A stretch of 64,000 bases of DNA from Cellulomonas chengniuliangii (GTDB taxonomy: Bacteria > Actinomycetota > Actinomycetes > Actinomycetales > Cellulomonadaceae), in assembly GCF_024508335.1 (NCBI RefSeq), contig NZ_CP101988.1, positions 2,852,001 to 2,916,000 on the forward strand. Reading direction: 5' to 3'. Shown piece after piece: positions 1-64,000 of the stretch (position 1 is the first letter of the stretch; every line of letters starts with the position of its first letter). The notes under the pieces are model-generated. The model was given only the letters and a program-made list of their open reading frames with translations. It made no database searches and was not told where the DNA came from. A program made the position numbers and the translations under genes.

Positions 1-199
1 CGGACGGCTTGTCGCTGATCACGCCGACGACGCGCGCCCCGTAGGCCGGGTCCTGATGCGCGCCGAGCAGCGCCGCCAGGTTGGACCCGGCCCCCGAGAC
101 CAGCACCACGACTCGCCCCCCGGAGCGGGTCTGCGCGACGGGCGGGCGGGGCCCGTCACCCGCGGACGATGCGGACCTGGGGGGCTCGGGCGCGCTCAT
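1..199 (-). CDS. purN: Phosphoribosylglycinamide formyltransferase, N-terminal part
   Basis: This is the first 66 codons of PurN, which uses 10-formyl-tetrahydrofolate to formylate GAR in purine synthesis. The C-terminal part lies outside the window. After a Pro/Ser/Gly-rich leader of about 26 residues the protein reads VVVLVSGAGSNLAALL, the N-terminal beta strand and nucleotide-fold loop of the family, followed by a VVGVISDKPS strand. The start is the ATG at 197-199, which has no Shine-Dalgarno but sits 6 nt after a TAGGGT hexamer. The order sucC-sucD-DUF6350-purN is familiar in actinobacteria and supports the call. The unusually long N-terminal leader could mean a later start. Confidence 0.85.
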   Translation of the reverse strand, partial: MSAPEPPRSASSAGDGPRPPVAQTRSGGRVVVLVSGAGSNLAALLGAHQDPAYGARVVGVISDKPS

Positions 200-205
200 G
201 CGCCG

Positions 206-211
206 ACCCTA
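206..211 (-). promoter_or_regulatory. Predicted -10 box of leaderless purN
   Basis: TAGGGT on the minus strand is followed by 6 nt and then the purN ATG, so transcription would begin at the start codon. No SD is present. The -35 region is not convincing. Confidence 0.45.
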
Positions 212-272
212 GCCTCCGAGCGGAGCGGCGCACGTGGGGCGTCCGTGGCCACCGATGCGGGAGAATGCTCAC

Positions 273-857
273 GTGTCCAACCCGTACGCCCCGCCGCCCG
301 CCGGCGCCACGCCCCCGGACCGGCAGCCCGGCCCCGGCGGCCCCCCTGCGGGCGCCCGCGACGGTCGGCGGCCGCCGCACCCCCCGCACCTGCCCGAGGG
401 CCACGACCCCCGCCAGGGCCAGCGACCCCAGCCGGGCCGGCCACCGGTGCTGCCGCCCGACCCTGAGGCGGCGCGGGTCGCGAGCCGCCGGGTGCTGCAC
501 TTCGGCCTGCTCATGCTCGCCACCGTGCTCACCAGCTCGCTCCCCCTGCCGTGGGGCGCCGCGAGCATCGCCTTCGTGCTGCTCTCGCTCGTCGTGGGGG
601 TGCGCGCCCTGGCGGCCCTGCGCCGGGCCCGGGTGCGCGGCGTGCTGGCCCCCATGCTCACCATCGGCCTCGTCTTCTCGACGATGCTGGCCCTCACCAC
701 CGTGAGCATGGTCGCGACCTGGCCCGTGCAGAGCGCGCGCGAGGACTGCCTGCGCAGCGCGCTCACGCTGTCGGCGCAGGCCCGCTGCGAGAAGGCCTAC
801 CAGGACGACCTGATCACGTGGCAGCAGGACCTGATTGATCGCGCGAGCCGCGGCTGA
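273..857 (+). CDS. Small membrane protein of unknown function
   Basis: I do not recognise this protein by family. It has a Pro/Gly-rich disordered N-terminus of about 65 residues, then three hydrophobic segments: FGLLMLATVLTSSLPLPWG, ASIAFVLLSLVVGV and MLTIGLVFSTMLALTTVSMV. A Cys-containing C-terminal tail of about 45 residues follows (DCLRSALTLSAQARCEKAYQ). The GTG at 273 was chosen because GGGAG lies 10 nt upstream; an in-frame ATG at 255 is an alternative. Its 3' end overlaps the convergent DUF6350 gene by 44 nt. Proline-rich N-termini with a few membrane segments are common in actinobacterial envelope proteins, but no function can be assigned. Confidence 0.6.
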   Translation: MSNPYAPPPAGATPPDRQPGPGGPPAGARDGRRPPHPPHLPEGHDPRQGQRPQPGRPPVLPPDPEAARVASRRVLHFGLLMLATVLTSSLPLPWGAASIAFVLLSLVVGVRALAALRRARVRGVLAPMLTIGLVFSTMLALTTVSMVATWPVQSAREDCLRSALTLSAQARCEKAYQDDLITWQQDLIDRASRG

Positions 858-2109
858 CGGCACGGACCAGGGCTCGTCGGCACGCGGCGCGGAACGCGCC
901 GTCGGCGGGGAGCGACACCGCCAGCACCCCGAGCAGCACCCCGCCGCCGAGCTGGAGGCCCACGGCGAACGGCGACGCCCCGAAGTCGCCCATCCGGCCG
1001 GGGCCGATGCCGCCGCTCGCCGCCACCGTCAACGCCGCGGCCATGGCGCCTGCGGCCAGGGACGCGGCGACGCCCGCGACCAAGGGGTCGATCGCGCGGT
1101 CCGCGGGCAGCCGCCGGTGCAGCCACCAGCCAGCCACCGCGCCAGCCACGAGCAGGAGCGCCGGCGCCGCGCCGAGCAGCCCTCCGGCCGTGCCCGGCTG
1201 CGGGAGCGCGCCGAGCAGCGGCACGGCGGGCAGCGGGCCTGAGACCACCTCGCCCGTCGTGAACGACGTGCCCGCGCCGACCCGGAAGCCCGGCCCGGTG
1301 AGCCAGGCCAACGCCCAGACCACCACGTTGGGCACGTAGGCGAGCTCTCCGACGGCCAGCACGCCGCCGCCCACCGGGTCCAGGTCGAGCACCCGGACGA
1401 TGTCGTTGATCGTGGCCCTGCCTGCCAGCGTCCACACCACCACGACGGCCGAGGCCACGGCCATGAGCATCGCCACGGCCAGCACCCCCGCCGTCACGCC
1501 GGTCCGGATCGGGGCGATCACCCGCGACCACAGGGGGCGCGTCAGCTCCCGGACCCGGGGGGCGTCGGGGCGGCGCGCGAGCCCGGTGGCCAGCCCGGTC
1601 GCCGAGACCGCCGCCCCGCCGATCAGCGCGAGGGCGACATCGGCGATGGTGGCGCGCATCAGCAGCGTGATGACCACCGCCACCGCGGTGTAGCCGCCGA
1701 CGCCCGCGACGAGGGACACGGTCGTCGCCTCGCCCGACCGGCGCGCGGAGGCGTGGCAGGTGAAGAGCGCGAGGCAGGTGATGCCCAACGGCATCAGGCT
1801 CACCATGTTGCCGCCCAAACCGAGCGGCACGCCGTGCCCGAGCAGCCACAGGCCCGCGCCGATCTCGGTGGAGCGGGTCCACGCCACGTCGCCGTTGGCC
1901 GGGTCCGCGGAGGTCACGACGTACGCCGTGACGGCAGGCAGCACCACGACGAGCAGGGACAGCAGCGCGCCCTGCAGCCCGGCGAGCAGGCCGGGCAGCC
2001 ACCGCGGCGCCGAGCGTCCCTCCGGAGTCGGCGCTCCGGGCCGCTCGGCGGCGAGCACCCGCGGAGGGCGGGCCCGGTCGAGGCGGTCGGTTCCAGACGG
2101 ATCGGTCAC
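814..2109 (-). CDS. DUF6350 polytopic membrane protein
   Basis: This 431-residue membrane protein has roughly ten hydrophobic segments (for example ALLSLLVVVLPAVTAYVVTS and GVLAVAMLMAVASAVVVVWT). It lies between sucD and purN, the standard position of the DUF6350 family in actinobacteria, where it has been annotated as a cell-division-associated PerM-like protein. The biochemical role is unknown. The GTG at 2109 was chosen because AAGGA lies about 10 nt upstream; the open frame extends 90 nt further without a better start. The 3' end overlaps the convergent gene at 273-857. A long hairpin separates it from sucD, so it is probably transcribed separately. Confidence 0.7.
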   Translation of the reverse strand: MTDPSGTDRLDRARPPRVLAAERPGAPTPEGRSAPRWLPGLLAGLQGALLSLLVVVLPAVTAYVVTSADPANGDVAWTRSTEIGAGLWLLGHGVPLGLGGNMVSLMPLGITCLALFTCHASARRSGEATTVSLVAGVGGYTAVAVVITLLMRATIADVALALIGGAAVSATGLATGLARRPDAPRVRELTRPLWSRVIAPIRTGVTAGVLAVAMLMAVASAVVVVWTLAGRATINDIVRVLDLDPVGGGVLAVGELAYVPNVVVWALAWLTGPGFRVGAGTSFTTGEVVSGPLPAVPLLGALPQPGTAGGLLGAAPALLLVAGAVAGWWLHRRLPADRAIDPLVAGVAASLAAGAMAAALTVAASGGIGPGRMGDFGASPFAVGLQLGGGVLLGVLAVSLPADGAFRAACRRALVRAVSRGSRDQSGPAAT

Positions 2110-2200
2110 GCGCCCATCGTCCTTGCCCGAGGGGCGTGCGTGGCCGAGGCGCCGCGGCGCGCCGGGAAGGTCGTGACCGATGTCACCGGGCGGCGGCATG

Positions 2201-2239
2201 ACGACGGCGCCACACCCTCACGGGGTGTGGCGCCGTCGT
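2201..2239 (-). terminator. Terminator hairpin of sucCD
   Basis: A perfect 17-bp inverted repeat (arms 2201-2217 and 2223-2239) with a 5-nt loop lies just after the sucD stop. It has no T-tract. Confidence 0.8.
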
Positions 2240-2268
2240 CGGCGGGCGGCGGCGAGGCCGCCCGCAGG

Positions 2269-3156
2269 TCAGGCGAGCAGCTCGCGGGCCAGCGCGGCGG
2301 TCTCGCTCGGCGTCTTGCCGACCTTCACACCAGCGGCCTCGAGGGCCTCCTTCTTGGCCTGCGCGGTGCCGGCCGAGCCGGACACGATCGCCCCGGCGTG
2401 GCCCATGGTCTTGCCCTCGGGGGCGGTGAAGCCCGCGACGTAGCCCACGACGGGCTTGGTCACGTGCTCGGCGATGTAGGCCGCGGCGCGCTCCTCCGCG
2501 TCGCCGCCGATCTCGCCGATCAGCACGATGACGTCGGTGTCGGGGTCGGCCTCGAACGCGGCGAGCGCGTCGATGTGCGTGGTGCCGATGATCGGGTCCC
2601 CGCCGATGCCGATGGCCGTGGAGAACCCGAGGTCCCGCAGCTCGTACATCATCTGGTAGGTCAGCGTGCCGGACTTCGACACCAATCCGATCTTGCCGGG
2701 GCCCGTGATGTCGGCCGGGATGATGCCGACGTTGGACTTCCCAGGGCTGATCAGGCCGGGGCAGTTGGGGCCGATGAGCCGCACGCCCTTGTCCTGCGCA
2801 TACGCGAAGAACTCGGCGGTGTCGGCCACCGGGATGCCCTCGGTGATGATGACGGCCAGCGGGATGCCCGCGTCGACGGCCTCGAGCACGGCCCCCTTGG
2901 TGTGGGCCGGGGGCACGAAGATGACCGACACGTCGGCGCCGGTCTCCTTCATCGCCTCCTCGACGCTGCCGAAGACGGGCACGTCCACCGTGCCGTCGCC
3001 CTGCGGGAACGTCACGGACGTGCCGGCCTTGCGCGGGTTCACGCCGCCGACCACGTTCGTGCCGCTCGCCAGCATGCGGGTCGTGTGCTTCTGGCCCTCG
3101 GATCCCGTCATGCCCTGGACGATGACCTTGGATGACTCGGTCAGGAAGATCGCCAT
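2269..3156 (-). CDS. sucD: Succinyl-CoA synthetase (ADP-forming) subunit alpha
   Basis: SucD binds CoA and carries the phosphohistidine of succinyl-CoA synthetase, the substrate-level phosphorylation step of the TCA cycle. At 295 residues it has the usual length. The N-terminal CoA-binding fold reads [15 protein letters not shown], the middle has [11 protein letters not shown], and the phosphorylated His is in GHAGAIVSG near residue 253. It follows sucC with a 33-nt gap, so the two subunits are co-transcribed. A strong hairpin lies downstream. The ATG start is the family start (MAIFLT), leaving little doubt. Confidence 0.97.
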
Positions 3157-3189
3157 GTCAGTTGTTCTCTCGTCTCTGCGTGATCGGGC

Positions 3190-4371
3190 TCAGGCGGCGG
3201 CGTGGGCGAGCTCGGCGGCCTTGGCCGCTCCGCCGTCCATCGTGTCGGCGAGCGTGACGAGGGGGTGCGCGGCCTCGGCGAGGATCGCCCGCCCCTCCAG
3301 GACGTTGTTGCCGTCGAGCCGGACCACGAGCGGCTTCGTCGCCGCGTCGCCCAGGATCTGCAGCGCCGAGACGATGCCGTTGGCCACCGCGTCGCAGGCG
3401 GTGATCCCGCCGAAGACGTTGACGAAGACCGACTTCACCTGCGGGTCGGACAGGATGATGTCGAGGCCGGCGGCCATCACCTCGGCCGACGCGCCGCCCC
3501 CGATGTCGAGGAAGTTCGCGGGCTTGACCCCGCCGTGCTCCTCGCCGGCGTAGGCGACGACGTCGAGCGTGCTCATGACGAGCCCGGCGCCGTTGCCGAT
3601 GATGCCGACCTGGCCGTCGAGCTTGACGTAGTTGAGGTCCTTCTCCTTGGCGCGGGCCTCGAGCGGGTCGGCCGCGGCGGCGTCCTCCAGCGCGGCGTGG
3701 TCGGCGTGCCGGAAGCCGGCGTTCTCGTCGAGGGTGACCTTGCCGTCGAGCGCGACGATCCGGCCGTCGGCCGTCTTGACCAGCGGGTTGACCTCGACGA
3801 GGGTCGCGTCCTCGCCCTGGTAGACGTCCCACAGCCGCTGCAGCACCTCGGCGACCTGCGGGGCGACGTCCGCGGCGAAGCCTGCCGCCTCGACGATCTC
3901 GGCGGCCTTCTCGGCGTCGATGCCGGTGCGCGGGTCCACGGCCACCTTGGCGAGGGCCTCCGGGCGCTCGACCGCGAGCTGCTCGATCTCCATCCCGCCC
4001 TCGACGCTGGCCATCGCCAGGTAGCGGCGCTCGGACCGGTCGAGCAGCACCGAGAAGTAGTACTCCTCGGCGATGTCGGCGCCGGCGGCGATCATCACGC
4101 GGTGGACCGTGTGGCCCTTGATGTCCATGCCGAGGATCTCGGCGGCCTTCTCCGCGGCCTCGTCGGCGGAGCGGGCGATCTTCACGCCACCGGCCTTGCC
4201 GCGGCCGCCGGTCTTGACCTGCGCCTTGACCACCACGACGCCGGGCTGCCCGCCGAGCAGCCGCTCCGCGGCCGCGCGGGCACCATCCGGCGTGGTGGCG
4301 ACGATGCCGCCCAGCACGGGAACGCCGTGCTTCTCGAAGATGTCACGTGCCTGGTACTCGAACAGGTCCAC
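3190..4371 (-). CDS. sucC: Succinyl-CoA synthetase subunit beta
   Basis: SucC is the ATP-grasp subunit that binds nucleotide and succinate and pairs with SucD. The protein starts [19 protein letters not shown], a hallmark N-terminus, and has the ATP-grasp stretch [19 protein letters not shown]. The C-terminal ligase domain contains [18 protein letters not shown] and a [18 protein letters not shown] segment. I use the GTG at 4371 (393 residues) because AAGGA lies about 10 nt upstream and family members start at this residue; a longer frame to 4419 is open but unsupported. It is first in the sucCD operon. Confidence 0.96.
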
Positions 4372-4588
4372 CTGGCTCTGGTCCTTCCGTCGACCCGCAT
4401 GCGCGGCCTGGCTGGCCACGGCGCCCTGCCTGATGCTAGCCGCGCGACGACTTTATCTTCACATCGAGAGATGTCGACTGGGCCACAGCGTCCACTCACC
4501 CGCACGGCCGCCATCCCCTCCGCCCGCGCCGCCCTCTATGCGATGATTCGCGGCTCACTCGTCCGACGCCTCATCCAGGGGGACACAC

Positions 4589-4969
4589 ATGGCACGCACC
4601 ACGACCGACCAGCCCGCGGCGCCGGGACGCGTCTACCGGATCCTGCGATGGGTCACCATCGCCATCGTCATCTCCTGGCTCGTCGGGGCGGCATTGCGCG
4701 GCGAGTGGCTGTTCGTCACCGTCGCCGGCGCTGCGCTCCTGGCAGCGCTGGGCATGTGGTGGGTGGGTCGTTCCGCGGACATCCGGCGCCAGCGCCAGTT
4801 CGAGGCCGACTTCGGCGGGTCGCTCGACGCGGTTCGGGCCAGCCTGGACGCCGAGCGGCTGCGCGGGGTGCGCGACACACACGGCGAGGTCGAGGCCGTG
4901 CGGCGGCTGCGCGAGGGGACGCCCCAGGTGTCCCTGCTCCAGGCGGTGGAGCTGGTCCGCTCACTGTGA
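4589..4969 (+). CDS. Small two-helix membrane protein
   Basis: This 126-residue protein is not recognised by family. Two adjacent transmembrane segments (VTIAIVISWLVGAAL and WLFVTVAGAALLAALGMWWV, about residues 22-65) are followed by a charged, probably helical cytoplasmic tail of about 60 residues that begins RSADIRRQRQFEADF. A GGGGG stretch lies upstream of the ATG. It is monocistronic, starts divergently from sucC, and ends at a bidirectional terminator shared with pcrA. No catalytic motif is visible. Confidence 0.7.
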   Translation: MARTTTDQPAAPGRVYRILRWVTIAIVISWLVGAALRGEWLFVTVAGAALLAALGMWWVGRSADIRRQRQFEADFGGSLDAVRASLDAERLRGVRDTHGEVEAVRRLREGTPQVSLLQAVELVRSL

Positions 4970-4971
4970 CG

Positions 4972-5010
4972 GACGGGCCCCGGGGCGTCGACGACGCCCC
5001 GGGGCCCGTC
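4972..5010. terminator. Bidirectional terminator hairpin
   Basis: A perfect 18-bp inverted repeat (arms 4972-4989 and 4993-5010) with a 3-nt loop lies between the stops of the small membrane protein gene and pcrA. Confidence 0.8.
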
Positions 5011-5012
5011 GT

Positions 5013-7541
5013 TCAGAGCTTGGTGACGGGCGAGAACCGCAGCAGCAGGCGCTTGGTCCCCTCGGAGCCGAAGTCGACCTTGGCGACGGAGTTCGGGCCG
5101 GAGCCCTCGAGGCCGACGACAGTGCCGAGCCCGTAGGCGTCGTGCGTGACCTTGTCCCCCACCGACAGGTCGGGGATCGCGGAGTCGGGCCTCGGGGTGG
5201 CGGAGCCGAACGTCGCGCCCGTGCCGCCCGAGGCGGGCGCGGGAGCGCGGCGCTTGGCCTCCGCGGCGCCCGACCGGAACCCGCCGGACTGCCCCCGCGA
5301 CCCGAAGCCGCCCGATCCGAACCCGCCCGACCCGGTGCTGTACCCGCCGGGCGTGCGCAGCCGGTCCATGCTCGACTCGCGCCGGCGCCAGTCGACGAGC
5401 TCGTCGGGCAGCTCGTCGAGGAACCGGGAGGCCGGGAACTCGTTCGGCACGCCCCACGCCGTGCGGACCGCGGCCCGCGAGACGTACAGCCGCTCGCGCG
5501 CGCGGGTGAGCCCCACGTAGGCGAGCCGCCGCTCCTCGGCGAGCTGCTCGGTGTCGGCGAGCGACCGCATGTGCGGGAAGGTCCCGTCCTCCATCCCGGT
5601 GAGGAAGACGACGGGGAACTCCAGGCCCTTCGCGGTGTGCAGGGTCATGAGGGTGACCACGCCCTGGTCGGCGGCGTGCTGGCGCTCGTCGGCGTCGTCG
5701 CCATCCTGGGCGGGGATCTGATCGGAGTCCGCGACCAGGGAGACCCGCTCGAGGAAGTCCGCGAGGTCGCCCTCGGGCTCGGCCTGCTCGAACTCAGCGG
5801 CCACGGCGTGCAGCTCGGCGAGGTTCTCCACGCGGGAGGCGTCCTGCGGGTCGTCGGAGGCGCGCAGCTCGGCGAGGTACCCGGTGCGGTCGAGCACGGC
5901 GCCCAGCACCTCCGCCGGGCCGGCGGACGCCGCGAGGTCGCGGAGCCCGGCCATCATCGTGGCGAAGGCCCGCATGCCGGTGATCGCGCGCGTGCCCAGG
6001 CCGGGCACGTCGTCGAGCCGCTCGAGCGCGGCCCCGAACGAGATCCGCTCCCGCTCGGCGAACGCGGCGACCATCGCCTCCGACCGGTCCCCGAGCCCGC
6101 GCTTGGGCACGTTGAGGATGCGGCGCACGTTGACGTCGTCGTCGGGGTTGGCCAAAGCGCGCAGGTACGCGACCGCGTCCTTGACCTCCTTGCGCTCGTA
6201 GAAGCGCGTGCCGCCGACCACCTTGTAGGGCAGCCCGACGCGGATCAGCACCTCTTCGAGGGCGCGGGACTGGGCGTTCGCCCGGTAGAAGATCGCCACG
6301 TCGCCGGGGCGGACGCCGTCGGAGTCGCCGAGCCGGTCGATCTCCTCCGCGACGAACCGCGCCTCCTCGTGCTCGTTGTCCGCGACGTAGGCGACGATCT
6401 GCGCGCCCGCCCCCGAGTCGGTCCACAGGCGCTTGGGCTTGCGCCCGGGGTTCCGCGAGATGACCGCGTTCGCGGCCGAGAGGATGTTCTGCGTGGAGCG
6501 GTAGTTCTGCTCGAGCAGGATGGTGCGGGCGTCCGGGTAGTCGGCCTCGAACTCGAGGATGTTGCGAATCGTGGCGCCGCGGAACGCGTAGATGGACTGG
6601 TCCGCGTCGCCCACCACGGTGAGCTCGCCGCGCAGGTCCGGGCCGTCCTGCGCCCGGTGGGCGCCCACACCGGCCAGCTCGCGCACCAGCATGTACTGCG
6701 CGTGGTTGGTGTCCTGGTACTCGTCGACGAGGACGTGCCGGAACCGCCGGCGGTAGTGCTCCGCGACCTGCGGGAAGGCCTGCAGCATGTGCACGGTCTG
6801 CATGATCAGGTCGTCGAAGTCGAGCGCGTGCGCCTGCCGCAACCGGGCCTGGTACCGCGTGTACACCTGGGCCAGCGTCGCGTCGAAGTCGTTCGCGCTG
6901 CTCACCGACCCGGCGTACTCGTCGGGGTCGATCAGCTCGTCCTTGAGCGCGGAGATCTTGTTCGCGAGCGCCTTCGGCGGGAACTTCTTGACGTCGAGGT
7001 CGAGCTCGCGCGCGACCATGGTCAGCAGCCGCTGGGAGTCCGCCGAGTCGTAGATCGAGAAGCTCGAGCGCAGGCCCAGGGTGGCGGCCTCGCGGCGCAG
7101 GATGCGCACGCACGCGGAGTGGAACGTGGAGACCCACATCCGCTGCGCCGAGGGCCCGACGATCGACGCGACCCGCTCGCGCATCTCCGCGGCGGCCTTG
7201 TTCGTGAACGTGATCGCCAGCACCTCGCCGGGGCGGGCGCGGCCCGTGGCGAGCAGGTACGCGATCCGGTGCGTGAGCACGCGGGTCTTGCCCGATCCGG
7301 CGCCGGCCACGATCAGCAGCGGGCCGCCGTGGTGCAGCACCGCCTCGCGCTGCTGCGGGTTGAGCCCGTCGAGCAGCGCGGCGGCATCGGCCTCGGAGCG
7401 GCGCCCGCCGCCTGCCGGCCCGTGGGCGTGCGTGGGGTCGGTCGGCACGTCCCCCTCGCGCGGGGGGACGGCAGAGGGCAGGCGCGCGAGGTCGGCGGGG
7501 CCGAACCCGGGCAGCGGCAGGTTGTCGAAGAGCGAGGTCAT
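5013..7541 (-). CDS. pcrA: ATP-dependent DNA helicase UvrD/PcrA
   Basis: This superfamily 1A 3'-5' helicase of 842 residues acts in DNA repair and replication-fork maintenance. Motif I is VAGAGSGKTRV near residue 80, motif II is the VDEYQDTN stretch, and the Q-motif region LNPQQREAV precedes motif I. The N-terminal leader of about 60 residues is not conserved. A Gly/Ser-rich linker (GGYSTGSGGFGSGGFGS) precedes the C-terminal Tudor-like PcrA domain (SVGDKVTHDAYGLGTVVGLEG), which in PcrA contacts RNA polymerase. The ATG at 7541 has GGGGG close upstream. The much longer open frame on this strand overlaps the chemoreceptor gene and is an artefact of high G+C. Confidence 0.95.
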   Translation of the reverse strand: MTSLFDNLPLPGFGPADLARLPSAVPPREGDVPTDPTHAHGPAGGGRRSEADAAALLDGLNPQQREAVLHHGGPLLIVAGAGSGKTRVLTHRIAYLLATGRARPGEVLAITFTNKAAAEMRERVASIVGPSAQRMWVSTFHSACVRILRREAATLGLRSSFSIYDSADSQRLLTMVARELDLDVKKFPPKALANKISALKDELIDPDEYAGSVSSANDFDATLAQVYTRYQARLRQAHALDFDDLIMQTVHMLQAFPQVAEHYRRRFRHVLVDEYQDTNHAQYMLVRELAGVGAHRAQDGPDLRGELTVVGDADQSIYAFRGATIRNILEFEADYPDARTILLEQNYRSTQNILSAANAVISRNPGRKPKRLWTDSGAGAQIVAYVADNEHEEARFVAEEIDRLGDSDGVRPGDVAIFYRANAQSRALEEVLIRVGLPYKVVGGTRFYERKEVKDAVAYLRALANPDDDVNVRRILNVPKRGLGDRSEAMVAAFAERERISFGAALERLDDVPGLGTRAITGMRAFATMMAGLRDLAASAGPAEVLGAVLDRTGYLAELRASDDPQDASRVENLAELHAVAAEFEQAEPEGDLADFLERVSLVADSDQIPAQDGDDADERQHAADQGVVTLMTLHTAKGLEFPVVFLTGMEDGTFPHMRSLADTEQLAEERRLAYVGLTRARERLYVSRAAVRTAWGVPNEFPASRFLDELPDELVDWRRRESSMDRLRTPGGYSTGSGGFGSGGFGSRGQSGGFRSGAAEAKRRAPAPASGGTGATFGSATPRPDSAIPDLSVGDKVTHDAYGLGTVVGLEGSGPNSVAKVDFGSEGTKRLLLRFSPVTKL

Positions 7542-7582
7542 GTCCCCCACAGCGTAGGCGTGTCCACTGACACCCGGCGCCG

Positions 7583-9163
7583 TCATCCGCGCAAGACGAG
7601 CACCGCCTGCTCGAGCCGCTGCGACGTGGCCACCAGGTCGCGCGCGGATCCCCGGATGCCCTCGACCTCCTCGGTGGTGCGGTGCGTCGCGCGCTCCACC
7701 TCGGCCAGCGTGGTGGCGATGCCCCGGCCGCCGTCCGCGACCTCCGCGACGGCCTTGGCCATCTCCGCGGTGGTGGCCGTCTGCTCCTCGACCGCGCCCG
7801 CGAGGCTGCCCTGGTAGTCGTCGATGCGCCCGATGATCGACGAGATCTGGCCGATCTCCCCGGCCGCACGGGTCACCGCCGCCTGGATCGCCTCGACCCG
7901 GCTGGAGATGTCGCCCGTCGCCCGCGCGGTCTCCTGGGCGAGCTCCTTGACCTCGCCCGCGACCACGGCGAAGCCCTTCCCTGCCTCGCCGGCGCGCGCG
8001 GCCTCGATGGTCGCGTTGAGGGCGAGCAGGTTGGTCTGCTCGGCGATCGCCGAGATCAGCTTCACCACGCTGCCGATCTCCGCGGAGGACTCCCCCAGCT
8101 CGGAGACTGTCCGGTCGGTCCGCTGCGCCAGGTCGACCGCCTCGCTGGCGATCTGGGCGACCGAGTGCGTGGTGCGGGCGATCTCGCCGATCGAGGCGCC
8201 CATCTCGTGCGTGCCGGACGCGACGGTGTCGATGCCCTCGCTGACCTCGTGGGCGGCGGACGCCACCTCGACGGTCAGCCGTGCGGAGTCGTCCGCCACG
8301 CGCCCGATGTCGTCGCTGGCGTCGACCAGCCTGCGGGCCGCGGCGCCGACCTCCTCGGCCGCCAGGCCGACCTGCTCCGAGACCGTCGCGGTCCGGTCGA
8401 GCGTCGCGTTCAGGGCCAGGGCCAGCTTGTCGAGCTCGGTGGTCCCCCGCCGGGGGTCGAGCCGGGTGGCCAGGTCGCCGCTGGCCAGGGCGACGCCTGC
8501 CTCCTCGATGGGCTTCACGATGCTGCGCGAGATCGCCACGCTCAGCCCGATCACCAGGGCGATGATGGCGGCGCTGGCCAGCAGCAGATCGCGTGCCCCG
8601 GCGATCGCCGCGGCGCGCACGTCGTCGATGTACACCCCGGAGCCCACCACCCAGCCCCACGGCTCGTAGCCCGTCACGAAGGAGATCTTGGGCTGCGGGG
8701 CGTCCTCGCCCGGGCGCGGCCACTGGTAGGCGACGAACCCCGAGCCCTCGGCCTTCACGACCTTCACGAACTCGACGAAGAGCAGCGTCCCGTCCGGGTC
8801 GGCGTAGTCGTTGAGGTCGGTGCCGTCCAGCTCGGGCTTCGTGGGGTGCATGATCATCGCCGGCTGCATGTCGTTGATCCAGAAGTACTCCTCACCGGAG
8901 TACCTGAGGCTCTTCACGCTCTCGATGGCGGCAGCCTGAGCCTCGGCCGTGGTCATCTCGCCACTCGCCGCCCGCTCGCCATAGCTCTCGACGATGCCCA
9001 TCGCCGTCTGGACCGCAGCCCGGTTCGTCACCTGGCGCTCCGCGAGCAGGTCGCCCTCGAGTTGGACCCCCGCGATGACGGCGACGGACACCAGTCCCAG
9101 CGTGGCCAGGCCGACGAGCAGCATCAGGCGGGTGCGGATGGCAAGGGCGAGCAGACGGCTCAT
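7583..9163 (-). CDS. Methyl-accepting chemotaxis protein with Cache sensor
   Basis: This transmembrane chemoreceptor has 526 residues. An N-terminal helix ([21 protein letters not shown]) is followed by an extracellular single Cache_2 domain with the hallmark [23 protein letters not shown] and a second TM ([21 protein letters not shown]). A HAMP domain and a signalling domain follow, the latter with the conserved hairpin tip [21 protein letters not shown]. No C-terminal CheR-binding pentapeptide is seen. It would pass ligand occupancy to CheA/CheW, which are not in this window, so it is an orphan receptor and implies motility. The ATG at 9163 (CGGAG upstream) is preferred over an upstream in-frame codon at 9220. 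The ligand cannot be inferred. Confidence 0.93.
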
Positions 9164-9303
9164 GGTGGCTCCGGTCGAGTCGGCGGCAGGTGTTCTGCGC
9201 TGGTCATCGACCCGAAGCACTGCGCGATGAGGCGTCTGCCGCCCCAGTCACCCGTTAGGGCAAGCAGCGCTGCCGGCCCACACGGGGGGCGGCTCAGTGC
9301 CGC

Positions 9304-9783
9304 TCAGGTCAGCGCGACGCCCACGAGCCACGCCGAGGCTGCCACCAGCGCGCCCGCGAGCTCGATCACGATCGTGAGCCCGGTGGCCCGCACCGCGGCG
9401 AGGGTGGCCGCCCACGCGGCCGCGTGGCCGCCGTCGCGGATCCGCTGCGCGAGGTAGACGCCGCCGACGAAGCCCAGTGGCAGCCCAACGACGGGGACCA
9501 CGAAGAAGCCGACGACCCCGGCGAGCCCGCCCCACACCAGCGTGGAGCCCGGCACACCGGCCCGTGTCAGCCCACGACCGGCCAGAACGTACTTGCCGAC
9601 CGCCGCGATCACGATCGCGACGGCGCCGAGGGCGAAGACGGCCCAGGCGACGGCGCCGCCGGTCATCACCGCCCACACCCCGATGGCGGCGAGCACCAGG
9701 ACGCTGCCGGGCAGCACCTGGACCACGACGCCCACCAGGCCGGCGGCGATGACGAGCGCGGCGACGATCTCGCCCGGGCTCAT
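9304..9783 (-). CDS. DUF456 membrane protein
   Basis: At 159 residues this protein is almost entirely hydrophobic, with about four to five membrane segments. The pattern of an N-terminal helix pair, a GRGLTRAGVPGSTLVWGGLAG cytoplasmic loop, then VVGFFVVPVVGLPLGFVGGVYLAQRIR is the recognisable core of the DUF456 family, whose function is unknown. It is 28 nt downstream of another small membrane protein gene and probably shares its transcript. The ATG start is followed immediately by the first hydrophobic segment. Confidence 0.8.
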   Translation of the reverse strand: MSPGEIVAALVIAAGLVGVVVQVLPGSVLVLAAIGVWAVMTGGAVAWAVFALGAVAIVIAAVGKYVLAGRGLTRAGVPGSTLVWGGLAGVVGFFVVPVVGLPLGFVGGVYLAQRIRDGGHAAAWAATLAAVRATGLTIVIELAGALVAASAWLVGVALT

Positions 9784-9811
9784 CGACCCGCCCCCGGCCC
9801 GGTGGCGGCGG

Positions 9812-10162
9812 TCATCGCCAGAGGACGGCGATCGCCACGTTGAGCACGACGAGGCCCGCGACGCCGCCCAGGAACCCGCGGGTGACCTTGGCGGGCTTCT
9901 TCACGCCGTAGACCACGATGCCTGTGGCGACGGCCGCGACGAGCAGCTTGATGCCGACCTTCATGTGGTTGATGGCGTCGGGGCCGGCGGAGGTCGACTC
10001 GGCGAGCCCGACCATCAGGATGCCGGTGACCAGCGCGGTCAGGATGCCGTGCAGGACGCCCGCGGGCAGCTCGGGCTTCTTCATTCCGGCGAGCGCTCCA
10101 CCGAAGACGATGGCCCAGCCGAGCAGGTGCAGGACGAGGAGGACGTTGTAGAGGACGGTCAT
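9812..10162 (-). CDS. Four-helix small membrane protein
   Basis: This 116-residue integral membrane protein has four hydrophobic segments: VLLVLHLLGWAIVFGGAL, ILTALVTGILMVGLAE, VGIKLLVAAVATGIVVYGV and GVAGLVVLNVAIAVLW. The first segment carries a His in LLVLHLLGW, as in many small heme or SirB-like membrane proteins, but one His is not enough for an assignment. It is upstream of the DUF456 gene on the same strand. I do not recognise a named family. Similar four-helix proteins are widespread in actinobacteria. Confidence 0.75.
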   Translation of the reverse strand: MTVLYNVLLVLHLLGWAIVFGGALAGMKKPELPAGVLHGILTALVTGILMVGLAESTSAGPDAINHMKVGIKLLVAAVATGIVVYGVKKPAKVTRGFLGGVAGLVVLNVAIAVLWR

Positions 10163-10283
10163 GGCCCTCAGCCTAGGGATCCACGGGCGTCGACATGTCG
10201 CCTCCGGGCGGGTCTGGGGGTGACTTTCCCAACACAGGTGTCGGGAACCTGCGAGTGCTCTCGGACGTTGGCGCGCCGGGCGC

Positions 10284-10937
10284 TCAGAGCAGGCGCCGCG
10301 CCGCCGCCCACCGGGTCAGCTCGTGACGGCTTGAGAGCTGGAGCTTGCGCAGCACCGCGGAGACGTGAGTCTCGACCGTCTTGATCGAGATGAACAGCTC
10401 GCCCGCCACCTCGCGGTAGGAGTAGCCGCGGGCTATGAGCCGCATGACCTCGCGCTCCCGGGCCGAGAGGCGGTCCATCTCGTCGTCCGCGATGGCCACG
10501 TCGCCTGCGGACGTGCCGAACGAGTCGAGCACGAAGCCCGCCAGGCGCGGGGAGAAGACGGCGTCGCCGCTCGCGACCCGCTGCACCGCGTCGGAGAGGT
10601 CGGGCCCCGAGATCGCCTTGGTGACGTAGCCCCGAGCGCCCGCCCGGATCACCGCCACCACGTCCTCGGCAGCGTCCGACACCGACAGCGCGAGGAACCG
10701 CGTCTCGCCGAGCAGGTCGGCGCACGTGCGGATCACCTCGGCGCCGCCCCCGCCGTCACCGCCGGGCAGGTGCACGTCGAGCAGCACCACGGGCGGCCGC
10801 AGCTCCCGCACCACGCGCACCGCGTCGTCCACGGACGCCGCCTCCCCCACCACGTTCACGCGCTCGTCCAGCGAGGCGCGCACACCGGTGCGGAACATCA
10901 GGTGGTCGTCCACCAGCACCACGTCCACCGGGCTCAT
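10284..10937 (-). CDS. LuxR/NarL-family response regulator of the PspC kinase
   Basis: This is a 217-residue two-domain response regulator. The receiver domain has the acidic pair VDDH at residues 10-12, the phosphoacceptor Asp54 in LLDVHLPGG and the conserved Lys in GYVTKA. The C-terminal LuxR-type helix-turn-helix reads LSAREREVMRLIARGYSYREVAGELFISIKTVETHVSAVLRKL. The start ATG overlaps the stop of the upstream histidine kinase (ATGA), so the pair is translationally coupled and cognate. The likely targets are its own operon and the divergent PspC/LiaF-like gene. The arrangement resembles LiaSR/VraSR-type envelope-stress systems. Confidence 0.93.
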   Translation of the reverse strand: MSPVDVVLVDDHLMFRTGVRASLDERVNVVGEAASVDDAVRVVRELRPPVVLLDVHLPGGDGGGGAEVIRTCADLLGETRFLALSVSDAAEDVVAVIRAGARGYVTKAISGPDLSDAVQRVASGDAVFSPRLAGFVLDSFGTSAGDVAIADDEMDRLSAREREVMRLIARGYSYREVAGELFISIKTVETHVSAVLRKLQLSSRHELTRWAAARRLL

Positions 10938-12262
10938 CGTTGTGCCTCCTTCTGCGGCCTCGCCGCGCTGTCGAGCACGGGCACGCACAGGTGCACCTCC
11001 GTGCCGCGACCCTTCTTGCACTGGACGGTGGCGTCGCCACCCCGGCGCCGCACGCGCCCCATGATCGACTCCCGCACCCCGAACCGGTCCGAGGGGATCG
11101 ACTCGACGTCGAAGCCCTCCCCACGGTCCCGCACGAACACCTCGACTGTCTCCTCGCCCACCTCGAGGTAGAGCGACACCGGCGGGCGACCGTGCACCAC
11201 GGCGTTCACCAGCGCCTCCCGCGTGGCCTGCAGCAACGCCTCGGTCTGCGCGTCGGGCACCCGGTCGCCCACCACCACCGTGTCGACGGCCACGGGCTCG
11301 CCGGTCGGGCCGGAGCGCGAGTCCTCCACCTCGGCGACGATCGCCCGCAGCGCGGCGGCGACCGACGTGCCCGGCGCCGGGCGGTCGTCGTAGAGCCACT
11401 CACGCAGCTCGCGCTCCTGCGCGCGCGCCATCCGCGCGACCTCTGTGGGGTCGTCCGCGGCGCGGGCCCGGATGAGCGCCAACGTCTGCAGCACCGAGTC
11501 GTGCAGGTGCGCGGCGATGTCGGCTCTCTCCGCCTCGCGGGCCCGCGCCGCGCGCTCGTCCCCGAGCTCCCGGACCAGCCGCAGCCACCACGGCGCCAGC
11601 ACCAGGGCCACGCCCGCCAGCACCGCCACCGCCGCGATCGTCACCTGGAGCAGGGCGGCCGGCTCCGTCTCCTGCGCGACCAGCAGCAGCACGCCGATTC
11701 CCGCGAGGACGAGCCCGCCGACGAGCCGCAGCACGCTCACCGGCGTGCGGCCGCCCGTCCGCGAGCGCATCCGCCCGCGCTGCGCCGCGTCGAGCTGGCT
11801 CCACGCCAGGGTGGTGCCGGCAAGCAGCAACACCAGGGGGACCACCCAGGTGGTGTCGATGTGCGCGCCGGTGCGCACCGCGACCAGCACCGCGGCGCCG
11901 GCGAGCAGCACGAGCGCCGTCGCGATGTCGGTCACGGGCACGCGCCGCAGGCGCTCGGCGCCCAGTCCCTGGGACCGCGCGAGCCGGCTGAGCGCCGCGG
12001 GCCGCCCGTCCCCGCCGGCGGCGGCCGGGTCGCCGGTGGGCACCGTCACCCACAGGAAGACGTACAGGGCGAGCCCCAGCCCGGCCAGGGGGGTCAGCCC
12101 GACGAACGCCCAGCGCACCATCGCGGGCGGCTGGTCGAGGTGCGCCGCCACCCCCAGGGCGACGCCGCCCACGACCCGTCCACCGACGGGACGGCGCAGG
12201 GGCAGCCGGCTCGACGGCGGGGTCGGGGGGACCCACACGGATGCGGGCTCAGGCAGGTGCAC
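10934..12262 (-). CDS. Histidine kinase with N-terminal PspC domain
   Basis: This 442-residue sensor has a PspC domain fused at its N-terminus (about residues 20-75: GGRVVGGVALGVAAHLDQPPAMVRWAFVGLTPLAG). Four to five further membrane helices follow, then a HisKA_3 dimerisation domain with phosphorylation site AHLHDSVLQTLALI and a HATPase_c domain (TREALVNAVVHG, then DRGEGFDVESIP). There is no extracellular sensor domain, which fits intramembrane sensing. The start is uncertain: GTG at 12262 begins VHLPEP, while another GTG at 12304 extends the frame by 14 codons. It overlaps the response regulator by 4 nt and is divergent from a PspC/LiaF-like gene. Confidence 0.9.
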   Translation of the reverse strand: MHLPEPASVWVPPTPPSSRLPLRRPVGGRVVGGVALGVAAHLDQPPAMVRWAFVGLTPLAGLGLALYVFLWVTVPTGDPAAAGGDGRPAALSRLARSQGLGAERLRRVPVTDIATALVLLAGAAVLVAVRTGAHIDTTWVVPLVLLLAGTTLAWSQLDAAQRGRMRSRTGGRTPVSVLRLVGGLVLAGIGVLLLVAQETEPAALLQVTIAAVAVLAGVALVLAPWWLRLVRELGDERAARAREAERADIAAHLHDSVLQTLALIRARAADDPTEVARMARAQERELREWLYDDRPAPGTSVAAALRAIVAEVEDSRSGPTGEPVAVDTVVVGDRVPDAQTEALLQATREALVNAVVHGRPPVSLYLEVGEETVEVFVRDRGEGFDVESIPSDRFGVRESIMGRVRRRGGDATVQCKKGRGTEVHLCVPVLDSAARPQKEAQR

Positions 12263-12313
12263 CCCTCGATGATCACACCTCAGGCGCCACCCCGAGACCA
12301 GCACCGCGCTGAT

Positions 12314-12366
12314 TCAGGGGCCCTTGGCCTGCGAATCAGGGTCGGGTCAGGGCAGGGCCCTATGTC
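12314..12366 (+). promoter_or_regulatory. Phased TCAGGG repeats upstream of the PspC/LiaF gene
   Basis: TCAGGG occurs at 12314, 12336 and 12347, with spacings of 22 and 11 nt (about two and one helical turns). A GCAGGG follows at 12352. A TATGTC -10-like box lies at 12361-12366. The array is a candidate binding site for the adjacent response regulator. Confidence 0.4.
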
Positions 12367-12397
12367 GCGCAGCCCCTGGCCAGGACAGGATCGTCGT

Positions 12398-13816
12398 ATG
12401 GACACGCACCTCCCGGGCCAGCCCGGCCCGAGCCCGACCGGCGATCCGGGCGCCCCTCCCCCCACACCACCGAGCTCGTCCGGCGTCGACGGGTTCTTCG
12501 CGGCGATACGCCGCACCGGGCTCTTCCGCTCCGACGACCGATGGGTCGGCGGCGTCGCCGGCGGCGTCGCGCTGCGGTTCGGCATCGACCCCCTGCTCGC
12601 TCGCGGAGTGTTCGCCGTGAGCTTCCTGCTCGGCGGCCTCGGCCTCGTCGCGTACGGCATCGCGTGGGCACTGCTGCCCGAGCAGCGTGATGGTCGCATC
12701 CACGCCGAGGAGCTCATCCGCGGCAACTTCGACGGCGCGCTGCTGGGCGCGCTCGCCATGGTGGTCATCGGCCTGAACCGCGGCGATGGATGGGTCGGCT
12801 GGTGGGGTGGCAGCAACCTCGGCTGGCTCACCGGGCTGCTCTGGGCGATCGCGCTCGCCGTGGTGGCGGTGCTGGTGGTCATGGGCATCAGCCAGTCGCG
12901 CTCGGGGAAGACGCCCGGCGGGCCGTCCTGGCTGTGGGCCGATGCCACGGTCACGCCGCCGAGCAGCGACGCGGCTGCTCCGCAGGCCCCCTCGACCCCC
13001 CAGCCCGGCGACGAGCCGCCCTACGGGCGCGTCCCGACCTACGCGGAGTCACCGCAATACCCGGCGTCCCCGCAGTACGCGGCGTCCCCGCAGTACCCGA
13101 CGTCGCCCCAGCACCCGGCCTCGCAGCACTACCCGCCGTCGCCGCCGAAGCCGGCCAAGCCCAGCCCTCGTGGGCCAGGCGTCGCCACGATCGGCGTGGT
13201 CACCGCCCTGATCCTGCTCACGTTCGCCGGCCTCATGGTCGCGGACCGCACGGGGGCGCTCCACCTGCCGGTGCTGCTCACCGGCGCAGGGCTGGCGGTC
13301 ATCCTGCTCGGGCTCGGGGTGGTGTTCTCCGGGCTGCGCGGCCGCACCAGCGGCGCCCTGGGCGGGCTGGCCATCGTCGCCATCATCGTGGCGGCGCCGG
13401 TGGCACTGCTCGACAAGCCCATGTGGAACGCCGACGGGTCCTGGCGCGTGATCAGCGACGACAGCTTCATGGTCACCACCCGGGACGCCGCGACGGCCGG
13501 GTTCAACGTGGGCGTCGGCGACAGCGTCATCGACCTCACCGAGGTGCCCCTCACCGACGAGCTGCTGGTGGTGCCGATCTCCGCGGGGGTCGGCGAGGTC
13601 CGAGTCATCATCCCGGACGGCGTCCCGGTGAGCGCGGAGGTCCGCGCCGGAGCCGGCGAGATCAGCTGGAGGGTCGATGGCAAGAGCCTGCGGTGGAGCG
13701 GCGTCGGCATCGGCACCCAGCGGTACTCGACCGAAGAGGTCACCGACGGAGCCGAGGCACAGATCATGCTGCGCGTCGACATCGGCGCAGGCGAAGCCAT
13801 CATCGAGGAGGACTGA
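12398..13816 (+). CDS. PspC domain membrane protein with LiaF-like C-terminus
   Basis: This 472-residue envelope-stress protein begins with a Pro-rich leader. A PspC domain (about residues 40-100: SDDRWVGGVAGGVALRFGIDPLLARGVFAVSFLLGG) and two more membrane segments follow. A low-complexity stretch built from repeated Y-P-A-S-P-Q-type units comes next (about 210-245), then three further membrane helices. The soluble C-terminus of about 120 residues resembles the LiaF/DUF4097 beta-helix type (DSVIDLTEVPLTDELLVVPISAG). LiaF-type domains inhibit cognate LiaS-type kinases, so this protein may sense stress for the divergent PspC kinase; that is inference. The ATG has an AGGACAGGA Shine-Dalgarno. 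It overlaps the next gene by 1 nt. Confidence 0.85.
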   Translation: MDTHLPGQPGPSPTGDPGAPPPTPPSSSGVDGFFAAIRRTGLFRSDDRWVGGVAGGVALRFGIDPLLARGVFAVSFLLGGLGLVAYGIAWALLPEQRDGRIHAEELIRGNFDGALLGALAMVVIGLNRGDGWVGWWGGSNLGWLTGLLWAIALAVVAVLVVMGISQSRSGKTPGGPSWLWADATVTPPSSDAAAPQAPSTPQPGDEPPYGRVPTYAESPQYPASPQYAASPQYPTSPQHPASQHYPPSPPKPAKPSPRGPGVATIGVVTALILLTFAGLMVADRTGALHLPVLLTGAGLAVILLGLGVVFSGLRGRTSGALGGLAIVAIIVAAPVALLDKPMWNADGSWRVISDDSFMVTTRDAATAGFNVGVGDSVIDLTEVPLTDELLVVPISAGVGEVRVIIPDGVPVSAEVRAGAGEISWRVDGKSLRWSGVGIGTQRYSTEEVTDGAEAQIMLRVDIGAGEAIIEED

Positions 13817-14286
13817 TGAGCACCCAGGACCGCGAGCACGAGGGCCGCGACCACCAGGAGCCGGAGACGTCCGCCCCGGGCACGGACGACACTGACGTGC
13901 TGGGGCTGTTCGGCCCCACGGCCGACACCGTCCCCGACGCCGCCGGCCCGACCCAGGACGCGCCGGGCCGCGACCGTGACGGGGCCGCGCAGCCGGGCCC
14001 GGCGCCCACGCAGGAGCTGCCGTCGTGGTCCGACCACGCCCAGGCCCCCGCCGCGGCCCCCGGCGTCACCCCGATCGCAGTCCCGGCGCCCCGCGAGCAC
14101 GCGCCGCTCCGGGTCGGCACCGTGGTGTGGGGCCTGATGCTGGCGGCGGTGGGCTTCGGCATCGTGGCCTCGGCGTACGGCGCCGAGCTCGACCTGCAGC
14201 TGGCGTTGATCTCGCTGCTGGGGCTCGGCGGCGTGGCCCTGCTCGTCGGCTCGATCGCCACGGCGCGGCGCCGCAACGGCGGCTGA
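13816..14286 (+). CDS. Small membrane protein co-operonic with the PspC gene
   Basis: This 156-residue protein is not recognised beyond its layout. About 95 residues are acidic, Pro/Ala-rich and probably disordered cytoplasmic sequence. Two transmembrane helices (VGTVVWGLMLAAVGFGIVASA and LQLALISLLGLGGVALLVGSI) and a short basic tail RRRNGG follow. Its ATG overlaps the PspC-gene stop (TGATG), so it is translationally coupled and probably works with that protein in the envelope-stress unit. Small membrane partners of this type are often found beside PspC/LiaF genes in actinobacteria. Confidence 0.75.
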   Translation: MSTQDREHEGRDHQEPETSAPGTDDTDVLGLFGPTADTVPDAAGPTQDAPGRDRDGAAQPGPAPTQELPSWSDHAQAPAAAPGVTPIAVPAPREHAPLRVGTVVWGLMLAAVGFGIVASAYGAELDLQLALISLLGLGGVALLVGSIATARRRNGG

Positions 14287-14295
14287 CAAGCCAGC

Positions 14296-14321
14296 GGGCG
14301 GCGAGGGAGGGCTCGCCGCCC
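14296..14321 (+). terminator. First hairpin after the PspC operon
   Basis: A 10-bp perfect stem (14296-14305 with 14312-14321) with a 6-nt loop lies just after the stop codon. It is followed immediately by a larger hairpin. Confidence 0.5.
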
Positions 14322-14330
14322 GTGGAACGA

Positions 14331-14376
14331 CATCGGGCCCGGTCCGGCAGCAGTTGCTGCCGGGCCGGGCCCGATG
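14331..14376. terminator. Bidirectional terminator hairpin
   Basis: A 21-22 bp inverted repeat (14331-14352 with 14355-14376, one G-T wobble) lies between two convergent genes. There is no T-tract. Confidence 0.8.
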
Positions 14377-14392
14377 TGGTGTTGCCTGAGTC

Positions 14393-14869
14393 TCAGACCG
14401 TCAGCACCGGGGACGCGTCGTCCGCGGCGACCGCGGGGCGCGAGCCGATGGCGCGGAACGCCCAGCCCGTGAGGACGAAGAGGACGCCGAGGCCCATGAC
14501 CAGGGCGGCGACACCGAAGGCCACGACCGAGGTGAACAGCGAGGCGCGGAGGAAGGAGCCGTTCATCGCGGTGGCGCGCAGCGGGTCCTCCTTGCCGAGC
14601 TCGGCGTACGTCTTGCCGTCCGTGGCGGCCAGCGCGTGCTCGTTGATGATGTCGGCCTGCGCGAACGCGGCCCACGGCGTGTTGACCGTCTGGCCGCCGA
14701 ACGCCGCGGCGTCCTCGGAGACCGTGATGCGCTCGTCGGAGAGCTTCGCGGAGACGGCGCCCCACGTGACGCCACCGGCGACGATCAGGAGGGCACCGGC
14801 GATGATGGTGAGGAGCCCGACGATGCGGATTCCCTTGGAACGATCGGTTGTTGCAACGACGCTCGACAT
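14393..14869 (-). CDS. Two-helix membrane protein (LigA-like in name only)
   Basis: This 158-residue protein has a first transmembrane helix (IVGLLTIIAGALLIVAGGVTWGAV), an extracytoplasmic loop of about 65 residues (ERITVSEDAAAFGG...INEHALAATDGKTYAELGKED) and a second helix (FTSVVAFGVAALVMGLGVLFVLTGW). Similar actinobacterial proteins are often labelled aromatic ring-opening dioxygenase LigA, but nothing here resembles a dioxygenase, so I treat that name as a transfer error. The ATG at 14869 has AGGG about 10 nt upstream. It is monocistronic and divergent from the cellulase gene. Confidence 0.75.
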   Translation of the reverse strand: MSSVVATTDRSKGIRIVGLLTIIAGALLIVAGGVTWGAVSAKLSDERITVSEDAAAFGGQTVNTPWAAFAQADIINEHALAATDGKTYAELGKEDPLRATAMNGSFLRASLFTSVVAFGVAALVMGLGVLFVLTGWAFRAIGSRPAVAADDASPVLTV

Positions 14870-15161
14870 TGTGCTGATCCCTTTCACATACCCCCACGCC
14901 CGGGATCCGACGGCGTCGGCCCGGTGAGATCCTGCGGACCTCACGGGAAGAACTCTGCTGCACGGCCACGGCCCGCCGATGGGACGTTAGTCACGGATGT
15001 CTCCGGGCAATTATGAAAACGCCCATTGTCGACATCGGCGACATTCGCGCAGGTCAGAGCCCAACCCGGTGCAACACCGTACCGAGCCTGATCGCACGGC
15101 GGTATTCGGCAGCCGCCAGGGCGGGCCCTCGCGGCCACCCGGGGGCCAGGCAGGGGGCCCT

Positions 15162-15177
15162 TGGGCCAGCCGGGTGA
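15162..15177 (+). promoter_or_regulatory. Possible BldM/WhiI-type site upstream of the cellulase
   Basis: TGGGCCAGCCGGGTGA matches 11 of 12 fixed positions of the TGnnCCGnnCGGGTGA element that I recall for Streptomyces BldM-WhiI heterodimers. A match this good is expected about once by chance in a window of this size. Confidence 0.2.
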
Positions 15178-15216
15178 TAGTGGCGACGTGAAACGATTAT
15201 GTCCGGTTCCTCCGCA

Positions 15217-15245
15217 TTGACAGGCCCCTGGGCCCGGGCGATCGT
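15217..15245 (+). promoter_or_regulatory. Candidate cellulase promoter
   Basis: TTGACA at 15217-15222 is followed after 17 nt by GATCGT at 15240-15245. The -35 is perfect and the -10 is weak. It would give a leader of about 95 nt with a GGGGGA Shine-Dalgarno before the ATG at 15348. Confidence 0.35.
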
Positions 15246-15347
15246 GACGCGACCGCCAGTCACCCGCTCCCCTGGCCGGCGCCCCGCGCCAGGCCGCGAG
15301 CGGCGGCAACGACGCCACGGCCGGCGCCCGACGTAGGGGGAACCCGC

Positions 15348-16919
15348 ATGCCTGTCGCACCCCAGCCCCGCCTCCTCGCCGGAGCGGCGGCTTCGACGCT
15401 CGCCCTCGCGCTCGCGGTGTCCGGCGCCGCGAGCGCCGTCGCGGCTCCGGGAGGGCCGCCCGCGCCGGCTCCAGCCGCCCCCTCGCTGTACGTCGACTGG
15501 GAGAGCTCGACCCTCCGGGCAGCCGAAGGGCTCACCGGCCAGGAGCGGGACGACGCGGTGCTGCTGGGCAGCTACCCGTCGGGCGCGTGGTTCACCTCCG
15601 GCACGCCGGCAGAGGTCCAGGCCGCGGTGGACGAGCACGTGAGCGCCGCCGCCGCGGAGGGCGCGATCCCGATGCTGGTGGCGTACAACGTGCCCTACCG
15701 CGACTGCGCGCAGTACTCGGCGGGCGGCGCCGCGGACACCGCCGAGTACACCGCCTGGATCGACGCGTTCGCCGCGGGGATCGGCGACCGGGAGGCGCTC
15801 GTCGTGCTCGAGCCCGACGGGCTGGGCATCATCCCCTGGTACACCACGGTCAACGGCGAGCTGGAGTGGTGCCAGCCGGCCGACGTCGATCCGGCCACCT
15901 CAGCGTCCGAGCGGTTCGTCCAGCTCAACCACGCCGTGGACGCGCTGGCCGCGCTGCCCGCGGCCAAGGTGTACCTGGACGGCACCCACAACGGCTGGCT
16001 CGGGGTGGGAGACGCCACCGACCGCCTGATCCGGGCCGGTGTCGAACGCGCCGACGGCTTCTTCCTCAACGCCTCCAACTACCAGGCCACCGAGAAGGTC
16101 TCGCGCTACGCGGGCTGGGTGTCCGACTGCATCGCGCTCTCCACCCAGACGTGGTGGGAGCCTGCCTGGTGCGCCAGCCAGTACTACCCGGCCAGCCCGG
16201 ACGACCTGAGCACGTGGCTCCTCACCGACGCCGCGTACGACGCCACGTTCGCCGACACCGGCCTGGCGCGCGACCGCGCCGCGCAGAAGCACGCCCTCAT
16301 CGACACCAGCCGCAACGGCCAAGGGCCCTGGACCGCGCCCGCGGGGAAGTACTCCGACCCCGAGGAGTGGTGCAACCCGCCCGGGCGTGGGCTGGGCCTG
16401 CGCCCCACCCTGCAGACCGGCGACCCGGTGATCGACGGCTACGTGTGGATCAAGGTGCCCGGCGAGTCCGACGGCCGGTGCCTGCGCGGCACGGCCGGGC
16501 CGCTGGACCCCGAGCGCGGCATGGAGGACCCGGCGGCCGGCGGCTGGTTCCCCGAGCAGGCCGCCGAGCTCATCGCCCTCGCCGACCCGCCGGTCGCCGC
16601 GCCTGAGTGCCGTGTCCGGTCCGTGGTGCACGGCACGTGGCCCGGCGGGTTCATCGCCCAGGTCTGGGTGACCAACACCGGCCCCACCACGCTCCAAGGC
16701 TGGGACCTGCGCTTCGCGTTGACCGACGGGGGCCAGGTCGTCGAATCCTGGGGGGCGGACGTGGCCCAGTCCGGGCAGGTGGTCGACGCCGGGAGCCTCG
16801 CGTGGAACTCGCGCCTGGCGCCGGGCAGCACCATGACGTTCGGGTACGTCGGAGCCGGGGCGTCGGGCCAGGCTTCGCTGCTCCGCCTGCTCGACGGGAA
16901 GGCCTGCACGGTGGGGTGA
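15348..16919 (+). CDS. Secreted GH6 cellulase with C-terminal CBM2
   Basis: This 523-residue enzyme hydrolyses beta-1,4-glucan with inversion. A signal peptide (LLAGAAASTLALALAVSGAASAVAA) is followed by the GH6 catalytic domain, about residues 45-415. GH6 signature 1 is VAYNVPYRDCAQYSAGG and the catalytic acid is the Asp of VVLEPDGLG, near residue 157. EWCNPPGRGLG and DGYVWIKVPGESDG occur near the end of the domain. The C-terminal 100 residues are a CBM2 with its terminal Cys pair (CRVRSVV...KACTVG) and three Trp residues in the positions of the cellulose-binding face (GTWPGGF, ESWGAD, LAWNSR). There is no Pro-Thr linker. GGGGGA precedes the ATG. Whether it is an endoglucanase or a cellobiohydrolase cannot be settled from sequence alone. 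Confidence 0.95.
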   Translation: MPVAPQPRLLAGAAASTLALALAVSGAASAVAAPGGPPAPAPAAPSLYVDWESSTLRAAEGLTGQERDDAVLLGSYPSGAWFTSGTPAEVQAAVDEHVSAAAAEGAIPMLVAYNVPYRDCAQYSAGGAADTAEYTAWIDAFAAGIGDREALVVLEPDGLGIIPWYTTVNGELEWCQPADVDPATSASERFVQLNHAVDALAALPAAKVYLDGTHNGWLGVGDATDRLIRAGVERADGFFLNASNYQATEKVSRYAGWVSDCIALSTQTWWEPAWCASQYYPASPDDLSTWLLTDAAYDATFADTGLARDRAAQKHALIDTSRNGQGPWTAPAGKYSDPEEWCNPPGRGLGLRPTLQTGDPVIDGYVWIKVPGESDGRCLRGTAGPLDPERGMEDPAAGGWFPEQAAELIALADPPVAAPECRVRSVVHGTWPGGFIAQVWVTNTGPTTLQGWDLRFALTDGGQVVESWGADVAQSGQVVDAGSLAWNSRLAPGSTMTFGYVGAGASGQASLLRLLDGKACTVG

Positions 16920-16972
16920 GGAGGGTGACCGGCGCGGTGGGGTGGTCGGCATGGCGGTGACCGGCCCGCGGG

Positions 16973-18502
16973 GTGACCGGCACGATCACCCGACCGGGGG
17001 CTCACGCGGGCCTCGGGTCGGCCGATCCTCAAGGTGTGGAGCGACGACGCCTTCCGGCACACCTCGGCGTGGCCCTGGGCGGCATGCTCCTGTGCGTCGT
17101 GTACGCGGTGAGCGGCGGGTGGGTGCGCAGCACGGTCATCGTGCTGGCGAGCGGCGCACCCGCCGCCGTCGTCCTGGCCGACCTCGCGCGTCGCCGCCTC
17201 GCCCGCCCGGCGCCCTGGTGGTGCCTCGCGGCGGGCCTGGCCGCCCTGACCGTGAACGGCGTCGTGTGGCTCGTGCAGGTCGGCCTGGGCGACCGCCTGG
17301 TCGTCGAGGGCCCGCTCGCCGCCTGGGCGCTGCTCACCGGGTACGTGCTGGTGCTCGTCGGCGCTGTGCTCCTCATCACCCCCTTCGCCCGCCGCGACGG
17401 CGGCACGCTCGTCGAGGCGGGAGTGGCGTGGCTGGCATCGGCGAGCGTGCTGTGGGTCGTGCTGGTGCACCCGGCGCTGGTGCGGCAGAACGTCCCCGAC
17501 GCTGAGCGGTTCAACACTCTGCTCACCGTGCTGCTGGTCAGCGGCATCGCGGGGATGGTCCTGCGCCTCGCGATCGTCAACCGCCCCGCGCGGCCCGCGC
17601 TGCTGTACCTGCTGGCCGCGGTGTCGTTCACGTTGCTCGGCACCGTCGCCCGCGTCCAGACGTACTCGGCGGCCGACGGCACCTCCGCCAGCTGGCTCGG
17701 CCCCGTGTGGATCGTGGCGTACGGCGCCCTCGCCGCCGCGGCGGTGCACCCGGCACGCGCCGCGCTGACCGCCCCCGGGGAGCACGCGCCCGACCGGCTG
17801 AGCGTCAAGCGGCTGAGCGTGTTCGGCCTCGCGCTCGGCCTCAACCCGGTGCTGGCGGGCATCCAGCAGGCGCTGCACGGCGACGTCGACTGGATGCTGC
17901 TCACCGTGTCGACGCTCGTCATCGTGCCGCTCGTCGTGGTCCGCATCGGCCGACTGGTGCATCGCCAGGAGGAGGCCGAGGCCACCCTGGCGCACCACGC
18001 GACGCATGACGAGCTGACCGGCCTGGCGAACCGGCGCGCGGCGATCACGCACCTCGGCGACGCCCTCGCCAGGGCCGCTACGGCCGCCTCGCCCGGCGTC
18101 GCCGTGCTGTTCCTGGACATCGACGGCCTCAAGGTCGTCAACGACCGACACGGGCACCGCGCGGGGGACGCCGTGATCTGCGCGGTCGCACGCCGGGTGG
18201 CCCGGGCCGCGGGGACCGGCGCCCTCGTCGCGCGGCTGGGGGGCGACGAGCTGCTGGTCGTGGCCGAGGCATCCCCGGAGCGGCGAGACGAGCTGGTCGC
18301 GGCGGTGCGCGCGGTCGTGCGCGGGCACGTCGACCTGGGCGGCGGCGCGCGGGTCGCCGCGACCGCGGCCCTGGGCGCCACCTGGGTCGGCGGCGGGGAG
18401 CACGCCACCGCGGCGCAGGTCATCGCCGACGCCGACAGGGCGATGTACGCCGACAAGCGCCCGCGCCCTGACGCGCGCGAGTCCGCGGAGCACGGCGCCT
18501 GA
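16973..18502 (+). CDS. Membrane-bound GGDEF-domain protein (degenerate GGDEL)
   Basis: At 509 residues the protein has about eight N-terminal transmembrane helices (residues 30-320) and a C-terminal GGDEF domain starting HHATHDELTGLANRRAAI. Substrate-binding residues LFLDIDGLKVVNDRHGH are intact, but the active-site loop reads RLGGDELLVV near residue 422, with Leu in place of the usual Phe. Active diguanylate cyclases nearly always have GG(D/E)EF, so activity is uncertain and it could instead bind GTP or act as an effector. No EAL domain is present. A GTG at 17036 (AAGG upstream) is an alternative start. It lies 53 nt after the cellulase stop in the same direction. Confidence 0.85.
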   Translation: MTGTITRPGAHAGLGSADPQGVERRRLPAHLGVALGGMLLCVVYAVSGGWVRSTVIVLASGAPAAVVLADLARRRLARPAPWWCLAAGLAALTVNGVVWLVQVGLGDRLVVEGPLAAWALLTGYVLVLVGAVLLITPFARRDGGTLVEAGVAWLASASVLWVVLVHPALVRQNVPDAERFNTLLTVLLVSGIAGMVLRLAIVNRPARPALLYLLAAVSFTLLGTVARVQTYSAADGTSASWLGPVWIVAYGALAAAAVHPARAALTAPGEHAPDRLSVKRLSVFGLALGLNPVLAGIQQALHGDVDWMLLTVSTLVIVPLVVVRIGRLVHRQEEAEATLAHHATHDELTGLANRRAAITHLGDALARAATAASPGVAVLFLDIDGLKVVNDRHGHRAGDAVICAVARRVARAAGTGALVARLGGDELLVVAEASPERRDELVAAVRAVVRGHVDLGGGARVAATAALGATWVGGGEHATAAQVIADADRAMYADKRPRPDARESAEHGA

Positions 18503-18510
18503 CCGCGTCG

Positions 18511-18541
18511 GTGCGGGGATGGGCGCCGCTCACCCCCGCAC
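18511..18541. terminator. Possible terminator between GGDEF gene and guaA
   Basis: An 8-bp stem (18511-18518 with 18534-18541) encloses a 15-nt GC-rich loop between two convergent stops. It is weaker than the other hairpins in the window. Confidence 0.45.
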
Positions 18542-18546
18542 GGCCG

Positions 18547-20127
18547 TCACTCCCACTCGATGGTGCCCGGCGGCTTGCTCGTGCAGTCGAGGACCACCCG
18601 GTTGACCTCGGGCACCTCGTTGGTGATGCGCGTCGAGATGGTCGCCAGGACGTCGTACGGCAGGCGCGTCCAGTCGGCCGTCATCGCGTCCTCGGACGAC
18701 ACCGGGCGCAGCACGATCGGGTGGCCGTAGGTGCGGCCGTCGCCCTGGACGCCCACCGAGCGGACGTCGGCGAGCAGCACGACGGGGCACTGCCAGATCT
18801 CGCGGTCCAGGCCCGCCTTGGTGAGCTCCTCGCGGGCGATCGCGTCGGCCGCGCGCAGCGTGTCGAGACGCTCGGCGGTGACCTCACCGACGATGCGGAT
18901 GCCCAGGCCGGGGCCGGGGAACGGCTGGCGCCAGACGATGCCCTCGGGCACCCCGAGCTCGAGGCCCACCGCGCGCACCTCGTCCTTGAACAGGGCCCTC
19001 AGCGGCTCGACGAGCTCGAACTGCAGGTCGTCGGGCAGGCCGCCCACGTTGTGGTGGCTCTTGATGTTGGCCGCGCCCTCGCCGCCGCCGGACTCGACGA
19101 CGTCCGGGTACAGGGTGCCCTGGACCAGGAACTTCACGTCCTCGCCGTGGGCGCCGGCGTCGGCCACGACCTCGCGCGCGGCGTCCTCGAACACGCGGAT
19201 GAACTCGCGCCCGATGATCTTGCGCTTGGTCTCCGGGTCGCTCACCCCGGCCAGCGCGTCGAGGAAGCGCTCGCGGGCGTCGACGACCATGAGCTTGACG
19301 CCCGTGGCGGCCACGAAGTCCTTCTCGACCTGCTCGGCCTCGCCGGTGCGCAGCAGCCCGTGGTCCACGAACACGCAGGTGAGCTGGTCTCCCACGGCCT
19401 TCTGCACCAGCGCCGCGGCGACCGACGAGTCGACGCCGCCGGAGAGCCCGCAGATCACGCGGGCGTCGCCGACCTGCGCGCGGATCGCGGCGACCTGGTC
19501 GGCGATGACGTTGCCGGGGTTCCAGTCCGGCTTCAGGCCGGCGCCCTCGTAGAGGAAGTTCTCGAGCGCCTTCTGGCCCAGTGGGGAGTGCTTGACCTCG
19601 GGGTGCCACTGCATGCCGTAGAGGCGGCGGTCGCGGTCCTCGAACGCCGCGACGGGCGACCCGGCGGAGGTCGCGAGCACCTCGAACCCCTCGGGCGCGG
19701 CGTGCACCGCGTCGCCGTGGCTCATCCACACCGACTGCTCGTCCGGGGAGCCGGCGAGCAGCGTGCCCGCGTCGGACACCTCGACGGCCGTGCCGCCGTA
19801 CTCGCGGGCGCCGGTCTGGGCGACCACGCCGCCCAGGGCGTTCGCCATCGCCTGGAACCCGTAGCAGATGCCCATCACGGGCACCCCGGTCTCGAACAGG
19901 CCGGCGTCGACCGACGGGGCGCCCTCGGCGTACACCGAGGCGGGGCCGCCGGACAGGATGATCGCGGCAGGGTCCTTGGCGAGGATCTGCTCGACGCTCG
20001 CGGTGTGCGGGACGATCTCGGAGTAGACGTTCGCCTCGCGCACGCGGCGCGCGATCAGCTGCGCGTACTGGGCGCCGAAGTCGATGACGAGGACCGGTCG
20101 GGGGGTCTGCGGGGAGGGCTGTGTCAC
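18547..20127 (-). CDS. guaA: GMP synthase (glutamine-hydrolysing)
   Basis: GuaA aminates XMP to GMP. The 526-residue protein has an N-terminal class I glutamine amidotransferase with nucleophile Cys88 in MGICYGFQ and a His/Glu pair near MQWHPEVKH. The ATP-pyrophosphatase domain has the PP-loop [14 protein letters not shown], and the C-terminal dimerisation domain ends [12 protein letters not shown]. The GTG at 20127 gives the family N-terminus [15 protein letters not shown]. The open frame to 20322 adds an unsupported stretch. A TACCCT box lies 7 nt upstream of the GTG, and GGAGG overlaps that spacer. Confidence 0.96.
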
Positions 20128-20134
20128 GCCCTCC

Positions 20135-20140
20135 AGGGTA
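20135..20140 (-). promoter_or_regulatory. Predicted -10 box of guaA
   Basis: TACCCT lies 7 nt before the GTG start codon, so the transcript may be leaderless. A GGAGG next to the GTG makes the call less certain. Confidence 0.35.
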
Positions 20141-20174
20141 GTCGCCCCGACCGTGGGGATCGGCCGGAAGCCGC

Positions 20175-20597
20175 TCAGCGAGCGGGCGTTCCGGCCGCCT
20201 GCTCGATGCGCGCGCTGGCTTCGGCGTGCACGCGCCGCTCGAGGACGAAGGACATCACGGGAACTGTGCCGGCAAGCGCGAGAGCCAGAAGACGGCTCAT
20301 CCTCCACCGCATTTTCGACCACAGGTCGACGACGGCCGCGAGGTACAGCACGTAGATCCAGCCGTGCACGAACCCGATCCAGCTGCCCAGCACACCATTT
20401 GGGGAGCCGTCAGCGTCCACGCCATTCACCCGGAACAGGTACTTGAGCAGCAGCTCCACGGAGAAAACGAGCAGCGTCACACCAGTGATCCACGCCATGG
20501 CGCGGTACCGGCCGAGGGCTCCCTGCTGCTTCGCGACGCGAGCGTCGGCGGGCACGGGTCCGGCGCCCGTCGTCGGGGTGGTCTCGCCCTGCGTCAT
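20175..20597 (-). CDS. DUF3817 integral membrane protein
   Basis: This 140-residue protein has three membrane helices ([43 protein letters not shown] and [21 protein letters not shown]). The pattern [14 protein letters not shown]...[11 protein letters not shown] with a conserved HGW motif is typical of the DUF3817 (YdzA-like) family, whose role is unknown. AGAGGA lies upstream of the ATG. It is 48 nt upstream of guaA on the same strand; a possible guaA promoter lies in the gap. The N-terminal 28 residues are Thr/Pro-rich and probably disordered. Confidence 0.8.
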
Positions 20598-20786
20598 GTG
20601 GGGGTCCTCTCCTCGGCGCGGTCCGCGCCCTCACGTCGTGGCCGCCCTAATTCTCCCCCACGATCGATCACGCTCCCGGCCGTTCCGGCGTGATCTGTGC
20701 CGCGTTTCGCAATCCCCACGCGGCGTGCCGCTGTGCGGCCTGCCCGGCCGCGAGAAATGCGCTTCGGGCGCGTGGGCGGTCCGCCG

Positions 20787-20792
20787 TACCGT
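20787..20792 (+). promoter_or_regulatory. Predicted -10 box of the leaderless ABC operon
   Basis: TACCGT is followed by 6 nt and then the GTG at 20799. No Shine-Dalgarno is present. Confidence 0.45.
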
Positions 20793-20798
20793 GTCCGG

Positions 20799-22673
20799 GT
20801 GCGTCAGCTCCCCGTGCCCGATCCTGGCACCCCGCCTCTCTCCTCCCCCGCCGCGTTCCTCTGGTGGATCGCGCGCCGCCAGGCGGCACTGCTGACGGGG
20901 GCGATCGCCGTGGGGATCGTCGCGGCCGTCTCCGCCGCGGTGATGCCCTACCTGGTCGGCAGGATCGTCGACGGCGGGCTGCAGAACGGCCTGAGCGCGG
21001 AGCTGTGGCGCGGTCTCGGGGTGCTCGCCGCGGTTGGCCTGGTGCAGGCCGTGGCCAACGTGTGGGGCCACCGGCTCGATGTCGAGAACTGGCTGCGGGC
21101 GGCCTACCGCGCGTCCCAGCTCGTCGGGCACCACGTGACCCGCACCGGAGACCAGGTCACCTCCGTCCTGCCCACCGGCGAGGTGGTCGCCACCGTCGCC
21201 ACGGACAGCCACTGGCTCGGACAGCTGTACGCCAACGCGGCCCGGGCCATCGGCGCGGCGTTCGCGTACCTGGTCGTCGCGGTGGTGCTGATGCGCACCT
21301 CGACGCCGCTCGGGCTGCTCGTGCTGCTCGGCCTGCCCGTCGTCGTGGCGTCCCTCGCATTCCTGGTCAAGCCGCTGCAGCGGCGCCAGCACATCCAGCG
21401 CGAGGCCCAGGGCAAGCTCACGACGCTGGGCGCCGACACCGTCTCGGGGCTGCGGATCCTGCGCGGCATCGGCGGGGAGGAGGTGTTCGCGGGCCGCTAC
21501 CGCGCGCAGTCCCAGGAGGTGCGCCAGGCGGGCGTCCGCGTCGCCCAGACGCAGTCGCTGCTCGACGCCCTCCAGACGCTGCTGCCCGGCGCCTTCCTCG
21601 CGATCGTGGTCTGGATGGGCTCGCACCTGGCGATCGCCGGCGAGATCACCACGGGCGAGCTGGTCGCCTGCTACGGCTTCGCCGCCTACCTCACCCAGCC
21701 GCTGTGGACCGCGGTCGAGGTGATGCGGATCGTCACCCGGGTGGTCGTCGGCTCCCGCAAGATCCTCGCGGTGCTCCGCGTGCCGGCAGTCGACGCGGGA
21801 GCCGTTGCCGGCACGCCGGCCACCAGCCCTCGCGAGGGCGACGAGATCCTCGACGAGGCGAGCGGTCTCGTCGTCCGGCCCGGACGGCTGCTGGCGCTGG
21901 TGAGCGCCGACCCCGACGAGTCGGCCGCGGTGGCGCTGCGCATCGGCCGGTTCGGCCAGGGCGGCGCGGCGGACGCGGGCGCCGCCCTGGGCCCCGTGGT
22001 GCGCTGGGGCGACGTGGCCCTGGCCGACTTGCCGCTCGCGCAGGTCCGCGAGCGGATCGTCGTGGCGGAGTCCACCCCCACGCTGTTCACCGGCTCCCTC
22101 GTGGAGGAGTTGGACGTGCGCGGCACGGCCACCGAGGCCGAGCTGCTCGCGGCGCTCCGGGTGGCCGACGCCGGGGACGTGCTCGACTCGGTCCCCGGCG
22201 GCCTCGCCGGGGACATCGAGGAGAAGGGCCGCTCGCTCTCGGGCGGCCAACGCCAACGCGTCGCCCTCGCGCGCGCCCTGCTCACCGAGGCGGAGGTGCT
22301 CGTGCTCGTCGAGCCGACCAGCGCAGTCGACGCCCACACCGAGGCGCGGATCGCCCGGCGGCTCGCCCAGGCGCGCGCCGGCCGCACCACCGTGCTGGTC
22401 ACGGCCAGCCCCCTGGTCCTGGACGTGGCCGACGAGGTCGCGCTGCTCGCCGACGGCCGGGTCACCGCTCGCGGTCGGCACCGGGAGCTGATGGACGGCC
22501 ACGACGCCGCGTCCCAGGCCTACCGGGCGGTCGTGTCCCGGACCGCGGGCGACGACGACGACGAGCCGACCGACCGCGCCGCAGGCGCCCATGACATTGA
22601 GCCGACCAACGGCGCCGGGCCGGACGAGGCCGAGCCGACGAAGGAGGACAGCCGTGAAGCTGCCCGTCGCTGA
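20799..22673 (+). CDS. ABC exporter half-transporter with degenerate ATPase domain
   Basis: This 624-residue type IV half-exporter has six transmembrane helices (about residues 20-330) and then a nucleotide-binding domain. The ATPase domain is strikingly degenerate: the Walker A position reads ALVSADPDESAAV with no GxxGxGK(S/T), the Q-loop reads VVAEST, Walker B is VLVLVEPTS with Val for the Asp, and the H-switch is LVTASP. The signature LSGGQRQRVALARAL is intact. This half therefore probably cannot bind ATP normally but can complete the site of its partner. The C-terminus is a charged tail with repeated EPT motifs. It overlaps the partner gene by 20 nt. An ATG upstream at 20757 is possible. 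The substrate is unknown. Confidence 0.9.
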   Translation: MRQLPVPDPGTPPLSSPAAFLWWIARRQAALLTGAIAVGIVAAVSAAVMPYLVGRIVDGGLQNGLSAELWRGLGVLAAVGLVQAVANVWGHRLDVENWLRAAYRASQLVGHHVTRTGDQVTSVLPTGEVVATVATDSHWLGQLYANAARAIGAAFAYLVVAVVLMRTSTPLGLLVLLGLPVVVASLAFLVKPLQRRQHIQREAQGKLTTLGADTVSGLRILRGIGGEEVFAGRYRAQSQEVRQAGVRVAQTQSLLDALQTLLPGAFLAIVVWMGSHLAIAGEITTGELVACYGFAAYLTQPLWTAVEVMRIVTRVVVGSRKILAVLRVPAVDAGAVAGTPATSPREGDEILDEASGLVVRPGRLLALVSADPDESAAVALRIGRFGQGGAADAGAALGPVVRWGDVALADLPLAQVRERIVVAESTPTLFTGSLVEELDVRGTATEAELLAALRVADAGDVLDSVPGGLAGDIEEKGRSLSGGQRQRVALARALLTEAEVLVLVEPTSAVDAHTEARIARRLAQARAGRTTVLVTASPLVLDVADEVALLADGRVTARGRHRELMDGHDAASQAYRAVVSRTAGDDDDEPTDRAAGAHDIEPTNGAGPDEAEPTKEDSREAARR

Positions 22674-24387
22674 CGGACCCACGCTGCGCCGCCACACAGG
22701 CGTCCTGCTGCGCCGGCACCGCCGCCCGCTGATCGGGGTGGTGCTGCTGAACGCGCTGTCCGCGAGCGCCGGGCTGGTGGGCCCGTGGCTGCTCGGGCGC
22801 CTCGTCGACGCCGTCGGGCACGGCGCGGACGCCGCCTACGTCAACCGCACGGTGGCGATCCTCGTCGTCGCGGTGCTGGCGCAGACGGGGATGGTCAGGT
22901 ACGCGCAGCGCTCCGCCCTGGTGCTCGGGGAGACCGTCTTCGCCGAGCTCCGCGAGGAGTTCGTCACCACCGTCACCCGGCTTCCGCTGTCCACCGTGGA
23001 GCGGGCGGGCACGGGCGACCTCGTCGCGCGCACCACCACGGACGTCGACCGGGTGCAGCACACGGTGCGGTTCGGCGTCCCCCGCGTCCTCGTGACGGTC
23101 GTGACCATCGTGCTGACGGTGGTCGCGGCGCTGGCCACCAACGTCCTGGTCGCGGCGGCGCTGTTCGCCGGCGCCCCGGTGCTGATCGTCGTCTGCCGCT
23201 GGTACCTGCGCCGCGCCACCCCCGCCTACCTGGCCGAGGGCGCCTCCTACGCCACGATCAGCGGCGCCATCACCGAGTCCGTCGAGGGCGCCCGCACCGT
23301 GGACGCGCTCGGGCTGGGCAGCCGGCGACGGGCGCGGCTCAACCGGGACATCGGTGTGGCGTTCCAGGCCGAGAAGCGCACGCTCTGGCTGCGCTCCGTG
23401 CTGTTCCCCGGCATCGACCTCGCATTCCTGCTCCCGCTGGTGGCCGTCCTCGCGTGGGGCGCGCACCTCGTCTCGACCGGCCACGCGACGATCGGCGCCG
23501 TCACCACCATCGCGGTGTACGCCGTGCAGATCGCCCAGCCGATCGGCGAGCTGATCTTCTGGCTCGACGAGACCCAGGTGGGGGCGACCTCGCTCGCGCG
23601 CATCGTCGGCGTCGCGGACGTCTCCCCGGACCGTGAGCAGCGCGAGGCCCGGCCCGACGACGAGCACGTCGTCGCGCGCGGCGTGCGGTACGCCTACCGG
23701 GAGGGGCACGACGTGCTCCACGGTGTCGACCTCGACCTCCGGGTGGGTGAGCGGCTCGCCGTCGTCGGCCCGTCGGGGGCGGGCAAGTCGACCCTCGGGC
23801 GCATGCTCGCGGGCGTGCACCCGCCCACCGGGGGCACGGTGACCGTGGGCGGCGTCCCGTTGGTGGACCTGCCCTTGGACGAGCTGCGCGGCCATGTCGC
23901 CCTGGTCACCCAGGAGCACCACGTCTTCGTGGGGACCATCGCCGAGAACCTGCGCCTGGCCGCGGTGAACGCCGACGAGGAGGACCTCGAGCGCGCGCTG
24001 CGGGCGGTCGACGCGTGGGACTGGGTCGAGGCGATGCCGGACGGGCTCGACACGGTCGTCGGCTCGGGCGGCGCGGCGCTGACCCCCGCGCAGGCCCAGC
24101 AGGTCGCGCTGGCCCGGCTGGTGCTGCTCGACCCGCACACCCTGGTGCTCGACGAGGCGACCTCGCTGCTCGACCCGCGGGCGGCGCGGCACCTGGAGCG
24201 GTCGCTGTCCGCCGTGCTCGAGGGGCGCACCGTGGTGGCCATCGCCCACCGGCTGCACACCGCCCACGACGCCGACCGGGTGGCCGTGGTGGACAGCGGG
24301 CGCATCGCGGAGATCGGCTCGCACGACGAGCTGGTGGGAGCGGGCGGCGAGTACGCGGCGCTGTGGCGTTCCTGGCAGAGCGACTGA
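22654..24387 (+). CDS. ABC exporter half-transporter, catalytic half
   Basis: This 577-residue partner of the preceding protein has six transmembrane helices and a nucleotide-binding domain with intact Walker A (VGPSGAGKSTLG, about 372-382), Q-loop (VTQEHHVF), Walker B (LVLDEATSLLD) and H-switch (AIAHRLH). Its own signature motif is degenerate, with ALTPAQAQQ replacing LSGGQ. In the heterodimer its Walker A would pair with the intact LSGGQ of the first protein, giving one complete site and one empty site. AAGGAGGA lies just before the GTG. An open frame from 22591 in this frame is ignored. The substrate cannot be inferred. Confidence 0.93.
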   Translation: MKLPVADGPTLRRHTGVLLRRHRRPLIGVVLLNALSASAGLVGPWLLGRLVDAVGHGADAAYVNRTVAILVVAVLAQTGMVRYAQRSALVLGETVFAELREEFVTTVTRLPLSTVERAGTGDLVARTTTDVDRVQHTVRFGVPRVLVTVVTIVLTVVAALATNVLVAAALFAGAPVLIVVCRWYLRRATPAYLAEGASYATISGAITESVEGARTVDALGLGSRRRARLNRDIGVAFQAEKRTLWLRSVLFPGIDLAFLLPLVAVLAWGAHLVSTGHATIGAVTTIAVYAVQIAQPIGELIFWLDETQVGATSLARIVGVADVSPDREQREARPDDEHVVARGVRYAYREGHDVLHGVDLDLRVGERLAVVGPSGAGKSTLGRMLAGVHPPTGGTVTVGGVPLVDLPLDELRGHVALVTQEHHVFVGTIAENLRLAAVNADEEDLERALRAVDAWDWVEAMPDGLDTVVGSGGAALTPAQAQQVALARLVLLDPHTLVLDEATSLLDPRAARHLERSLSAVLEGRTVVAIAHRLHTAHDADRVAVVDSGRIAEIGSHDELVGAGGEYAALWRSWQSD

Positions 24388-24435
24388 GGGGGCCCTGGAG
24401 GTCGAGCGAGTTCGGGCGGGGTCAGGCGCGGTCGG

Positions 24436-25044
24436 TCAGACCGGCACGTCGGTCGCGCGGCCCAGGAACGTGACGTCCGTGTCGCTGGCCGCATCGATCC
24501 GATGGAAGCCGAGCCGCGCGTAGAACCGCTGGGCGCCGACGTTCTGGTTCGACACCCCGAGGTGCACGGCCCCGACCCCCCGCTCGGCGAGCGCCGCGAG
24601 GAAGACCCGCATCAGCTCGCGCCCGTGGCCCGCGCCCTGGTGCTCGGGCAGCAGGTCGATGTGCAGGTGGGCGGGGTAGTCGGCGAGCACGTCACGCACG
24701 TTCCACTCGGGGTGGTGCAGCTGCTCCACGAGGTGCTCCTCGGGTGTGACGGGCGCCTCGACGCGGGCCCGCCGGGCCGCAACGAGCGGCAGCCAGTGCC
24801 GGCGGTACGCCGCGGCCCACGCCTGCGTGTCGGCGGTGCCGAGCACGTAGCCGACCGCCCGGTCGCCGTCGTCCAGCACGAACGCGAGCTCTGGCTCGAG
24901 ATGCAGGTACGGCCCCGCGTACACGTCGGGCAGCAGGTCGTCGTCGCTGTACACGCCGCGCGCGTCGGCCCCCGCGGCGCCCGTGCGCACGCAGACGTCG
25001 TAGACGTCCTGCCGGTCGAAGGGCTCGTACGACCTGACGAACAC
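24436..25044 (-). CDS. GNAT-family N-acetyltransferase
   Basis: This 202-residue protein has a GNAT fold in its C-terminal half: the acetyl-CoA-binding motif A is LHIDLLPEHQGAGHGRELM, and motif B is HLGVSNQNVGAQRFYARLGFHRI. The N-terminal half (RSYEPFDRQDVYDVCVRTGAAG) resembles actinobacterial O-GlcNAcase-associated or aminoglycoside-type acetyltransferases, but the substrate is unknown. The GTG at 25044 has GAAGGAG upstream and is preferred over the longer frame to 25278. It is divergent from arfB, with 52 nt between the start codons. The ABC operon ends convergently 48 nt beyond its stop. Confidence 0.85.
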   Translation of the reverse strand: MFVRSYEPFDRQDVYDVCVRTGAAGADARGVYSDDDLLPDVYAGPYLHLEPELAFVLDDGDRAVGYVLGTADTQAWAAAYRRHWLPLVAARRARVEAPVTPEEHLVEQLHHPEWNVRDVLADYPAHLHIDLLPEHQGAGHGRELMRVFLAALAERGVGAVHLGVSNQNVGAQRFYARLGFHRIDAASDTDVTFLGRATDVPV

Positions 25045-25096
25045 GCGGTCTCCTTCGACGGTGCGACGCCGGGAACTTGACCCGACCGGAGCGAGT

Positions 25097-25567
25097 ATGC
25101 CCGTGACAGACCCCTGTGCGATAGCGAATCCTGGACGCATGTTCGGTTCACGGCAGCTCCGCGGCGGGGCCACCCTCCCGCCCGACGCGCTCGGGTGGCG
25201 GTTCTCCCGGTCGAGCGGGCCGGGCGGCCAGTCCGTCAACACGGCGGACTCGCGCGTGGAGCTCTCCGTGGACCTCACCGCGATCGCCTGGACCAGCCCG
25301 GCCCAGCTGGACCGGGCGAGGGCACGGCTCGCGGCACGGCTGGACGGCGACGTGCTGACCGTGGCGGCCTCCGAGCACCGCTCTCAGTTGCGCAACCGCG
25401 AGGCCGCGCTCGCCCGCGTGCAGGCCCTGCTCGACGAGGCGCTCGCCCCGCCCCCGGTCCCCCGGCGCCCGACACGGGCCAGCAGGTCGTCGCGCGAGCG
25501 CCGCGCGCAGGGCGAGCGGCGCCGCCGGGCGGTCAAGGAGATGCGGAGACGTCCACCCGCCGGCTGA
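25097..25567 (+). CDS. arfB: Alternative ribosome-rescue hydrolase ArfB-like
   Basis: This 156-residue protein has the class I release-factor catalytic GGQ loop in FSRSSGPGGQSVNTADSRVEL and a basic C-terminal tail (RASRSSRERRAQGERRRRAVKEMRRR). That is the layout of ArfB/YaeJ, which inserts its tail in the empty mRNA channel of stalled ribosomes and hydrolyses the peptidyl-tRNA. There is no codon-recognition domain. I chose the ATG at 25097 (GGAG upstream); the ATG at 25139 would remove 14 residues. The 3' end overlaps the convergent SURF1 gene by 35 nt, so the overlapping transcripts could interfere. Confidence 0.9.
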   Translation: MPVTDPCAIANPGRMFGSRQLRGGATLPPDALGWRFSRSSGPGGQSVNTADSRVELSVDLTAIAWTSPAQLDRARARLAARLDGDVLTVAASEHRSQLRNREAALARVQALLDEALAPPPVPRRPTRASRSSRERRAQGERRRRAVKEMRRRPPAG

Positions 25568-26525
25568 GCGCCGGTCCATCGGCAGCGGCGGGCTCGTCTC
25601 CGTCTCCGCCGTCGTTGTCCCCGTGCCCGTCGTCCCCGTGGTCGTCGCCGCCCTCGGGCACGGGCCCGTCGCCGGCGGCCTCGTCCCGAACGAGCCGGAC
25701 CCACACGAACAGCGCGAAGCCGCCGAAGATCCACCACTGGGCCGCGTACGCGAGGTTCTGGATGTTCAGCCCGGAGCCGACCCGGGTGGGCGGTGGCATC
25801 AGCTCGAGGCCGGCGCTGAGCGCGGCGTCGGCCGGCTCCGCCTCGACCATCACCACGTACCCCGTCCAGATCGGGCCGCGCCAGTGGCCGAGGAGCTCCG
25901 CGGAGCTGATCGCGTCCACCTGTCCCGGGGGCCGGTCGTACATCCCCGGGCCCTCGGACGACTGTAGGAACCCGGTCACGGTGACCTCGCCCTCGGGGAC
26001 CGCCAGGGCCGCGGCGTCAGCCGGGTCCGCGACCCAGCCGCGCACCACCGGCAGCACGGGCGCCGCGTCCCCGACGCCGCCACCGGCGGCCGAGGGGAGG
26101 GTGTCGCTGACCCGCAGCGGCGTGAGCACCAGGTAGCCGGACTGCTCGGCGATCGCCCGGTCCGCCACGAGCAGCTGCCCCTCGGGCTCATACGTCCCGC
26201 GGGCGACCACGCGCTGCCCGACGAGCGACCCGGTGAACGTGGTCTGCGGCGGGAGCACGTCGCCGATGTCGCGCGGCGTCTCGGCCTCCCGGGCTGCCTG
26301 CTCCTCGGCCTCGGTGGCGCCGCCGCGCACCTCCGCCCGGTCGAGTTGCCACACCCCGAGCCGCGCGCACAGCGCAGCGGCGACGAGCAGCACCGCCAGC
26401 AGGGCGAGCATGCGGGGCCGGACGGCGGCGCGCAGGAACGTGGTCGGCTCGACGCGGCCCGTCGGCGCGGACGGGGAGGGCGCGGGACCGGCGAGGGGTG
26501 TCGCGGGGGGCGGTGACGCGGGCAC
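25533..26525 (-). CDS. SURF1-family cytochrome oxidase assembly protein
   Basis: This 330-residue protein has two transmembrane helices flanking a large extracytoplasmic domain, as in SURF1, which helps assemble aa3-type cytochrome c oxidase. The first helix is MLALLAVLLVAAALCARLGVW, followed by the SURF1 signature WQLDRAE. The second is NLAYAAQWWIFGGFALFVWVRL, with the conserved NLAYAAQWW. A low-complexity Asp/Gly/His tail (GGDDHGDDGHGDNDGGDGDE) ends the protein. The GTG at 26525 has no Shine-Dalgarno but a TACCGT box 5 nt before it. The longer open frame to 26975 is not supported. No oxidase genes are in the window. Confidence 0.9.
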   Translation of the reverse strand: MPASPPPATPLAGPAPSPSAPTGRVEPTTFLRAAVRPRMLALLAVLLVAAALCARLGVWQLDRAEVRGGATEAEEQAAREAETPRDIGDVLPPQTTFTGSLVGQRVVARGTYEPEGQLLVADRAIAEQSGYLVLTPLRVSDTLPSAAGGGVGDAAPVLPVVRGWVADPADAAALAVPEGEVTVTGFLQSSEGPGMYDRPPGQVDAISSAELLGHWRGPIWTGYVVMVEAEPADAALSAGLELMPPPTRVGSGLNIQNLAYAAQWWIFGGFALFVWVRLVRDEAAGDGPVPEGGDDHGDDGHGDNDGGDGDEPAAADGPALSRRVDVSASP

Positions 26526-26530
26526 GATCC

Positions 26531-26536
26531 ACGGTA
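26531..26536 (-). promoter_or_regulatory. Predicted -10 box of leaderless SURF1 gene
   Basis: TACCGT lies 5 nt before the GTG start codon and no Shine-Dalgarno is present. Confidence 0.4.
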
Positions 26537-26725
26537 ACCCGGCGGGGTGGCGCCCGGGCGCGCGTCGGGCCGTCTCGCGGGAGCCGCACGCCGAGAGGGC
26601 CGCGCACAGGGGTGAGTTCGCCCACATCCGGGGCTGGGACCCCGGCGCGGCGAGCGTGCGACCTGCGCACCTGTTCCCCGTGGTCATCGGCAGGCTGTGC
26701 GCCGACTCGCCGCATGAGGTTGTAT

Positions 26726-26770
26726 GACAGGAGGACCCAGACGGTGGTCCTGTCGTCCCCCGCCTGGGTC
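26726..26770 (+). other. Interleaved inverted repeats in the xfp leader
   Basis: GACAGGA (26726-26732) pairs with TCCTGTC (26748-26754), and GACCCAG (26734-26740) pairs with CTGGGTC (26764-26770). The two 7-bp stems interleave, so they could form a pseudoknot or two alternative hairpins in the phosphoketolase mRNA leader. Confidence 0.3.
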
Positions 26771-26859
26771 GGACGTCCCACTCGACCGTCGCGACAGACG
26801 TAAGGCTTGACACGCTTCCGACGCTGCGGCCCCGGGGGCAGGACGAAAGGCGGGACAGC

Positions 26860-29358
26860 ATGAGCACGATGGCGACACCCGTGAGCAGCACGTCCCCCCA
26901 GAGCTGGGCCACCGGCGGCCCGCCTGTCGGGCCGGAGACGCTCGAAGTCCTCCACCGGTGGTGGCGCGCCGCCAACTACCTGTCGGTCGGGCAGATCTAC
27001 CTGCTGGACGACCCGCTGCTCCGCGAGCCGTTGACGGTCGACGACGTCAAGCCCCGGCTGCTGGGCCACTGGGGCACCACGCCCGGGCTGAACTTCTTGT
27101 ACGCGCACCTCAACCGGATGATCCGCGACCGCCAGCAGTCCACGCTGTACGTGACCGGCCCGGGCCACGGCGGCCCGGGCCTCGTCGCGAACGCCTACCT
27201 GGACGGCACGTACTCGGAGGTCTACTCCGACATCACCGAGGACAGCGAGGGCCTGCGCCGGCTGTTCCGGCAATTCTCCTTCCCGGGCGGCATCCCCAGC
27301 CACGTCGCGCCCGAGACGCCCGGCTCGATCCACGAGGGCGGCGAGCTCGGCTACTCGTTGTCCCACGCGTACGGCGCCGCGTTCGACAACCCGGACCTGC
27401 TGGTCGCCGCGGTGATCGGCGACGGCGAGGCGGAGACCGGCCCGTTGGCGACGAGCTGGCACTCCAACAAGTTCGTGCACCCCCTGAACGACGGGGTGGT
27501 CCTGCCGATCCTGCACCTCAACGGGTACAAGATCGCGAACCCGACGGTGCTGGCGCGGATCCCGGACTCGGAGCTGCTGGACCTGATGCGCGGCTACGGC
27601 CACAAGCCGCACGAGTTCGTCGCGGGGTTCGACGACGAGTCCCCGCTGTCGTACCACGCCCGGTTCGCCGAGCTGCTCGACACGGTGATGGACGAGATCG
27701 CCGAGATCAAGGCCCGCGCCGCGGCGGGCGACGAGTCACGGCCCACCTGGCCGATGATCATCTTCCGCACGCCCAAGGGCTGGACCTGCCCCCCGGTCAT
27801 CGACGGCAAGCAGGTCGAGGGCTCGTGGCGCGCGCACCAGGTGCCGCTGGCCAGCGCGCGCGACACCAAGGAGCACCTGGCCACACTCGAGCAGTGGATG
27901 CGCTCGTACCGGCCGCAGGAGCTGTTCGACGCGGACGGCCGGGTCGAGGCCGACATCCGCGCGCTCGCCCCCGAGGGGCCGCTGCGGATGAGCGACAACC
28001 CGCACGCCAACGGCGGCATGCTGCTGCACGACCTGCGCCTGCCCGACTTCCGCGACTTCGCGGTCGACGTGCCGGTGCCCGGCGGCTCGATCGCCGAGGC
28101 TCCGCGGGTGCTCGGGGAGTGGCTCACCGAGGTGATCCGGCGCAACCCGCACAACTTCCGGATCTTCGGGCCCGACGAGACGGCGTCGAACCGCCTGCAG
28201 GCCGTGTTCGAGGTCACCGACAAGCAGTGGGACGCCGAGTTCCTCGACCCGCAGGTGGACGAGCACCTGGCGCGGGCGGGCCGGGTGATGGAGATGCTCT
28301 CCGAGCACCAGTGCCAGGGATGGCTCGAGGGGTACCTCCTGACCGGGCGCCACGGGCTGTTCAACTGCTACGAGGCGTTCATCCACATCGTCGACTCGAT
28401 GTTCAACCAGCACGCCAAGTGGTTGAAGGTCACCCGCGAGATCCCGTGGCGGCGGCCCATCGCGTCGCTCAACTACCTGCTGTCGAGCCATGTGTGGCGC
28501 CAGGACCACAACGGGTTCAGCCACCAGGACCCGGGATTCATCGACCACGTCATCAACAAGAAGGCCGAGATCGTCCGCGTCTACCTGCCGCCGGACGCGA
28601 ACACCCTGCTCAGCACCTACGACCACTGCCTGCGCAGCCGGGACTACGTCAACGTGGTCGTCTCGGGCAAGCAGCCCGCCCCGAACTTCCTGACCATGGA
28701 CCAGGCCGTGGCGCACTGCACCCGCGGCCTGGGCATCTGGGAGTGGGCGGGCAACGAGGCGCCCGGCGAGGACCCCGACGTGGTGCTGGGCTGCGCGGGC
28801 GACGTGCCGACCCTGGAGGTGCTGGCCGCCGCGGACATCCTGCGCCGGGAGCTGCCGCAGCTGCGGGTCCGGGTGATCAATGTGGTCGACCTGATGCGCC
28901 TTCAGGACGCGAAGGAGCACCCGCACGGCCTGTCCGACCGGGACTTCGACACGCTCTTCACCACCGACAAGCCGGTGGTGTTCGCCTATCACGGCTACCC
29001 GTGGCTCATCCACCGGCTGACGTACCGGCGCGCGGGGCACTCGAACATCCACGTGCGCGGGTACAAGGAGGAGGGCACCACCACGACGCCCTTCGACATG
29101 GTGATGCTCAACGACCTGGACCGCTTCCACCTGGTGATCGACGTGATCGACCAGGTCCCGAGCCTGCGCTCGAGGGCCGCGGGCCTGCGCCAGCGGATGA
29201 TGGACGCCCGCCTCGAGGCCCGCGAGTACACCCGCGAGCACGGCGAGGACCTGCCGTCCGTCCGAGAGTGGGTCTGGCCGGACGCCGGCGAGACCGCCAC
29301 CGAGGGCGCCGGGCCGATGTACGACGCGACCGCCGCGACAGGCGGTGACAACGAGTAG
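26860..29358 (+). CDS. xfp: Xylulose-5-P/fructose-6-P phosphoketolase
   Basis: This thiamine-diphosphate enzyme of 832 residues splits xylulose 5-phosphate (and usually fructose 6-phosphate) with phosphate, giving acetyl phosphate plus glyceraldehyde 3-phosphate or erythrose 4-phosphate. Family motifs are clear: [36 protein letters not shown], the ThDP/metal motif [21 protein letters not shown] and [19 protein letters not shown]. It heads an operon with pta and ackA, which convert acetyl phosphate to acetyl-CoA or to acetate and ATP. A Shine-Dalgarno GAAAGGCGGG precedes the ATG. Substrate range (Xfp versus Xpk) cannot be read directly. Confidence 0.96.
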
Positions 29359-29420
29359 TCCGCACGCTCCCGCACCACCAGCTCCACCCAGTAGATCTTT
29401 CAGAGGAAGAAGCAACACCC

Positions 29421-31502
29421 GTGTCTCGCAACATCTACGTCACCTCGGCTGAGGGCGACACCGGCAAGTCCACCGTCGCCCTCGGCCTGGTCGACCTCCT
29501 GACCCGCTCCGTCGAGCGGGTGGGCGTGTTCCGCCCGATCGCCCGATCCACCGCCACGCCGGACTACGTGCTCGAGCTGCTGCTCGCGCACGACGGCGTC
29601 GACCTCGCCTACGCCGACTGCATCGGCGTCACCTACGACCAGGTGCACGCCGACCCGGAGGCCGCCCTCGGGGAGATCCTCCAGCGGTACCACGCGGTCG
29701 AGCGGCAGTGCGACATCGTCGTCATCGTCGGCACCGATTACACCGACGTGGCCGGCCCCACGGAGCTGTCCTACAACGCCCGCATCGCCGCGAACCTGGG
29801 CGCCCCCGTGCTGCTCGTGGTCAGCGGGAACGGGCGCACCCCGGAGGAGGTCCGCCAGGTCACCGACGTCGCCGTGGGCGAGCTCGAGGCGAACCACGCG
29901 ACCGTGATGGCCGTCGTGGCGAACCGCTGCGCCCCGGCCGAGCTCGACCAGGTGCGCGAGGCCGTCAGCACCGTCGCCCCCGCGTGGGCGCTGCCCGAGG
30001 AGCCGTTCCTCACGGCCCCCACCGTGCGCCAGCTGATGGACGCAGTCGGCGGCACGCTGGCCGTGGGCGACGAGGAGTTGCTCTCCCGCGAGGTCGTCGA
30101 CGTGCTCGTGGGCGCCATGTCGATCGAGCACCTGCTCGACCGGCTGCACGACGGCGTGCTCGTCATCACCCCGGGCGACCGCTCGGACATCCTGCTGGGC
30201 CTGCTGCTCGCGCACGCCGCGGAGGGCTTCCCCTCGCTGGCCGGCATCATCCTCAACGGCGGCTTCTTCCCGCCGCCCACGGTCGCGAAGCTGGTCGAGG
30301 GCCTCGGCTCCCGCCTGCCGATCATCCGCACCGACGCGGGGACGTTCCGCAGCGCCAGTGCCGCCGCCCAGACCCGCGGACGGGTCTCCGCCGACTCGCA
30401 GCGCAAGGTGGACAGCGCGCTGTCGCTGTTCGAGAGCCACGTCGACGGCGCCGCGATCGTCGCCGCGCTCGACGTGCCCCGCCGCGAGGTCGTCACCCCG
30501 CTGATGTTCGAGTACGAGCTGCTGGACCGGGCGCGCGCGAACCGCAAGCACATCGTGCTGCCGGAGGGCAACGACGACCGCATCCTGCGCGCCGCCTCGA
30601 CCCTGCTGCAGCGCGGCGTCGCCGAGCTGACGCTGCTCGGCGACGAGACGTCGATCCGGGCGCGGGCCACCGAGCTGGGCCTGCAGATCGCCGACGCGCA
30701 CATCGTCGACCCCCGCTCGGGCGACACGTTCGAGCGCTTCGCCGAGGAGTACACCAAGCTCCGCGCCCACAAGGGCATGACGGTCGAGCGTGCCCGGGAG
30801 ATCGTCTCGTCGGTGTCGTACTTCGGCACGATGATGGTCGAGCTCGGCCTGGCCGACGGCATGGTCTCGGGCGCGCTGCACACCACCGCGCACACCATCA
30901 AGCCGTCCTTCGAGATCATCAAGACGGCCCCCGGCGTCTCGATCGTGTCGAGCGTGTTCCTGATGTGCCTCGAGGACCGCGTGCTGGTCTACGGCGACTG
31001 CGCCGTGAACCCGGACCCCACCGCCGAGCAGCTCGCGGACATCGCGATCTCCTCCGCGGCGACCGCCGCCCAGTTCGGGGTCGAGCCCCGCATCGCGATG
31101 CTGTCCTACTCGACCGGCGAGTCCGGCTCGGGCGCGGACGTCGACAAGGTCCGCGCGGCGACTGCGCTGGTCCGCGAGCGCCGCCCCGACCTGTCGGTCG
31201 AGGGCCCGATCCAGTACGACGCCGCGGTTGACGCGTCGGTGGCCAGCACGAAGATGCCCGACTCGGCCGTCGCCGGCCGGGCCACGGTCTTCGTCTTCCC
31301 CGACCTGAACACGGGCAACAACACCTACAAGGCCGTGCAGCGCTCCGCCGGCGCCGTCGCCATCGGCCCCGTGCTCCAGGGGCTGCGCAAGCCGGTCAAC
31401 GACCTCTCGCGCGGCGCCCTCGTGCAGGACATCGTCAACACCGTCGCGATCACAGCGATCCAGGCGCAGGCCTTGGACAACACCTCGGAGGACAACGCGT
31501 GA
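29421..31502 (+). CDS. pta: Phosphate acetyltransferase, long form
   Basis: Pta interconverts acetyl phosphate and acetyl-CoA. The 693-residue protein is the long form. The N-terminal BioD-like P-loop domain begins [20 protein letters not shown], a DRTGG-type regulatory domain covers about residues 210-320 ([22 protein letters not shown]), and the catalytic PTA_PTB domain begins [17 protein letters not shown] and contains [17 protein letters not shown]. It is 62 nt after xfp, with GAGGAAG upstream of the GTG. Its stop overlaps the ackA GTG start (GTGA), giving translational coupling. Confidence 0.96.
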
Positions 31503-32761
31503 ACCCGCACCACGGACTCGGCGACCAGCCGGGCCAGCAGGCCGACATCGCCACCCATGGCACCGTGCTCGTCATCAACTCGGGCTCGTCGTCGGTGAAG
31601 TACCAGCTCGTCGACCCCATCGGTGGGGACGCGATCGCGTCCGGCATCGTCGAGCGGATCGGCGCGCAGGACGCACTGCTCACGCACAAGCACAACGGCG
31701 TCTCCACGAAGCTCACGGAGCCGATCACAGACCACGGGCAGGCGCTGCGCCGCGTGCTCGAGCTGTTCGCGGAGCACGGCCCGGACCTGGCCGAGGCGGA
31801 TGTCGTCGCGGTGGGCCACCGGGTGGTGCAGGGCGGGGACGTGTTCGCCGGCCCCGCGCTGATCGACGACGCCGTGGTGGCGGGCATCGAGGCGCTGTCG
31901 CCGCTGGCCCCGCTCCACAACCCGGCCAACGCCCGCGGCATCGAGGTCGCCCGCGAGCTGCTCCCGGACGTGCCGCAGGTCGCGGTGTTCGACTCGTCGT
32001 TCTTCCGCACCCTGCCGGACGCCGCCGCGACGTACGCGATCCCGCAGGACGTCGCCTCGACGTACTCGATCCGCCGGTACGGCGCGCACGGCACCTCGCA
32101 CCAGTACGTCTCGCGCGAGGTCGCCCGCATCGTCGACCGCCCGCTCGAGGACATCAACCAGATCGTGCTGCACCTGGGCAACGGCGCCTCCGCGTCGGCC
32201 GTCCAGGGTGGTGTCGCGGTCGAGACGTCGATGGGCCTGACGCCCCTCGAGGGCCTGGTCATGGGCACCCGCTCGGGCGACATCGACCCGAGCGTCGTCT
32301 TCCACCTGCACCGCAACGCGGGCATGTCGATCGACGAGATCGACGACCTGCTGAACCGCAGGTCGGGCGTCAAGGGCCTGTCCGGCGAGAGCGACTTCCG
32401 CACCCTGCACGAGATGATCGAGGCGGGCGACGAGGACGCGAAGCTGGCCCTGGACGTCTACATCCACCGCCTGCGCAAGTACATCGGCGCGTACACGGCC
32501 GTGCTCGGCCACGTCGACGTCCTGTCCTTCACCGCCGGCATCGGCGAGAACGACGACATCGTGCGGGCACGCGCCCTGACCGGGCTCGAGGGCCTCGGCT
32601 ACACGATCGACCTGGAGCGCAACGCGGGCCGCAAGTCCGACGTCACGGTCATCTCCCCGGACGGCGCCCCGACGCTCGTCCTGGTGGTGCCCACGGCCGA
32701 GGAGCTGGCCATCGCGCGGCTGACCGTCTCGACGATCGCCGCGGCGGCCGCGACCGCCTGA
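31499..32761 (+). CDS. ackA: Acetate kinase
   Basis: AckA converts acetyl phosphate and ADP to acetate and ATP. At 420 residues it is slightly longer than usual because of a hydrophilic leader of about 20 residues before [18 protein letters not shown]. Other family motifs are GHRVVQGGD, the [16 protein letters not shown] segment and [15 protein letters not shown], with FTAGIGEND near the C-terminus. GGAGG lies 8 nt before the GTG, and the start overlaps the pta stop. It is the last gene of the xfp-pta-ackA operon and is followed by a 20-bp hairpin. A later start at the MARKER-like TVLV region is not supported by any Shine-Dalgarno. Confidence 0.96.
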
Positions 32762-32774
32762 TCGGGACCGCCTG

Positions 32775-32819
32775 ACGACGGCAGGCCGCCACCCTCATGG
32801 GGTGGCGGCCTGCCGTCGT
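32775..32819. terminator. Bidirectional terminator hairpin
   Basis: A perfect 20-bp inverted repeat (32775-32794 with 32800-32819) with a 5-nt loop lies between ackA and the convergent aldehyde dehydrogenase gene. Confidence 0.85.
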
Positions 32820-32845
32820 TCGTGCCAGGGGCTGTCGCCAGGCCG

Positions 32846-34474
32846 TCAGGGCTGCCGCAGCGTCCGCATGGCGCGCAGCAGGCCGGTGTAAACCTCGGTC
32901 CACCGCTCGGCGCCCAGGTCGAACAGCCGGTGCAGGCCCACTCCTGGGCCGCCGAGCACGCTGTGCACGCCGCGCTGCAGGGCGACCGTCTGCTGCTCGG
33001 TGGTCTGCCAGATGCCCTCGGGCCCGTGCCGGTGGCCGAGGCCCGACTGTCCCCGCCCTCCCTGCGGGGCGCCGGTCGAGCCCCACCCGGCCACGTAGCC
33101 CTCGTTGACGTTGACGGTGCCCGCGCCGACGCGGGCGGCGATCTCCGCGCCACGCCGGGTGCTGCGGGTCCACACGCTGGCGTTGAGCCCGAACTCGGTG
33201 TCGTTCATCGCGGCGACGGCCTCGTCGTCGGAGGCCACCCGGTACAGGGCCACGACCGGGCCGAAGGTCTCCTCCCGGAACGCGCGCGCCTGCGGCGGCA
33301 CGTCGCCGAGGATGGTGGGCTCGTAGAACAGCGGCCCGATGTCGGTGCGGTGCACCCCGCCGGCGAGCACCCGAGCGCCGTGGGTGAGCGCGTCCTCGAC
33401 GTGCTCGACCACCCGGGCGAGTTGCTGGGCGGACGTCAGGGACCCCATGTCCGAGGCGTAGTCGAGACCGGGGCCGAGACGCAGCGCACGGGTACGCCGC
33501 ACGAACGCCTCGGTGAACTCGTCTGCCACCGCCTCGTGCACGTACATCCGCTCGATCGACATGCAGAGCTGGCCCGTGTTGGCGAAGCACGCGCGCACGG
33601 CCCCCTCCGCCGCGACCTCGACGTCCACGTCCTCCGCGACGTACATCGGGTTCTTGCCGCCGAGTTCGAGGGTCGCGGGGATGAGCCGCTCCCCCGCGCG
33701 CGCCGCAACGACCCGCCCGGTGGCGGTCGATCCCGTGAACGTCACCTGGTCCACGTGGTCGATCACCGCGGATCCGATGCTCCCGTCCCCCACGACGACC
33801 TGCAGCACGCCGGCGGGCAGCCCGGCCGCCTCGAGCTGCTCAGCCGCCCACAGGGCCGTGAGGGCGGTCTGGGGGTCGGGTCGCAGCACCACGGCGTTGC
33901 CCGCCACGAGGGCTGGCAGCGCGTCCCCGAGAGTCAGAGTCAGGGGGTAGTTCCACGGCGCGATGATGCCCACCACGCCCACCGGGTGCCGCAGCACGTC
34001 GACCTTGGTCAGCACGGGCAGCAGTCCCCGCACCCGGCGTGGCGCCAGGTAGGCGCTGGCGCGGTGGGCGTAGTGCCGGGCGATGATCGCGATGTCGGCG
34101 ACCTCTTCGTACGCGCTCTGGCGGGACTTGCCGTTCTCGAGCTGGATCAGGTCGAGGACGTCGCTCTGGTGGGCGAGCACCAGGTCGTGCACGCGGAGCA
34201 GCACCGCGGCCCGCTCGCGCAACGGGGTGCGGGCCCAGGCGCGCTGCGCGCGGCGGGCGGCGGTCGTGGCGCGGGCGACGTCCTCCGGCGTGGAGAGCGG
34301 CACAGCGGCGATCGGGGCGCCGGTGAACGGCGCGTGCGTGGTGTGCGTCGACCCGCCGGGCGAGGTCACGACGCGGTCGAGCAGCGACCGCACGTCGTCG
34401 GGCTCGAGCACGTAGGTCGCGAGCGGGTCGGTCTCGGGGTCGATGAGCCGGGCGGAGTCAGGATCGTGCGCCAT
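32846..34474 (-). CDS. gabD: Succinic semialdehyde dehydrogenase (GabD2-like)
   Basis: This 542-residue NAD(P)-dependent aldehyde dehydrogenase has the catalytic Glu in LELGGKNP, the catalytic Cys in NTGQLCMSIER, the cofactor loop FTGSTATGR and the C-terminal EETFGPV motif. The N-terminal leader (MAHDPDSARLIDPETDPLATYV) and the C-terminal extension after SGLGHRHGPEGIWQTTEQQTVALQ resemble actinobacterial GabD2 enzymes, which oxidise succinic semialdehyde to succinate in GABA degradation or a 2-oxoglutarate bypass. The substrate is inferred from this resemblance. There is no Shine-Dalgarno; a TAGCCT box sits 6 nt before the ATG. Confidence 0.88.
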   Translation of the reverse strand: MAHDPDSARLIDPETDPLATYVLEPDDVRSLLDRVVTSPGGSTHTTHAPFTGAPIAAVPLSTPEDVARATTAARRAQRAWARTPLRERAAVLLRVHDLVLAHQSDVLDLIQLENGKSRQSAYEEVADIAIIARHYAHRASAYLAPRRVRGLLPVLTKVDVLRHPVGVVGIIAPWNYPLTLTLGDALPALVAGNAVVLRPDPQTALTALWAAEQLEAAGLPAGVLQVVVGDGSIGSAVIDHVDQVTFTGSTATGRVVAARAGERLIPATLELGGKNPMYVAEDVDVEVAAEGAVRACFANTGQLCMSIERMYVHEAVADEFTEAFVRRTRALRLGPGLDYASDMGSLTSAQQLARVVEHVEDALTHGARVLAGGVHRTDIGPLFYEPTILGDVPPQARAFREETFGPVVALYRVASDDEAVAAMNDTEFGLNASVWTRSTRRGAEIAARVGAGTVNVNEGYVAGWGSTGAPQGGRGQSGLGHRHGPEGIWQTTEQQTVALQRGVHSVLGGPGVGLHRLFDLGAERWTEVYTGLLRAMRTLRQP

Positions 34475-34480
34475 GCGTCG

Positions 34481-34486
34481 AGGCTA
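34481..34486 (-). promoter_or_regulatory. Predicted -10 box of leaderless gabD
   Basis: TAGCCT is followed by 6 nt and then the ATG at 34474. No Shine-Dalgarno is present. Confidence 0.45.
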
Positions 34487-34539
34487 CGTCGGGAGCGCGG
34501 TCCGTGTGGACGTACCGCGCGCCCGCCGTCGCCCCGAGG

Positions 34540-35664
34540 TCAGTGCGGCTGGTACGGCGAGACGACGACCTCGACCCGCTGGAACTCCTTGAGGTCCGAG
34601 TACCCCGTCATCGCCATGGCGCGACGCAGGGCGCCCACGAGGTTCAGGGTGCCGTCGGCCGTGTGGCCGGGGCCGAACAGGATCTGCTCGAACGTGCCGG
34701 CCTGGCCCACGTGAACCCGCTCGCCGCGCGGCAGCTGCGGGTGGTGCGCCTCGGGGCCCCAGTGCCATCCCTGGCCGGGGGCCTCGGTGGCCCGGGCGAG
34801 CGCCGCGCCGAGCATCACGGCGTCCGCGCCGCAGGCGATGGCCTTGACGAGGTCGCCCGAGCGGCCCACGCCGCCGTCCGCGATGACGTGCACGTACCGG
34901 CCGCCCGACTCGTCGAGGTAGTCGCGGCGGGCCGCGGCGACGTCCGCCATCGCGGTCGCCATGGGCGCGTGGATGCCCAGCGAGACGCGCGTCGTGTGCG
35001 CCGCGCCGCCGCCGAAGCCGACCAGCACGCCGGCCGCGCCGGTGCGCATGAGGTGCAGCGCCGCCGTGTAGGTGGAGGCCCCGCCGACGATGACGGGCAC
35101 GTCGAGCTCGTAGATGAAGCGCTTGAGGTTCAGCGGCTCGGCCCGGCCCGAGACGTGCTCGGCGGAGACGGTGGTGCCGCGGATGACGAACAGGTCCACG
35201 CCCGCGTCCACGACGACCTGGGAGAACTCCTGGGTCCGCTGCGGCGACAGCGCGCCGGCGACGGTGACGCCCGCGTCCCGGATCTCCTTGAGCCGGAGCC
35301 GGATCAGCTCGGGGTCGATGGGGGCCGAGTACAGCTCCTGCATCCGTGCCGTCGACCCCGCGGCGCCCAGCTCGGCGATCTCCGCGAGGAGCGGCTCGGG
35401 GTTCTCGTAGCGGGTCCACAGCCCTTCGAGGTCCAGGACCCCCAGGCCGCCCGCACGGCCCAGCGCGACCGCGGTGGACGGGCTCATCACCGAGTCCATC
35501 GGCGCGGCCAGCACCGGGATGTCGAAGTGGTACGCGTCGATCTGCCAGCCGACGGAGACCTCCTCGGGGTCACGCGTGCGGCGCGAGGGCACCACAGCCA
35601 CGTCGTCGAAGGAGTATGCGCGCCGTCCGCGCTTGCCGCGTCCGATCTCGATCTCGTTGCTCAC
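34540..35664 (-). CDS. guaB3: GuaB3-family IMP dehydrogenase-like protein
   Basis: This 374-residue protein of the IMPDH/GMPR superfamily lacks the CBS domains of GuaB. It begins with the family sequence EIEIGRGKRGRRAYSFDDVAVVPSRRT and contains PVLAAPMDSVMSP and DGGVGRSGDLVKAIACGADAVM. The loop that holds the IMPDH nucleophile (GSICTTR in the guaB gene of this window) reads GGGAAHTTRVS here and has no Cys, so dehydrogenase activity by the standard mechanism is doubtful. It is separated from guaB by three genes. GTG start with a TAACCT box 6 nt upstream and no Shine-Dalgarno. Confidence 0.9.
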   Translation of the reverse strand: MSNEIEIGRGKRGRRAYSFDDVAVVPSRRTRDPEEVSVGWQIDAYHFDIPVLAAPMDSVMSPSTAVALGRAGGLGVLDLEGLWTRYENPEPLLAEIAELGAAGSTARMQELYSAPIDPELIRLRLKEIRDAGVTVAGALSPQRTQEFSQVVVDAGVDLFVIRGTTVSAEHVSGRAEPLNLKRFIYELDVPVIVGGASTYTAALHLMRTGAAGVLVGFGGGAAHTTRVSLGIHAPMATAMADVAAARRDYLDESGGRYVHVIADGGVGRSGDLVKAIACGADAVMLGAALARATEAPGQGWHWGPEAHHPQLPRGERVHVGQAGTFEQILFGPGHTADGTLNLVGALRRAMAMTGYSDLKEFQRVEVVVSPYQPH

Positions 35665-35670
35665 GAGACC

Positions 35671-35676
35671 AGGTTA
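35671..35676 (-). promoter_or_regulatory. Predicted -10 box of leaderless guaB3
   Basis: TAACCT is followed by 6 nt and then the GTG at 35664. No Shine-Dalgarno is present. Confidence 0.45.
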
Positions 35677-35693
35677 CCGGCGCGCCCGCGGGC

Positions 35694-36260
35694 TCAGGTG
35701 CGCACCGCCTCCCCGACCACCTCAACGAGCATCGTGCAGAACGCGGGCAGGTCGCCCGGCTGGCGCGAGGTGACTAGCGGCCAGCCCTGCTCCTGCCACA
35801 CCGAGACCTCGGCGTCGACCCACGTCGCCCCCGCGTTGCGCAGGTCCGTGGCCAGGCTGTGGTACGAGGTCAGGGTCGCCCCGTCGGCGACCCCCGCGTC
35901 GATCAGCAGCCACGGGCCGTGGCAGATCGCCGCGATGGGCTTGCGCTGCTCGGCGAACGCGCGGACCAGGGCCTGGGCGGCGGGGAGGACGCGCAGGCGG
36001 TCGGCGTTGACCGTGCCCCCGGGGATGACGAGGGCGTCGAACTCCGCGGCCACCACGGCGTCCAGCTGGCGGTCGACGGGGTACGACGCGACCGGCTCGA
36101 GGTCGCCGGAGACCGTGCTCACCTCCCCTGGCTCGGGCGCGACGAGCTCGGCGGCGCCCCCGGCCTCGAGCACGGCGGTCCAGGGCACGGTGAGCTCGGG
36201 GTCCTCGATCCCGGTCATGCTCGTGAGGAACGCGACCTTGGCTCCCACCAGGCGTGACAT
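35694..36260 (-). CDS. DJ-1/PfpI-family protein
   Basis: This 188-residue protein has the DJ-1/PfpI fold with the nucleophile elbow AAICHGPWLLIDAG (Cys near residue 115, followed by His) and the upstream Glu in a VPWTAVLEAGG-type helix. The VIPGGTVNADRLRV segment is also conserved. Family members include chaperone-like glyoxalases/deglycases and proteases; the class closest by pattern is the YhbO/PfpI stress group. The actual activity cannot be read. The ATG has AGGAGG just upstream; a longer open frame to 36398 is not used. It is co-directional with guaB3, 29 nt upstream of it. Confidence 0.85.
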   Translation of the reverse strand: MSRLVGAKVAFLTSMTGIEDPELTVPWTAVLEAGGAAELVAPEPGEVSTVSGDLEPVASYPVDRQLDAVVAAEFDALVIPGGTVNADRLRVLPAAQALVRAFAEQRKPIAAICHGPWLLIDAGVADGATLTSYHSLATDLRNAGATWVDAEVSVWQEQGWPLVTSRQPGDLPAFCTMLVEVVGEAVRT

Positions 36261-36409
36261 GGCAGACCTCCTCGTGTCGTCGGCATCGGCCCCACCACCC
36301 TCACACCGCGCGGCGCGCGCCGCATCCGCGCCCGGGCGCCCAGGGGCGCCTGCCCCGGACTGTCGGCGGCTGGTGGCATGCTGGCCGCGCCGCACCAAGG
36401 AGGACGCAC

Positions 36410-37159
36410 ATGAGCTGGACCCAGGGACCGCTGCTGGGCTTCGACACCGAGACCACCGGCGTCGACATCGAGACCGACCGGATCGTCACCGCGGCGCTCG
36501 TCCGCCGCGACGCCGACGGCACCCAGGTGCAGACCTGGCTCATCAATCCAGGCGTCGATATCCCCGCCGCGGCCAGCGCCATCCACGGCATCACCACCGA
36601 GCAGGCACGCGAAGCCGGCGCCGATCCGGTGGTGGCCCTCGAGGAGATCGCCGACGCGATCGCCGAGGCGCTGCTGCGCGACATACCCGTGGTGGCGTAC
36701 AACGCCACGTTCGACCTGTGCCTGCTCGACGCCGAGCTCGAGCGCCACGGGTTGCCGACCCTGCCGCAGCGCACGGGCCGCGAGACCATGCCGGTGATCG
36801 ACCCGCTGGTGCTGGACCGCCACGAGGACCGGTACCGCAAGGGCAAGCGGAAGCTGGTGGACCTGTGCGGCCACTACGAGGTGGTCGACCCTGGCGCGCT
36901 GCACACGGCGGACGTGGACGTCGTTGCCACGCTCGACGTGCTCGAGCGGATCGTGGCCCGTTTCCCGCACCTCGCGGCCCTGGACCTCGCGGCGCTGCAC
37001 GGCTACCAGGCCGACGCGCACCGGGTCTGGGCGGAGCACTTCAACAGCTGGCGGGAGAGCCGCGGGCTGCCTGGCCTGGGCGCTCACGCCGAGTGGCTCG
37101 GCGCGCGGCCCACCCCCGCCGCACCCTCTCCCTTGGAGTTGATCACATCTCAGTCATGA
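36410..37159 (+). CDS. DEDDh 3'-5' exonuclease (DnaQ-like)
   Basis: This 249-residue stand-alone exonuclease resembles the epsilon proofreading subunit. Exo I is LGFDTETTGVD, Exo II is VAYNATFDLCLLDAEL and Exo III is the HTADVDVVATL segment with the catalytic His and Asp, giving a DEDDh set. The C-terminal 60 residues (HGYQADAHRVWAEHFNSWRESRGL) are typical of the actinobacterial exonuclease paralogue rather than polymerase-associated DnaQ. AAGGAGGA precedes the ATG. Its stop codon lies inside the first copy of a repeated palindromic element that recurs before the next gene. The two genes run in the same direction. Confidence 0.92.
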   Translation: MSWTQGPLLGFDTETTGVDIETDRIVTAALVRRDADGTQVQTWLINPGVDIPAAASAIHGITTEQAREAGADPVVALEEIADAIAEALLRDIPVVAYNATFDLCLLDAELERHGLPTLPQRTGRETMPVIDPLVLDRHEDRYRKGKRKLVDLCGHYEVVDPGALHTADVDVVATLDVLERIVARFPHLAALDLAALHGYQADAHRVWAEHFNSWRESRGLPGLGAHAEWLGARPTPAAPSPLELITSQS

Positions 37160-37166
37160 GTTGCGG
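37146..37166 (+). promoter_or_regulatory. Operator-like element, copy 1
   Basis: CATCTCA-N4-TGAGTT-GCGG overlaps the stop codon of the exonuclease gene. The same 21-nt arrangement recurs 74 nt downstream. The CTCA/TGAG arms form an inverted repeat suited to a dimeric XRE-type repressor. Confidence 0.5.
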
Positions 37167-37219
37167 ACTGCGCTGAGGCGGCGTACACGCCCCGGTTGCC
37201 CCGACCGTCGCCGCGACGT

Positions 37220-37240
37220 CATCTCATCGATGAGTTACGG
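37220..37240 (+). promoter_or_regulatory. Operator-like element, copy 2
   Basis: CATCTCA-N4-TGAGTT-ACGG contains the perfect 12-bp palindrome CTCATCGATGAG (37223-37234). It overlaps the predicted -10 box of the XRE-MurA gene, as expected for autorepression. Confidence 0.55.
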
Positions 37241-37241
37241 T
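37236..37241 (+). promoter_or_regulatory. Predicted -10 box of the XRE-MurA gene
   Basis: TACGGT is followed by 6 nt and the GTG at 37248, so the mRNA would be leaderless. The box overlaps operator copy 2. Confidence 0.5.
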
Positions 37242-37247
37242 TCCCTG

Positions 37248-38792
37248 GTGACGATGACAGACGTGACAGACACCAACGAGCACCTCACACGCGTGGGCGG
37301 CCTCGTCCGCAGCGCCCGCCAGCACCAAGGGCTGACCCAGGCGCAGCTCGCGGAACGCCTCGGCACCAGCCAGAGCGCAGTGCACCGCATCGAGCAGGGC
37401 GCCCAGAACATCAGCCTCGACATGCTGACGCGCATCGGCGCCGCGCTCGACTCCGAGCTCGTGACCATCGGCCCCCGGCACTCGCACCTGCGCGTGCACG
37501 GCGGCCAGCAGCTCTCGGGCCGCATCGACGTGAACTCGAGCAAGAACGGCGCGGTGGCGCTGCTGTGCGCCTCGCTGCTCAACCGCGGCACCACCCGCCT
37601 GCGGCACGTCGCCCGCATCGTCGAGGTCGACCGCATCGTCGAGGTGCTGCGCAGCATCGGCGTGCGCGCCACCTGGTCGCCCGACGGCCACGACCTCGAG
37701 ATCCAGGTGCCCGACCGCCTGGACCTCGCGTCCATCGACGTGGACGCAGCCCGGCGCACCCGCTCGATCATCATGTTCCTGGGCCCGCTGCTCGGGCTCC
37801 AGCGCGAGTTCGCCCTCCCCTACGCGGGCGGCTGCGACCTGGGCACCCGCACCGCGGAGCCCCACCTCATCGCGCTGCGCCCGTTCGAGCTGAACGTGAC
37901 CACCACCGGCGGCTTCTACCAGGCGCAGGTCGGCGAGGCGCAGGCCCGCGACCTCAGCATCGTGCTCACCGAGCGCGGCGACACCGTCACTGAGAACACA
38001 ATCATGGCGGCGGCGCGACGCTCGGGCGTCACCACGATCCGCAACGCCAGCTCGAACTACATGGTGCAGGACCTGTGCTTCTACCTCGAGCTGCTCGGGG
38101 TGCGCATCGACGGCATCGGCACCACCACGCTGCGCGTGCACGGCGTGCCGGACATCGTCGCCGACGTGGAGTACACCGTCTCGGAGGACCCGGTCGAGGC
38201 CATGAGCCTGCTGACCGCCGGCATCGTCACCGGCTCGGAGATCACGGTGGGCCGGGTGCCCATCGAGTTCATGGAGATCGAGCTCGCCACGCTCGCCGAG
38301 ATGAGCCTCAAGTTCACCGTGTCCGACGAGTACCTCGCCGACAACGGCCGCACCCGGCTCGCGGACGTCACGGTGCACCCCAGCGAGCTGCGCGCCCCCG
38401 CGGACAAGATCCACCCGATGCCGTTCCCAGGGCTGAACATCGACAACCTGCCGTTCTTCACGGTCATCGCAGCCTGCGCGCAGGGCCACACGCTGATCCA
38501 CGACTGGGTGTACGACGGTCGAGCCATCCACCTGACCGACCTGACCCGCCTCGGGGCGGACGTGCGGCTGCTCGACCCGCACCGCCTCGACGTGCAAGGG
38601 CCCACGCGGTGGTCGGGCGCCGAGGTGAGCTGCCCGCCCGCCCTGCGGCCCGCCGTGGTGATCCTGCTAGCCATGCTCGCCGCCAAGGGGACGTCGGTGC
38701 TGCGCGACGTCGACATCATCGCGCGCGGCTACGAGCAGCTCCAGGAGCGGCTCGTGAGCCTGGGCGCGCAGATCGAGACGTTCCGGGACTGA
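37248..38792 (+). CDS. XRE helix-turn-helix fused to MurA-like enolpyruvyl transferase
   Basis: This 514-residue fusion joins an N-terminal XRE helix-turn-helix (about residues 15-70: LVRSARQHQGLTQAQLAERLGTS) to a complete EPSP-synthase/MurA fold. Key MurA residues are present: the Lys of SSKNGAV (residue 99), the PEP-binding Cys in AGGCDLGTR (residue 196), the Asp in the FPGLNIDNLPFF segment and the Arg in DIIARGYEQL. It could therefore be an active UDP-GlcNAc enolpyruvyl transferase that also binds DNA, or a ligand-sensing regulator. The Arg-Pro-x-Asp loop after the Cys is altered (GTRTAEPH). Starts at 37230 (ATG) or 37254 (ATG) are also possible. Similar fusions occur in other actinobacteria; their role is not known to me. 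Confidence 0.88.
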   Translation: MTMTDVTDTNEHLTRVGGLVRSARQHQGLTQAQLAERLGTSQSAVHRIEQGAQNISLDMLTRIGAALDSELVTIGPRHSHLRVHGGQQLSGRIDVNSSKNGAVALLCASLLNRGTTRLRHVARIVEVDRIVEVLRSIGVRATWSPDGHDLEIQVPDRLDLASIDVDAARRTRSIIMFLGPLLGLQREFALPYAGGCDLGTRTAEPHLIALRPFELNVTTTGGFYQAQVGEAQARDLSIVLTERGDTVTENTIMAAARRSGVTTIRNASSNYMVQDLCFYLELLGVRIDGIGTTTLRVHGVPDIVADVEYTVSEDPVEAMSLLTAGIVTGSEITVGRVPIEFMEIELATLAEMSLKFTVSDEYLADNGRTRLADVTVHPSELRAPADKIHPMPFPGLNIDNLPFFTVIAACAQGHTLIHDWVYDGRAIHLTDLTRLGADVRLLDPHRLDVQGPTRWSGAEVSCPPALRPAVVILLAMLAAKGTSVLRDVDIIARGYEQLQERLVSLGAQIETFRD

Positions 38793-38838
38793 CGCCGAGG
38801 ACGTCCCGGGCGCGCGGCCGTCCCGGGGCGCCGCCGCA

Positions 38839-38881
38839 CATGACGAGGCCCACGGCGACCAGCGCCGTGGGCCTCGTCATG
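38839..38881. terminator. Bidirectional terminator hairpin
   Basis: A perfect 19-bp inverted repeat (38839-38857 with 38863-38881) with a 5-nt loop lies between the XRE-MurA gene and the convergent guaB. Confidence 0.85.
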
Positions 38882-38891
38882 CGTGCTGCGG

Positions 38892-40472
<1,581 letters not shown>

Positions 40473-40489
40473 TCAAGCCGTGGGCTAGG

Positions 40490-41146
40490 TCAGCGGATGA
40501 GGCCTCGGCGCAGGCCGATCGCCACCGCCTGGGCGCGGTCGGCTGCCCCGAGCTTCCGGAACAGCCGGCGGGCGTGCGTCTTGACGGTGTCCTCGGAGAG
40601 GAAGAGCTCGGCGCCGATCTGCGCGTTCGACCGTCCGTTGCTCATGCCGACGAGCACCTCGACCTCGCGCTTGGTCAGGGCGACCTCCTCGAGGCCCCCA
40701 CGCTGCGTCGGGGCGTCCACCACGGGCTCGACGGCGGCCTCGGCGCGCATCGACGTGGAGGCGCCGGTGGCGGCGACCGAAGGGCTGGCGAGCACGTGCG
40801 CGGCGACGGCGGACAGCTCGGCGCGACCCACGTCGGGCGCGAGGAACCCGCGCGCGCCGAGGGAGATCGCCCGGTCCAGCGCGACCTCGTCACCGGGCAC
40901 CGCGAGCATCACGATGGTGGCGGACGGCGCGATCGCGCGCAGCCGTCGGATCGCCTCGACCGGGCCGGGCCCGGGCAGGTGGGCGTCCAGCAGCACGACG
41001 GTGGGCGGGATGCGCCGCGCGAGGGCGGTGAGCTCCTCGGCCGTCTCCGCCGACCGCACGGGGGCGAGCGAGGGAACTCCGAGGGCCGTCAGGACCAGGC
41101 GCTCACGCACCACGGTCGAGCCGTGACAGACCACGACTCCAGCCAT
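40490..41146 (-). CDS. bldM: BldM-like atypical response regulator
   Basis: This 218-residue LuxR-family regulator has a C-terminal HTH (TKREVEVLVGMSNGRSNAQIG, continuing to THARRLFRKLGAADRAQAVAIGL) closely resembling that of Streptomyces BldM, as I recall it. Neighbourhood agrees: bldM, whiD, groES and guaB are also grouped in Streptomyces. The receiver domain keeps an Asp in LLDAHLPGPG but lacks the acidic pair (VVCHGS replaces the DD) and the signalling Lys (GFLAPD), so it is probably not controlled by ordinary phosphorylation. AAGGAGG precedes the ATG. A sigma-28/WhiG-type promoter lies about 45 nt upstream. No kinase gene is nearby. Confidence 0.85.
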   Translation of the reverse strand: MAGVVVCHGSTVVRERLVLTALGVPSLAPVRSAETAEELTALARRIPPTVVLLDAHLPGPGPVEAIRRLRAIAPSATIVMLAVPGDEVALDRAISLGARGFLAPDVGRAELSAVAAHVLASPSVAATGASTSMRAEAAVEPVVDAPTQRGGLEEVALTKREVEVLVGMSNGRSNAQIGAELFLSEDTVKTHARRLFRKLGAADRAQAVAIGLRRGLIR

Positions 41147-41190
41147 CGGACCCTCCTTGCCGCCCGCGACACTCGCGCGCTGTCATCTCT

Positions 41191-41217
41191 TTATCGACGG
41201 GGCGTGGGGAAACGTTA
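41191..41217 (-). promoter_or_regulatory. Sigma-28/WhiG-type promoter of the bldM-like gene
   Basis: TAAC (41217-41214), 15 nt and GTCGATAA (41198-41191) match the TAAA-N15-GCCGATAA consensus of FliA/WhiG-family sigma factors at 10 of 12 positions. A CGGGTGA half-site lies at 41228-41234 just upstream. Confidence 0.5.
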
Positions 41218-41297
41218 GACCACTGTGCGGGTGAAAGGCCCCAGACGTCTACATGCGTGACACCCTGCCCGGCTTGTGCACTCCCTCGCGGCACGGC

Positions 41298-42266
41298 TCA
41301 GGAGCACACGGCCGTCACCTCGGCGAGCACGCCGGCGAACGTCCTGGCCCGGTGGACGGACCGCCCCAGAGGGAGCGCCCGCGCGGCGTCGTCGTCGGCG
41401 AGCACGACGAACTGGGGAAGCTCGGGCTGGGCGTCCGCGAGCGCGGCGATCACCGCGAGGTCGGGGGCGCCGAGCTCGCTGACCATCACGACCGCCGCGG
41501 GACGGGTCATCGCGGCGATCTCCATCACCCGGTGCTGCTCGACGGGACCGGCGACGATCCGCGCGTCCGCGCCGTGGCTGGCCAACGCCGCCGCGAGCAC
41601 GTGCAGCACCAGTGGCCGCGGCTCGCCGGGCGCCGCCAGGAGCAGGACGACCTGTCTCCCCGCGACGTGCGCGTGGGCGAGGGGCGCGGTCCGGGCGCGC
41701 AACCCGGCGAGGACCGAGTCCACGACCAGGGCGTCAGCGTCCTCCCCCGGCCGCGCGAGCACGGTGCGCGCCGCGAGACCGGCCCGGACGGGCTCGACGA
41801 GGTTGGCCCACCACCGCTCGTAGTCCTTCTCGGGTGCGGCGAGCAGCCGTCGGCAGGCGCCCTCGTCGCCGCGCAGCGCGGCGTCGATGACGAGTGTCGG
41901 CGTCGCCCTCGAGCGCTCGTCCACGCCCGTCCCGGGCACCGAGGCGAGCCGTGGCCGGGGCGTCGGATCGCCCTCCTCCGCGTGGAGGTCCGTCTCGCGG
42001 GCGACCCGGGCCGCCTCGGAGGGAGCCACCCCGTCGAGGGTGAGGCCGCGCATCACGAGCAGCCGGGCGACGTCGTCGCCGGTGTACCGGCGGTGGGACC
42101 CCGCCGAGTGCTCGGACGGGCCCAGCCCGTAGCGGCGGTCCCAGGTGCGCAGCGTCGCGGGCGCCACGCCCAGCCGACGTGCCACCGCCGCCACGGTGAG
42201 GGCTGGTCCGTCGCCGGGAGACGCCGTGATCGGCGTGGGCGCCGAGGGGTCTCCGTCGGTCGCCAT
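41298..42266 (-). CDS. MerR-family regulator with degenerate B12-type domain
   Basis: This 322-residue regulator has an N-terminal MerR helix-turn-helix (TVAAVARRLGVAPATLRTWDRRYGLGPSEHSAGSHRRYTGDDVARL). A helical region follows, then a C-terminal flavodoxin-like domain (AGRQVVLLLAAPGEPRPLVLHVLAAALASHGADARIVAGPV) in the position of the cobalamin-binding domain of CarH/LitR. The DxHxxG B12-ligand motif is missing, so cobalamin binding is unlikely. It lies between the bldM-like and whiD-like genes. The ATG at 42266 is preceded by a good -35/-10 pair that would start the mRNA at the ATG. An upstream in-frame codon at 42314 is not used. Confidence 0.87.
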   Translation of the reverse strand: MATDGDPSAPTPITASPGDGPALTVAAVARRLGVAPATLRTWDRRYGLGPSEHSAGSHRRYTGDDVARLLVMRGLTLDGVAPSEAARVARETDLHAEEGDPTPRPRLASVPGTGVDERSRATPTLVIDAALRGDEGACRRLLAAPEKDYERWWANLVEPVRAGLAARTVLARPGEDADALVVDSVLAGLRARTAPLAHAHVAGRQVVLLLAAPGEPRPLVLHVLAAALASHGADARIVAGPVEQHRVMEIAAMTRPAAVVMVSELGAPDLAVIAALADAQPELPQFVVLADDDAARALPLGRSVHRARTFAGVLAEVTAVCS

Positions 42267-42272
42267 GAACCG

Positions 42273-42302
42273 ATTGTGCACAAGGCGTGGCGCGGTTGTC
42301 AC
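42273..42302 (-). promoter_or_regulatory. merR-like gene promoter with 20-bp element in the spacer
   Basis: GTGACA (-35, 42302-42297) and CACAAT (-10, 42278-42273) are 18 nt apart, and the ATG follows 6 nt after the -10. The element ACAA-N4-GTGGCGCGGTTGT (plus strand 42280-42299) fills the spacer. The arrangement is that of MerR-family operators. Confidence 0.55.
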
Positions 42303-42371
42303 GCGCGCGTCCAACTCGTCACGCGAACGGTCGATGGCCCTGCCTGCGCTGAAGCGATTGCGAACAGGGAC

Positions 42372-42400
42372 TTGAACAACTTGTGGCGCGGTTGTAGCGT
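42372..42400 (+). promoter_or_regulatory. whiD-like gene promoter with 20-bp element in the spacer
   Basis: TTGAAC (42372-42377) and TAGCGT (42395-42400) are 17 nt apart. The element ACAA-N4-GTGGCGCGGTTGT (42376-42395) fills the spacer and repeats the copy in the merR promoter. The outer ACAAC/GTTGT bases form an inverted repeat. Confidence 0.55.
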
Positions 42401-42414
42401 CTCGATCCGTACCC

Positions 42415-42449
42415 AGTTGACCGACTTTGTTGAAGACCTAGTTGACCGA
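42415..42449 (+). repeat. AGTTGACCGA direct repeats in the whiD leader
   Basis: The 10-mer AGTTGACCGA occurs at 42415-42424 and again at 42440-42449, between the predicted whiD transcription start and its ATG. The role is unknown; a regulator site is possible. Confidence 0.6.
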
Positions 42450-42515
42450 ACGTCATGTGCGGTCGGGTCAGGCGCACCGCCGCCACTGACCCGGACACCC
42501 AGTCGAGGAGGACCA

Positions 42516-42806
42516 ATGGCCGAGATCTCGCGTTTGCCCGGACCCGTGATGGACCTGTGGGAGTGGCAGTTCGAAGGCGCCTGCCGCGACGCGGACGAGA
42601 ACCTCTTCTTCCATCCCGAGGGCGAGCGGGGTTCGGCCCGTCGGCGTCGCGCCGAGGCCGCGAAGGCCATCTGCGCGACCTGCCCGGTGATCCAGGAGTG
42701 CCGCGAGCAGTCCCTCGCCGTGCGCGAGCCCTACGGGGTGTGGGGCGGGCTCTCCGAGGACGAGCGCGCGGCGATCCTCGCCCGGCCGTCCCGCAAGGCG
42801 ATCTGA
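42516..42806 (+). CDS. whiD: WhiB-family iron-sulfur regulator, WhiD/WhiB3 type
   Basis: This 96-residue protein has the four cluster-ligating Cys residues (Cys23, Cys53, Cys56, Cys62) of a [4Fe-4S] WhiB protein. The glycine-rich turn is GVWGGLSEDE (about 74-83) and a short basic tail follows. LPGPVMDLWEWQ and FFHPEGERGSARRRR resemble Streptomyces WhiD and mycobacterial WhiB3, and the location next to the bldM-like gene and groES agrees with that identity. Such proteins bind the primary sigma factor and respond to redox or nitric oxide. GAGGAGG precedes the ATG. The promoter carries the same element as the divergent merR-like gene. Confidence 0.9.
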   Translation: MAEISRLPGPVMDLWEWQFEGACRDADENLFFHPEGERGSARRRRAEAAKAICATCPVIQECREQSLAVREPYGVWGGLSEDERAAILARPSRKAI

Positions 42807-42870
42807 CCCGACCACCGCGCCCAGGCGCCCCGCGTCGGCCTCCCGCCACACCCGGGCGCCGGCGCCACCT

Positions 42871-42931
42871 CCTCCGCACATGAGGAAGCCCCTCCCGGCT
42901 TGGCCGGGAGGGGCTTCCTCATGTGCGGAGG
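42871..42931. terminator. Very long bidirectional terminator hairpin
   Basis: A perfect 29-bp inverted repeat (42871-42899 with 42903-42931) with only 3 nt between the arms lies between whiD and the convergent groES. There is no T-tract. Confidence 0.85.
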
Positions 42932-42951
42932 TCAGCAGGGCTGACCGCAGC

Positions 42952-43248
42952 TCACTTCTCGACGATGGCGAGGATGTCGCGCGCGGAGAGGATGAGGTAC
43001 TCCTCGCCCGCGTACTTGACCTCGGTGCCGCCGTACTTGGAGTAGATGACCTTGTCGCCCACGGCGACGTCGAGCGGCACTCGGTTGCCGTTGTCGTCGA
43101 TGCGGCCGGGGCCGACAGCGAGGACCTCGCCCTCCTGCGGCTTTTCCTTGGCGCTGTCCGGAATGACCAGACCCGAGGCGGTCGTCTGCTCTGCTTCGAG
43201 CGTCTTGACGACGATCCTGTCCTCGAGCGGCTTGATGGAGACCGACAC
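42952..43248 (-). CDS. groES: Co-chaperonin GroES
   Basis: GroES is the heptameric lid of the GroEL chaperonin. The protein has 98 residues, beginning [23 protein letters not shown] with the mobile loop [14 protein letters not shown] and ending [21 protein letters not shown]. The GTG start has GGGGAGG just upstream; the open frame to 43281 adds an unsupported leader. A CIRCE element lies 144 nt upstream, so HrcA control is expected. No groEL follows; the transcript would run into the long hairpin shared with whiD, so this groES appears to be monocistronic. Confidence 0.97.
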
Positions 43249-43391
43249 TGCGGACCTCCCCTTCACTTGTGAGTTCTTCACTGATGTCGGACGCCGCTGC
43301 GCAGACCCACCGCCGTCGCGGGTGTCGGAGAGTCAGCCTCTGCGGTAGGCGACGCCCTGGGGACGTCGCCACCAGTAACTCTAGGAACCGG

Positions 43392-43418
43392 TTAGCACTC
43401 GGTCAAGGCGAGTGCCAG
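43392..43418 (-). promoter_or_regulatory. CIRCE operator (HrcA binding site)
   Basis: TTAGCACTC-N9-GAGTGCCAG matches the CIRCE inverted repeat TTAGCACTC-N9-GAGTGCTAA at all but two positions. It lies upstream of groES and would mediate heat-shock control. Confidence 0.85.
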
Positions 43419-43490
43419 TCTCAGGTCCCCAGGAGGCTCGTCTCCGGATCGCCGGCGACCGCCACGGGGCGCCGTGAAAGGATCGAGCAC

Positions 43491-44678
43491 ATGGACGCCG
43501 CCGGTCTCACCAAACTCCTCAGCCCGACCGGCTGGGCGCTGCTCAGCGCCCTCCCCCCGTACGACGAGCGCCGCACGATGGCGCTCTCCGAGCGGCTTCG
43601 CCGCGAAGGGCTCGATCCAGAGCTCGTGGCCGCCGCCCTGACGCAGTCCCGCCTGCGCGCCAAGGCCCACGCCAAGTTCGGAGACTTCGCCGAGGGCATG
43701 CTCTTCACCGCCGCCGGCCTCGAGCAGGCGACCCGCCTGACCGTCGCCGCCCACCACGCGCGCCGCTACACCGCCGCCGGGATCACCAAGGTGGCCGACC
43801 TGACCTGCGGCGTCGGCGCCGACTCGATGGCCTTCGCCGGGGTGGGGCTCCAGGTGCTCGCGGTGGACCTGGACGAGGTCAGCGCCTCCGTCGCCACCGT
43901 GAACCTGCGGCACTTCCCCGAGGCCGAGGTCCGTCACGGAGACGGCCTCGCGGTCGACCTGGAGGCCGCGGGGGTCGACGGCGTCTACGCCGACCCGGCC
44001 CGGCGCACCTCCTCCGGCAGCCGGGTCTTCGACCCCGCGGCGTACGCGCCACCGCTGGACGCCGTCCTCGCGCTGCGCTCGCGCGTCCCCGCCCTCGGCC
44101 TCAAGCTCGGGCCCGGCGTCCCGCACTCCGCGCTCCCCGACGACGCCGAGGCCCAGTGGGTCTCAGTCGACGGCGACGTGGTCGAGCTGGGGCTGTGGTT
44201 CGGCCCGCTGGCCCCCGATGGGCCGGGCCGCAGCGCGCTCGTCCTGCGGCCCGACGGGGCCCACGTGCTGCGGAGCGGCGTCGAGGGCCCTCCCGCCCCG
44301 CCCGTCGGACCCGTGGGCGCCTACCTCTACGAGCCCGACGGCGCCGTCATCCGGGCGGGGCTGGTGGCCGAAGTGGCGGTCGCCGTGCAAGGACGGCTCG
44401 TGGACCGCACCATCGCCTACGTGACCTCCGACGTGCTGCGCCCCACCCCGGCCGCGACGGCCTACCGCGTGCTGGACACGCTGCCCTTCGGCCTCAAGCG
44501 CCTGCGCACGTACCTGCGGGAGCGCGACGTCGGGCGCCTGACCATCAAGAAGCGCGGCACCGCGGTGGTCCCCGAGCAGCTGCGCGCGCAGCTGTCCCTG
44601 CGCGGCGCCGCCGAGTCCACGATCATCCTCACCCGGGTGGACGGCCGCCAGCAGGTGCTGGTCGTGGAGCCGCTGTGA
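43491..44678 (+). CDS. SAM-dependent methyltransferase with THUMP-like domain
   Basis: This 395-residue protein has a class I methyltransferase fold with the SAM-binding motif VADLTCGVGADSMAFAGVGLQVLAVDLD (about residues 100-130) and a catalytic-loop region GVYADPARRTSSGSRVFDP. The N-terminal helical region (LLSALPPYDERRTMALSERLR) and the C-terminal TIKKRGTAVVPEQLRAQLSLRG, a THUMP-like RNA-binding domain, suggest an RNA (probably rRNA or tRNA) substrate; the exact target is unknown. AAAGGA precedes the ATG. Its stop overlaps the GTG of the next gene. Confidence 0.85.
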   Translation: MDAAGLTKLLSPTGWALLSALPPYDERRTMALSERLRREGLDPELVAAALTQSRLRAKAHAKFGDFAEGMLFTAAGLEQATRLTVAAHHARRYTAAGITKVADLTCGVGADSMAFAGVGLQVLAVDLDEVSASVATVNLRHFPEAEVRHGDGLAVDLEAAGVDGVYADPARRTSSGSRVFDPAAYAPPLDAVLALRSRVPALGLKLGPGVPHSALPDDAEAQWVSVDGDVVELGLWFGPLAPDGPGRSALVLRPDGAHVLRSGVEGPPAPPVGPVGAYLYEPDGAVIRAGLVAEVAVAVQGRLVDRTIAYVTSDVLRPTPAATAYRVLDTLPFGLKRLRTYLRERDVGRLTIKKRGTAVVPEQLRAQLSLRGAAESTIILTRVDGRQQVLVVEPL

Positions 44679-45823
44679 GGGCGCGGGTCGAGCTGCCGTT
44701 CGCCCGGTCGGCGCGGTCCAGCCTGGGCGTGGAGTGGGAGCTCGCGCTCGTCGACTCGGACTCGGGCGACCTGCGCCAGGTCGCGCAGACCGTCCTCGAC
44801 GCCGTCCGCCCCGACCACGGGGGCGACCACCCGTCGATCCGCCAGGAGCTGCTGCTGAACACCGTCGAGGTGGTGTCGGGGGTGAGCACCGCCGTCGGGC
44901 AGGCCGCCGCCGACCTCGAGCGGGCCATCGCGGAGGTGCGGACCGTGACGGACCCGCTGCGCGTCGAGCTGATGGGCGGCGGCACGCACCCCTTCGCGCA
45001 CTGGGCCCAGCAGAAGGTCACCGACAAGCAGCGCTACGCCACGCTCATCGACCGGACCCAGTGGTGGGGCCGGCAGATGGTCATCTACGGGCTGCACGTG
45101 CACGTGGGCATCGAGGACCGCGCCAAGGTGCTGCCCATCGCCCGGGCCATGCTCACCTACTTCGCGCACCTGCAGTCGCTGTCGGCGGCGTCACCGTTCT
45201 GGGGCGGCAGCGACACCGGCTACGCCTCGAACCGCGCCCTGATGTTCCAGCAGCTGCCCACGGCCGGGCTGCCGTTCCCGTTCGAGCGCTGGGAGGAGCT
45301 CGAGGGGTACGTCGGCGACATGCTGCACACCGGGGTCATCGACCAGTTCGACGAGGTGCGGTGGGACGTGCGGCCGTCGCCCCGCTTCGGCACCCTCGAG
45401 ACCCGGATCTGCGACAGCCCGTCCAACCTGCTCGAGGTCTCCGCCCTCTCCGCGCTCACCCACTGCCTGGTCGAGCACTTCTCGACCCTGCTGGACGAGG
45501 GCCGCGAGCTGCCTGCCATCCCGACGTGGTTCGCGCAGGAGAACAAGTGGCGCTCGGCCCGGTACGGCATGGACGCGATCATCATCGTCAACGCGGCCGG
45601 CGACGAGGAGCTCGTCACCGACGCGGTCCGGCGCCTGCTGGTCGAGCTCGCCCCGGTGGCCGAGCGGCTGGGCTGCGCGGCGGAGCTCGACGCCGTCAAC
45701 GTGATCCTGCGCCGGGGCGCCTCGTACCAGCGCCAGCGCGCCGCGGCCCGGCAGCACGGCGGACAGCTCGACGCCGTGGTCACGAGCCTGGTCGCGGAGA
45801 TGCGGGCCGGCCGGCCGCTCTGA
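44675..45823 (+). CDS. YbdK-type glutamate-cysteine ligase family protein
   Basis: This 382-residue GCS2/YbdK-family enzyme starts near SLGVEWELALVDSDSGDLRQV and contains the ligand-binding segments MGGGTHPFAHWAQQKV, QMVIYGLHVHVGIEDR and SPFWGGSDTGYASNRALMFQQLP. Family members show weak gamma-glutamylcysteine synthetase activity, or carboxylate-amine ligase activity of unknown substrate. The actinobacterial EgtA is longer, so a role in ergothioneine synthesis is less likely. The GTG overlaps the methyltransferase stop codon (GTGA), giving translational coupling. The two genes form an operon. Confidence 0.85.
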   Translation: MRARVELPFARSARSSLGVEWELALVDSDSGDLRQVAQTVLDAVRPDHGGDHPSIRQELLLNTVEVVSGVSTAVGQAAADLERAIAEVRTVTDPLRVELMGGGTHPFAHWAQQKVTDKQRYATLIDRTQWWGRQMVIYGLHVHVGIEDRAKVLPIARAMLTYFAHLQSLSAASPFWGGSDTGYASNRALMFQQLPTAGLPFPFERWEELEGYVGDMLHTGVIDQFDEVRWDVRPSPRFGTLETRICDSPSNLLEVSALSALTHCLVEHFSTLLDEGRELPAIPTWFAQENKWRSARYGMDAIIIVNAAGDEELVTDAVRRLLVELAPVAERLGCAAELDAVNVILRRGASYQRQRAAARQHGGQLDAVVTSLVAEMRAGRPL

Positions 45824-46041
45824 CGGGGGCGAGCCGCCGCCTGGCGGCCCGGCGATCGCGGATGGCGCCCCGATCAGCGAATCTGCCCCGTCTCTGTGTG
45901 CGAAACGCACTGCTGAGAGCCCTGCCGAGTCGCTACGATTCCCCTAGCCGCAGGCAGTCGATGCCGACACCCGCTCAGGCAGTGGCCCCGAACCGGGGAC
46001 CCGCACCGCGTTGAGCGACCCGTTCAACGCAGGAGCCACGC

Positions 46042-46302
46042 ATGCACCGTCCGACCGACCGCCGCGACCGTCCCGCCGGACGCGACCGCCGCAGCCGCGC
46101 CGCGCTGGTGGGCACCTGGGCGCTCGTCGGGTTCGGCTGGATCGCGGTTGCCGGCGCCGCGGCGACACGGCTGAGCAACGGCGACGGCGAGGACTTCGCC
46201 CTCCCCGAGTGGGTCGACCAGTCGCTCCCGCAGTCCCTGACCGGGCAGATCCTCGGCGCCACCCTCGCCGTGATGCGGTTCACCGTCCGCCTGCTCGCCT
46301 GA
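46042..46302 (+). CDS. Small membrane-anchored protein
   Basis: This 86-residue protein has a basic N-terminus (about 20 residues with many Arg) and one clear transmembrane helix (LVGTWALVGFGWIAVAGAAAT). A short acidic loop (LSNGDGEDFALPEWVDQ) and a weaker hydrophobic C-terminal helix follow. GGAG lies 7-8 nt upstream of the ATG. It is not recognised by family. It is monocistronic and converges with tsaD, with 21 nt between the stop codons. Confidence 0.6.
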   Translation: MHRPTDRRDRPAGRDRRSRAALVGTWALVGFGWIAVAGAAATRLSNGDGEDFALPEWVDQSLPQSLTGQILGATLAVMRFTVRLLA

Positions 46303-46323
46303 GGCGCCACACCGCCGGCAGGG

Positions 46324-47367
46324 CTACAGGAGCACCTGCGTGAGCGGCATCGAGGAGTCGACCGGCAGGTCGAGGGACGACGGCGGCAGGCCACGACGGA
46401 CCACCGCGGCGCCGAGCGCGGCGATCATCGCGCCGTTGTCCGTGCAGTAGCGGATCGGCGGGATCCGCAGGTCGATGCCCGCGGCGGCGCAACGCTCGGC
46501 CGCCATCTCGCGCAGCTGCGAGTTCGCGGAGAACCCACCCCCGATGACCAGCGTCGACACGTCGTGCCGCTGGCAGGCGGCGATCGTCTTGGCGGTGAGG
46601 ACGTCGGCGACGGCCGCGGCGAACGAGGCCGCCACGTCGGTCAGCGGGATCTCCTGGCCGGAGTCCTGGCGTGCCTCGACCCACCGCGCGACGGCCGTCT
46701 TGAGGCCGGAGAAGGAGAAGTCGTAGGCGTGCGCCGCCTGGTCCTTGGCCGCCGTGAGGCCGCGCGGGAACCGGATCGCCTCGGGGTCGCCCTCGCGTGC
46801 GAGGCGGTCGATGTGCGGGCCGCCGGGGTACGGCAGCCCGAGCAGGCGCCCGACCTTGTCGAACGCCTCCCCCGCGGCGTCGTCGAGCGTGGAGCCCAGC
46901 TCGGTGATCCCGGTGACGATGTCGTCGACCAGCAGCAGGCTGGAGTGGCCGCCTGAGACGACGAGCGCCATGACCCGCTCGGGGAACGGCCCGTCGACGA
47001 GCTCGTCCACCGCGGCGTGGCCGATCACGTGGTTGACGCCGTAGAGCGGCTTGCCGAGCCCGACGGCAAGGGCCTTCGCGGCGGAGGCGCCCACGGTGAG
47101 CGGGCCGACCAGGCCAGGGCCCGCGGTCACGGCGATCGCGTCGATCTCGCCGAGCTCGACCTGGGCGCCCTCCAGGGCGCGGCGGAGTGTGGGCCCCATC
47201 GCCTCGAGGTGGGCCCGCGAGGCGATCTCGGGGATGATGCCGCCGAACCGGGCGTGCTCGTCCATCGAGCTCGCCACCGAGTCGATCAGCAGCTCGTGGC
47301 CGCGGACGAGGGCGACGCCGGTCTCGTCGCAGGAGGTCTCGATCCCAAGGACGAGGGGCTCACTCAT
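46324..47367 (-). CDS. tsaD: tRNA N6-adenosine threonylcarbamoyltransferase
   Basis: TsaD transfers the threonylcarbamoyl group to A37 of ANN-decoding tRNAs, with TsaB and TsaE. The 347-residue protein begins [21 protein letters not shown], the family N-terminus. It has the metal-binding [14 protein letters not shown] with two His, plus [11 protein letters not shown] and the ASNAF-like [16 protein letters not shown]-binding region. The tsaB, tsaE and rimI genes are 2-3.5 kb away on the same strand. It is leaderless by prediction, with TATCCT 7 nt before the ATG and no Shine-Dalgarno. Confidence 0.96.
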
Positions 47368-47374
47368 GGGGTTC

Positions 47375-47380
47375 AGGATA
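47375..47380 (-). promoter_or_regulatory. Predicted -10 box of leaderless tsaD
   Basis: TATCCT is followed by 7 nt and the ATG at 47367. No Shine-Dalgarno is present. Confidence 0.4.
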
Positions 47381-47531
47381 GGCGCGCTCGACGGGTCGCC
47401 CGCGCACCGTCTCTGTGGGAGGGGCCCTCGGACCCCCGCTGATCAGTGCCGACACCGGAGCGGCCGCCCGGTGTGGCGGGCGTCATACCGCAGATCGGGA
47501 AGCCGCACGCCCGCGGGCCCGTTCACGGGTG

Positions 47532-48161
47532 GTGACCATCGACGATCTCACCGCCCCCCGCACCGACCACCTCGCCCTGCCCGAGGACCTCGCGGACCTG
47601 CTGTTCCGCGAGGCGCGCACGGTCAGCCAGTTCACCGACGAGGACGTCACGGACGAGCAGCTCGCCGCCGTCTACGACCTGGTCAAGTGGGGCCCCACGG
47701 CCATCAACACCGTGCCGCTGCGGCTGCTGGTGGTCCGGGGTCGCGACGCGCGTGAGCGCCTCGCCGCCCACATGTCCGAGGGGAACCGCCAGCGGGTCCT
47801 CGAGGCGCCCGTCTCCATCGTCCTCGCCGCCGACCCGGGCTTCCACCGGCACCTGCCCGTGCTCGCCCCGCACATGGCCGGCATGGCCGAGTCCCTCGAG
47901 CCCGCCGCCGAGCAGCGGGCGCAGATGGCTCGCACGAACGCCCTGCTGCAGGTCGGGTACCTGATCGTCGGGCTCCGTGCCGCCGGGCTCGCCGCGGGGC
48001 CGATGGGCGGCATGGACGCCGCCGCGATCGACGCCGAGTTCTTCGCCGACAACGGCTGGCAGTCCCTGCTGGTGGTCAACGTGGGCTACGCCGAGGGCGC
48101 GGGCACGTCCTACCCCCGGGCCCCGCGCCTGTCCTACTCCCAGGCCAGCCTGACCGTCTGA
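47532..48161 (+). CDS. RutE-like nitroreductase-family reductase
   Basis: This 209-residue flavoprotein belongs to the nitroreductase family, near the malonic semialdehyde reductase RutE/HadB group. Typical segments are LLFREARTVSQFTDEDVTDEQL, the VYDLVKWGPTAINTVPLRLLVVR FMN-binding region and LQVGYLIVGLRAAGLAAGPMGGMD. The natural substrate is uncertain: RutE enzymes reduce malonic semialdehyde, but no pyrimidine-degradation genes are nearby. The GTG at 47532 has no clear Shine-Dalgarno; an adjacent GTG at 47529 is equivalent. It is divergent from tsaD. Confidence 0.82.
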   Translation: MTIDDLTAPRTDHLALPEDLADLLFREARTVSQFTDEDVTDEQLAAVYDLVKWGPTAINTVPLRLLVVRGRDARERLAAHMSEGNRQRVLEAPVSIVLAADPGFHRHLPVLAPHMAGMAESLEPAAEQRAQMARTNALLQVGYLIVGLRAAGLAAGPMGGMDAAAIDAEFFADNGWQSLLVVNVGYAEGAGTSYPRAPRLSYSQASLTV

Positions 48162-48177
48162 ACGCGGCCCGCGGCGC

Positions 48178-49101
48178 CTAGCTCGGGCTGCCCGTCGCCC
48201 TCACGCCGACGCCCGGCCCGGTCTCGACTGGGCGGTCGGCGTCGTTCGACCACTGCGACCAGGACCCGGGGTACAACGCCGCGTCGATGCCGGCGACCGC
48301 GAGCGCGGCGACCTGGTGGGCGGCGGTGACCCCGGAGCCGCAGTAGACCCCCACGGACGCCCCGCCCACCGCCCCGAGCGCCGCGAAACGCGCGGCCAGG
48401 TCGGCTGTCGGCAGGAACCGGCCCACCTCGTCAAGGTTCTCCGACGTCGGCGCCGACACTGCCCCCGGGATGTGCCCCGCGCGCGGATCGACCGGCTCGA
48501 CCTCGCCGCGGAAGCGCTCGGCCGCGCGGGCGTCGAGCAGCACGCCCGTCTCCGCGAGCGCACGGGCCTCGTCCGGCCCGATCGTCGCCAGCGCGCCGGT
48601 CTCGAGCACCACGTCGCCAGGTCGGGCAGTCACCTCGCCGACGTCCAGCCGCCCCCCGGCCGCGAGCCAGGCGGGCAGGCCGCCATCCAGCAGCCGCACG
48701 TCGGCGACGCCGGCCCACCGGAGCAGCCACCAGGCACGGGCCGCGGACATCCCGCCGACCGTGTCATAGACCACGACGGGCACCCCGCCGCGCACCCCCC
48801 ACCGGCGTGCGGCGGCCTGCAGGTCCTCCGGCTCCGGCAGCGGGTGGCGCCCGTGCTGCGGGCTCGGGAACGCGGCCAGATCGGCCTCGAGGTCCACGTA
48901 GACGGCTCCGGGCACGTGCCCGGCGAGGTACTGCTCATGGCCGTCCGATCGGCCGAGCTCCCAGCGCACGTCGAGCACCACGGGGGTGATCGGCCCGGAG
49001 CCGGAGGCACGCCCCAGCAGGTCGAGCAGCTCGTGGGCCGTGACGAGCACATCGGCCCGACCCGAGTCCACCGGTCCACCGTCGATCGTCTCGGAATCCA
49101 T
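48178..49101 (-). CDS. sseA: Sulfurtransferase (3-mercaptopyruvate type, SseA-like)
   Basis: This 307-residue protein has two rhodanese domains: an N-terminal inactive one and a C-terminal catalytic domain whose active-site loop reads VYCGSGVTAAHQ. The CGSGVT loop is the form found in 3-mercaptopyruvate sulfurtransferases, whereas thiosulfate sulfurtransferases have CRKGVT-type loops. The GHIPGAVSAPT and AARAWWLLRWAGV segments are conserved. GAGGAG lies 7 nt before the ATG at 49101. It sits 26 nt downstream of rimI in the same direction and may be read with the tsaB-rimI group. Confidence 0.88.
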   Translation of the reverse strand: MDSETIDGGPVDSGRADVLVTAHELLDLLGRASGSGPITPVVLDVRWELGRSDGHEQYLAGHVPGAVYVDLEADLAAFPSPQHGRHPLPEPEDLQAAARRWGVRGGVPVVVYDTVGGMSAARAWWLLRWAGVADVRLLDGGLPAWLAAGGRLDVGEVTARPGDVVLETGALATIGPDEARALAETGVLLDARAAERFRGEVEPVDPRAGHIPGAVSAPTSENLDEVGRFLPTADLAARFAALGAVGGASVGVYCGSGVTAAHQVAALAVAGIDAALYPGSWSQWSNDADRPVETGPGVGVRATGSPS

Positions 49102-49127
49102 CGTCACTCCTCACGCTCATGCCGGCG

Positions 49128-49592
49128 TCATCGCAGCGGCAGGCTCATCGTCCACGCGTCCACGTTCTCGGGCTGGTAGTACCCCCGACGGCGCCCCATG
49201 CGGCGGAAGCCGGCCCGCTCGTACAACCGCAGCGCGGGCTCGTTGTCGACCCGCACCTCCAGCAGGACGTTCCCGGCGCCCAGGCCTCGGGCGTGCGCGA
49301 CCAGCGCGTCCAGCATCACCGTACCCACGCCGGCCCCCTGGCGGGCGCTGTCGGTGCCGATGGTCATCACCTGGGCGTCGAAACCATCGAACCAGAGGCC
49401 TGCGTACCCGACCAGCGCGCCGGTGGCCACGTCCTCGGCGCCGATGTACCAGCGGCCCGGCCCGCTCAGCTCCTCGGCCAGGGAGGCGCTCGACCAGGCC
49501 CCCGGCCCGAACAGCTCCTGCTCCATCCGCTCGAGCACGGGCAGGTCCTCCTCGCCCAGAGGGCGGACGAGGACCCCCGGTGCGGTCGTCAC
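49128..49592 (-). CDS. rimI: RimI-family N-acetyltransferase
   Basis: At 154 residues this GNAT protein has the acetyl-CoA motif GTDSARQGAGVGTVMLDALVAHARGLG, VLLEVRVDNEPALRLYERAGFRRMGRRRGYY and an N-terminal RPLGEEDLPVLERMEQELF. RimI acetylates the N-terminus of ribosomal protein S18 in model bacteria; in actinobacteria it commonly lies next to tsaB or is fused to it. It overlaps tsaB by 4 nt (ATGA), so the two are translationally coupled. Confidence 0.93.
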   Translation of the reverse strand: MTTAPGVLVRPLGEEDLPVLERMEQELFGPGAWSSASLAEELSGPGRWYIGAEDVATGALVGYAGLWFDGFDAQVMTIGTDSARQGAGVGTVMLDALVAHARGLGAGNVLLEVRVDNEPALRLYERAGFRRMGRRRGYYQPENVDAWTMSLPLR

Positions 49593-50296
49593 GCCGAGGC
49601 GCGCTTGCGCTCGGCCGGCGGGACGACGTCCGGCCGGCGCAGGTACAGCGGCTCGGTGGGAAGCGTCCCGGCGCCCGCGGCCAGCCGTGCGAGCGCGAGC
49701 CGGGCCAGGTCCGCCGGGTCGGGGTTCGCGGGGGCGCCCGCGGCGGCGGACAGGTGCTCGCCGTACAGCGAGGCGCCCGCTCCGACAGCGAGGGCCCCCT
49801 GCCCGATCGACTCCGCGACCGCCTGCGGGGTGTCGACCACGGGGCCGTCCACCAACTCGACCAGCGGGCCATGGGCGGCGTGGGCGGGCGCGGCGGCCAC
49901 GCGGTACCGGGCCGCGTAGACCTCGCGGCGGCGCGCGTCGGTGACCGCCAGCAGCTCGGCGCCGGGCTCCAGGGCGAGCTCTCGCGCGGCGCCGACCGCG
50001 AGCGCGTCGAGGCTGCTGACCCCGTGCACCGGGATGCTGAGCGCGAACGCGAGAGTCCGGGCGGTGACCAGACCGACCCGCAGGCCCGTGAACGGCGCGG
50101 GGCCGGTCCCCACCACGACGGCGGTGAGGTCGCCACGGTCCACTCCGGCCTCGGCCAGCACGTCGACGATCATCGGGGCCAGGAGCTCGGCATGGCGCCT
50201 TTGCTCAGGCGTCGAGCGGGACGCGAGAGCGCGTCCCGACTCGTCGATCAGGGAGACGGCGACGGCGGCAGAGGTGTCGAGGGCGATGACAGGCAC
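49589..50296 (-). CDS. tsaB: tRNA threonylcarbamoyladenosine biosynthesis protein TsaB
   Basis: TsaB is the TsaD-binding ASKHA-fold subunit of the t6A complex. The 235-residue protein begins MPVIALDTSAAVAVSLIDESG and has GTGPAPFTGLRVGLVTARTLAFALSIPVHGVSSLDALA, the family core. It starts with GTG, 46 nt after the tsaE stop, with no strong Shine-Dalgarno. It overlaps rimI by 4 nt. The C-terminal part (PLYLRRPDVVPPAERKRASA) is typical. It belongs to the alr-tsaE-tsaB-rimI group. Confidence 0.94.
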   Translation of the reverse strand: MPVIALDTSAAVAVSLIDESGRALASRSTPEQRRHAELLAPMIVDVLAEAGVDRGDLTAVVVGTGPAPFTGLRVGLVTARTLAFALSIPVHGVSSLDALAVGAARELALEPGAELLAVTDARRREVYAARYRVAAAPAHAAHGPLVELVDGPVVDTPQAVAESIGQGALAVGAGASLYGEHLSAAAGAPANPDPADLARLALARLAAGAGTLPTEPLYLRRPDVVPPAERKRASA

Positions 50297-50342
50297 GAGA
50301 ACAGCGTGCCACTTCTCGGCGCCTGAGCGGGAACCGTCGAGG

Positions 50343-50888
50343 TCAGCCGGGCAGCGGGACGCCCGCCCACCGCTCCCCGACCGCGGTGACGGTCACCAAC
50401 CGGACCCCGGTGGCGGCGTCCTCCAGGTCGAGCGTCAGCTCCCCTCCGCGCGGCCGGCGGAGCGCGACCTCCAGGCGGTCGGCGGCAAGGCCCTCGACCA
50501 GGCCCTCGCCCCACTCCACGACGGTGACCGACTCGTCGAGGCTCGCGTCGAGGTCGAGCGCGTCGACCTCCTCGAGCGAGCCGAGCCGGTACGCGTCCAC
50601 GTGGACCAGCGACGGGCGCTCGCCGGCCTCGGCGCGCGCGGGCCGCGTGCCCTCCGCGTCGGGCAGCGGCGGGTGCACCCGGGCGATCACGAAGGTCGGG
50701 GAGGCGACCTGGCCGCGCACGCCCAGCCCGACCCCGATGCCCTGGGTCAGGGTCGTCTTCCCCGCGCCGAGGTCGCCGGTGAGGACCACGAGGTCGCCCG
50801 CCCGCAGGACACGTGCCAGCTCGCGGCCGAACGCCCGCGTCGCCTCCGCGTCGGCCAGCTCGAGCTGGACCTGCTGCACCACCGTCAT
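50343..50888 (-). CDS. tsaE: tRNA threonylcarbamoyladenosine biosynthesis ATPase TsaE
   Basis: TsaE is the P-loop ATPase that regulates the t6A complex. The 181-residue protein has Walker A in LTGDLGAGKTTLTQGIG, the segment VASPTFVIARVHP and the conserved VEWGEGLVEGL. The ALR-like spacing HVDAYRLGSLEEVDALDLDASLD is also typical. It overlaps the alanine racemase gene by 4 nt (ATGA), so the two are translationally coupled. Confidence 0.95.
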   Translation of the reverse strand: MTVVQQVQLELADAEATRAFGRELARVLRAGDLVVLTGDLGAGKTTLTQGIGVGLGVRGQVASPTFVIARVHPPLPDAEGTRPARAEAGERPSLVHVDAYRLGSLEEVDALDLDASLDESVTVVEWGEGLVEGLAADRLEVALRRPRGGELTLDLEDAATGVRLVTVTAVGERWAGVPLPG

Positions 50889-52081
50889 CGTGCGGCTCCT
50901 TCCACCTGCGGCGCGGCCACAGGCTCTGCGTGCTCCGGGTCGACGTGGACGCGCGGCACGCGCCCACCGACCCGGGTCACGATCTCGTAGCTGATCGTCC
51001 CCGCGACGTCAGCCCAGTCCTGTGCTGTCGGCCCGCCCGAGGCGCCCGTGCCGAAGAGCTCGACGCGGTCGCCCTCCCGCTCGCGCGCGCCCGGCCCCAG
51101 GTCGACGACCACCTGGTCCATGCAGACCCTGCCCGCGACGGACAGCCGCCGGCCGCCCACGAGGAGCGGCCCGCCCGGCCGCTGCGCCGAGCCGGAGGCG
51201 TGCCGGGGCACGCCGTCCGCGTACCCCACCGGCACCACGCCCAGCATCGTCTCCCCCGGCGTCACGTAGGCGTGCGCGTAGGAGACGCCCTGGCCCGCGG
51301 GCACGGGCTTGACCGTGACCAGCTGTGCCTCGAAGGTCATCGCCGGCGTCAATCCGAAGTCCGCGGGGCCGCCGAGCTGCGGCACCGGGGACAGGCCGTA
51401 GACGGCGATGCCCGGGCGCACGAGGTCGTAGTGCAGGGCCGGCGCGGTCAGCGTGGCCGCCGAGTTCGCCAGGTGGCGCACCTCGAGGCGGGCGCCGCGG
51501 CCCTCGACCAGGGCGAGCGCCTCCGCGAAGACCTCTGCCTGCGCGTGCACCGTCGGGTGGTCCGGCTCGTCCGCGAAGGCGAGGTGGGACCACAGGCCGA
51601 CGACCTGCACGGCGCCCTCGGCCTGGGCCCGCAGCGCGGCGTCCAGCACCGCGGGCAGCTGGTCGGGGGTCAACCCGTTGCGGCCCAGCCCGGTGTCGAC
51701 CTTGAGGTGCACGCGCGCCGTCCGCCCCACGGCCCGGGCCGAGGCCACCACCTCGTCGAGCGCCCACGGCGCGGCGACCGAGAGGTCGACGTCGGCCGCC
51801 ACCGCCTGGTCGAGCGGCGCGCCCGGCGCGTACAGCCAGGTGAGCACCCGCGCGGTGATCCCCGCGGCGCGCAGCTCGAGCGCCTCGCCGAGCTGGGCCA
51901 CGCCGAGCCAGGTCGCGCCCGCCTCCAACGCCGCGCGGGACACCGGCAGGAGGCCGTGGCCGTAGGCGTCGGCCTTGACGACTGCCATCACCTGCGCGGT
52001 CGGGGCGTGGGCGGCCAGCGAGCGCACGTTGGCGCGGATGGCGGAGAGGTCGACGACGGCACGAGCGGGGAATGAGCTCAC
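50885..52081 (-). CDS. alr: Alanine racemase
   Basis: Alr supplies D-alanine for peptidoglycan. The 398-residue PLP enzyme has the cofactor Lys36 in AVVKADAYGHG, the second catalytic Tyr in SYAHAYVTPGETM and the RPGIAVYGLSP motif. The C-terminal beta domain starts LVGGRRLSVAGRVCMDQVVVDLG. The GTG at 52081 is the best start; the open frame to 52558 overlaps nnr. It is 92 nt downstream of nnr on the same strand and overlaps tsaE by 4 nt. Confidence 0.96.
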   Translation of the reverse strand: MSSFPARAVVDLSAIRANVRSLAAHAPTAQVMAVVKADAYGHGLLPVSRAALEAGATWLGVAQLGEALELRAAGITARVLTWLYAPGAPLDQAVAADVDLSVAAPWALDEVVASARAVGRTARVHLKVDTGLGRNGLTPDQLPAVLDAALRAQAEGAVQVVGLWSHLAFADEPDHPTVHAQAEVFAEALALVEGRGARLEVRHLANSAATLTAPALHYDLVRPGIAVYGLSPVPQLGGPADFGLTPAMTFEAQLVTVKPVPAGQGVSYAHAYVTPGETMLGVVPVGYADGVPRHASGSAQRPGGPLLVGGRRLSVAGRVCMDQVVVDLGPGAREREGDRVELFGTGASGGPTAQDWADVAGTISYEIVTRVGGRVPRVHVDPEHAEPVAAPQVEGAAR

Positions 52082-52172
52082 CCGCCCAGTCTCCCACCGC
52101 CCTGTGGGTGCACCGCGCCGTGAGGGCTCATGGCTCTGAAGGGCGGGTCGGCGGGCAGTGGGGAGGCTCCTG

Positions 52173-53777
52173 TCAGGCGCGCAGCAGCTCGGCCACGGTC
52201 CCGGGGATCGCGTCCGCCACGGCGGTGGCCCACACCGGCCCGCCCGGGTTGGCGCGGTGCGCCGCCCGCCCGTGCACGAGCGCGGCAGCGGCGGCCAGGG
52301 CCGCGACCAGCGACGGGTCGGCGACCACGTCCTCGGCGCGCCCCGCGAGCAGGGCGCCCAGCAGGCCGGCGAGCACGTCTCCGGCCCCGGCGGTGGCCAG
52401 CCACGCCGGGCCGTCAGCCTGCGCGTAGACGGAGCCCCCGGCGCCCACCACCACGGTGGTCGATCCCTTGAGCAGCACCGTGGCGGCGGTGAGCTCGTGT
52501 GCTCGCCGGGCCCAGCGGAGCGGCTCCGCCTCGACCTGCGCCCGGTCCACGTCCTCACCCTGGGCGCTCAGCAGCGCGGCCAGCTCGCCCGCGTGGGGCG
52601 TCAGCACCACCCACGGGGCCAGCCGCACCGGGATCAGGCTGAGCGCGCCCGCGTCCACCACGGCCGGCTGCTCCTGCGCGAGGACCGCCGCCAGGGCGGC
52701 GTGCACCCGCTCGGCCTGGGCCCCGTCATCCGGGTCGACGCCCGGGCCGAGCGTCCAGGCCTGCACGCGCCCGTCGCCCGCGACGACCTCGGGGCAGGAG
52801 GACAGCACCGTGGCGCTCACCCCCGGCGACCCCTGGTACCGCACCATGCCGACGCCCGATCGGATCGCGGCGCGCACAGTGAGCACCGCGGCGCCCGGGT
52901 AGGCGGGTGTCCCTGCCACGACTCCCAGCACCCCCCGGGAGTACTTGTGCGCGTCGGTCGGGGGGACCGGCCACAACGCGGCGACGTCCCCCGACTCGAG
53001 CCGGGCGGCGGCCGGGCGCACCCCCGTCAGGTCGAGCCCGATGTCGACGACCTCCAGCCGGCCGGTGTCACGGCTCGCCGGCGGCAGCAGCAATCCCGCC
53101 TTCGCCGCCCCGAAGGTCACCGTCAGGTCCGCGGGCAGCACAGGGCCGCGCGCGGCGACGCTCTCGGGCCGGTCCGCGCGGGGGATCGCGCCGGTGTCCA
53201 CGTCGATCCCGCTCGGGGTGTCGACCGCCACGACGACCGGCGAGACGACCTGCCCTCCGGCCCTCTCGTCCGCGAGCAGCTCCGCGAGCAGGGTCAGCAC
53301 CTCGCCGGCGGGCCCGCGCACCGCCCCGGTGGCGCCGATGCCGAGCACGCCGTCGAGGATGACGTCCGCGGAGTACGCCGCGGCGACGGCCTCTCCCGCC
53401 CACACCCCGGCTCCGTCGCGCGCCTCGCCCTCAGGCTCCTGGTCCGCCAACGGCAGCACGTGCCCACGGGCGGCGCGCAACGCCGCCAGGCCGCCCGGGT
53501 GCGCGCGCGGAGACGTCAGCACGGCAGTGACCGCCACCCCCCGGAGGGCCAGCAGGGCGCCGGCGTGCAGCGCGTCCCCGCCGTTCGAGCCGGAGCCCGC
53601 GATCACCGCCACCGACGCCCCCCGCACCTGCCCCCGCTGCTCGCGCAGCAGCACGGCCACCCGGGTGGCGAGCGCATGGGCGGCGCGGTCCATGAGTGGG
53701 AGGCCGGCGCCCAGCAGCGGCTCCTCGGCGGCGCGGACGTCTGCGGCGGTGTAGGCGAGGATCACGACACCCATCAT
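52173..53777 (-). CDS. nnr: Bifunctional NAD(P)HX epimerase/dehydratase
   Basis: Nnr repairs hydrated NADH and NADPH. The 534-residue protein joins an N-terminal YjeF_N epimerase (residues 1-220, with the GSGSNGGDALHAGALLALRG nucleotide loop) to a C-terminal ADP-dependent dehydratase with GTPAYPGAAVLTVRAAIRSGVGMVR, TPHAGELAALL and the TAGAGDVLAGLLGALLAG ribokinase-like signature. The usual epimerase GNNGGDG is here GSNGGDA. Starts at 53774 (ATG) and 53765 (GTG) are equally possible and no Shine-Dalgarno is clear. In many actinobacteria nnr is next to acpS; here an oxidoreductase gene separates them. Confidence 0.93.
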   Translation of the reverse strand: MMGVVILAYTAADVRAAEEPLLGAGLPLMDRAAHALATRVAVLLREQRGQVRGASVAVIAGSGSNGGDALHAGALLALRGVAVTAVLTSPRAHPGGLAALRAARGHVLPLADQEPEGEARDGAGVWAGEAVAAAYSADVILDGVLGIGATGAVRGPAGEVLTLLAELLADERAGGQVVSPVVVAVDTPSGIDVDTGAIPRADRPESVAARGPVLPADLTVTFGAAKAGLLLPPASRDTGRLEVVDIGLDLTGVRPAAARLESGDVAALWPVPPTDAHKYSRGVLGVVAGTPAYPGAAVLTVRAAIRSGVGMVRYQGSPGVSATVLSSCPEVVAGDGRVQAWTLGPGVDPDDGAQAERVHAALAAVLAQEQPAVVDAGALSLIPVRLAPWVVLTPHAGELAALLSAQGEDVDRAQVEAEPLRWARRAHELTAATVLLKGSTTVVVGAGGSVYAQADGPAWLATAGAGDVLAGLLGALLAGRAEDVVADPSLVAALAAAAALVHGRAAHRANPGGPVWATAVADAIPGTVAELLRA

Positions 53778-53816
53778 GTCGGGCGTGGGCGCCCCGGTCG
53801 CGCCAGGTTCACCCGA

Positions 53817-53822
53817 TAGGTT
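53817..53822 (+). promoter_or_regulatory. Predicted -10 box of leaderless oxidoreductase gene
   Basis: TAGGTT is followed by 6 nt and the ATG at 53829. No Shine-Dalgarno is present. Confidence 0.45.
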
Positions 53823-53828
53823 CAGCCC

Positions 53829-54815
53829 ATGCGATTCGGACTCTTCATTCCGCAGGGCTGGCGCCAGGACCTGACCGGCATCGACCCCCGCGAGCACTGG
53901 GCCGTGATGAACGGCCTCGCCCAGCACGCCGACCAGGGCAGCACCTGGGAGTCGGTGTGGGTCTACGACCACTTCCACGCGGTGCCCGAGCCCAACGGCG
54001 AGGCCACCCACGAGGCCTGGAGCCTCATCTCCGCGTTCGCCGCGAGCACCCAGCGCGTGCGCCTCGGCCAGATGTGCACCTGCATGGCGTACCGGAACCC
54101 CGCGTATCTCGCCAAGGTCGCCGCGACGGCCGACATCATCTCCGGCGGCCGGGTCGAGATGGGCATCGGCGCCGGCTGGTACGAGCACGAGTGGCGCGCC
54201 TACGGCTACGGGTTCCCCCGCGCCGGCGAGCGGATCGCGGCCCTCGAGGAGGGCGTGCAGATCTTCGAGCAGCTGTGGTCCAAGGGGGTGGCCACGCTCG
54301 ACGGCGTGCACTACCAGGTCGACGGCGCCCAGCTGTCGCCGCTGCCGCTGCAGGTCGGCGGCCCCCCGCTGTGGATCGCGGGCGGCGGGGAGAAGAAGAC
54401 CCTGCGGATCGCCGCGCAGCACGCGGCCTACACGAACTTCGACGGCAGCCCCGAGGGCTTCGCGCACAAGTCGGCCGTGCTGGCCGAGCACTGCGCGACG
54501 CTGGGCCGGGACTTCTCGGAGATCACCCGCTCGGCGAACTACAACGTGGTGATCGGCTCGACCCAGGCTGAGGTGGACGACCGCCTCGCGTGGGTCCACG
54601 ACCACTACCGCCGCACGGTCCCCGCCAAGGCGGACGAGGTCCTCGAGGAGTTCCGCTCAGGCCCGCTGGTCGGCACGCCGGAGCAGATCGTCGACAAGCT
54701 CAAGGAGCTCGAGGTCCTCGGCATGACGTACCCGATCACGTACTTCGCCGAGGCGGCCTACGACCGGTCCGGCATCGAGCTGTTCGAGCGCGAGGTCGTG
54801 CCGGCGCTGCGCTGA
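53829..54815 (+). CDS. LLM-class F420-dependent oxidoreductase
   Basis: This 328-residue luciferase-like TIM-barrel protein resembles the F420-dependent oxidoreductase group of actinobacteria. Typical segments are MRFGLFIPQGWRQDL, SVWVYDHFHAVPEP, GQMCTCMAYRNPAYLAKVAATADIISGGRVEMGIGAGWYEHEW and ALEEGVQIFEQLW. F420 use is inferred from the family, and the substrate is unknown. It is transcribed against its neighbours and sits between acpS and nnr. The 16-nt gap to the convergent acpS stop holds no terminator. Confidence 0.88.
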   Translation: MRFGLFIPQGWRQDLTGIDPREHWAVMNGLAQHADQGSTWESVWVYDHFHAVPEPNGEATHEAWSLISAFAASTQRVRLGQMCTCMAYRNPAYLAKVAATADIISGGRVEMGIGAGWYEHEWRAYGYGFPRAGERIAALEEGVQIFEQLWSKGVATLDGVHYQVDGAQLSPLPLQVGGPPLWIAGGGEKKTLRIAAQHAAYTNFDGSPEGFAHKSAVLAEHCATLGRDFSEITRSANYNVVIGSTQAEVDDRLAWVHDHYRRTVPAKADEVLEEFRSGPLVGTPEQIVDKLKELEVLGMTYPITYFAEAAYDRSGIELFEREVVPALR

Positions 54816-54831
54816 CCGCTCGCCGCACGAC

Positions 54832-55191
54832 TCAGCCGGGGTCCGCCTCCGCGACCACCATCGCGGAGGCGATCCCGGCGTCATGCGAGATCGACAGGTG
54901 GAACCGGGCCACGCCGAGCGCCTCCGCGCGCGCCAGGACCGTCCCACGCACCTCCACCTCGGGCGGCCCGCCCACCACGCGGCGCACCGTGGCGTCCTGC
55001 CACCGCATCCCGCCAGGCGCGCCGAGAGCCTTCGCGATGGCCTCCTTCGCGGCGAACCGCGCGGCCAGCGAGCTCGCCGGCAGGTCCCGCTCCTCCGCGG
55101 TGAACAGCCGCGCGCGCAGCCCGGGGGCGCGCTCGAGCGTCGCCATGAACCGTGCCACGTCGACGACGTCGATGCCGACGCCGACGATCAT
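54832..55191 (-). CDS. acpS: Holo-[acyl-carrier-protein] synthase
   Basis: AcpS transfers the 4'-phosphopantetheine of CoA to acyl carrier protein. The 119-residue protein has the N-terminal magnesium-binding motif [15 protein letters not shown] (Asp8) and the second motif [15 protein letters not shown] with the Glu/Lys pair. It ends in a beta strand [20 protein letters not shown]. It is 21 nt downstream of glmS and in the same direction, so it probably shares that transcript. The start ATG matches the family N-terminus. Confidence 0.95.
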
Positions 55192-55212
55192 GCGGGGCTC
55201 ATCCGGCGGCGC

Positions 55213-57072
55213 TCACTCGACCGTCACGGACTTGGCGAGGTTCCGCGGCTGGTCGACGTCGAGCCCGCGGGCCGTGGCGAGCTCGCACGCGAAGACCTGC
55301 AGCGGCACCACGGCCAGCAGCGGGGCGAGCAGCGTCGGGGACTGCGGCACGAAGAACACCTCGTCGGCGAACGGCAGCACCGCGTCGTCGCCGTCCTCGG
55401 CGATGACCAGGGTGCGGGCGCCGCGGGCGCGGATCTCCTGGATGTTCGAGACGACCTTGGAGTGCAGCGAGTCGCGGCCGCGCGGCGAGGGGACCACGAC
55501 GAACACCGGCTGGCCCTCCTCGACCAGCGCGATGGGCCCGTGCTTGAGCTCGCCCGCGGCGAAGCCCTCGGCGTGGATGTAGGCGAGCTCCTTGAGCTTG
55601 AGCGCGCCCTCCATCGCCACCGGGAACCCGACGTGCCGGCCCAGGAACAGCACCGAGGACGCGTCGGCCATCGAGCGCGCGGTCTCCCGCACGCGGTCGG
55701 CGCGGTCGAGCACCTGCTGGATCTTGTCCGGCATCTGGCGCAGGTCGTCGAGGATCTCGGCGATCTCGTCGGCGAACTTGTTGCCGCGCAGCTGCGCCAG
55801 GTAAAGGCCCAGCAGGTAGGCCGCGGTGATCTGCGACAAGAACGCCTTGGTCGACGCGACGGCGATCTCGGGCCCGGCGTGCGTGTAGAGCACCGCGTCG
55901 GACTCCCGCGGGATCGTGGAGCCGTGCGTGTTGACGATGGCGAGCACCTTCGCACCCTGCTCGCGCGCGTGCCGCACGGCCATCAGGGTGTCCATCGTCT
56001 CGCCCGACTGGGAGATCGCCACGACCAGCGTCTTGGCGTTGACGACCGGGTCGCGGTAGCGGAACTCGTGCGCGAGCTCGACCTCGACGGGGATGCGGCA
56101 CCAGTGCTCGATCGCGTACTTGGCGACGTGGCCGGCGTACGCGGCCGTCCCGCAGGCGATCACCACGATCTTGTCGACCGAGCGCAGCACCGACTCGTCG
56201 ATGCGCAGGTCGTCCAGCACCAGGCGCCCGCTGATGTCGGTGCGGCCCAGCAGGGTGTCCGCGACAGCCTGCGGCTGGTCGTGGATCTCCTTGTCCATGA
56301 ACGAGCGGAAGCCGTTCTTCTCCGCCGCCGCGGCGTCCCAGTCGACGGTGAAGCGCCGCGCCTCGACGGCGTTCCCGGCGAAGTCGGTGACCTCGACCGT
56401 GGTGGGCGTGATGGTCACGACCTGGTCCTGGCCCAGCTCGAGGGCCTCCTTGGTGTGCGCGATGAACGCGGCCACGTCGGAGCCGAGGAAGTTCTCGCCC
56501 TCGCCGATCCCCACCACGAGCGGCGAGTCGTGCCGGGCGCCGACCACCGTGTCGGGCGCCGAGGCGTGCACCGCGAGCAGCGTGAAGGTGCCGTGCAGGC
56601 GGCCCACCACCGACAGCATCGCCGCTGTCAGGTCGCCCAGCTCCAGGTGGGCCCGGTGCAGCAGGTGCGCCACGACCTCGGTGTCGGTCTCCGACTGGAA
56701 CGCCGCGCCGTCGGCAGCGAGGGCCGCCTTGAGCTGCGCGAAGTTCTCGATGATGCCGTTGTGGATGACGGCGAGGTCCCCCACCACGTGCGGGTGCGCG
56801 TTGGCGTCCGTGGGGCCGCCGTGCGTGGCCCAGCGCGTGTGGCCGATCGCCGCGGTGCCGGCCGGCAGCGGCGACGCGTCGAGCACCTCGACGAGGTTCG
56901 CGAGCTTGCCGGACTTCTTGGCGACAGCGACCGTCGAATCGGCGGTGCCGGTGATCGCGATGCCCGCGGAGTCGTAGCCCCGGTACTCCAGCCGTCGCAA
57001 ACCTTCGAGGACGACCTCGAGGGGACGCCCGTTGGGCTCCTGGCTGCCGACGTATCCGACGATTCCGCACAT
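55213..57072 (-). CDS. glmS: Glutamine-fructose-6-phosphate aminotransferase
   Basis: GlmS makes glucosamine 6-phosphate, the entry to peptidoglycan precursors. The 619-residue protein has the N-terminal glutaminase with Cys2 in MCGIVGYVGSQ, the GHTRWATHGGPTDANAHPH motif, and two SIS sugar-isomerase domains with ACGTAAYAGHVAKY and AISQSGETMDTL. The C-terminal catalytic Lys lies in the ARGLDVDQPRNLAKSVTVE tail. The start has no Shine-Dalgarno but a TAGACT box 7 nt upstream. The open frame to 57252 is not used. I see no ribozyme-like leader. Confidence 0.96.
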   Translation of the reverse strand: MCGIVGYVGSQEPNGRPLEVVLEGLRRLEYRGYDSAGIAITGTADSTVAVAKKSGKLANLVEVLDASPLPAGTAAIGHTRWATHGGPTDANAHPHVVGDLAVIHNGIIENFAQLKAALAADGAAFQSETDTEVVAHLLHRAHLELGDLTAAMLSVVGRLHGTFTLLAVHASAPDTVVGARHDSPLVVGIGEGENFLGSDVAAFIAHTKEALELGQDQVVTITPTTVEVTDFAGNAVEARRFTVDWDAAAAEKNGFRSFMDKEIHDQPQAVADTLLGRTDISGRLVLDDLRIDESVLRSVDKIVVIACGTAAYAGHVAKYAIEHWCRIPVEVELAHEFRYRDPVVNAKTLVVAISQSGETMDTLMAVRHAREQGAKVLAIVNTHGSTIPRESDAVLYTHAGPEIAVASTKAFLSQITAAYLLGLYLAQLRGNKFADEIAEILDDLRQMPDKIQQVLDRADRVRETARSMADASSVLFLGRHVGFPVAMEGALKLKELAYIHAEGFAAGELKHGPIALVEEGQPVFVVVPSPRGRDSLHSKVVSNIQEIRARGARTLVIAEDGDDAVLPFADEVFFVPQSPTLLAPLLAVVPLQVFACELATARGLDVDQPRNLAKSVTVE

Positions 57073-57079
57073 GCGCGCC

Positions 57080-57085
57080 AGTCTA
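57080..57085 (-). promoter_or_regulatory. Predicted -10 box of glmS
   Basis: TAGACT is followed by 7 nt and the ATG at 57072. No Shine-Dalgarno is present. Confidence 0.4.
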
Positions 57086-57208
57086 CGGTGGCGATCACCG
57101 GCGCCGGGCCTGATACCGGGGGGGCGTGACGACCGCCACGCACTGCGGCGCACACCGCCGGGCGACGGCGCTGCGTGGGAGTCCCAGCGCCGCCGGTCGA
57201 CCATCGTG

Positions 57209-57214
57209 CACAAT
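57209..57214 (+). promoter_or_regulatory. Predicted -10 box of leaderless coaA
   Basis: CACAAT is followed by 6 nt and the GTG at 57221. The same CACAATCGG sequence forms the -10 of the merR-like gene. Confidence 0.4.
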
Positions 57215-57220
57215 CGGTGA

Positions 57221-58177
57221 GTGCCACCGAGCGTCGAGCCTGTGCCGTCCACCCCCTACGTCGATCTCGACCGCAAGGCCTGGGCCGCGCTGTCGGAGTC
57301 CACACCGCTGCCGCTGACCGACACCGATGTCGAGCGGCTCGCGGGACTAGGCGACCCGATCGACTTGGCCGAGGTCGACGCGGTCTACCGTCCCGTCTCG
57401 CGACTGCTCGACCTCTATGTGGGCGCCACGCGCGGGTTGCACGAGGCGTCGAGCACGTTCCTGCGGGAGGACACCGGCAGCACCCCGTTCCTCATCGGCG
57501 TGGCCGGCTCGGTGGCGGTGGGCAAGTCGACCACCGCTCGCCTGCTGCGCGAGCTCATGGCGCGGTGGCCGGCGACCCCGCGCGTCGAGCTGATCACCAC
57601 CGACGGGTTCCTGTACCCGAACGCCGAGCTCGAGCGCCGCGGCCTGATGGACCGCAAGGGCTTCCCCGAGTCCTACGACCGGCGGGCTCTGGTCCGGTTC
57701 GTCTCGAAGGTCAAGGCGGGCCGTCCCGAGGTGCGCGCCCCGGTGTACGACCACCTCTCCTACGACATCGTCCCTGGCGCGGAGACGGTGGTGCGCCGGC
57801 CCGACGTCCTCATCGTCGAGGGCCTGAACGTGCTGCAGCCAGCCCGGCCGACGTCCGAGGGCACATCGAACCTCGCGGTGAGCGACTTCTTCGACTTCTC
57901 GATCTACGTCGACGCCCGCACCGACGACGTCCGCCAGTGGTACGTCGACCGATTCCTGTCGCTGCGAGCCACCGCCTTCTCGCGTCCCGAGTCCTACTTC
58001 CGCCGCTACGCCTCGCTCAGCGACGAGGAGGCCGTGGCCACCGCAGAGCGCCTGTGGGACACGATCAACGCCCCGAACCTGGTGCAGAACATCTTGCCGA
58101 CCCGCAGCAGGGCCACCCTGGTGCTGCGCAAGGGACGCGACCACGCCGTCGAGCGTGTGCGGCTGCGCAAGCTCTGA
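57221..58177 (+). CDS. coaA: Type I pantothenate kinase
   Basis: CoaA phosphorylates pantothenate, the first step of CoA synthesis. The 318-residue protein has the Walker A motif [17 protein letters not shown] (about residue 93), the substrate segment [30 protein letters not shown] and the conserved [12 protein letters not shown]. It is divergent from glmS. The GTG start has a CACAAT box 6 nt upstream and no Shine-Dalgarno. The last residues ([15 protein letters not shown]) match the family C-terminus. Confidence 0.96.
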
Positions 58178-58198
58178 CGCGGCCCGCCTCGGCGCCCG

Positions 58199-58858
58199 TC
58201 AGGGCGACTGGTCCGCGTGGCCGACCTGGTCGGTGGCGAGCCGCGCGCGGGACAGCCGCACCGGGTAGTGGGTGGCCTCCACCTCGTCGAGCCTGTCGAT
58301 CACCGCGGCCACCTCGGGCCGCCCTCTGCCGCAGCCGTCGAGCGGCACGGCCGCCCGGATCGCCCGGCCCATGGCATCGATGAGCCACACCTCCCCCACC
58401 GGGTCGGCGCCGGGCGAGTCAGCGCAGCCGTACGGGTTCGGGCTCATGGACGGGCGAGCGAGGGCGTCGACGAGGCCGGCGAGGTCACCCTCCAGCCGGC
58501 GGACCGTCACCGCGTCCCACACCCCCACGACATCGGTGAGCGTCTCGCCCGCGAGGCACTGGATCGCCGCCGACGGCGCGAAGCCCTCCGGGACGGAGCC
58601 CGCGGCGGGCACGTCGGGATGAGTCGTGGCTGTCGCGCTCGGATCGAGGACCAGGCCCAGGCTCTGCACGACCTGCGGCGCCAGGCAGTCGGCGGCGATC
58701 GCGGTCTCCGCCGGAGCCGGCGCCGACCCGACCGCGGCGGACGTGCACCCGGAGAGGGCGAGCGCGGCGGCCGCGATACTCGTCTGCGCGGCGATCCGCC
58801 GTCGCGGGCGGTCGCGCGAGCCAGCGAGCACGTCGCCCGATCCGCTCATCCGCCCCAT
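58199..58858 (-). CDS. Predicted lipoprotein
   Basis: This 219-residue exported protein has a Tat/Sec-like basic N-terminus (RDRPRRRIAA), a hydrophobic stretch and a lipobox LALSGC that places the lipidated Cys near residue 39. The mature part is acidic and contains further Cys residues (DCLAP, IQCLAG, GCADSPG, DGCGRG) that may form disulfides. No enzyme motif is visible. ATG starts at 58858 and 58849 are both possible; neither has a strong Shine-Dalgarno. It lies downstream of ybaK on the same strand and converges with coaA. Confidence 0.75.
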   Translation of the reverse strand: MGRMSGSGDVLAGSRDRPRRRIAAQTSIAAAALALSGCTSAAVGSAPAPAETAIAADCLAPQVVQSLGLVLDPSATATTHPDVPAAGSVPEGFAPSAAIQCLAGETLTDVVGVWDAVTVRRLEGDLAGLVDALARPSMSPNPYGCADSPGADPVGEVWLIDAMGRAIRAAVPLDGCGRGRPEVAAVIDRLDEVEATHYPVRLSRARLATDQVGHADQSP

Positions 58859-59073
58859 CCCCGTCGTCCGTCCTGTCCGCAGTGCCGCCCCGCTCGTGAC
58901 GAGCGGGGACGGCTGCAGGGGACGACGACGGTGTGGTCCCACATCGAGGTTAGGCAGCCGGCCCGGCCACGGCCCCGGTCGAGACCAGATCGTTAGGCGG
59001 CGCCGCGGGATCGTTGCCTCGGCGTGACCAGCGAAGGCACGCACTCAGGGACAGAGCGCCCGAACGCGGCGCC

Positions 59074-59613
59074 TCACCTGCCGACGATGGCGGGGGTCCC
59101 CGCGGTGATCCGCACCAGCTCCGCGTAGCTGGTCGGGAAGACGGCGTGCGGGGTCCCGGCGGCCGCCCACACGACGTCGAACGCTCCGAGCGCGACGTCC
59201 ACGAGCGTGCGCAGGGGCGCGGGGTGCCCCACCGGCCCGACGCCGCCGATGGGCTGCCCGGTGGCAGCACGCACCGTCGCCGCGTCGGCCATGTCGAGAC
59301 GTCCACCGAGGAGCTCCTCCACGAGGGCGGGGTCCACCCGGTGGGCGCCGGACGTCACGATGAGGAGCGGGGAGCCGTCGTGCAAGAACACCAACGAGCT
59401 CGCGATCGCGCCCACGTCCACCCCGAGCGTCCGGGCGGCGTCCGCCGCCGTGCGCGCCGAGCCGGCGAGCTCGCGCACCTCGCCCCGCACGCCCAGCTCG
59501 GTCAGCGCCCGGTGCACCCGGGCCGCGTTGCGGTGCAGTGCGCCACCGGCGGAGGGATCGACGCCCTCCCGCGGCACGGCATGGAAAGGGACGGCTCGCG
59601 ACATGTCGGACAC
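59074..59613 (-). CDS. YbaK/EbsC-type aminoacyl-tRNA editing domain protein
   Basis: This 179-residue free-standing editing domain resembles YbaK and ProX, which deacylate misacylated Cys-tRNA(Pro) or Ala-tRNA(Pro). Segments AARTLGVDVGAIASSLVFLHDGSPLLIVTSGAHRVD and GQPIGGVGPVGHP are the recognisable family core. The Lys that precedes the core strand in E. coli YbaK and ProX appears as Ser here (IASSLVF), so the specificity is uncertain. The GTG at 59613 lies 6 nt after a TAAGGT box; a GGAGCG Shine-Dalgarno overlaps this spacer. The DedA-like gene is upstream on the same strand. Confidence 0.85.
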   Translation of the reverse strand: MSDMSRAVPFHAVPREGVDPSAGGALHRNAARVHRALTELGVRGEVRELAGSARTAADAARTLGVDVGAIASSLVFLHDGSPLLIVTSGAHRVDPALVEELLGGRLDMADAATVRAATGQPIGGVGPVGHPAPLRTLVDVALGAFDVVWAAAGTPHAVFPTSYAELVRITAGTPAIVGR

Positions 59614-59619
59614 CGCTCC

Positions 59620-59625
59620 ACCTTA
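59620..59625 (-). promoter_or_regulatory. Predicted -10 box of the YbaK-like gene
   Basis: TAAGGT is followed by 6 nt and the GTG at 59613. A GGAG in the spacer could alternatively serve as Shine-Dalgarno if transcription starts earlier. Confidence 0.3.
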
Positions 59626-60333
59626 GAGATGCTGCTGCTGGCCGGCAGCCAGCTCCGGCCGCGAGTCCTGCCCGGGCGCGTCCTGCCCGGGCGCGTCCTG
59701 GCCGCGCCTCCCCGGGCGGCTCAGCCGCGTCGGCTCCGCGTCCGCCCCCGGCCGCAGCCACTTCCGCAGGACGAGGTCGATGAGCAGGCCCACGGCGGCC
59801 CCGACGCACACGCCGACCACCACGGCCACCACGGGATGGTCGTGCAGCCACGCTCCCGCGCCGACCCCGATCGCGATGCCGTAGGCGGCCCACGTGACGC
59901 ACGCGAGCGATGACAGCGCCATGAATCGGGCGCGGGGGTAGCCCAGCGCACCCGCGGTCATGTTGACGGCCACGCGTCCGATCGGGATGTAGCGCGCCGC
60001 GAGGATGAAGGACGACCCGCGCTCGACGAGCGCCTTCTCGGCCCACGCGAGCGCCTTGGCGCCTTGCGTGCCGCGGAACAGGCGCAGCCGGTGCACGTCG
60101 ACACGGCTGCCGATCAGGTACGCCACCTGGTCGCCCACGAACGCGCCCACGGCCGCCGCAGGGCCCAGCAGCCACAGGTTGGGTGTGCCGTTCGTCATCG
60201 TGAGCGCCGCCAGGGCGATCACCACGGACTCGCTCGGCACGGGCGGGAAGACGCCGTCGATGGCGGCGAAGGCCATCACCCCCATGTAGACCCATCCCGA
60301 GCCTGCGAGTGCGAGGATCCACTCCTCCAGCAA
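59623..60333 (-). CDS. DedA-family membrane protein 1
   Basis: This protein of about 236 residues is of the DedA/Tvp38-like type (undecaprenyl-phosphate or phospholipid translocation in other bacteria). The DedA core is DGVFPPVPSESVVIALAAL, GAFVGDQVAYLIGSRV and the RYIPIGRVAVNMTAGALGYPRARF amphipathic re-entrant segment. The C-terminus is a Gly-Gln-Asp-rich tail made by a repeated 15-nt unit. I choose a TTG start at 60333 with GGAG 8-11 nt upstream; a GTG at 60417 would add 28 residues. A paralogue lies 291 nt upstream on the same strand. Confidence 0.85.
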   Translation of the reverse strand: MLEEWILALAGSGWVYMGVMAFAAIDGVFPPVPSESVVIALAALTMTNGTPNLWLLGPAAAVGAFVGDQVAYLIGSRVDVHRLRLFRGTQGAKALAWAEKALVERGSSFILAARYIPIGRVAVNMTAGALGYPRARFMALSSLACVTWAAYGIAIGVGAGAWLHDHPVVAVVVGVCVGAAVGLLIDLVLRKWLRPGADAEPTRLSRPGRRGQDAPGQDAPGQDSRPELAAGQQQHL

Positions 60334-60623
60334 GTCATCAGCTCCAGGTTTGTCCGGCTGCCAGGCAGCGTGGGCGCCCGGTCGTGGTGACTTGGGCACG
60401 GTGCGGCACGTGCTCACGAGACTAGGGAGCCGGACGGCGCGGACGACATCGGTTATCCCCCCGAGTGCCCCCTGAATCGTGGCCGCGTCGCCCCTGACCA
60501 GCATGTCGCCCAGGCCGCTCGGGGTCGTCCTCCGTCCGGATGAGATCCCGGGCGCCCGGCGCCCTCCACAAGGGGGACCTCCCGTCCCTCCCCAGGACTC
60601 GCCCGCCGGGACTGGCGCTGCGG

Positions 60624-61292
60624 TCAGCGCCGACCGGCGTCGTCGCCCGGGCCGCCGCTCGTGGCGGGCCCGCCGTGCTCCGGAGGATCGAGCCGCACCG
60701 TCTCCATCGACCCCGGCAGCAGCCGGCGCAGGAGCCAGTCCAGGAGCAGCCCGAGCAGCAGCCCTGTCACGACACCCACCACGACGGCGAGCACCGGATG
60801 GTCCCCCAGCCACCGTCCGGCGCCAATGCCGATGAAGACGCCGTACGTCGCCCATGTGGCGCCGGCGAAGGCGGTCAGCGCCACGAAGCGGCCCCGGGGG
60901 TAGCCGAGCGATCCAGCCGTCATGTTCACCGCGACCCGCCCCACCGGGATGTAACGAGCGGCGAGGATGAACGCCGCGCCCCGCCGGGCCAGCGCGCGCT
61001 CCGCCCACGCGAGCGAGCGCCTGCCCCGCGCCGTCCGGAACAGCCGCACCCGGTGCAGGTCCACCTTGGACCCGACGGTGTACGCGATCTGGTCGCCGGT
61101 GAAGGCGCCGACGGCGGCCACCGCAGCGACCAGGTACACGTTCGGCTGCCCGCTCGAGGCCCACAGCGCCGCGAGTGCGATCACGGCGGACTCGCTGGGG
61201 ACCGGCGGGAAGAACCCGTCGATGGTCACGAACGCGAGCAGGGCGACGTACACCCAGGGGGACCCCACCAGGTGGACGAGCCAGTCCTCCAC
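60624..61292 (-). CDS. DedA-family membrane protein 2
   Basis: This 222-residue DedA-family protein is closely similar to the adjacent paralogue throughout the core: DGFFPPVPSESAVIALAALW, GAFTGDQIAYTVGSKVDLHRVRLF and RYIPVGRVAVNMTAGSLGYPRGRF. The tail differs (LRRLLPGSMETVRLDPPEHGG). The GTG start has GGGGGG about 11 nt upstream. The pair looks like a tandem duplication. The family has roles in membrane lipid homeostasis or undecaprenyl-phosphate recycling; which applies is unknown. def lies 97 nt upstream. Confidence 0.88.
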   Translation of the reverse strand: MEDWLVHLVGSPWVYVALLAFVTIDGFFPPVPSESAVIALAALWASSGQPNVYLVAAVAAVGAFTGDQIAYTVGSKVDLHRVRLFRTARGRRSLAWAERALARRGAAFILAARYIPVGRVAVNMTAGSLGYPRGRFVALTAFAGATWATYGVFIGIGAGRWLGDHPVLAVVVGVVTGLLLGLLLDWLLRRLLPGSMETVRLDPPEHGGPATSGGPGDDAGRR

Positions 61293-61389
61293 GCCCGATC
61301 AGCCCCCCGCCGCCATGGCCGGGGCGGCGGCCCGGACCTGCGACCACAGTAGGTCGCGGGCCCTGCGGCGGCACAGCGAGCCGGAGGGC

Positions 61390-62049
61390 TCAGCGCTCCA
61401 GGTCGAAGCCGAGCGCCTTCGCCGCCGCCACCGGGTGCGGCTCCGCCGCCCAGCTGCCGCCCAGGTCGTCGGTGGCCGCGAGCGAGCGCAGCAGGGCGCG
61501 GTCCACGTACAGCGTCCCGCCCAGGTGGTCGGTCTCGTGCTGCACGATCCGGGCCGGCCAGCCGGAGACCACCTCGTCGAGCACGGCCCCGGTCTCGTCG
61601 GCGCCGGTGAGGCGGACCAGGCGCGGCCGTGCCACGACGGCCTGGTACCCCTCGACGCTCAGGCAGCCCTCGTAGAACGCCGCGCGCTCCTCGCCGATCG
61701 CGGTGTACCGCGGGTTGACGAGCACCCGGAACGGCACGGCGGGGCGCTCGCGCGCGATCCGCATCTCGTCGTCGATCGGGCCCGGGTCCTCCACGACCGC
61801 CAGCGCGAGCGGCAGCCCGATCTGGGGGGCCGCCAGCCCGACGCCAGGGGCGGCGTGCATCGTGCGCCGCATGACCGCGATCAGCGCCTCGAGCTCGCTG
61901 CCGTCGAGCTGCCCGTCGTAGGGCTCCGCGACCATGCGCAGCACCGGGTGGCCCGCCTGCACGATGGGCACGATCCCGGACGGGTCCTCCTGCGCTGCGG
62001 CGAGCAGCCGCTGCGTGTGGACCCGCAGCACGTCGGCGGGAATGCTCAC
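61390..62049 (-). CDS. def: Peptide deformylase
   Basis: Def removes the formyl group from nascent proteins. The 219-residue protein has all three motifs: [10 protein letters not shown] (about residues 69-78), EGCLSVEGY with the metal-binding Cys near 129, and QHETDHLGG with the two His ligands and Glu (171-175). The N-terminal 45 residues ([20 protein letters not shown]) are an extension typical of actinobacterial Def. It overlaps glmM by 4 nt (ATGA), so the two are translationally coupled. Confidence 0.95.
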
Positions 62050-63395
62050 AGCGCGAGCCGTTCCCGGACCACGTCGGCGAGCCGCCCGGCGATGCGCTCG
62101 GCATCCGCCTGGCTCGCGGCCTCGACCATGACGCGGACCAGGGCCTCGGTCCCCGAAGGGCGCAGCAGCACCCGGCCCGTGTCCCCGAGCTCCGCCTGGG
62201 CCGTCTGTACCGCCGCGGCGAGCACCTCGTCACTGCCGGCACGGGTGCGGTCGACGCCGGGCACGTTCACCAGGATCTGCGGCAGGCGCTGCACCACGCC
62301 GGCGAGCTGCTCGAGCTTCTGCCCGGTGCTGGCCACGCGCGCGGCGAGCTGCAGCGCGGTGAGGACGCCGTCGCCCGTGGTGGCGTGGTCGGAGAGGATC
62401 ACGTGTCCGGACTGCTCGCCGCCCAGCGAGTACCCGCCGGCCCGCATGGCCTCGAGCACGTACCTGTCGCCGACGGAGGTCTCGAGCATGCGAATGCCCT
62501 GCGCGGTCATCGCGAGCTTGAGGCCCAGGTTGCTCATCACCGTGGCGACGAGCGTGTCGTGCGCCAGGGCGCCGCTGTCCCGCATCGCCAGGGCCAGCAC
62601 GCCCATGATCTGGTCCCCGTCGACCAGCGCGCCGGTGTGGTCGACAGCGAGGCAGCGGTCGGCGTCGCCGTCGAAGGCCACGCCCAGGTCCGCGCCCGCC
62701 GCCACGACGGCGGCCTGCAACTGCTCGGGGTGCGTCGAGCCGCACTGCTCGTTGATGTTGCGCCCGTCGGGCGAGGCGTTGATGACGACCACGTCGGCGC
62801 CCGCGGCCCGCAGCGCGGCCGGCCCGACCTCGCTCGCGGCGCCGTTCGCGCAGTCCACCGCGATCCGCAGCCCGGCGAGGCTCACGCCCACCGTGCTGAC
62901 CAGGTGGGCCACGTACGACTCCCCCGCGACACCGGTGTCGACGCGGATGCGCCCGACGTCGGCGCCCAGCGGGCGGTCCCACGGCTCCCGGAGCCGCTCC
63001 TCTATCGCGATCTCGAGCTCGTCGTCGAGCTTGTGCCCGCCGCGCGCCAGGAACTTGATGCCGTTGTCCGGCATGGGGTTGTGCGACGCGGACAGCACCA
63101 CGCCGAGGTCGACGTCGAGGGAGGCCGTGAGGAACGCGACGGCCGGCGTCGGCAGAACGCCCACGTTGATCACGTCGACGCCGGCGCTGGCCAGCCCGGC
63201 GGCGACGGCCGCGCTCAGGAACTCCCCGGACGCGCGGGGGTCGCGGCCGACGACGGCACGGGCTCGGTGGCCGGCGAACACCCCCTGCGCGCCGAGCACG
63301 TGCGCGGCGGCGACCGCGAGGTCGAGCGCCACCTCGGCGGTGACGTCACGGTTCGCGAGCCCTCGGACACCATCGGTGCCGAACAGTCGACCCAT
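62046..63395 (-). CDS. glmM: Phosphoglucosamine mutase
   Basis: GlmM interconverts glucosamine 6-phosphate and glucosamine 1-phosphate between GlmS and GlmU. The 449-residue protein begins [15 protein letters not shown] and has the phosphoserine loop [14 protein letters not shown] (Ser104), the metal-binding DGDADRC and the C-terminal [15 protein letters not shown]. The ATG at 63395 has AAAGGG about 8 nt upstream; the open frame to 63584 is not used. It overlaps def by 4 nt. rpsI precedes it on the same strand, separated by a hairpin. Confidence 0.97.
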
Positions 63396-63453
63396 CAGCT
63401 GACCCTTTCCTGGAACACGGGCGGGGCGCTGCACGACCCGCTGGGCAAAAGCC

Positions 63454-63490
63454 GATGGCCCCGAAGGTCCTGAAGACCATCGGGGCCATC
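63454..63490 (-). terminator. Terminator hairpin after rpsI
   Basis: A 16-bp inverted repeat with one mismatch (63454-63469 with 63475-63490) and a 5-nt loop lies between the rpsI stop and the glmM start. It has no T-tract. Confidence 0.7.
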
Positions 63491-63507
63491 GGGCCTCGGC
63501 TGAGAGA

Positions 63508-63996
63508 TCAGCGCTTGGAGTACTGCGGAGCCTTGCGGGCCTTCTTGAGACCAGCCTTCTTGCGCTCGACGACGCGGGCGTCACGAGTCAGGAAGCCGGC
63601 CTTCTTGAGCGGCGCGCGGTTCGCGTCCTCGTCGATCACGTTCAGCGCACGGGCGATGCCCAGGCGCAGCGCGCCGGCCTGGCCGCTCACGCCGCCGCCG
63701 GTGATGCGGGCGATGACGTCGAAGCGACCCTCGACGTCGACCAGCTTCAGCGGGGAGTTGACGAGCTGCTGGTGCACCTTGTTCGGGAAGTACTCCTCGA
63801 GGGTGCGGCCGTTGATCTTCCACGTGCCGGTGCCGGGCACCAGGCGAACGCGGGCGATCGCCTCCTTGCGGCGGCCCAGGGCCTGCCCGGGGGCCGTGAT
63901 GCTCTGGCCACGGCCCACGGGGGCCGACGTCTCAGAGGTGTAGCTGGTGGGCGTGTCGTCGCCCTCAAGGTCGATGTCGACCGTGGTCTCGGCCAC
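63508..63996 (-). CDS. rpsI: 30S ribosomal protein S9
   Basis: S9 contacts the P-site tRNA through its C-terminal tail. The 162-residue protein has the core [30 protein letters not shown], the [16 protein letters not shown] segment and the basic tail [17 protein letters not shown]. An acidic N-terminal leader of about 38 residues ([14 protein letters not shown]) is typical of actinobacterial S9. The GTG at 63996 overlaps a TAG at 63998-63996, which would be the stop of rplM just outside the window. rplM-rpsI-glmM is a familiar order. Confidence 0.96.
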
Positions 63997-64000
63997 TAGT

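Follow-up and report, generated by a model that had tools for sequence, protein, structure and literature searches.

A conserved promoter element between divergent merR-like and whiD-like genes of Cellulomonas chengniuliangii as a predicted CarH-type operator

Why would one short element lie in the spacers of two promoters that point away from each other, one towards a merR-like gene and the other towards a whiD-like gene? The question arises from 64,000 nucleotides of Cellulomonas chengniuliangii DNA (NZ_CP101988.1, positions 2,852,001 to 2,916,000; this whole stretch is called the window below), in which the gene order is bldM-like, merR-like, whiD-like, groES. The genes concerned are:

40490..41146, minus strand: bldM-like response regulator gene adjoining merR (Pfam Response_reg and GerE)
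41298..42266, minus strand: merR-like gene, 322 aa, with a MerR winged HTH (Pfam MerR_1, 2e-14) and a degenerate CarH-type C-terminal domain
42516..42806, plus strand: whiD-like gene, 96 aa, WhiB family (Pfam Whib, PF02467, 1.4e-24)

WhiD is an iron-sulfur developmental regulator. The name was given here from resemblance and from the bldM-like neighbour, by synteny with Streptomyces; a bldM-like match is also present at many distant merR-whiD loci. In the named relatives C. cellasea and C. timonensis, the merR proteins are 84% and 83% identical to that of the window. whiD and groES converge, and the DNA that separates them contains a hairpin (42871-42931) whose 29-base arms pair perfectly around a loop of 3 bases; it is probably a two-way terminator for both.

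A preliminary description of the locus had reported two copies of the element, and ACAANNNNTGGCGCGGTTGT is indeed present at 42280-42299, where it reads ACAAGGCGTGGCGCGGTTGT, and at 42376-42395, where it reads ACAACTTGTGGCGCGGTTGT. The consensus given there, ACAA-N4-GTGGCGCGGTTGT, describes two real sites with one surplus base; its correct form is ACAA-N4-TGGCGCGGTTGT. Searched with up to 3 mismatches, the 21-mer of that description has these two sites as its sole matches in the window (0.07 expected; none of 100 shuffles contained two). They are also the only perfect matches of the corrected pattern in the 3.57-Mb genome, with one further place at 2 mismatches. When up to 3 mismatches are allowed genome-wide, the real pattern gives 8 matches versus 17 for a reversed-pattern control, and the loose matches are therefore noise.

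The promoter hexamers had been read correctly as well. The predicted promoter of whiD consists of TTGAAC (42372-42377), a 17-bp spacer and TAGCGT (42395-42400), the latter far from the -10 consensus; that of merR, on the minus strand, consists of GTGACA (42302-42297), an 18-bp spacer and CACAAT (42278-42273). Because CACAAT stands only six bases ahead of the ATG at 42266, the merR transcript is probably leaderless. The two copies of the element point the same way on the DNA and the promoters diverge, so the orientation of the element relative to transcription is opposite at the two promoters. The promoters and the 11-bp units that we propose as operator are arranged as follows (sources are cited here and below for the parts of their text that were accessible):

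42266..42302, minus strand: predicted merR promoter GTGACA-18-CACAAT, with a predicted leaderless start at 42266
42277..42287, plus strand: merR-side unit TGCACAAGGCG, overlapping the merR -10
42288..42298, plus strand: merR-side unit TGGCGCGGTTG, within the merR spacer and extending into the -35
42350..42360, plus strand: upstream unit TGAAGCGATTG, placed 5' of unit 1 at a distance of 23 bp, or some two turns
42371..42400, plus strand: conserved 30-bp whiD promoter element with TTGAAC-17-TAGCGT, conserved in the family and the one place in the genome that profile R1 matches (E 1e-7)
42373..42383, plus strand: predicted operator unit 1 at whiD, TGAACAACTTG, overlapping the -35 and containing the TnnACA of the CarH unit (PMC9304148)
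42384..42394, plus strand: predicted operator unit 2 at whiD, TGGCGCGGTTG, taking up the remaining spacer

The pairs are thus TGAACAACTTG followed by TGGCGCGGTTG at whiD, and TGCACAAGGCG followed by TGGCGCGGTTG at merR. The whiD leader further contains a direct repeat, ACC(C/T)AGTTGACCGA, at 42411-42424 and 42436-42449, 25 bp apart.

Within Cellulomonadaceae, 120 of 121 genomes contain merR (E <=1e-20), and the region upstream of whiD was collected at 67 loci, which represent 21 of the 25 genera. The preliminary description had suggested a search of related genomes for the element upstream of both genes. Its whiD side answered without exception: the 30-bp element is present at 67/67 loci, of which three (L050, L062, L063) were fetched by the pattern itself and the others by the position of merR, and CTTGAACAACTTCTGnnnCGnTTGTAGnGT is matched at 16 to 24 of its 24 fixed positions. 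The counts given here and below leave out second copies of genomes already included (L044, L095), a locus at a contig end (L092), loci without whiD (L040, L284, L286, L287) and loci with 10-base placeholders (L093, L094, L108). Calculated from 42 distinct sequences whose spacer is 17 bp long, the information amounts to 21.8 bits in the spacer, 10.1 in the -35 and 7.5 in the -10, or 1.28, 1.68 and 1.25 bits per base, respectively. In a plain promoter, conservation of the spacer is not expected. At 19 of the 67 loci (L074, L079, L088 and others) the promoter block ends 10 bases 5' of the whiD start codon, and there the whiD mRNA may be leaderless too, given this short distance.

The merR side is more restricted. 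The merR start with a -10-like box of the leaderless CAnAATCGnnnCATG type at a fixed distance was recognised at 56 of the 67 loci, and a unit occupies the merR spacer in exact register at 15 of 67: 7/7 in the genus of the window, 3/5 in g6, 3/4 in g9 (the fourth g9 locus has the unit with one mismatch) and 2/10 in g20. Within the family, the claim that the MerR-like protein controls its own gene is thus supported in part, by these 15 loci. Sites at both promoters are a trait of Cellulomonas and of some members of three related genera; family-wide, the whiD site is the general one.

Does the element follow the linked merR gene outside the family? We scored further loci with a weight matrix built from the family, and drew the line at 10 bits after the scores were seen; the best of 20 shuffles of any order-level locus reached 7.2 bits. 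In the order, the merR protein is matched in 85/248 genomes (E <=1e-15) and whiD in 146/248 (E <=1e-17). A hand-chosen sample of 80 whiD upstream regions comprised 40 beside merR, 30 from genomes without a merR match and 10 extra whiD copies from merR-bearing genomes. At first scoring, 32/40 merR-linked regions exceeded 10 bits versus 1/30 without merR. One locus filed among the latter (L215, 3.3 bits) has merR beside whiD according to a profile search, and its transfer changes the counts to 32/41 versus 1/29. Unlinked CarH-like relatives occur in two of these 29 genomes (G318, G338), and the element is absent from both. The extra unlinked copies of whiD carry it in 4 of 10 cases, all from one genus, and lack it in 6.

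At class level the merR profile matches 91/197 genomes (E <=1e-18). Among the best 29 merR loci besides that of the window, 26 have a whiD match beside merR and many a bldM-like match beyond. In other orders, more than 10 bits were reached by 19 of 24 merR-linked loci in a first set, which excludes two (L261, L262) whose genomes had been counted at order level, and by 13 of 18 (16 genomes) in a further set, where 0/20 loci without linked merR and 0/2 unlinked extra copies did so. Pooled outside the family and with extra copies left out, 64/83 merR-linked loci lie above the line versus 1/49 without; Fisher's test gives 4e-19 for this analyst-chosen sample, ignoring kinship.

Several families hold both states. 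In f3, f13, f15 and f36 a score above 10 bits goes with a linked merR and a lower one with its absence, save for G257 (f13), above the line without merR, and for the linked loci L173 and L215 (f3), L181 (f13), L186 and L197 (f15), below it. Family f17 offers no contrast, since all its loci, including the 4 merR-linked ones, are below 10 bits. Altogether 19 of the 83 merR-linked loci fall short of the line; by eye, several of them have tandem units and others none. In G257 (L207, L246) the element scores 29 bits, no related merR was found beside whiD, and the best profile match elsewhere in that genome is to the HTH only; the operator there perhaps reflects a recent loss of merR or serves another binder. 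Two f45 genomes (G374, G458; L315-L318, L328) have two merR-whiD pairs each, and one unlinked whiD copy (L328) has tandem units, TGCGTAGGTTG followed by TGAACAAGTTG, despite a score below 10 bits. In family f37, which we guess to be Streptomyces, 0/5 whiD loci have the linked regulator or the element. Since the two genes adjoin, joint inheritance or loss of one locus may account for some of the co-occurrence.

What shape does the presumed operator have? Outside the core, the half-unit TGRMNCGVTT was counted 62 times in the 67 family regions (1.2 expected), 5 times at the 40 merR-linked loci of other families (0.4 expected) and once at the 29 loci without linked merR (0.7 expected). The 62 copies occur on both strands and their flanks are little conserved; the units outside the core are asymmetric. 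The spacing of units strictly upstream of the core was analysed with an 11-base unit matrix at 117 loci, namely 132 minus 15 whose core scored below 10 bits. Head-to-tail pairs at 11 bp number 23, followed by 5 at 12 bp; shuffles, with slightly different masking, give about 0.3 at the 11-bp spacing. The 23 include several from closely related loci (L270-L273) as well as three pairs on the merR side (L013, L014, L016). Clear upstream tandems are seen in L096 (TGAATCGGTTC, TGAATCGGTTC, TGGATCGGTCC) and L277 (TGAACAACTTA, TGAACAAGTTT). The 30-bp core by itself suits three arrangements about equally, namely an inverted repeat (p 0.009) and direct repeats of 9 bp (p 0.0135) or 11 bp (p 0.016); plain 11-bp direct repeats stand in the core of L175 (TGAATCGGTTG, TGAATCGCTTG) and L324 (TGCACAAGTTT, TGAACAAGTTT). 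In L270-L273, L281 and L288 the opposite strand bears another tandem pair, just 5' of the whiD -35.

Judged by sequence, the protein itself combines a MerR-type HTH with a C-terminal domain of the B12-binding type, as CarH/LitR proteins do: profile A3, built from 25 relatives, matches the CarH chains 3whp and 5c8d across both parts. Taken alone, the protein of the window has a weak B12-binding match (PF02310, 0.034) and scores below the cut-offs of the NCBIfam CarH equivalog (39.1 bits, cut-off 400) and of the BldC model (22.7 bits, cut-off 77). At E <=0.1, PF02310 is matched by 10 of the 25 profile members and PF02607 by 4. In the alignment, the window protein lacks both the EH and the ExH motif, which we take to be the histidines of the CarH B12 pocket. 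The 16 aligned rows from Cellulomonadaceae have EH in none and ExH in one (L035), and six further rows of the same order (f3, f8, f13) are without both. All of the other 20 rows keep both motifs: 17/17 whiD-linked orthologs from other orders and 3 from the same order (f2, f5). With the pocket degenerate in the lineage of the window, the signal there is probably no longer B12.

Regarding the range of targets, the whiD site is the only match of profile R1 in the genome of the window at E <=10, and the 7 genomes of the genus give one site each (E <=1). One full site per genome fits a local switch. A genome-wide regulon was considered and set aside, as R1 returned the whiD site alone; however, R1 evaluated 150 out of some 500-600 first-look candidates and did not pick up the copy at merR, so weaker targets may exist elsewhere. 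The 2-mismatch match (L003), between genes for a LacI-type regulator and sugar transport, was dropped as a candidate, having no R1 profile match.

The element and its conservation, its association with merR, the repeats at 11 bp and the CarH-like domains can all be read in the sequence; from them we infer the following course of events. The CarH-like protein would bind head-to-tail 11-bp units of approximately TGRMNCGRTTN or TGAACAACTTN. At whiD these units would cover the -35 and the spacer, and at merR the -10 and the spacer, the latter in Cellulomonas and in some members of three related genera. Occupancy of the core promoter would most likely repress whiD, and merR too where its own promoter has units; a signal, or loss of the CarH-like protein, would release the repression. 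That such a protein, encoded divergently from whiD, binds in this manner and most likely represses is the reading we consider likely on the whole. The broader part, direct control of whiD by a MerR/CarH-type protein, is very probable because the element recurs in many actinomycete families where merR and whiD are adjacent. The control of whiD predicted in the preliminary description gains from the same distribution: the element accompanies a divergent merR far beyond the family, is absent from 48 of 49 examined loci that have no merR beside whiD, and has been kept at some unlinked whiD paralogs.

The same description expected the protein to twist the DNA and so activate both genes, in the classical manner; as we formulate this model, a symmetric dimer on ACAAC-N10-GTTGT would remodel the spacer. 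The ACAA/TTGT arms are centred in the whiD spacer, the core resembles its own inverted repeat at the p value given above, and the protein does have a MerR HTH. However, classical promoters have 19-20-bp spacers, and their regulators are symmetric dimers on palindromes (PMC5859096, accessible part), whereas the spacers at this locus measure 17 and 18 bp, the units outside the core are asymmetric, with little-conserved flanks, and run head to tail 11 bp apart, some cores (L175 and L324, for example) are plain direct repeats, and the C-terminal domain is CarH-like. This part of the description is not supported, and we regard classical activation as quite improbable. Unlikely, though deserving some weight, is the possibility that the CarH-like protein binds as proposed yet activates whiD, for instance through a sigma contact at the -35. 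The poor whiD -10 would suit an activator, and BldC, a MerR-like protein with direct repeats as its sites, acts as a repressor and also as an activator (PMC6428758, accessible part). The same text reports that BldC represses whiD in Streptomyces venezuelae, the site here spans the -35 and the entire 17-bp spacer, and CarH is described as a repressor at such sites (PMC9304148). Repression of whiD is thus the most likely outcome by analogy with CarH and BldC.

Could BldC itself be the binder of the element? Its targets in Streptomyces coelicolor include the region of the whiD promoter, and its sites are direct repeats (PMC5859096); two BldC genes lie above the cut-off in the genome of the window. 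The idea is weakened because BldC exceeds the cut-off in 16 of the 29 genomes that have no linked merR, yet the element is absent from all 16, while G257, the one of the 29 that bears the element, has no BldC above the cut-off. Moreover, the BldC repeat, AATTNNNN(C) in the accessible part of PMC5859096, contains an AATT that is missing from the unit of the element. We give BldC very little credence. Nor do we expect, in any but the smallest measure, that the block is just a conserved whiD promoter serving RNA polymerase or WhiD/sigma without any MerR protein. The -35 and -10 do belong to the conserved block, but the spacer is per base as conserved as the -10 and less so than the -35, and the block is missing from all but one of the 49 whiD loci without linked merR. 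A BldM site was also sought; the nearest match to the published TCACcCgnncGgGTGA (PMC4125116) is 42319-42334 with 3 mismatches, and 17 such matches in the window versus 11 expected are about what chance provides.

A more daring extension can be put forward tentatively, as something we find rather less than probable. An ancient switch could extend through the class, in which whiD-linked CarH-like proteins with intact B12 pockets keep whiD repressed from tandem 11-bp units and release it upon a change in B12, perhaps in light. Cellulomonas would then have kept operator and protein, lost the pocket and rewired the switch to another signal or to constitutive action. Should the distant members bind B12, a vitamin or light signal would be tied to WhiD. 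In either case, the predicted local switch in many actinomycete families offers a directly testable controller of whiD. Upstream control of WhiD has been described for Streptomyces (PMC5859096, PMC6428758). In the accessible open literature, including parts of PMC4255298, PMC5859096 and PMC6428758, we found no description of a CarH-like gene beside whiD or of such an operator, and likewise none of a B12 or light signal linked to WhiD.

Among known systems, the BldM/WhiI response regulators share with this locus the adjacent bldM-like gene, but the element does not resemble the BldM site (PMC4125116, as far as accessible). Classical MerR regulators (MerR, SoxR, BmrR) share the HTH fold and a site in the -35/-10 spacer, and differ in spacer length, in the head-to-tail units outside the core and in the C-terminal domain. 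BldC of Streptomyces is similar in using a MerR-like HTH on direct repeats and in controlling whiD (PMC5859096, PMC6428758); it differs in having 68 residues, no C-terminal domain and a large regulon, compared with 322 residues and one full-length site per genome here. CarH/LitR, the B12-dependent photoreceptor repressors, also join a MerR-type HTH to a B12-type C-terminal domain. According to the accessible part of PMC9304148, CarH acts as a repressor at operators built of tandem repeats of 11 bp (nnnnTnnACAn), which overlap elements of the promoter, including the -35. TnnACA is present in unit 1 of the window and unit 2 departs from it, while the 11-bp head-to-tail spacing is seen outside the core. 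Unlike CarH/LitR, the system presented here has whiD rather than carotenoid genes as its target, and a protein that lacks both histidine motifs of the B12 pocket and scores 39 bits against the 400-bit cut-off.
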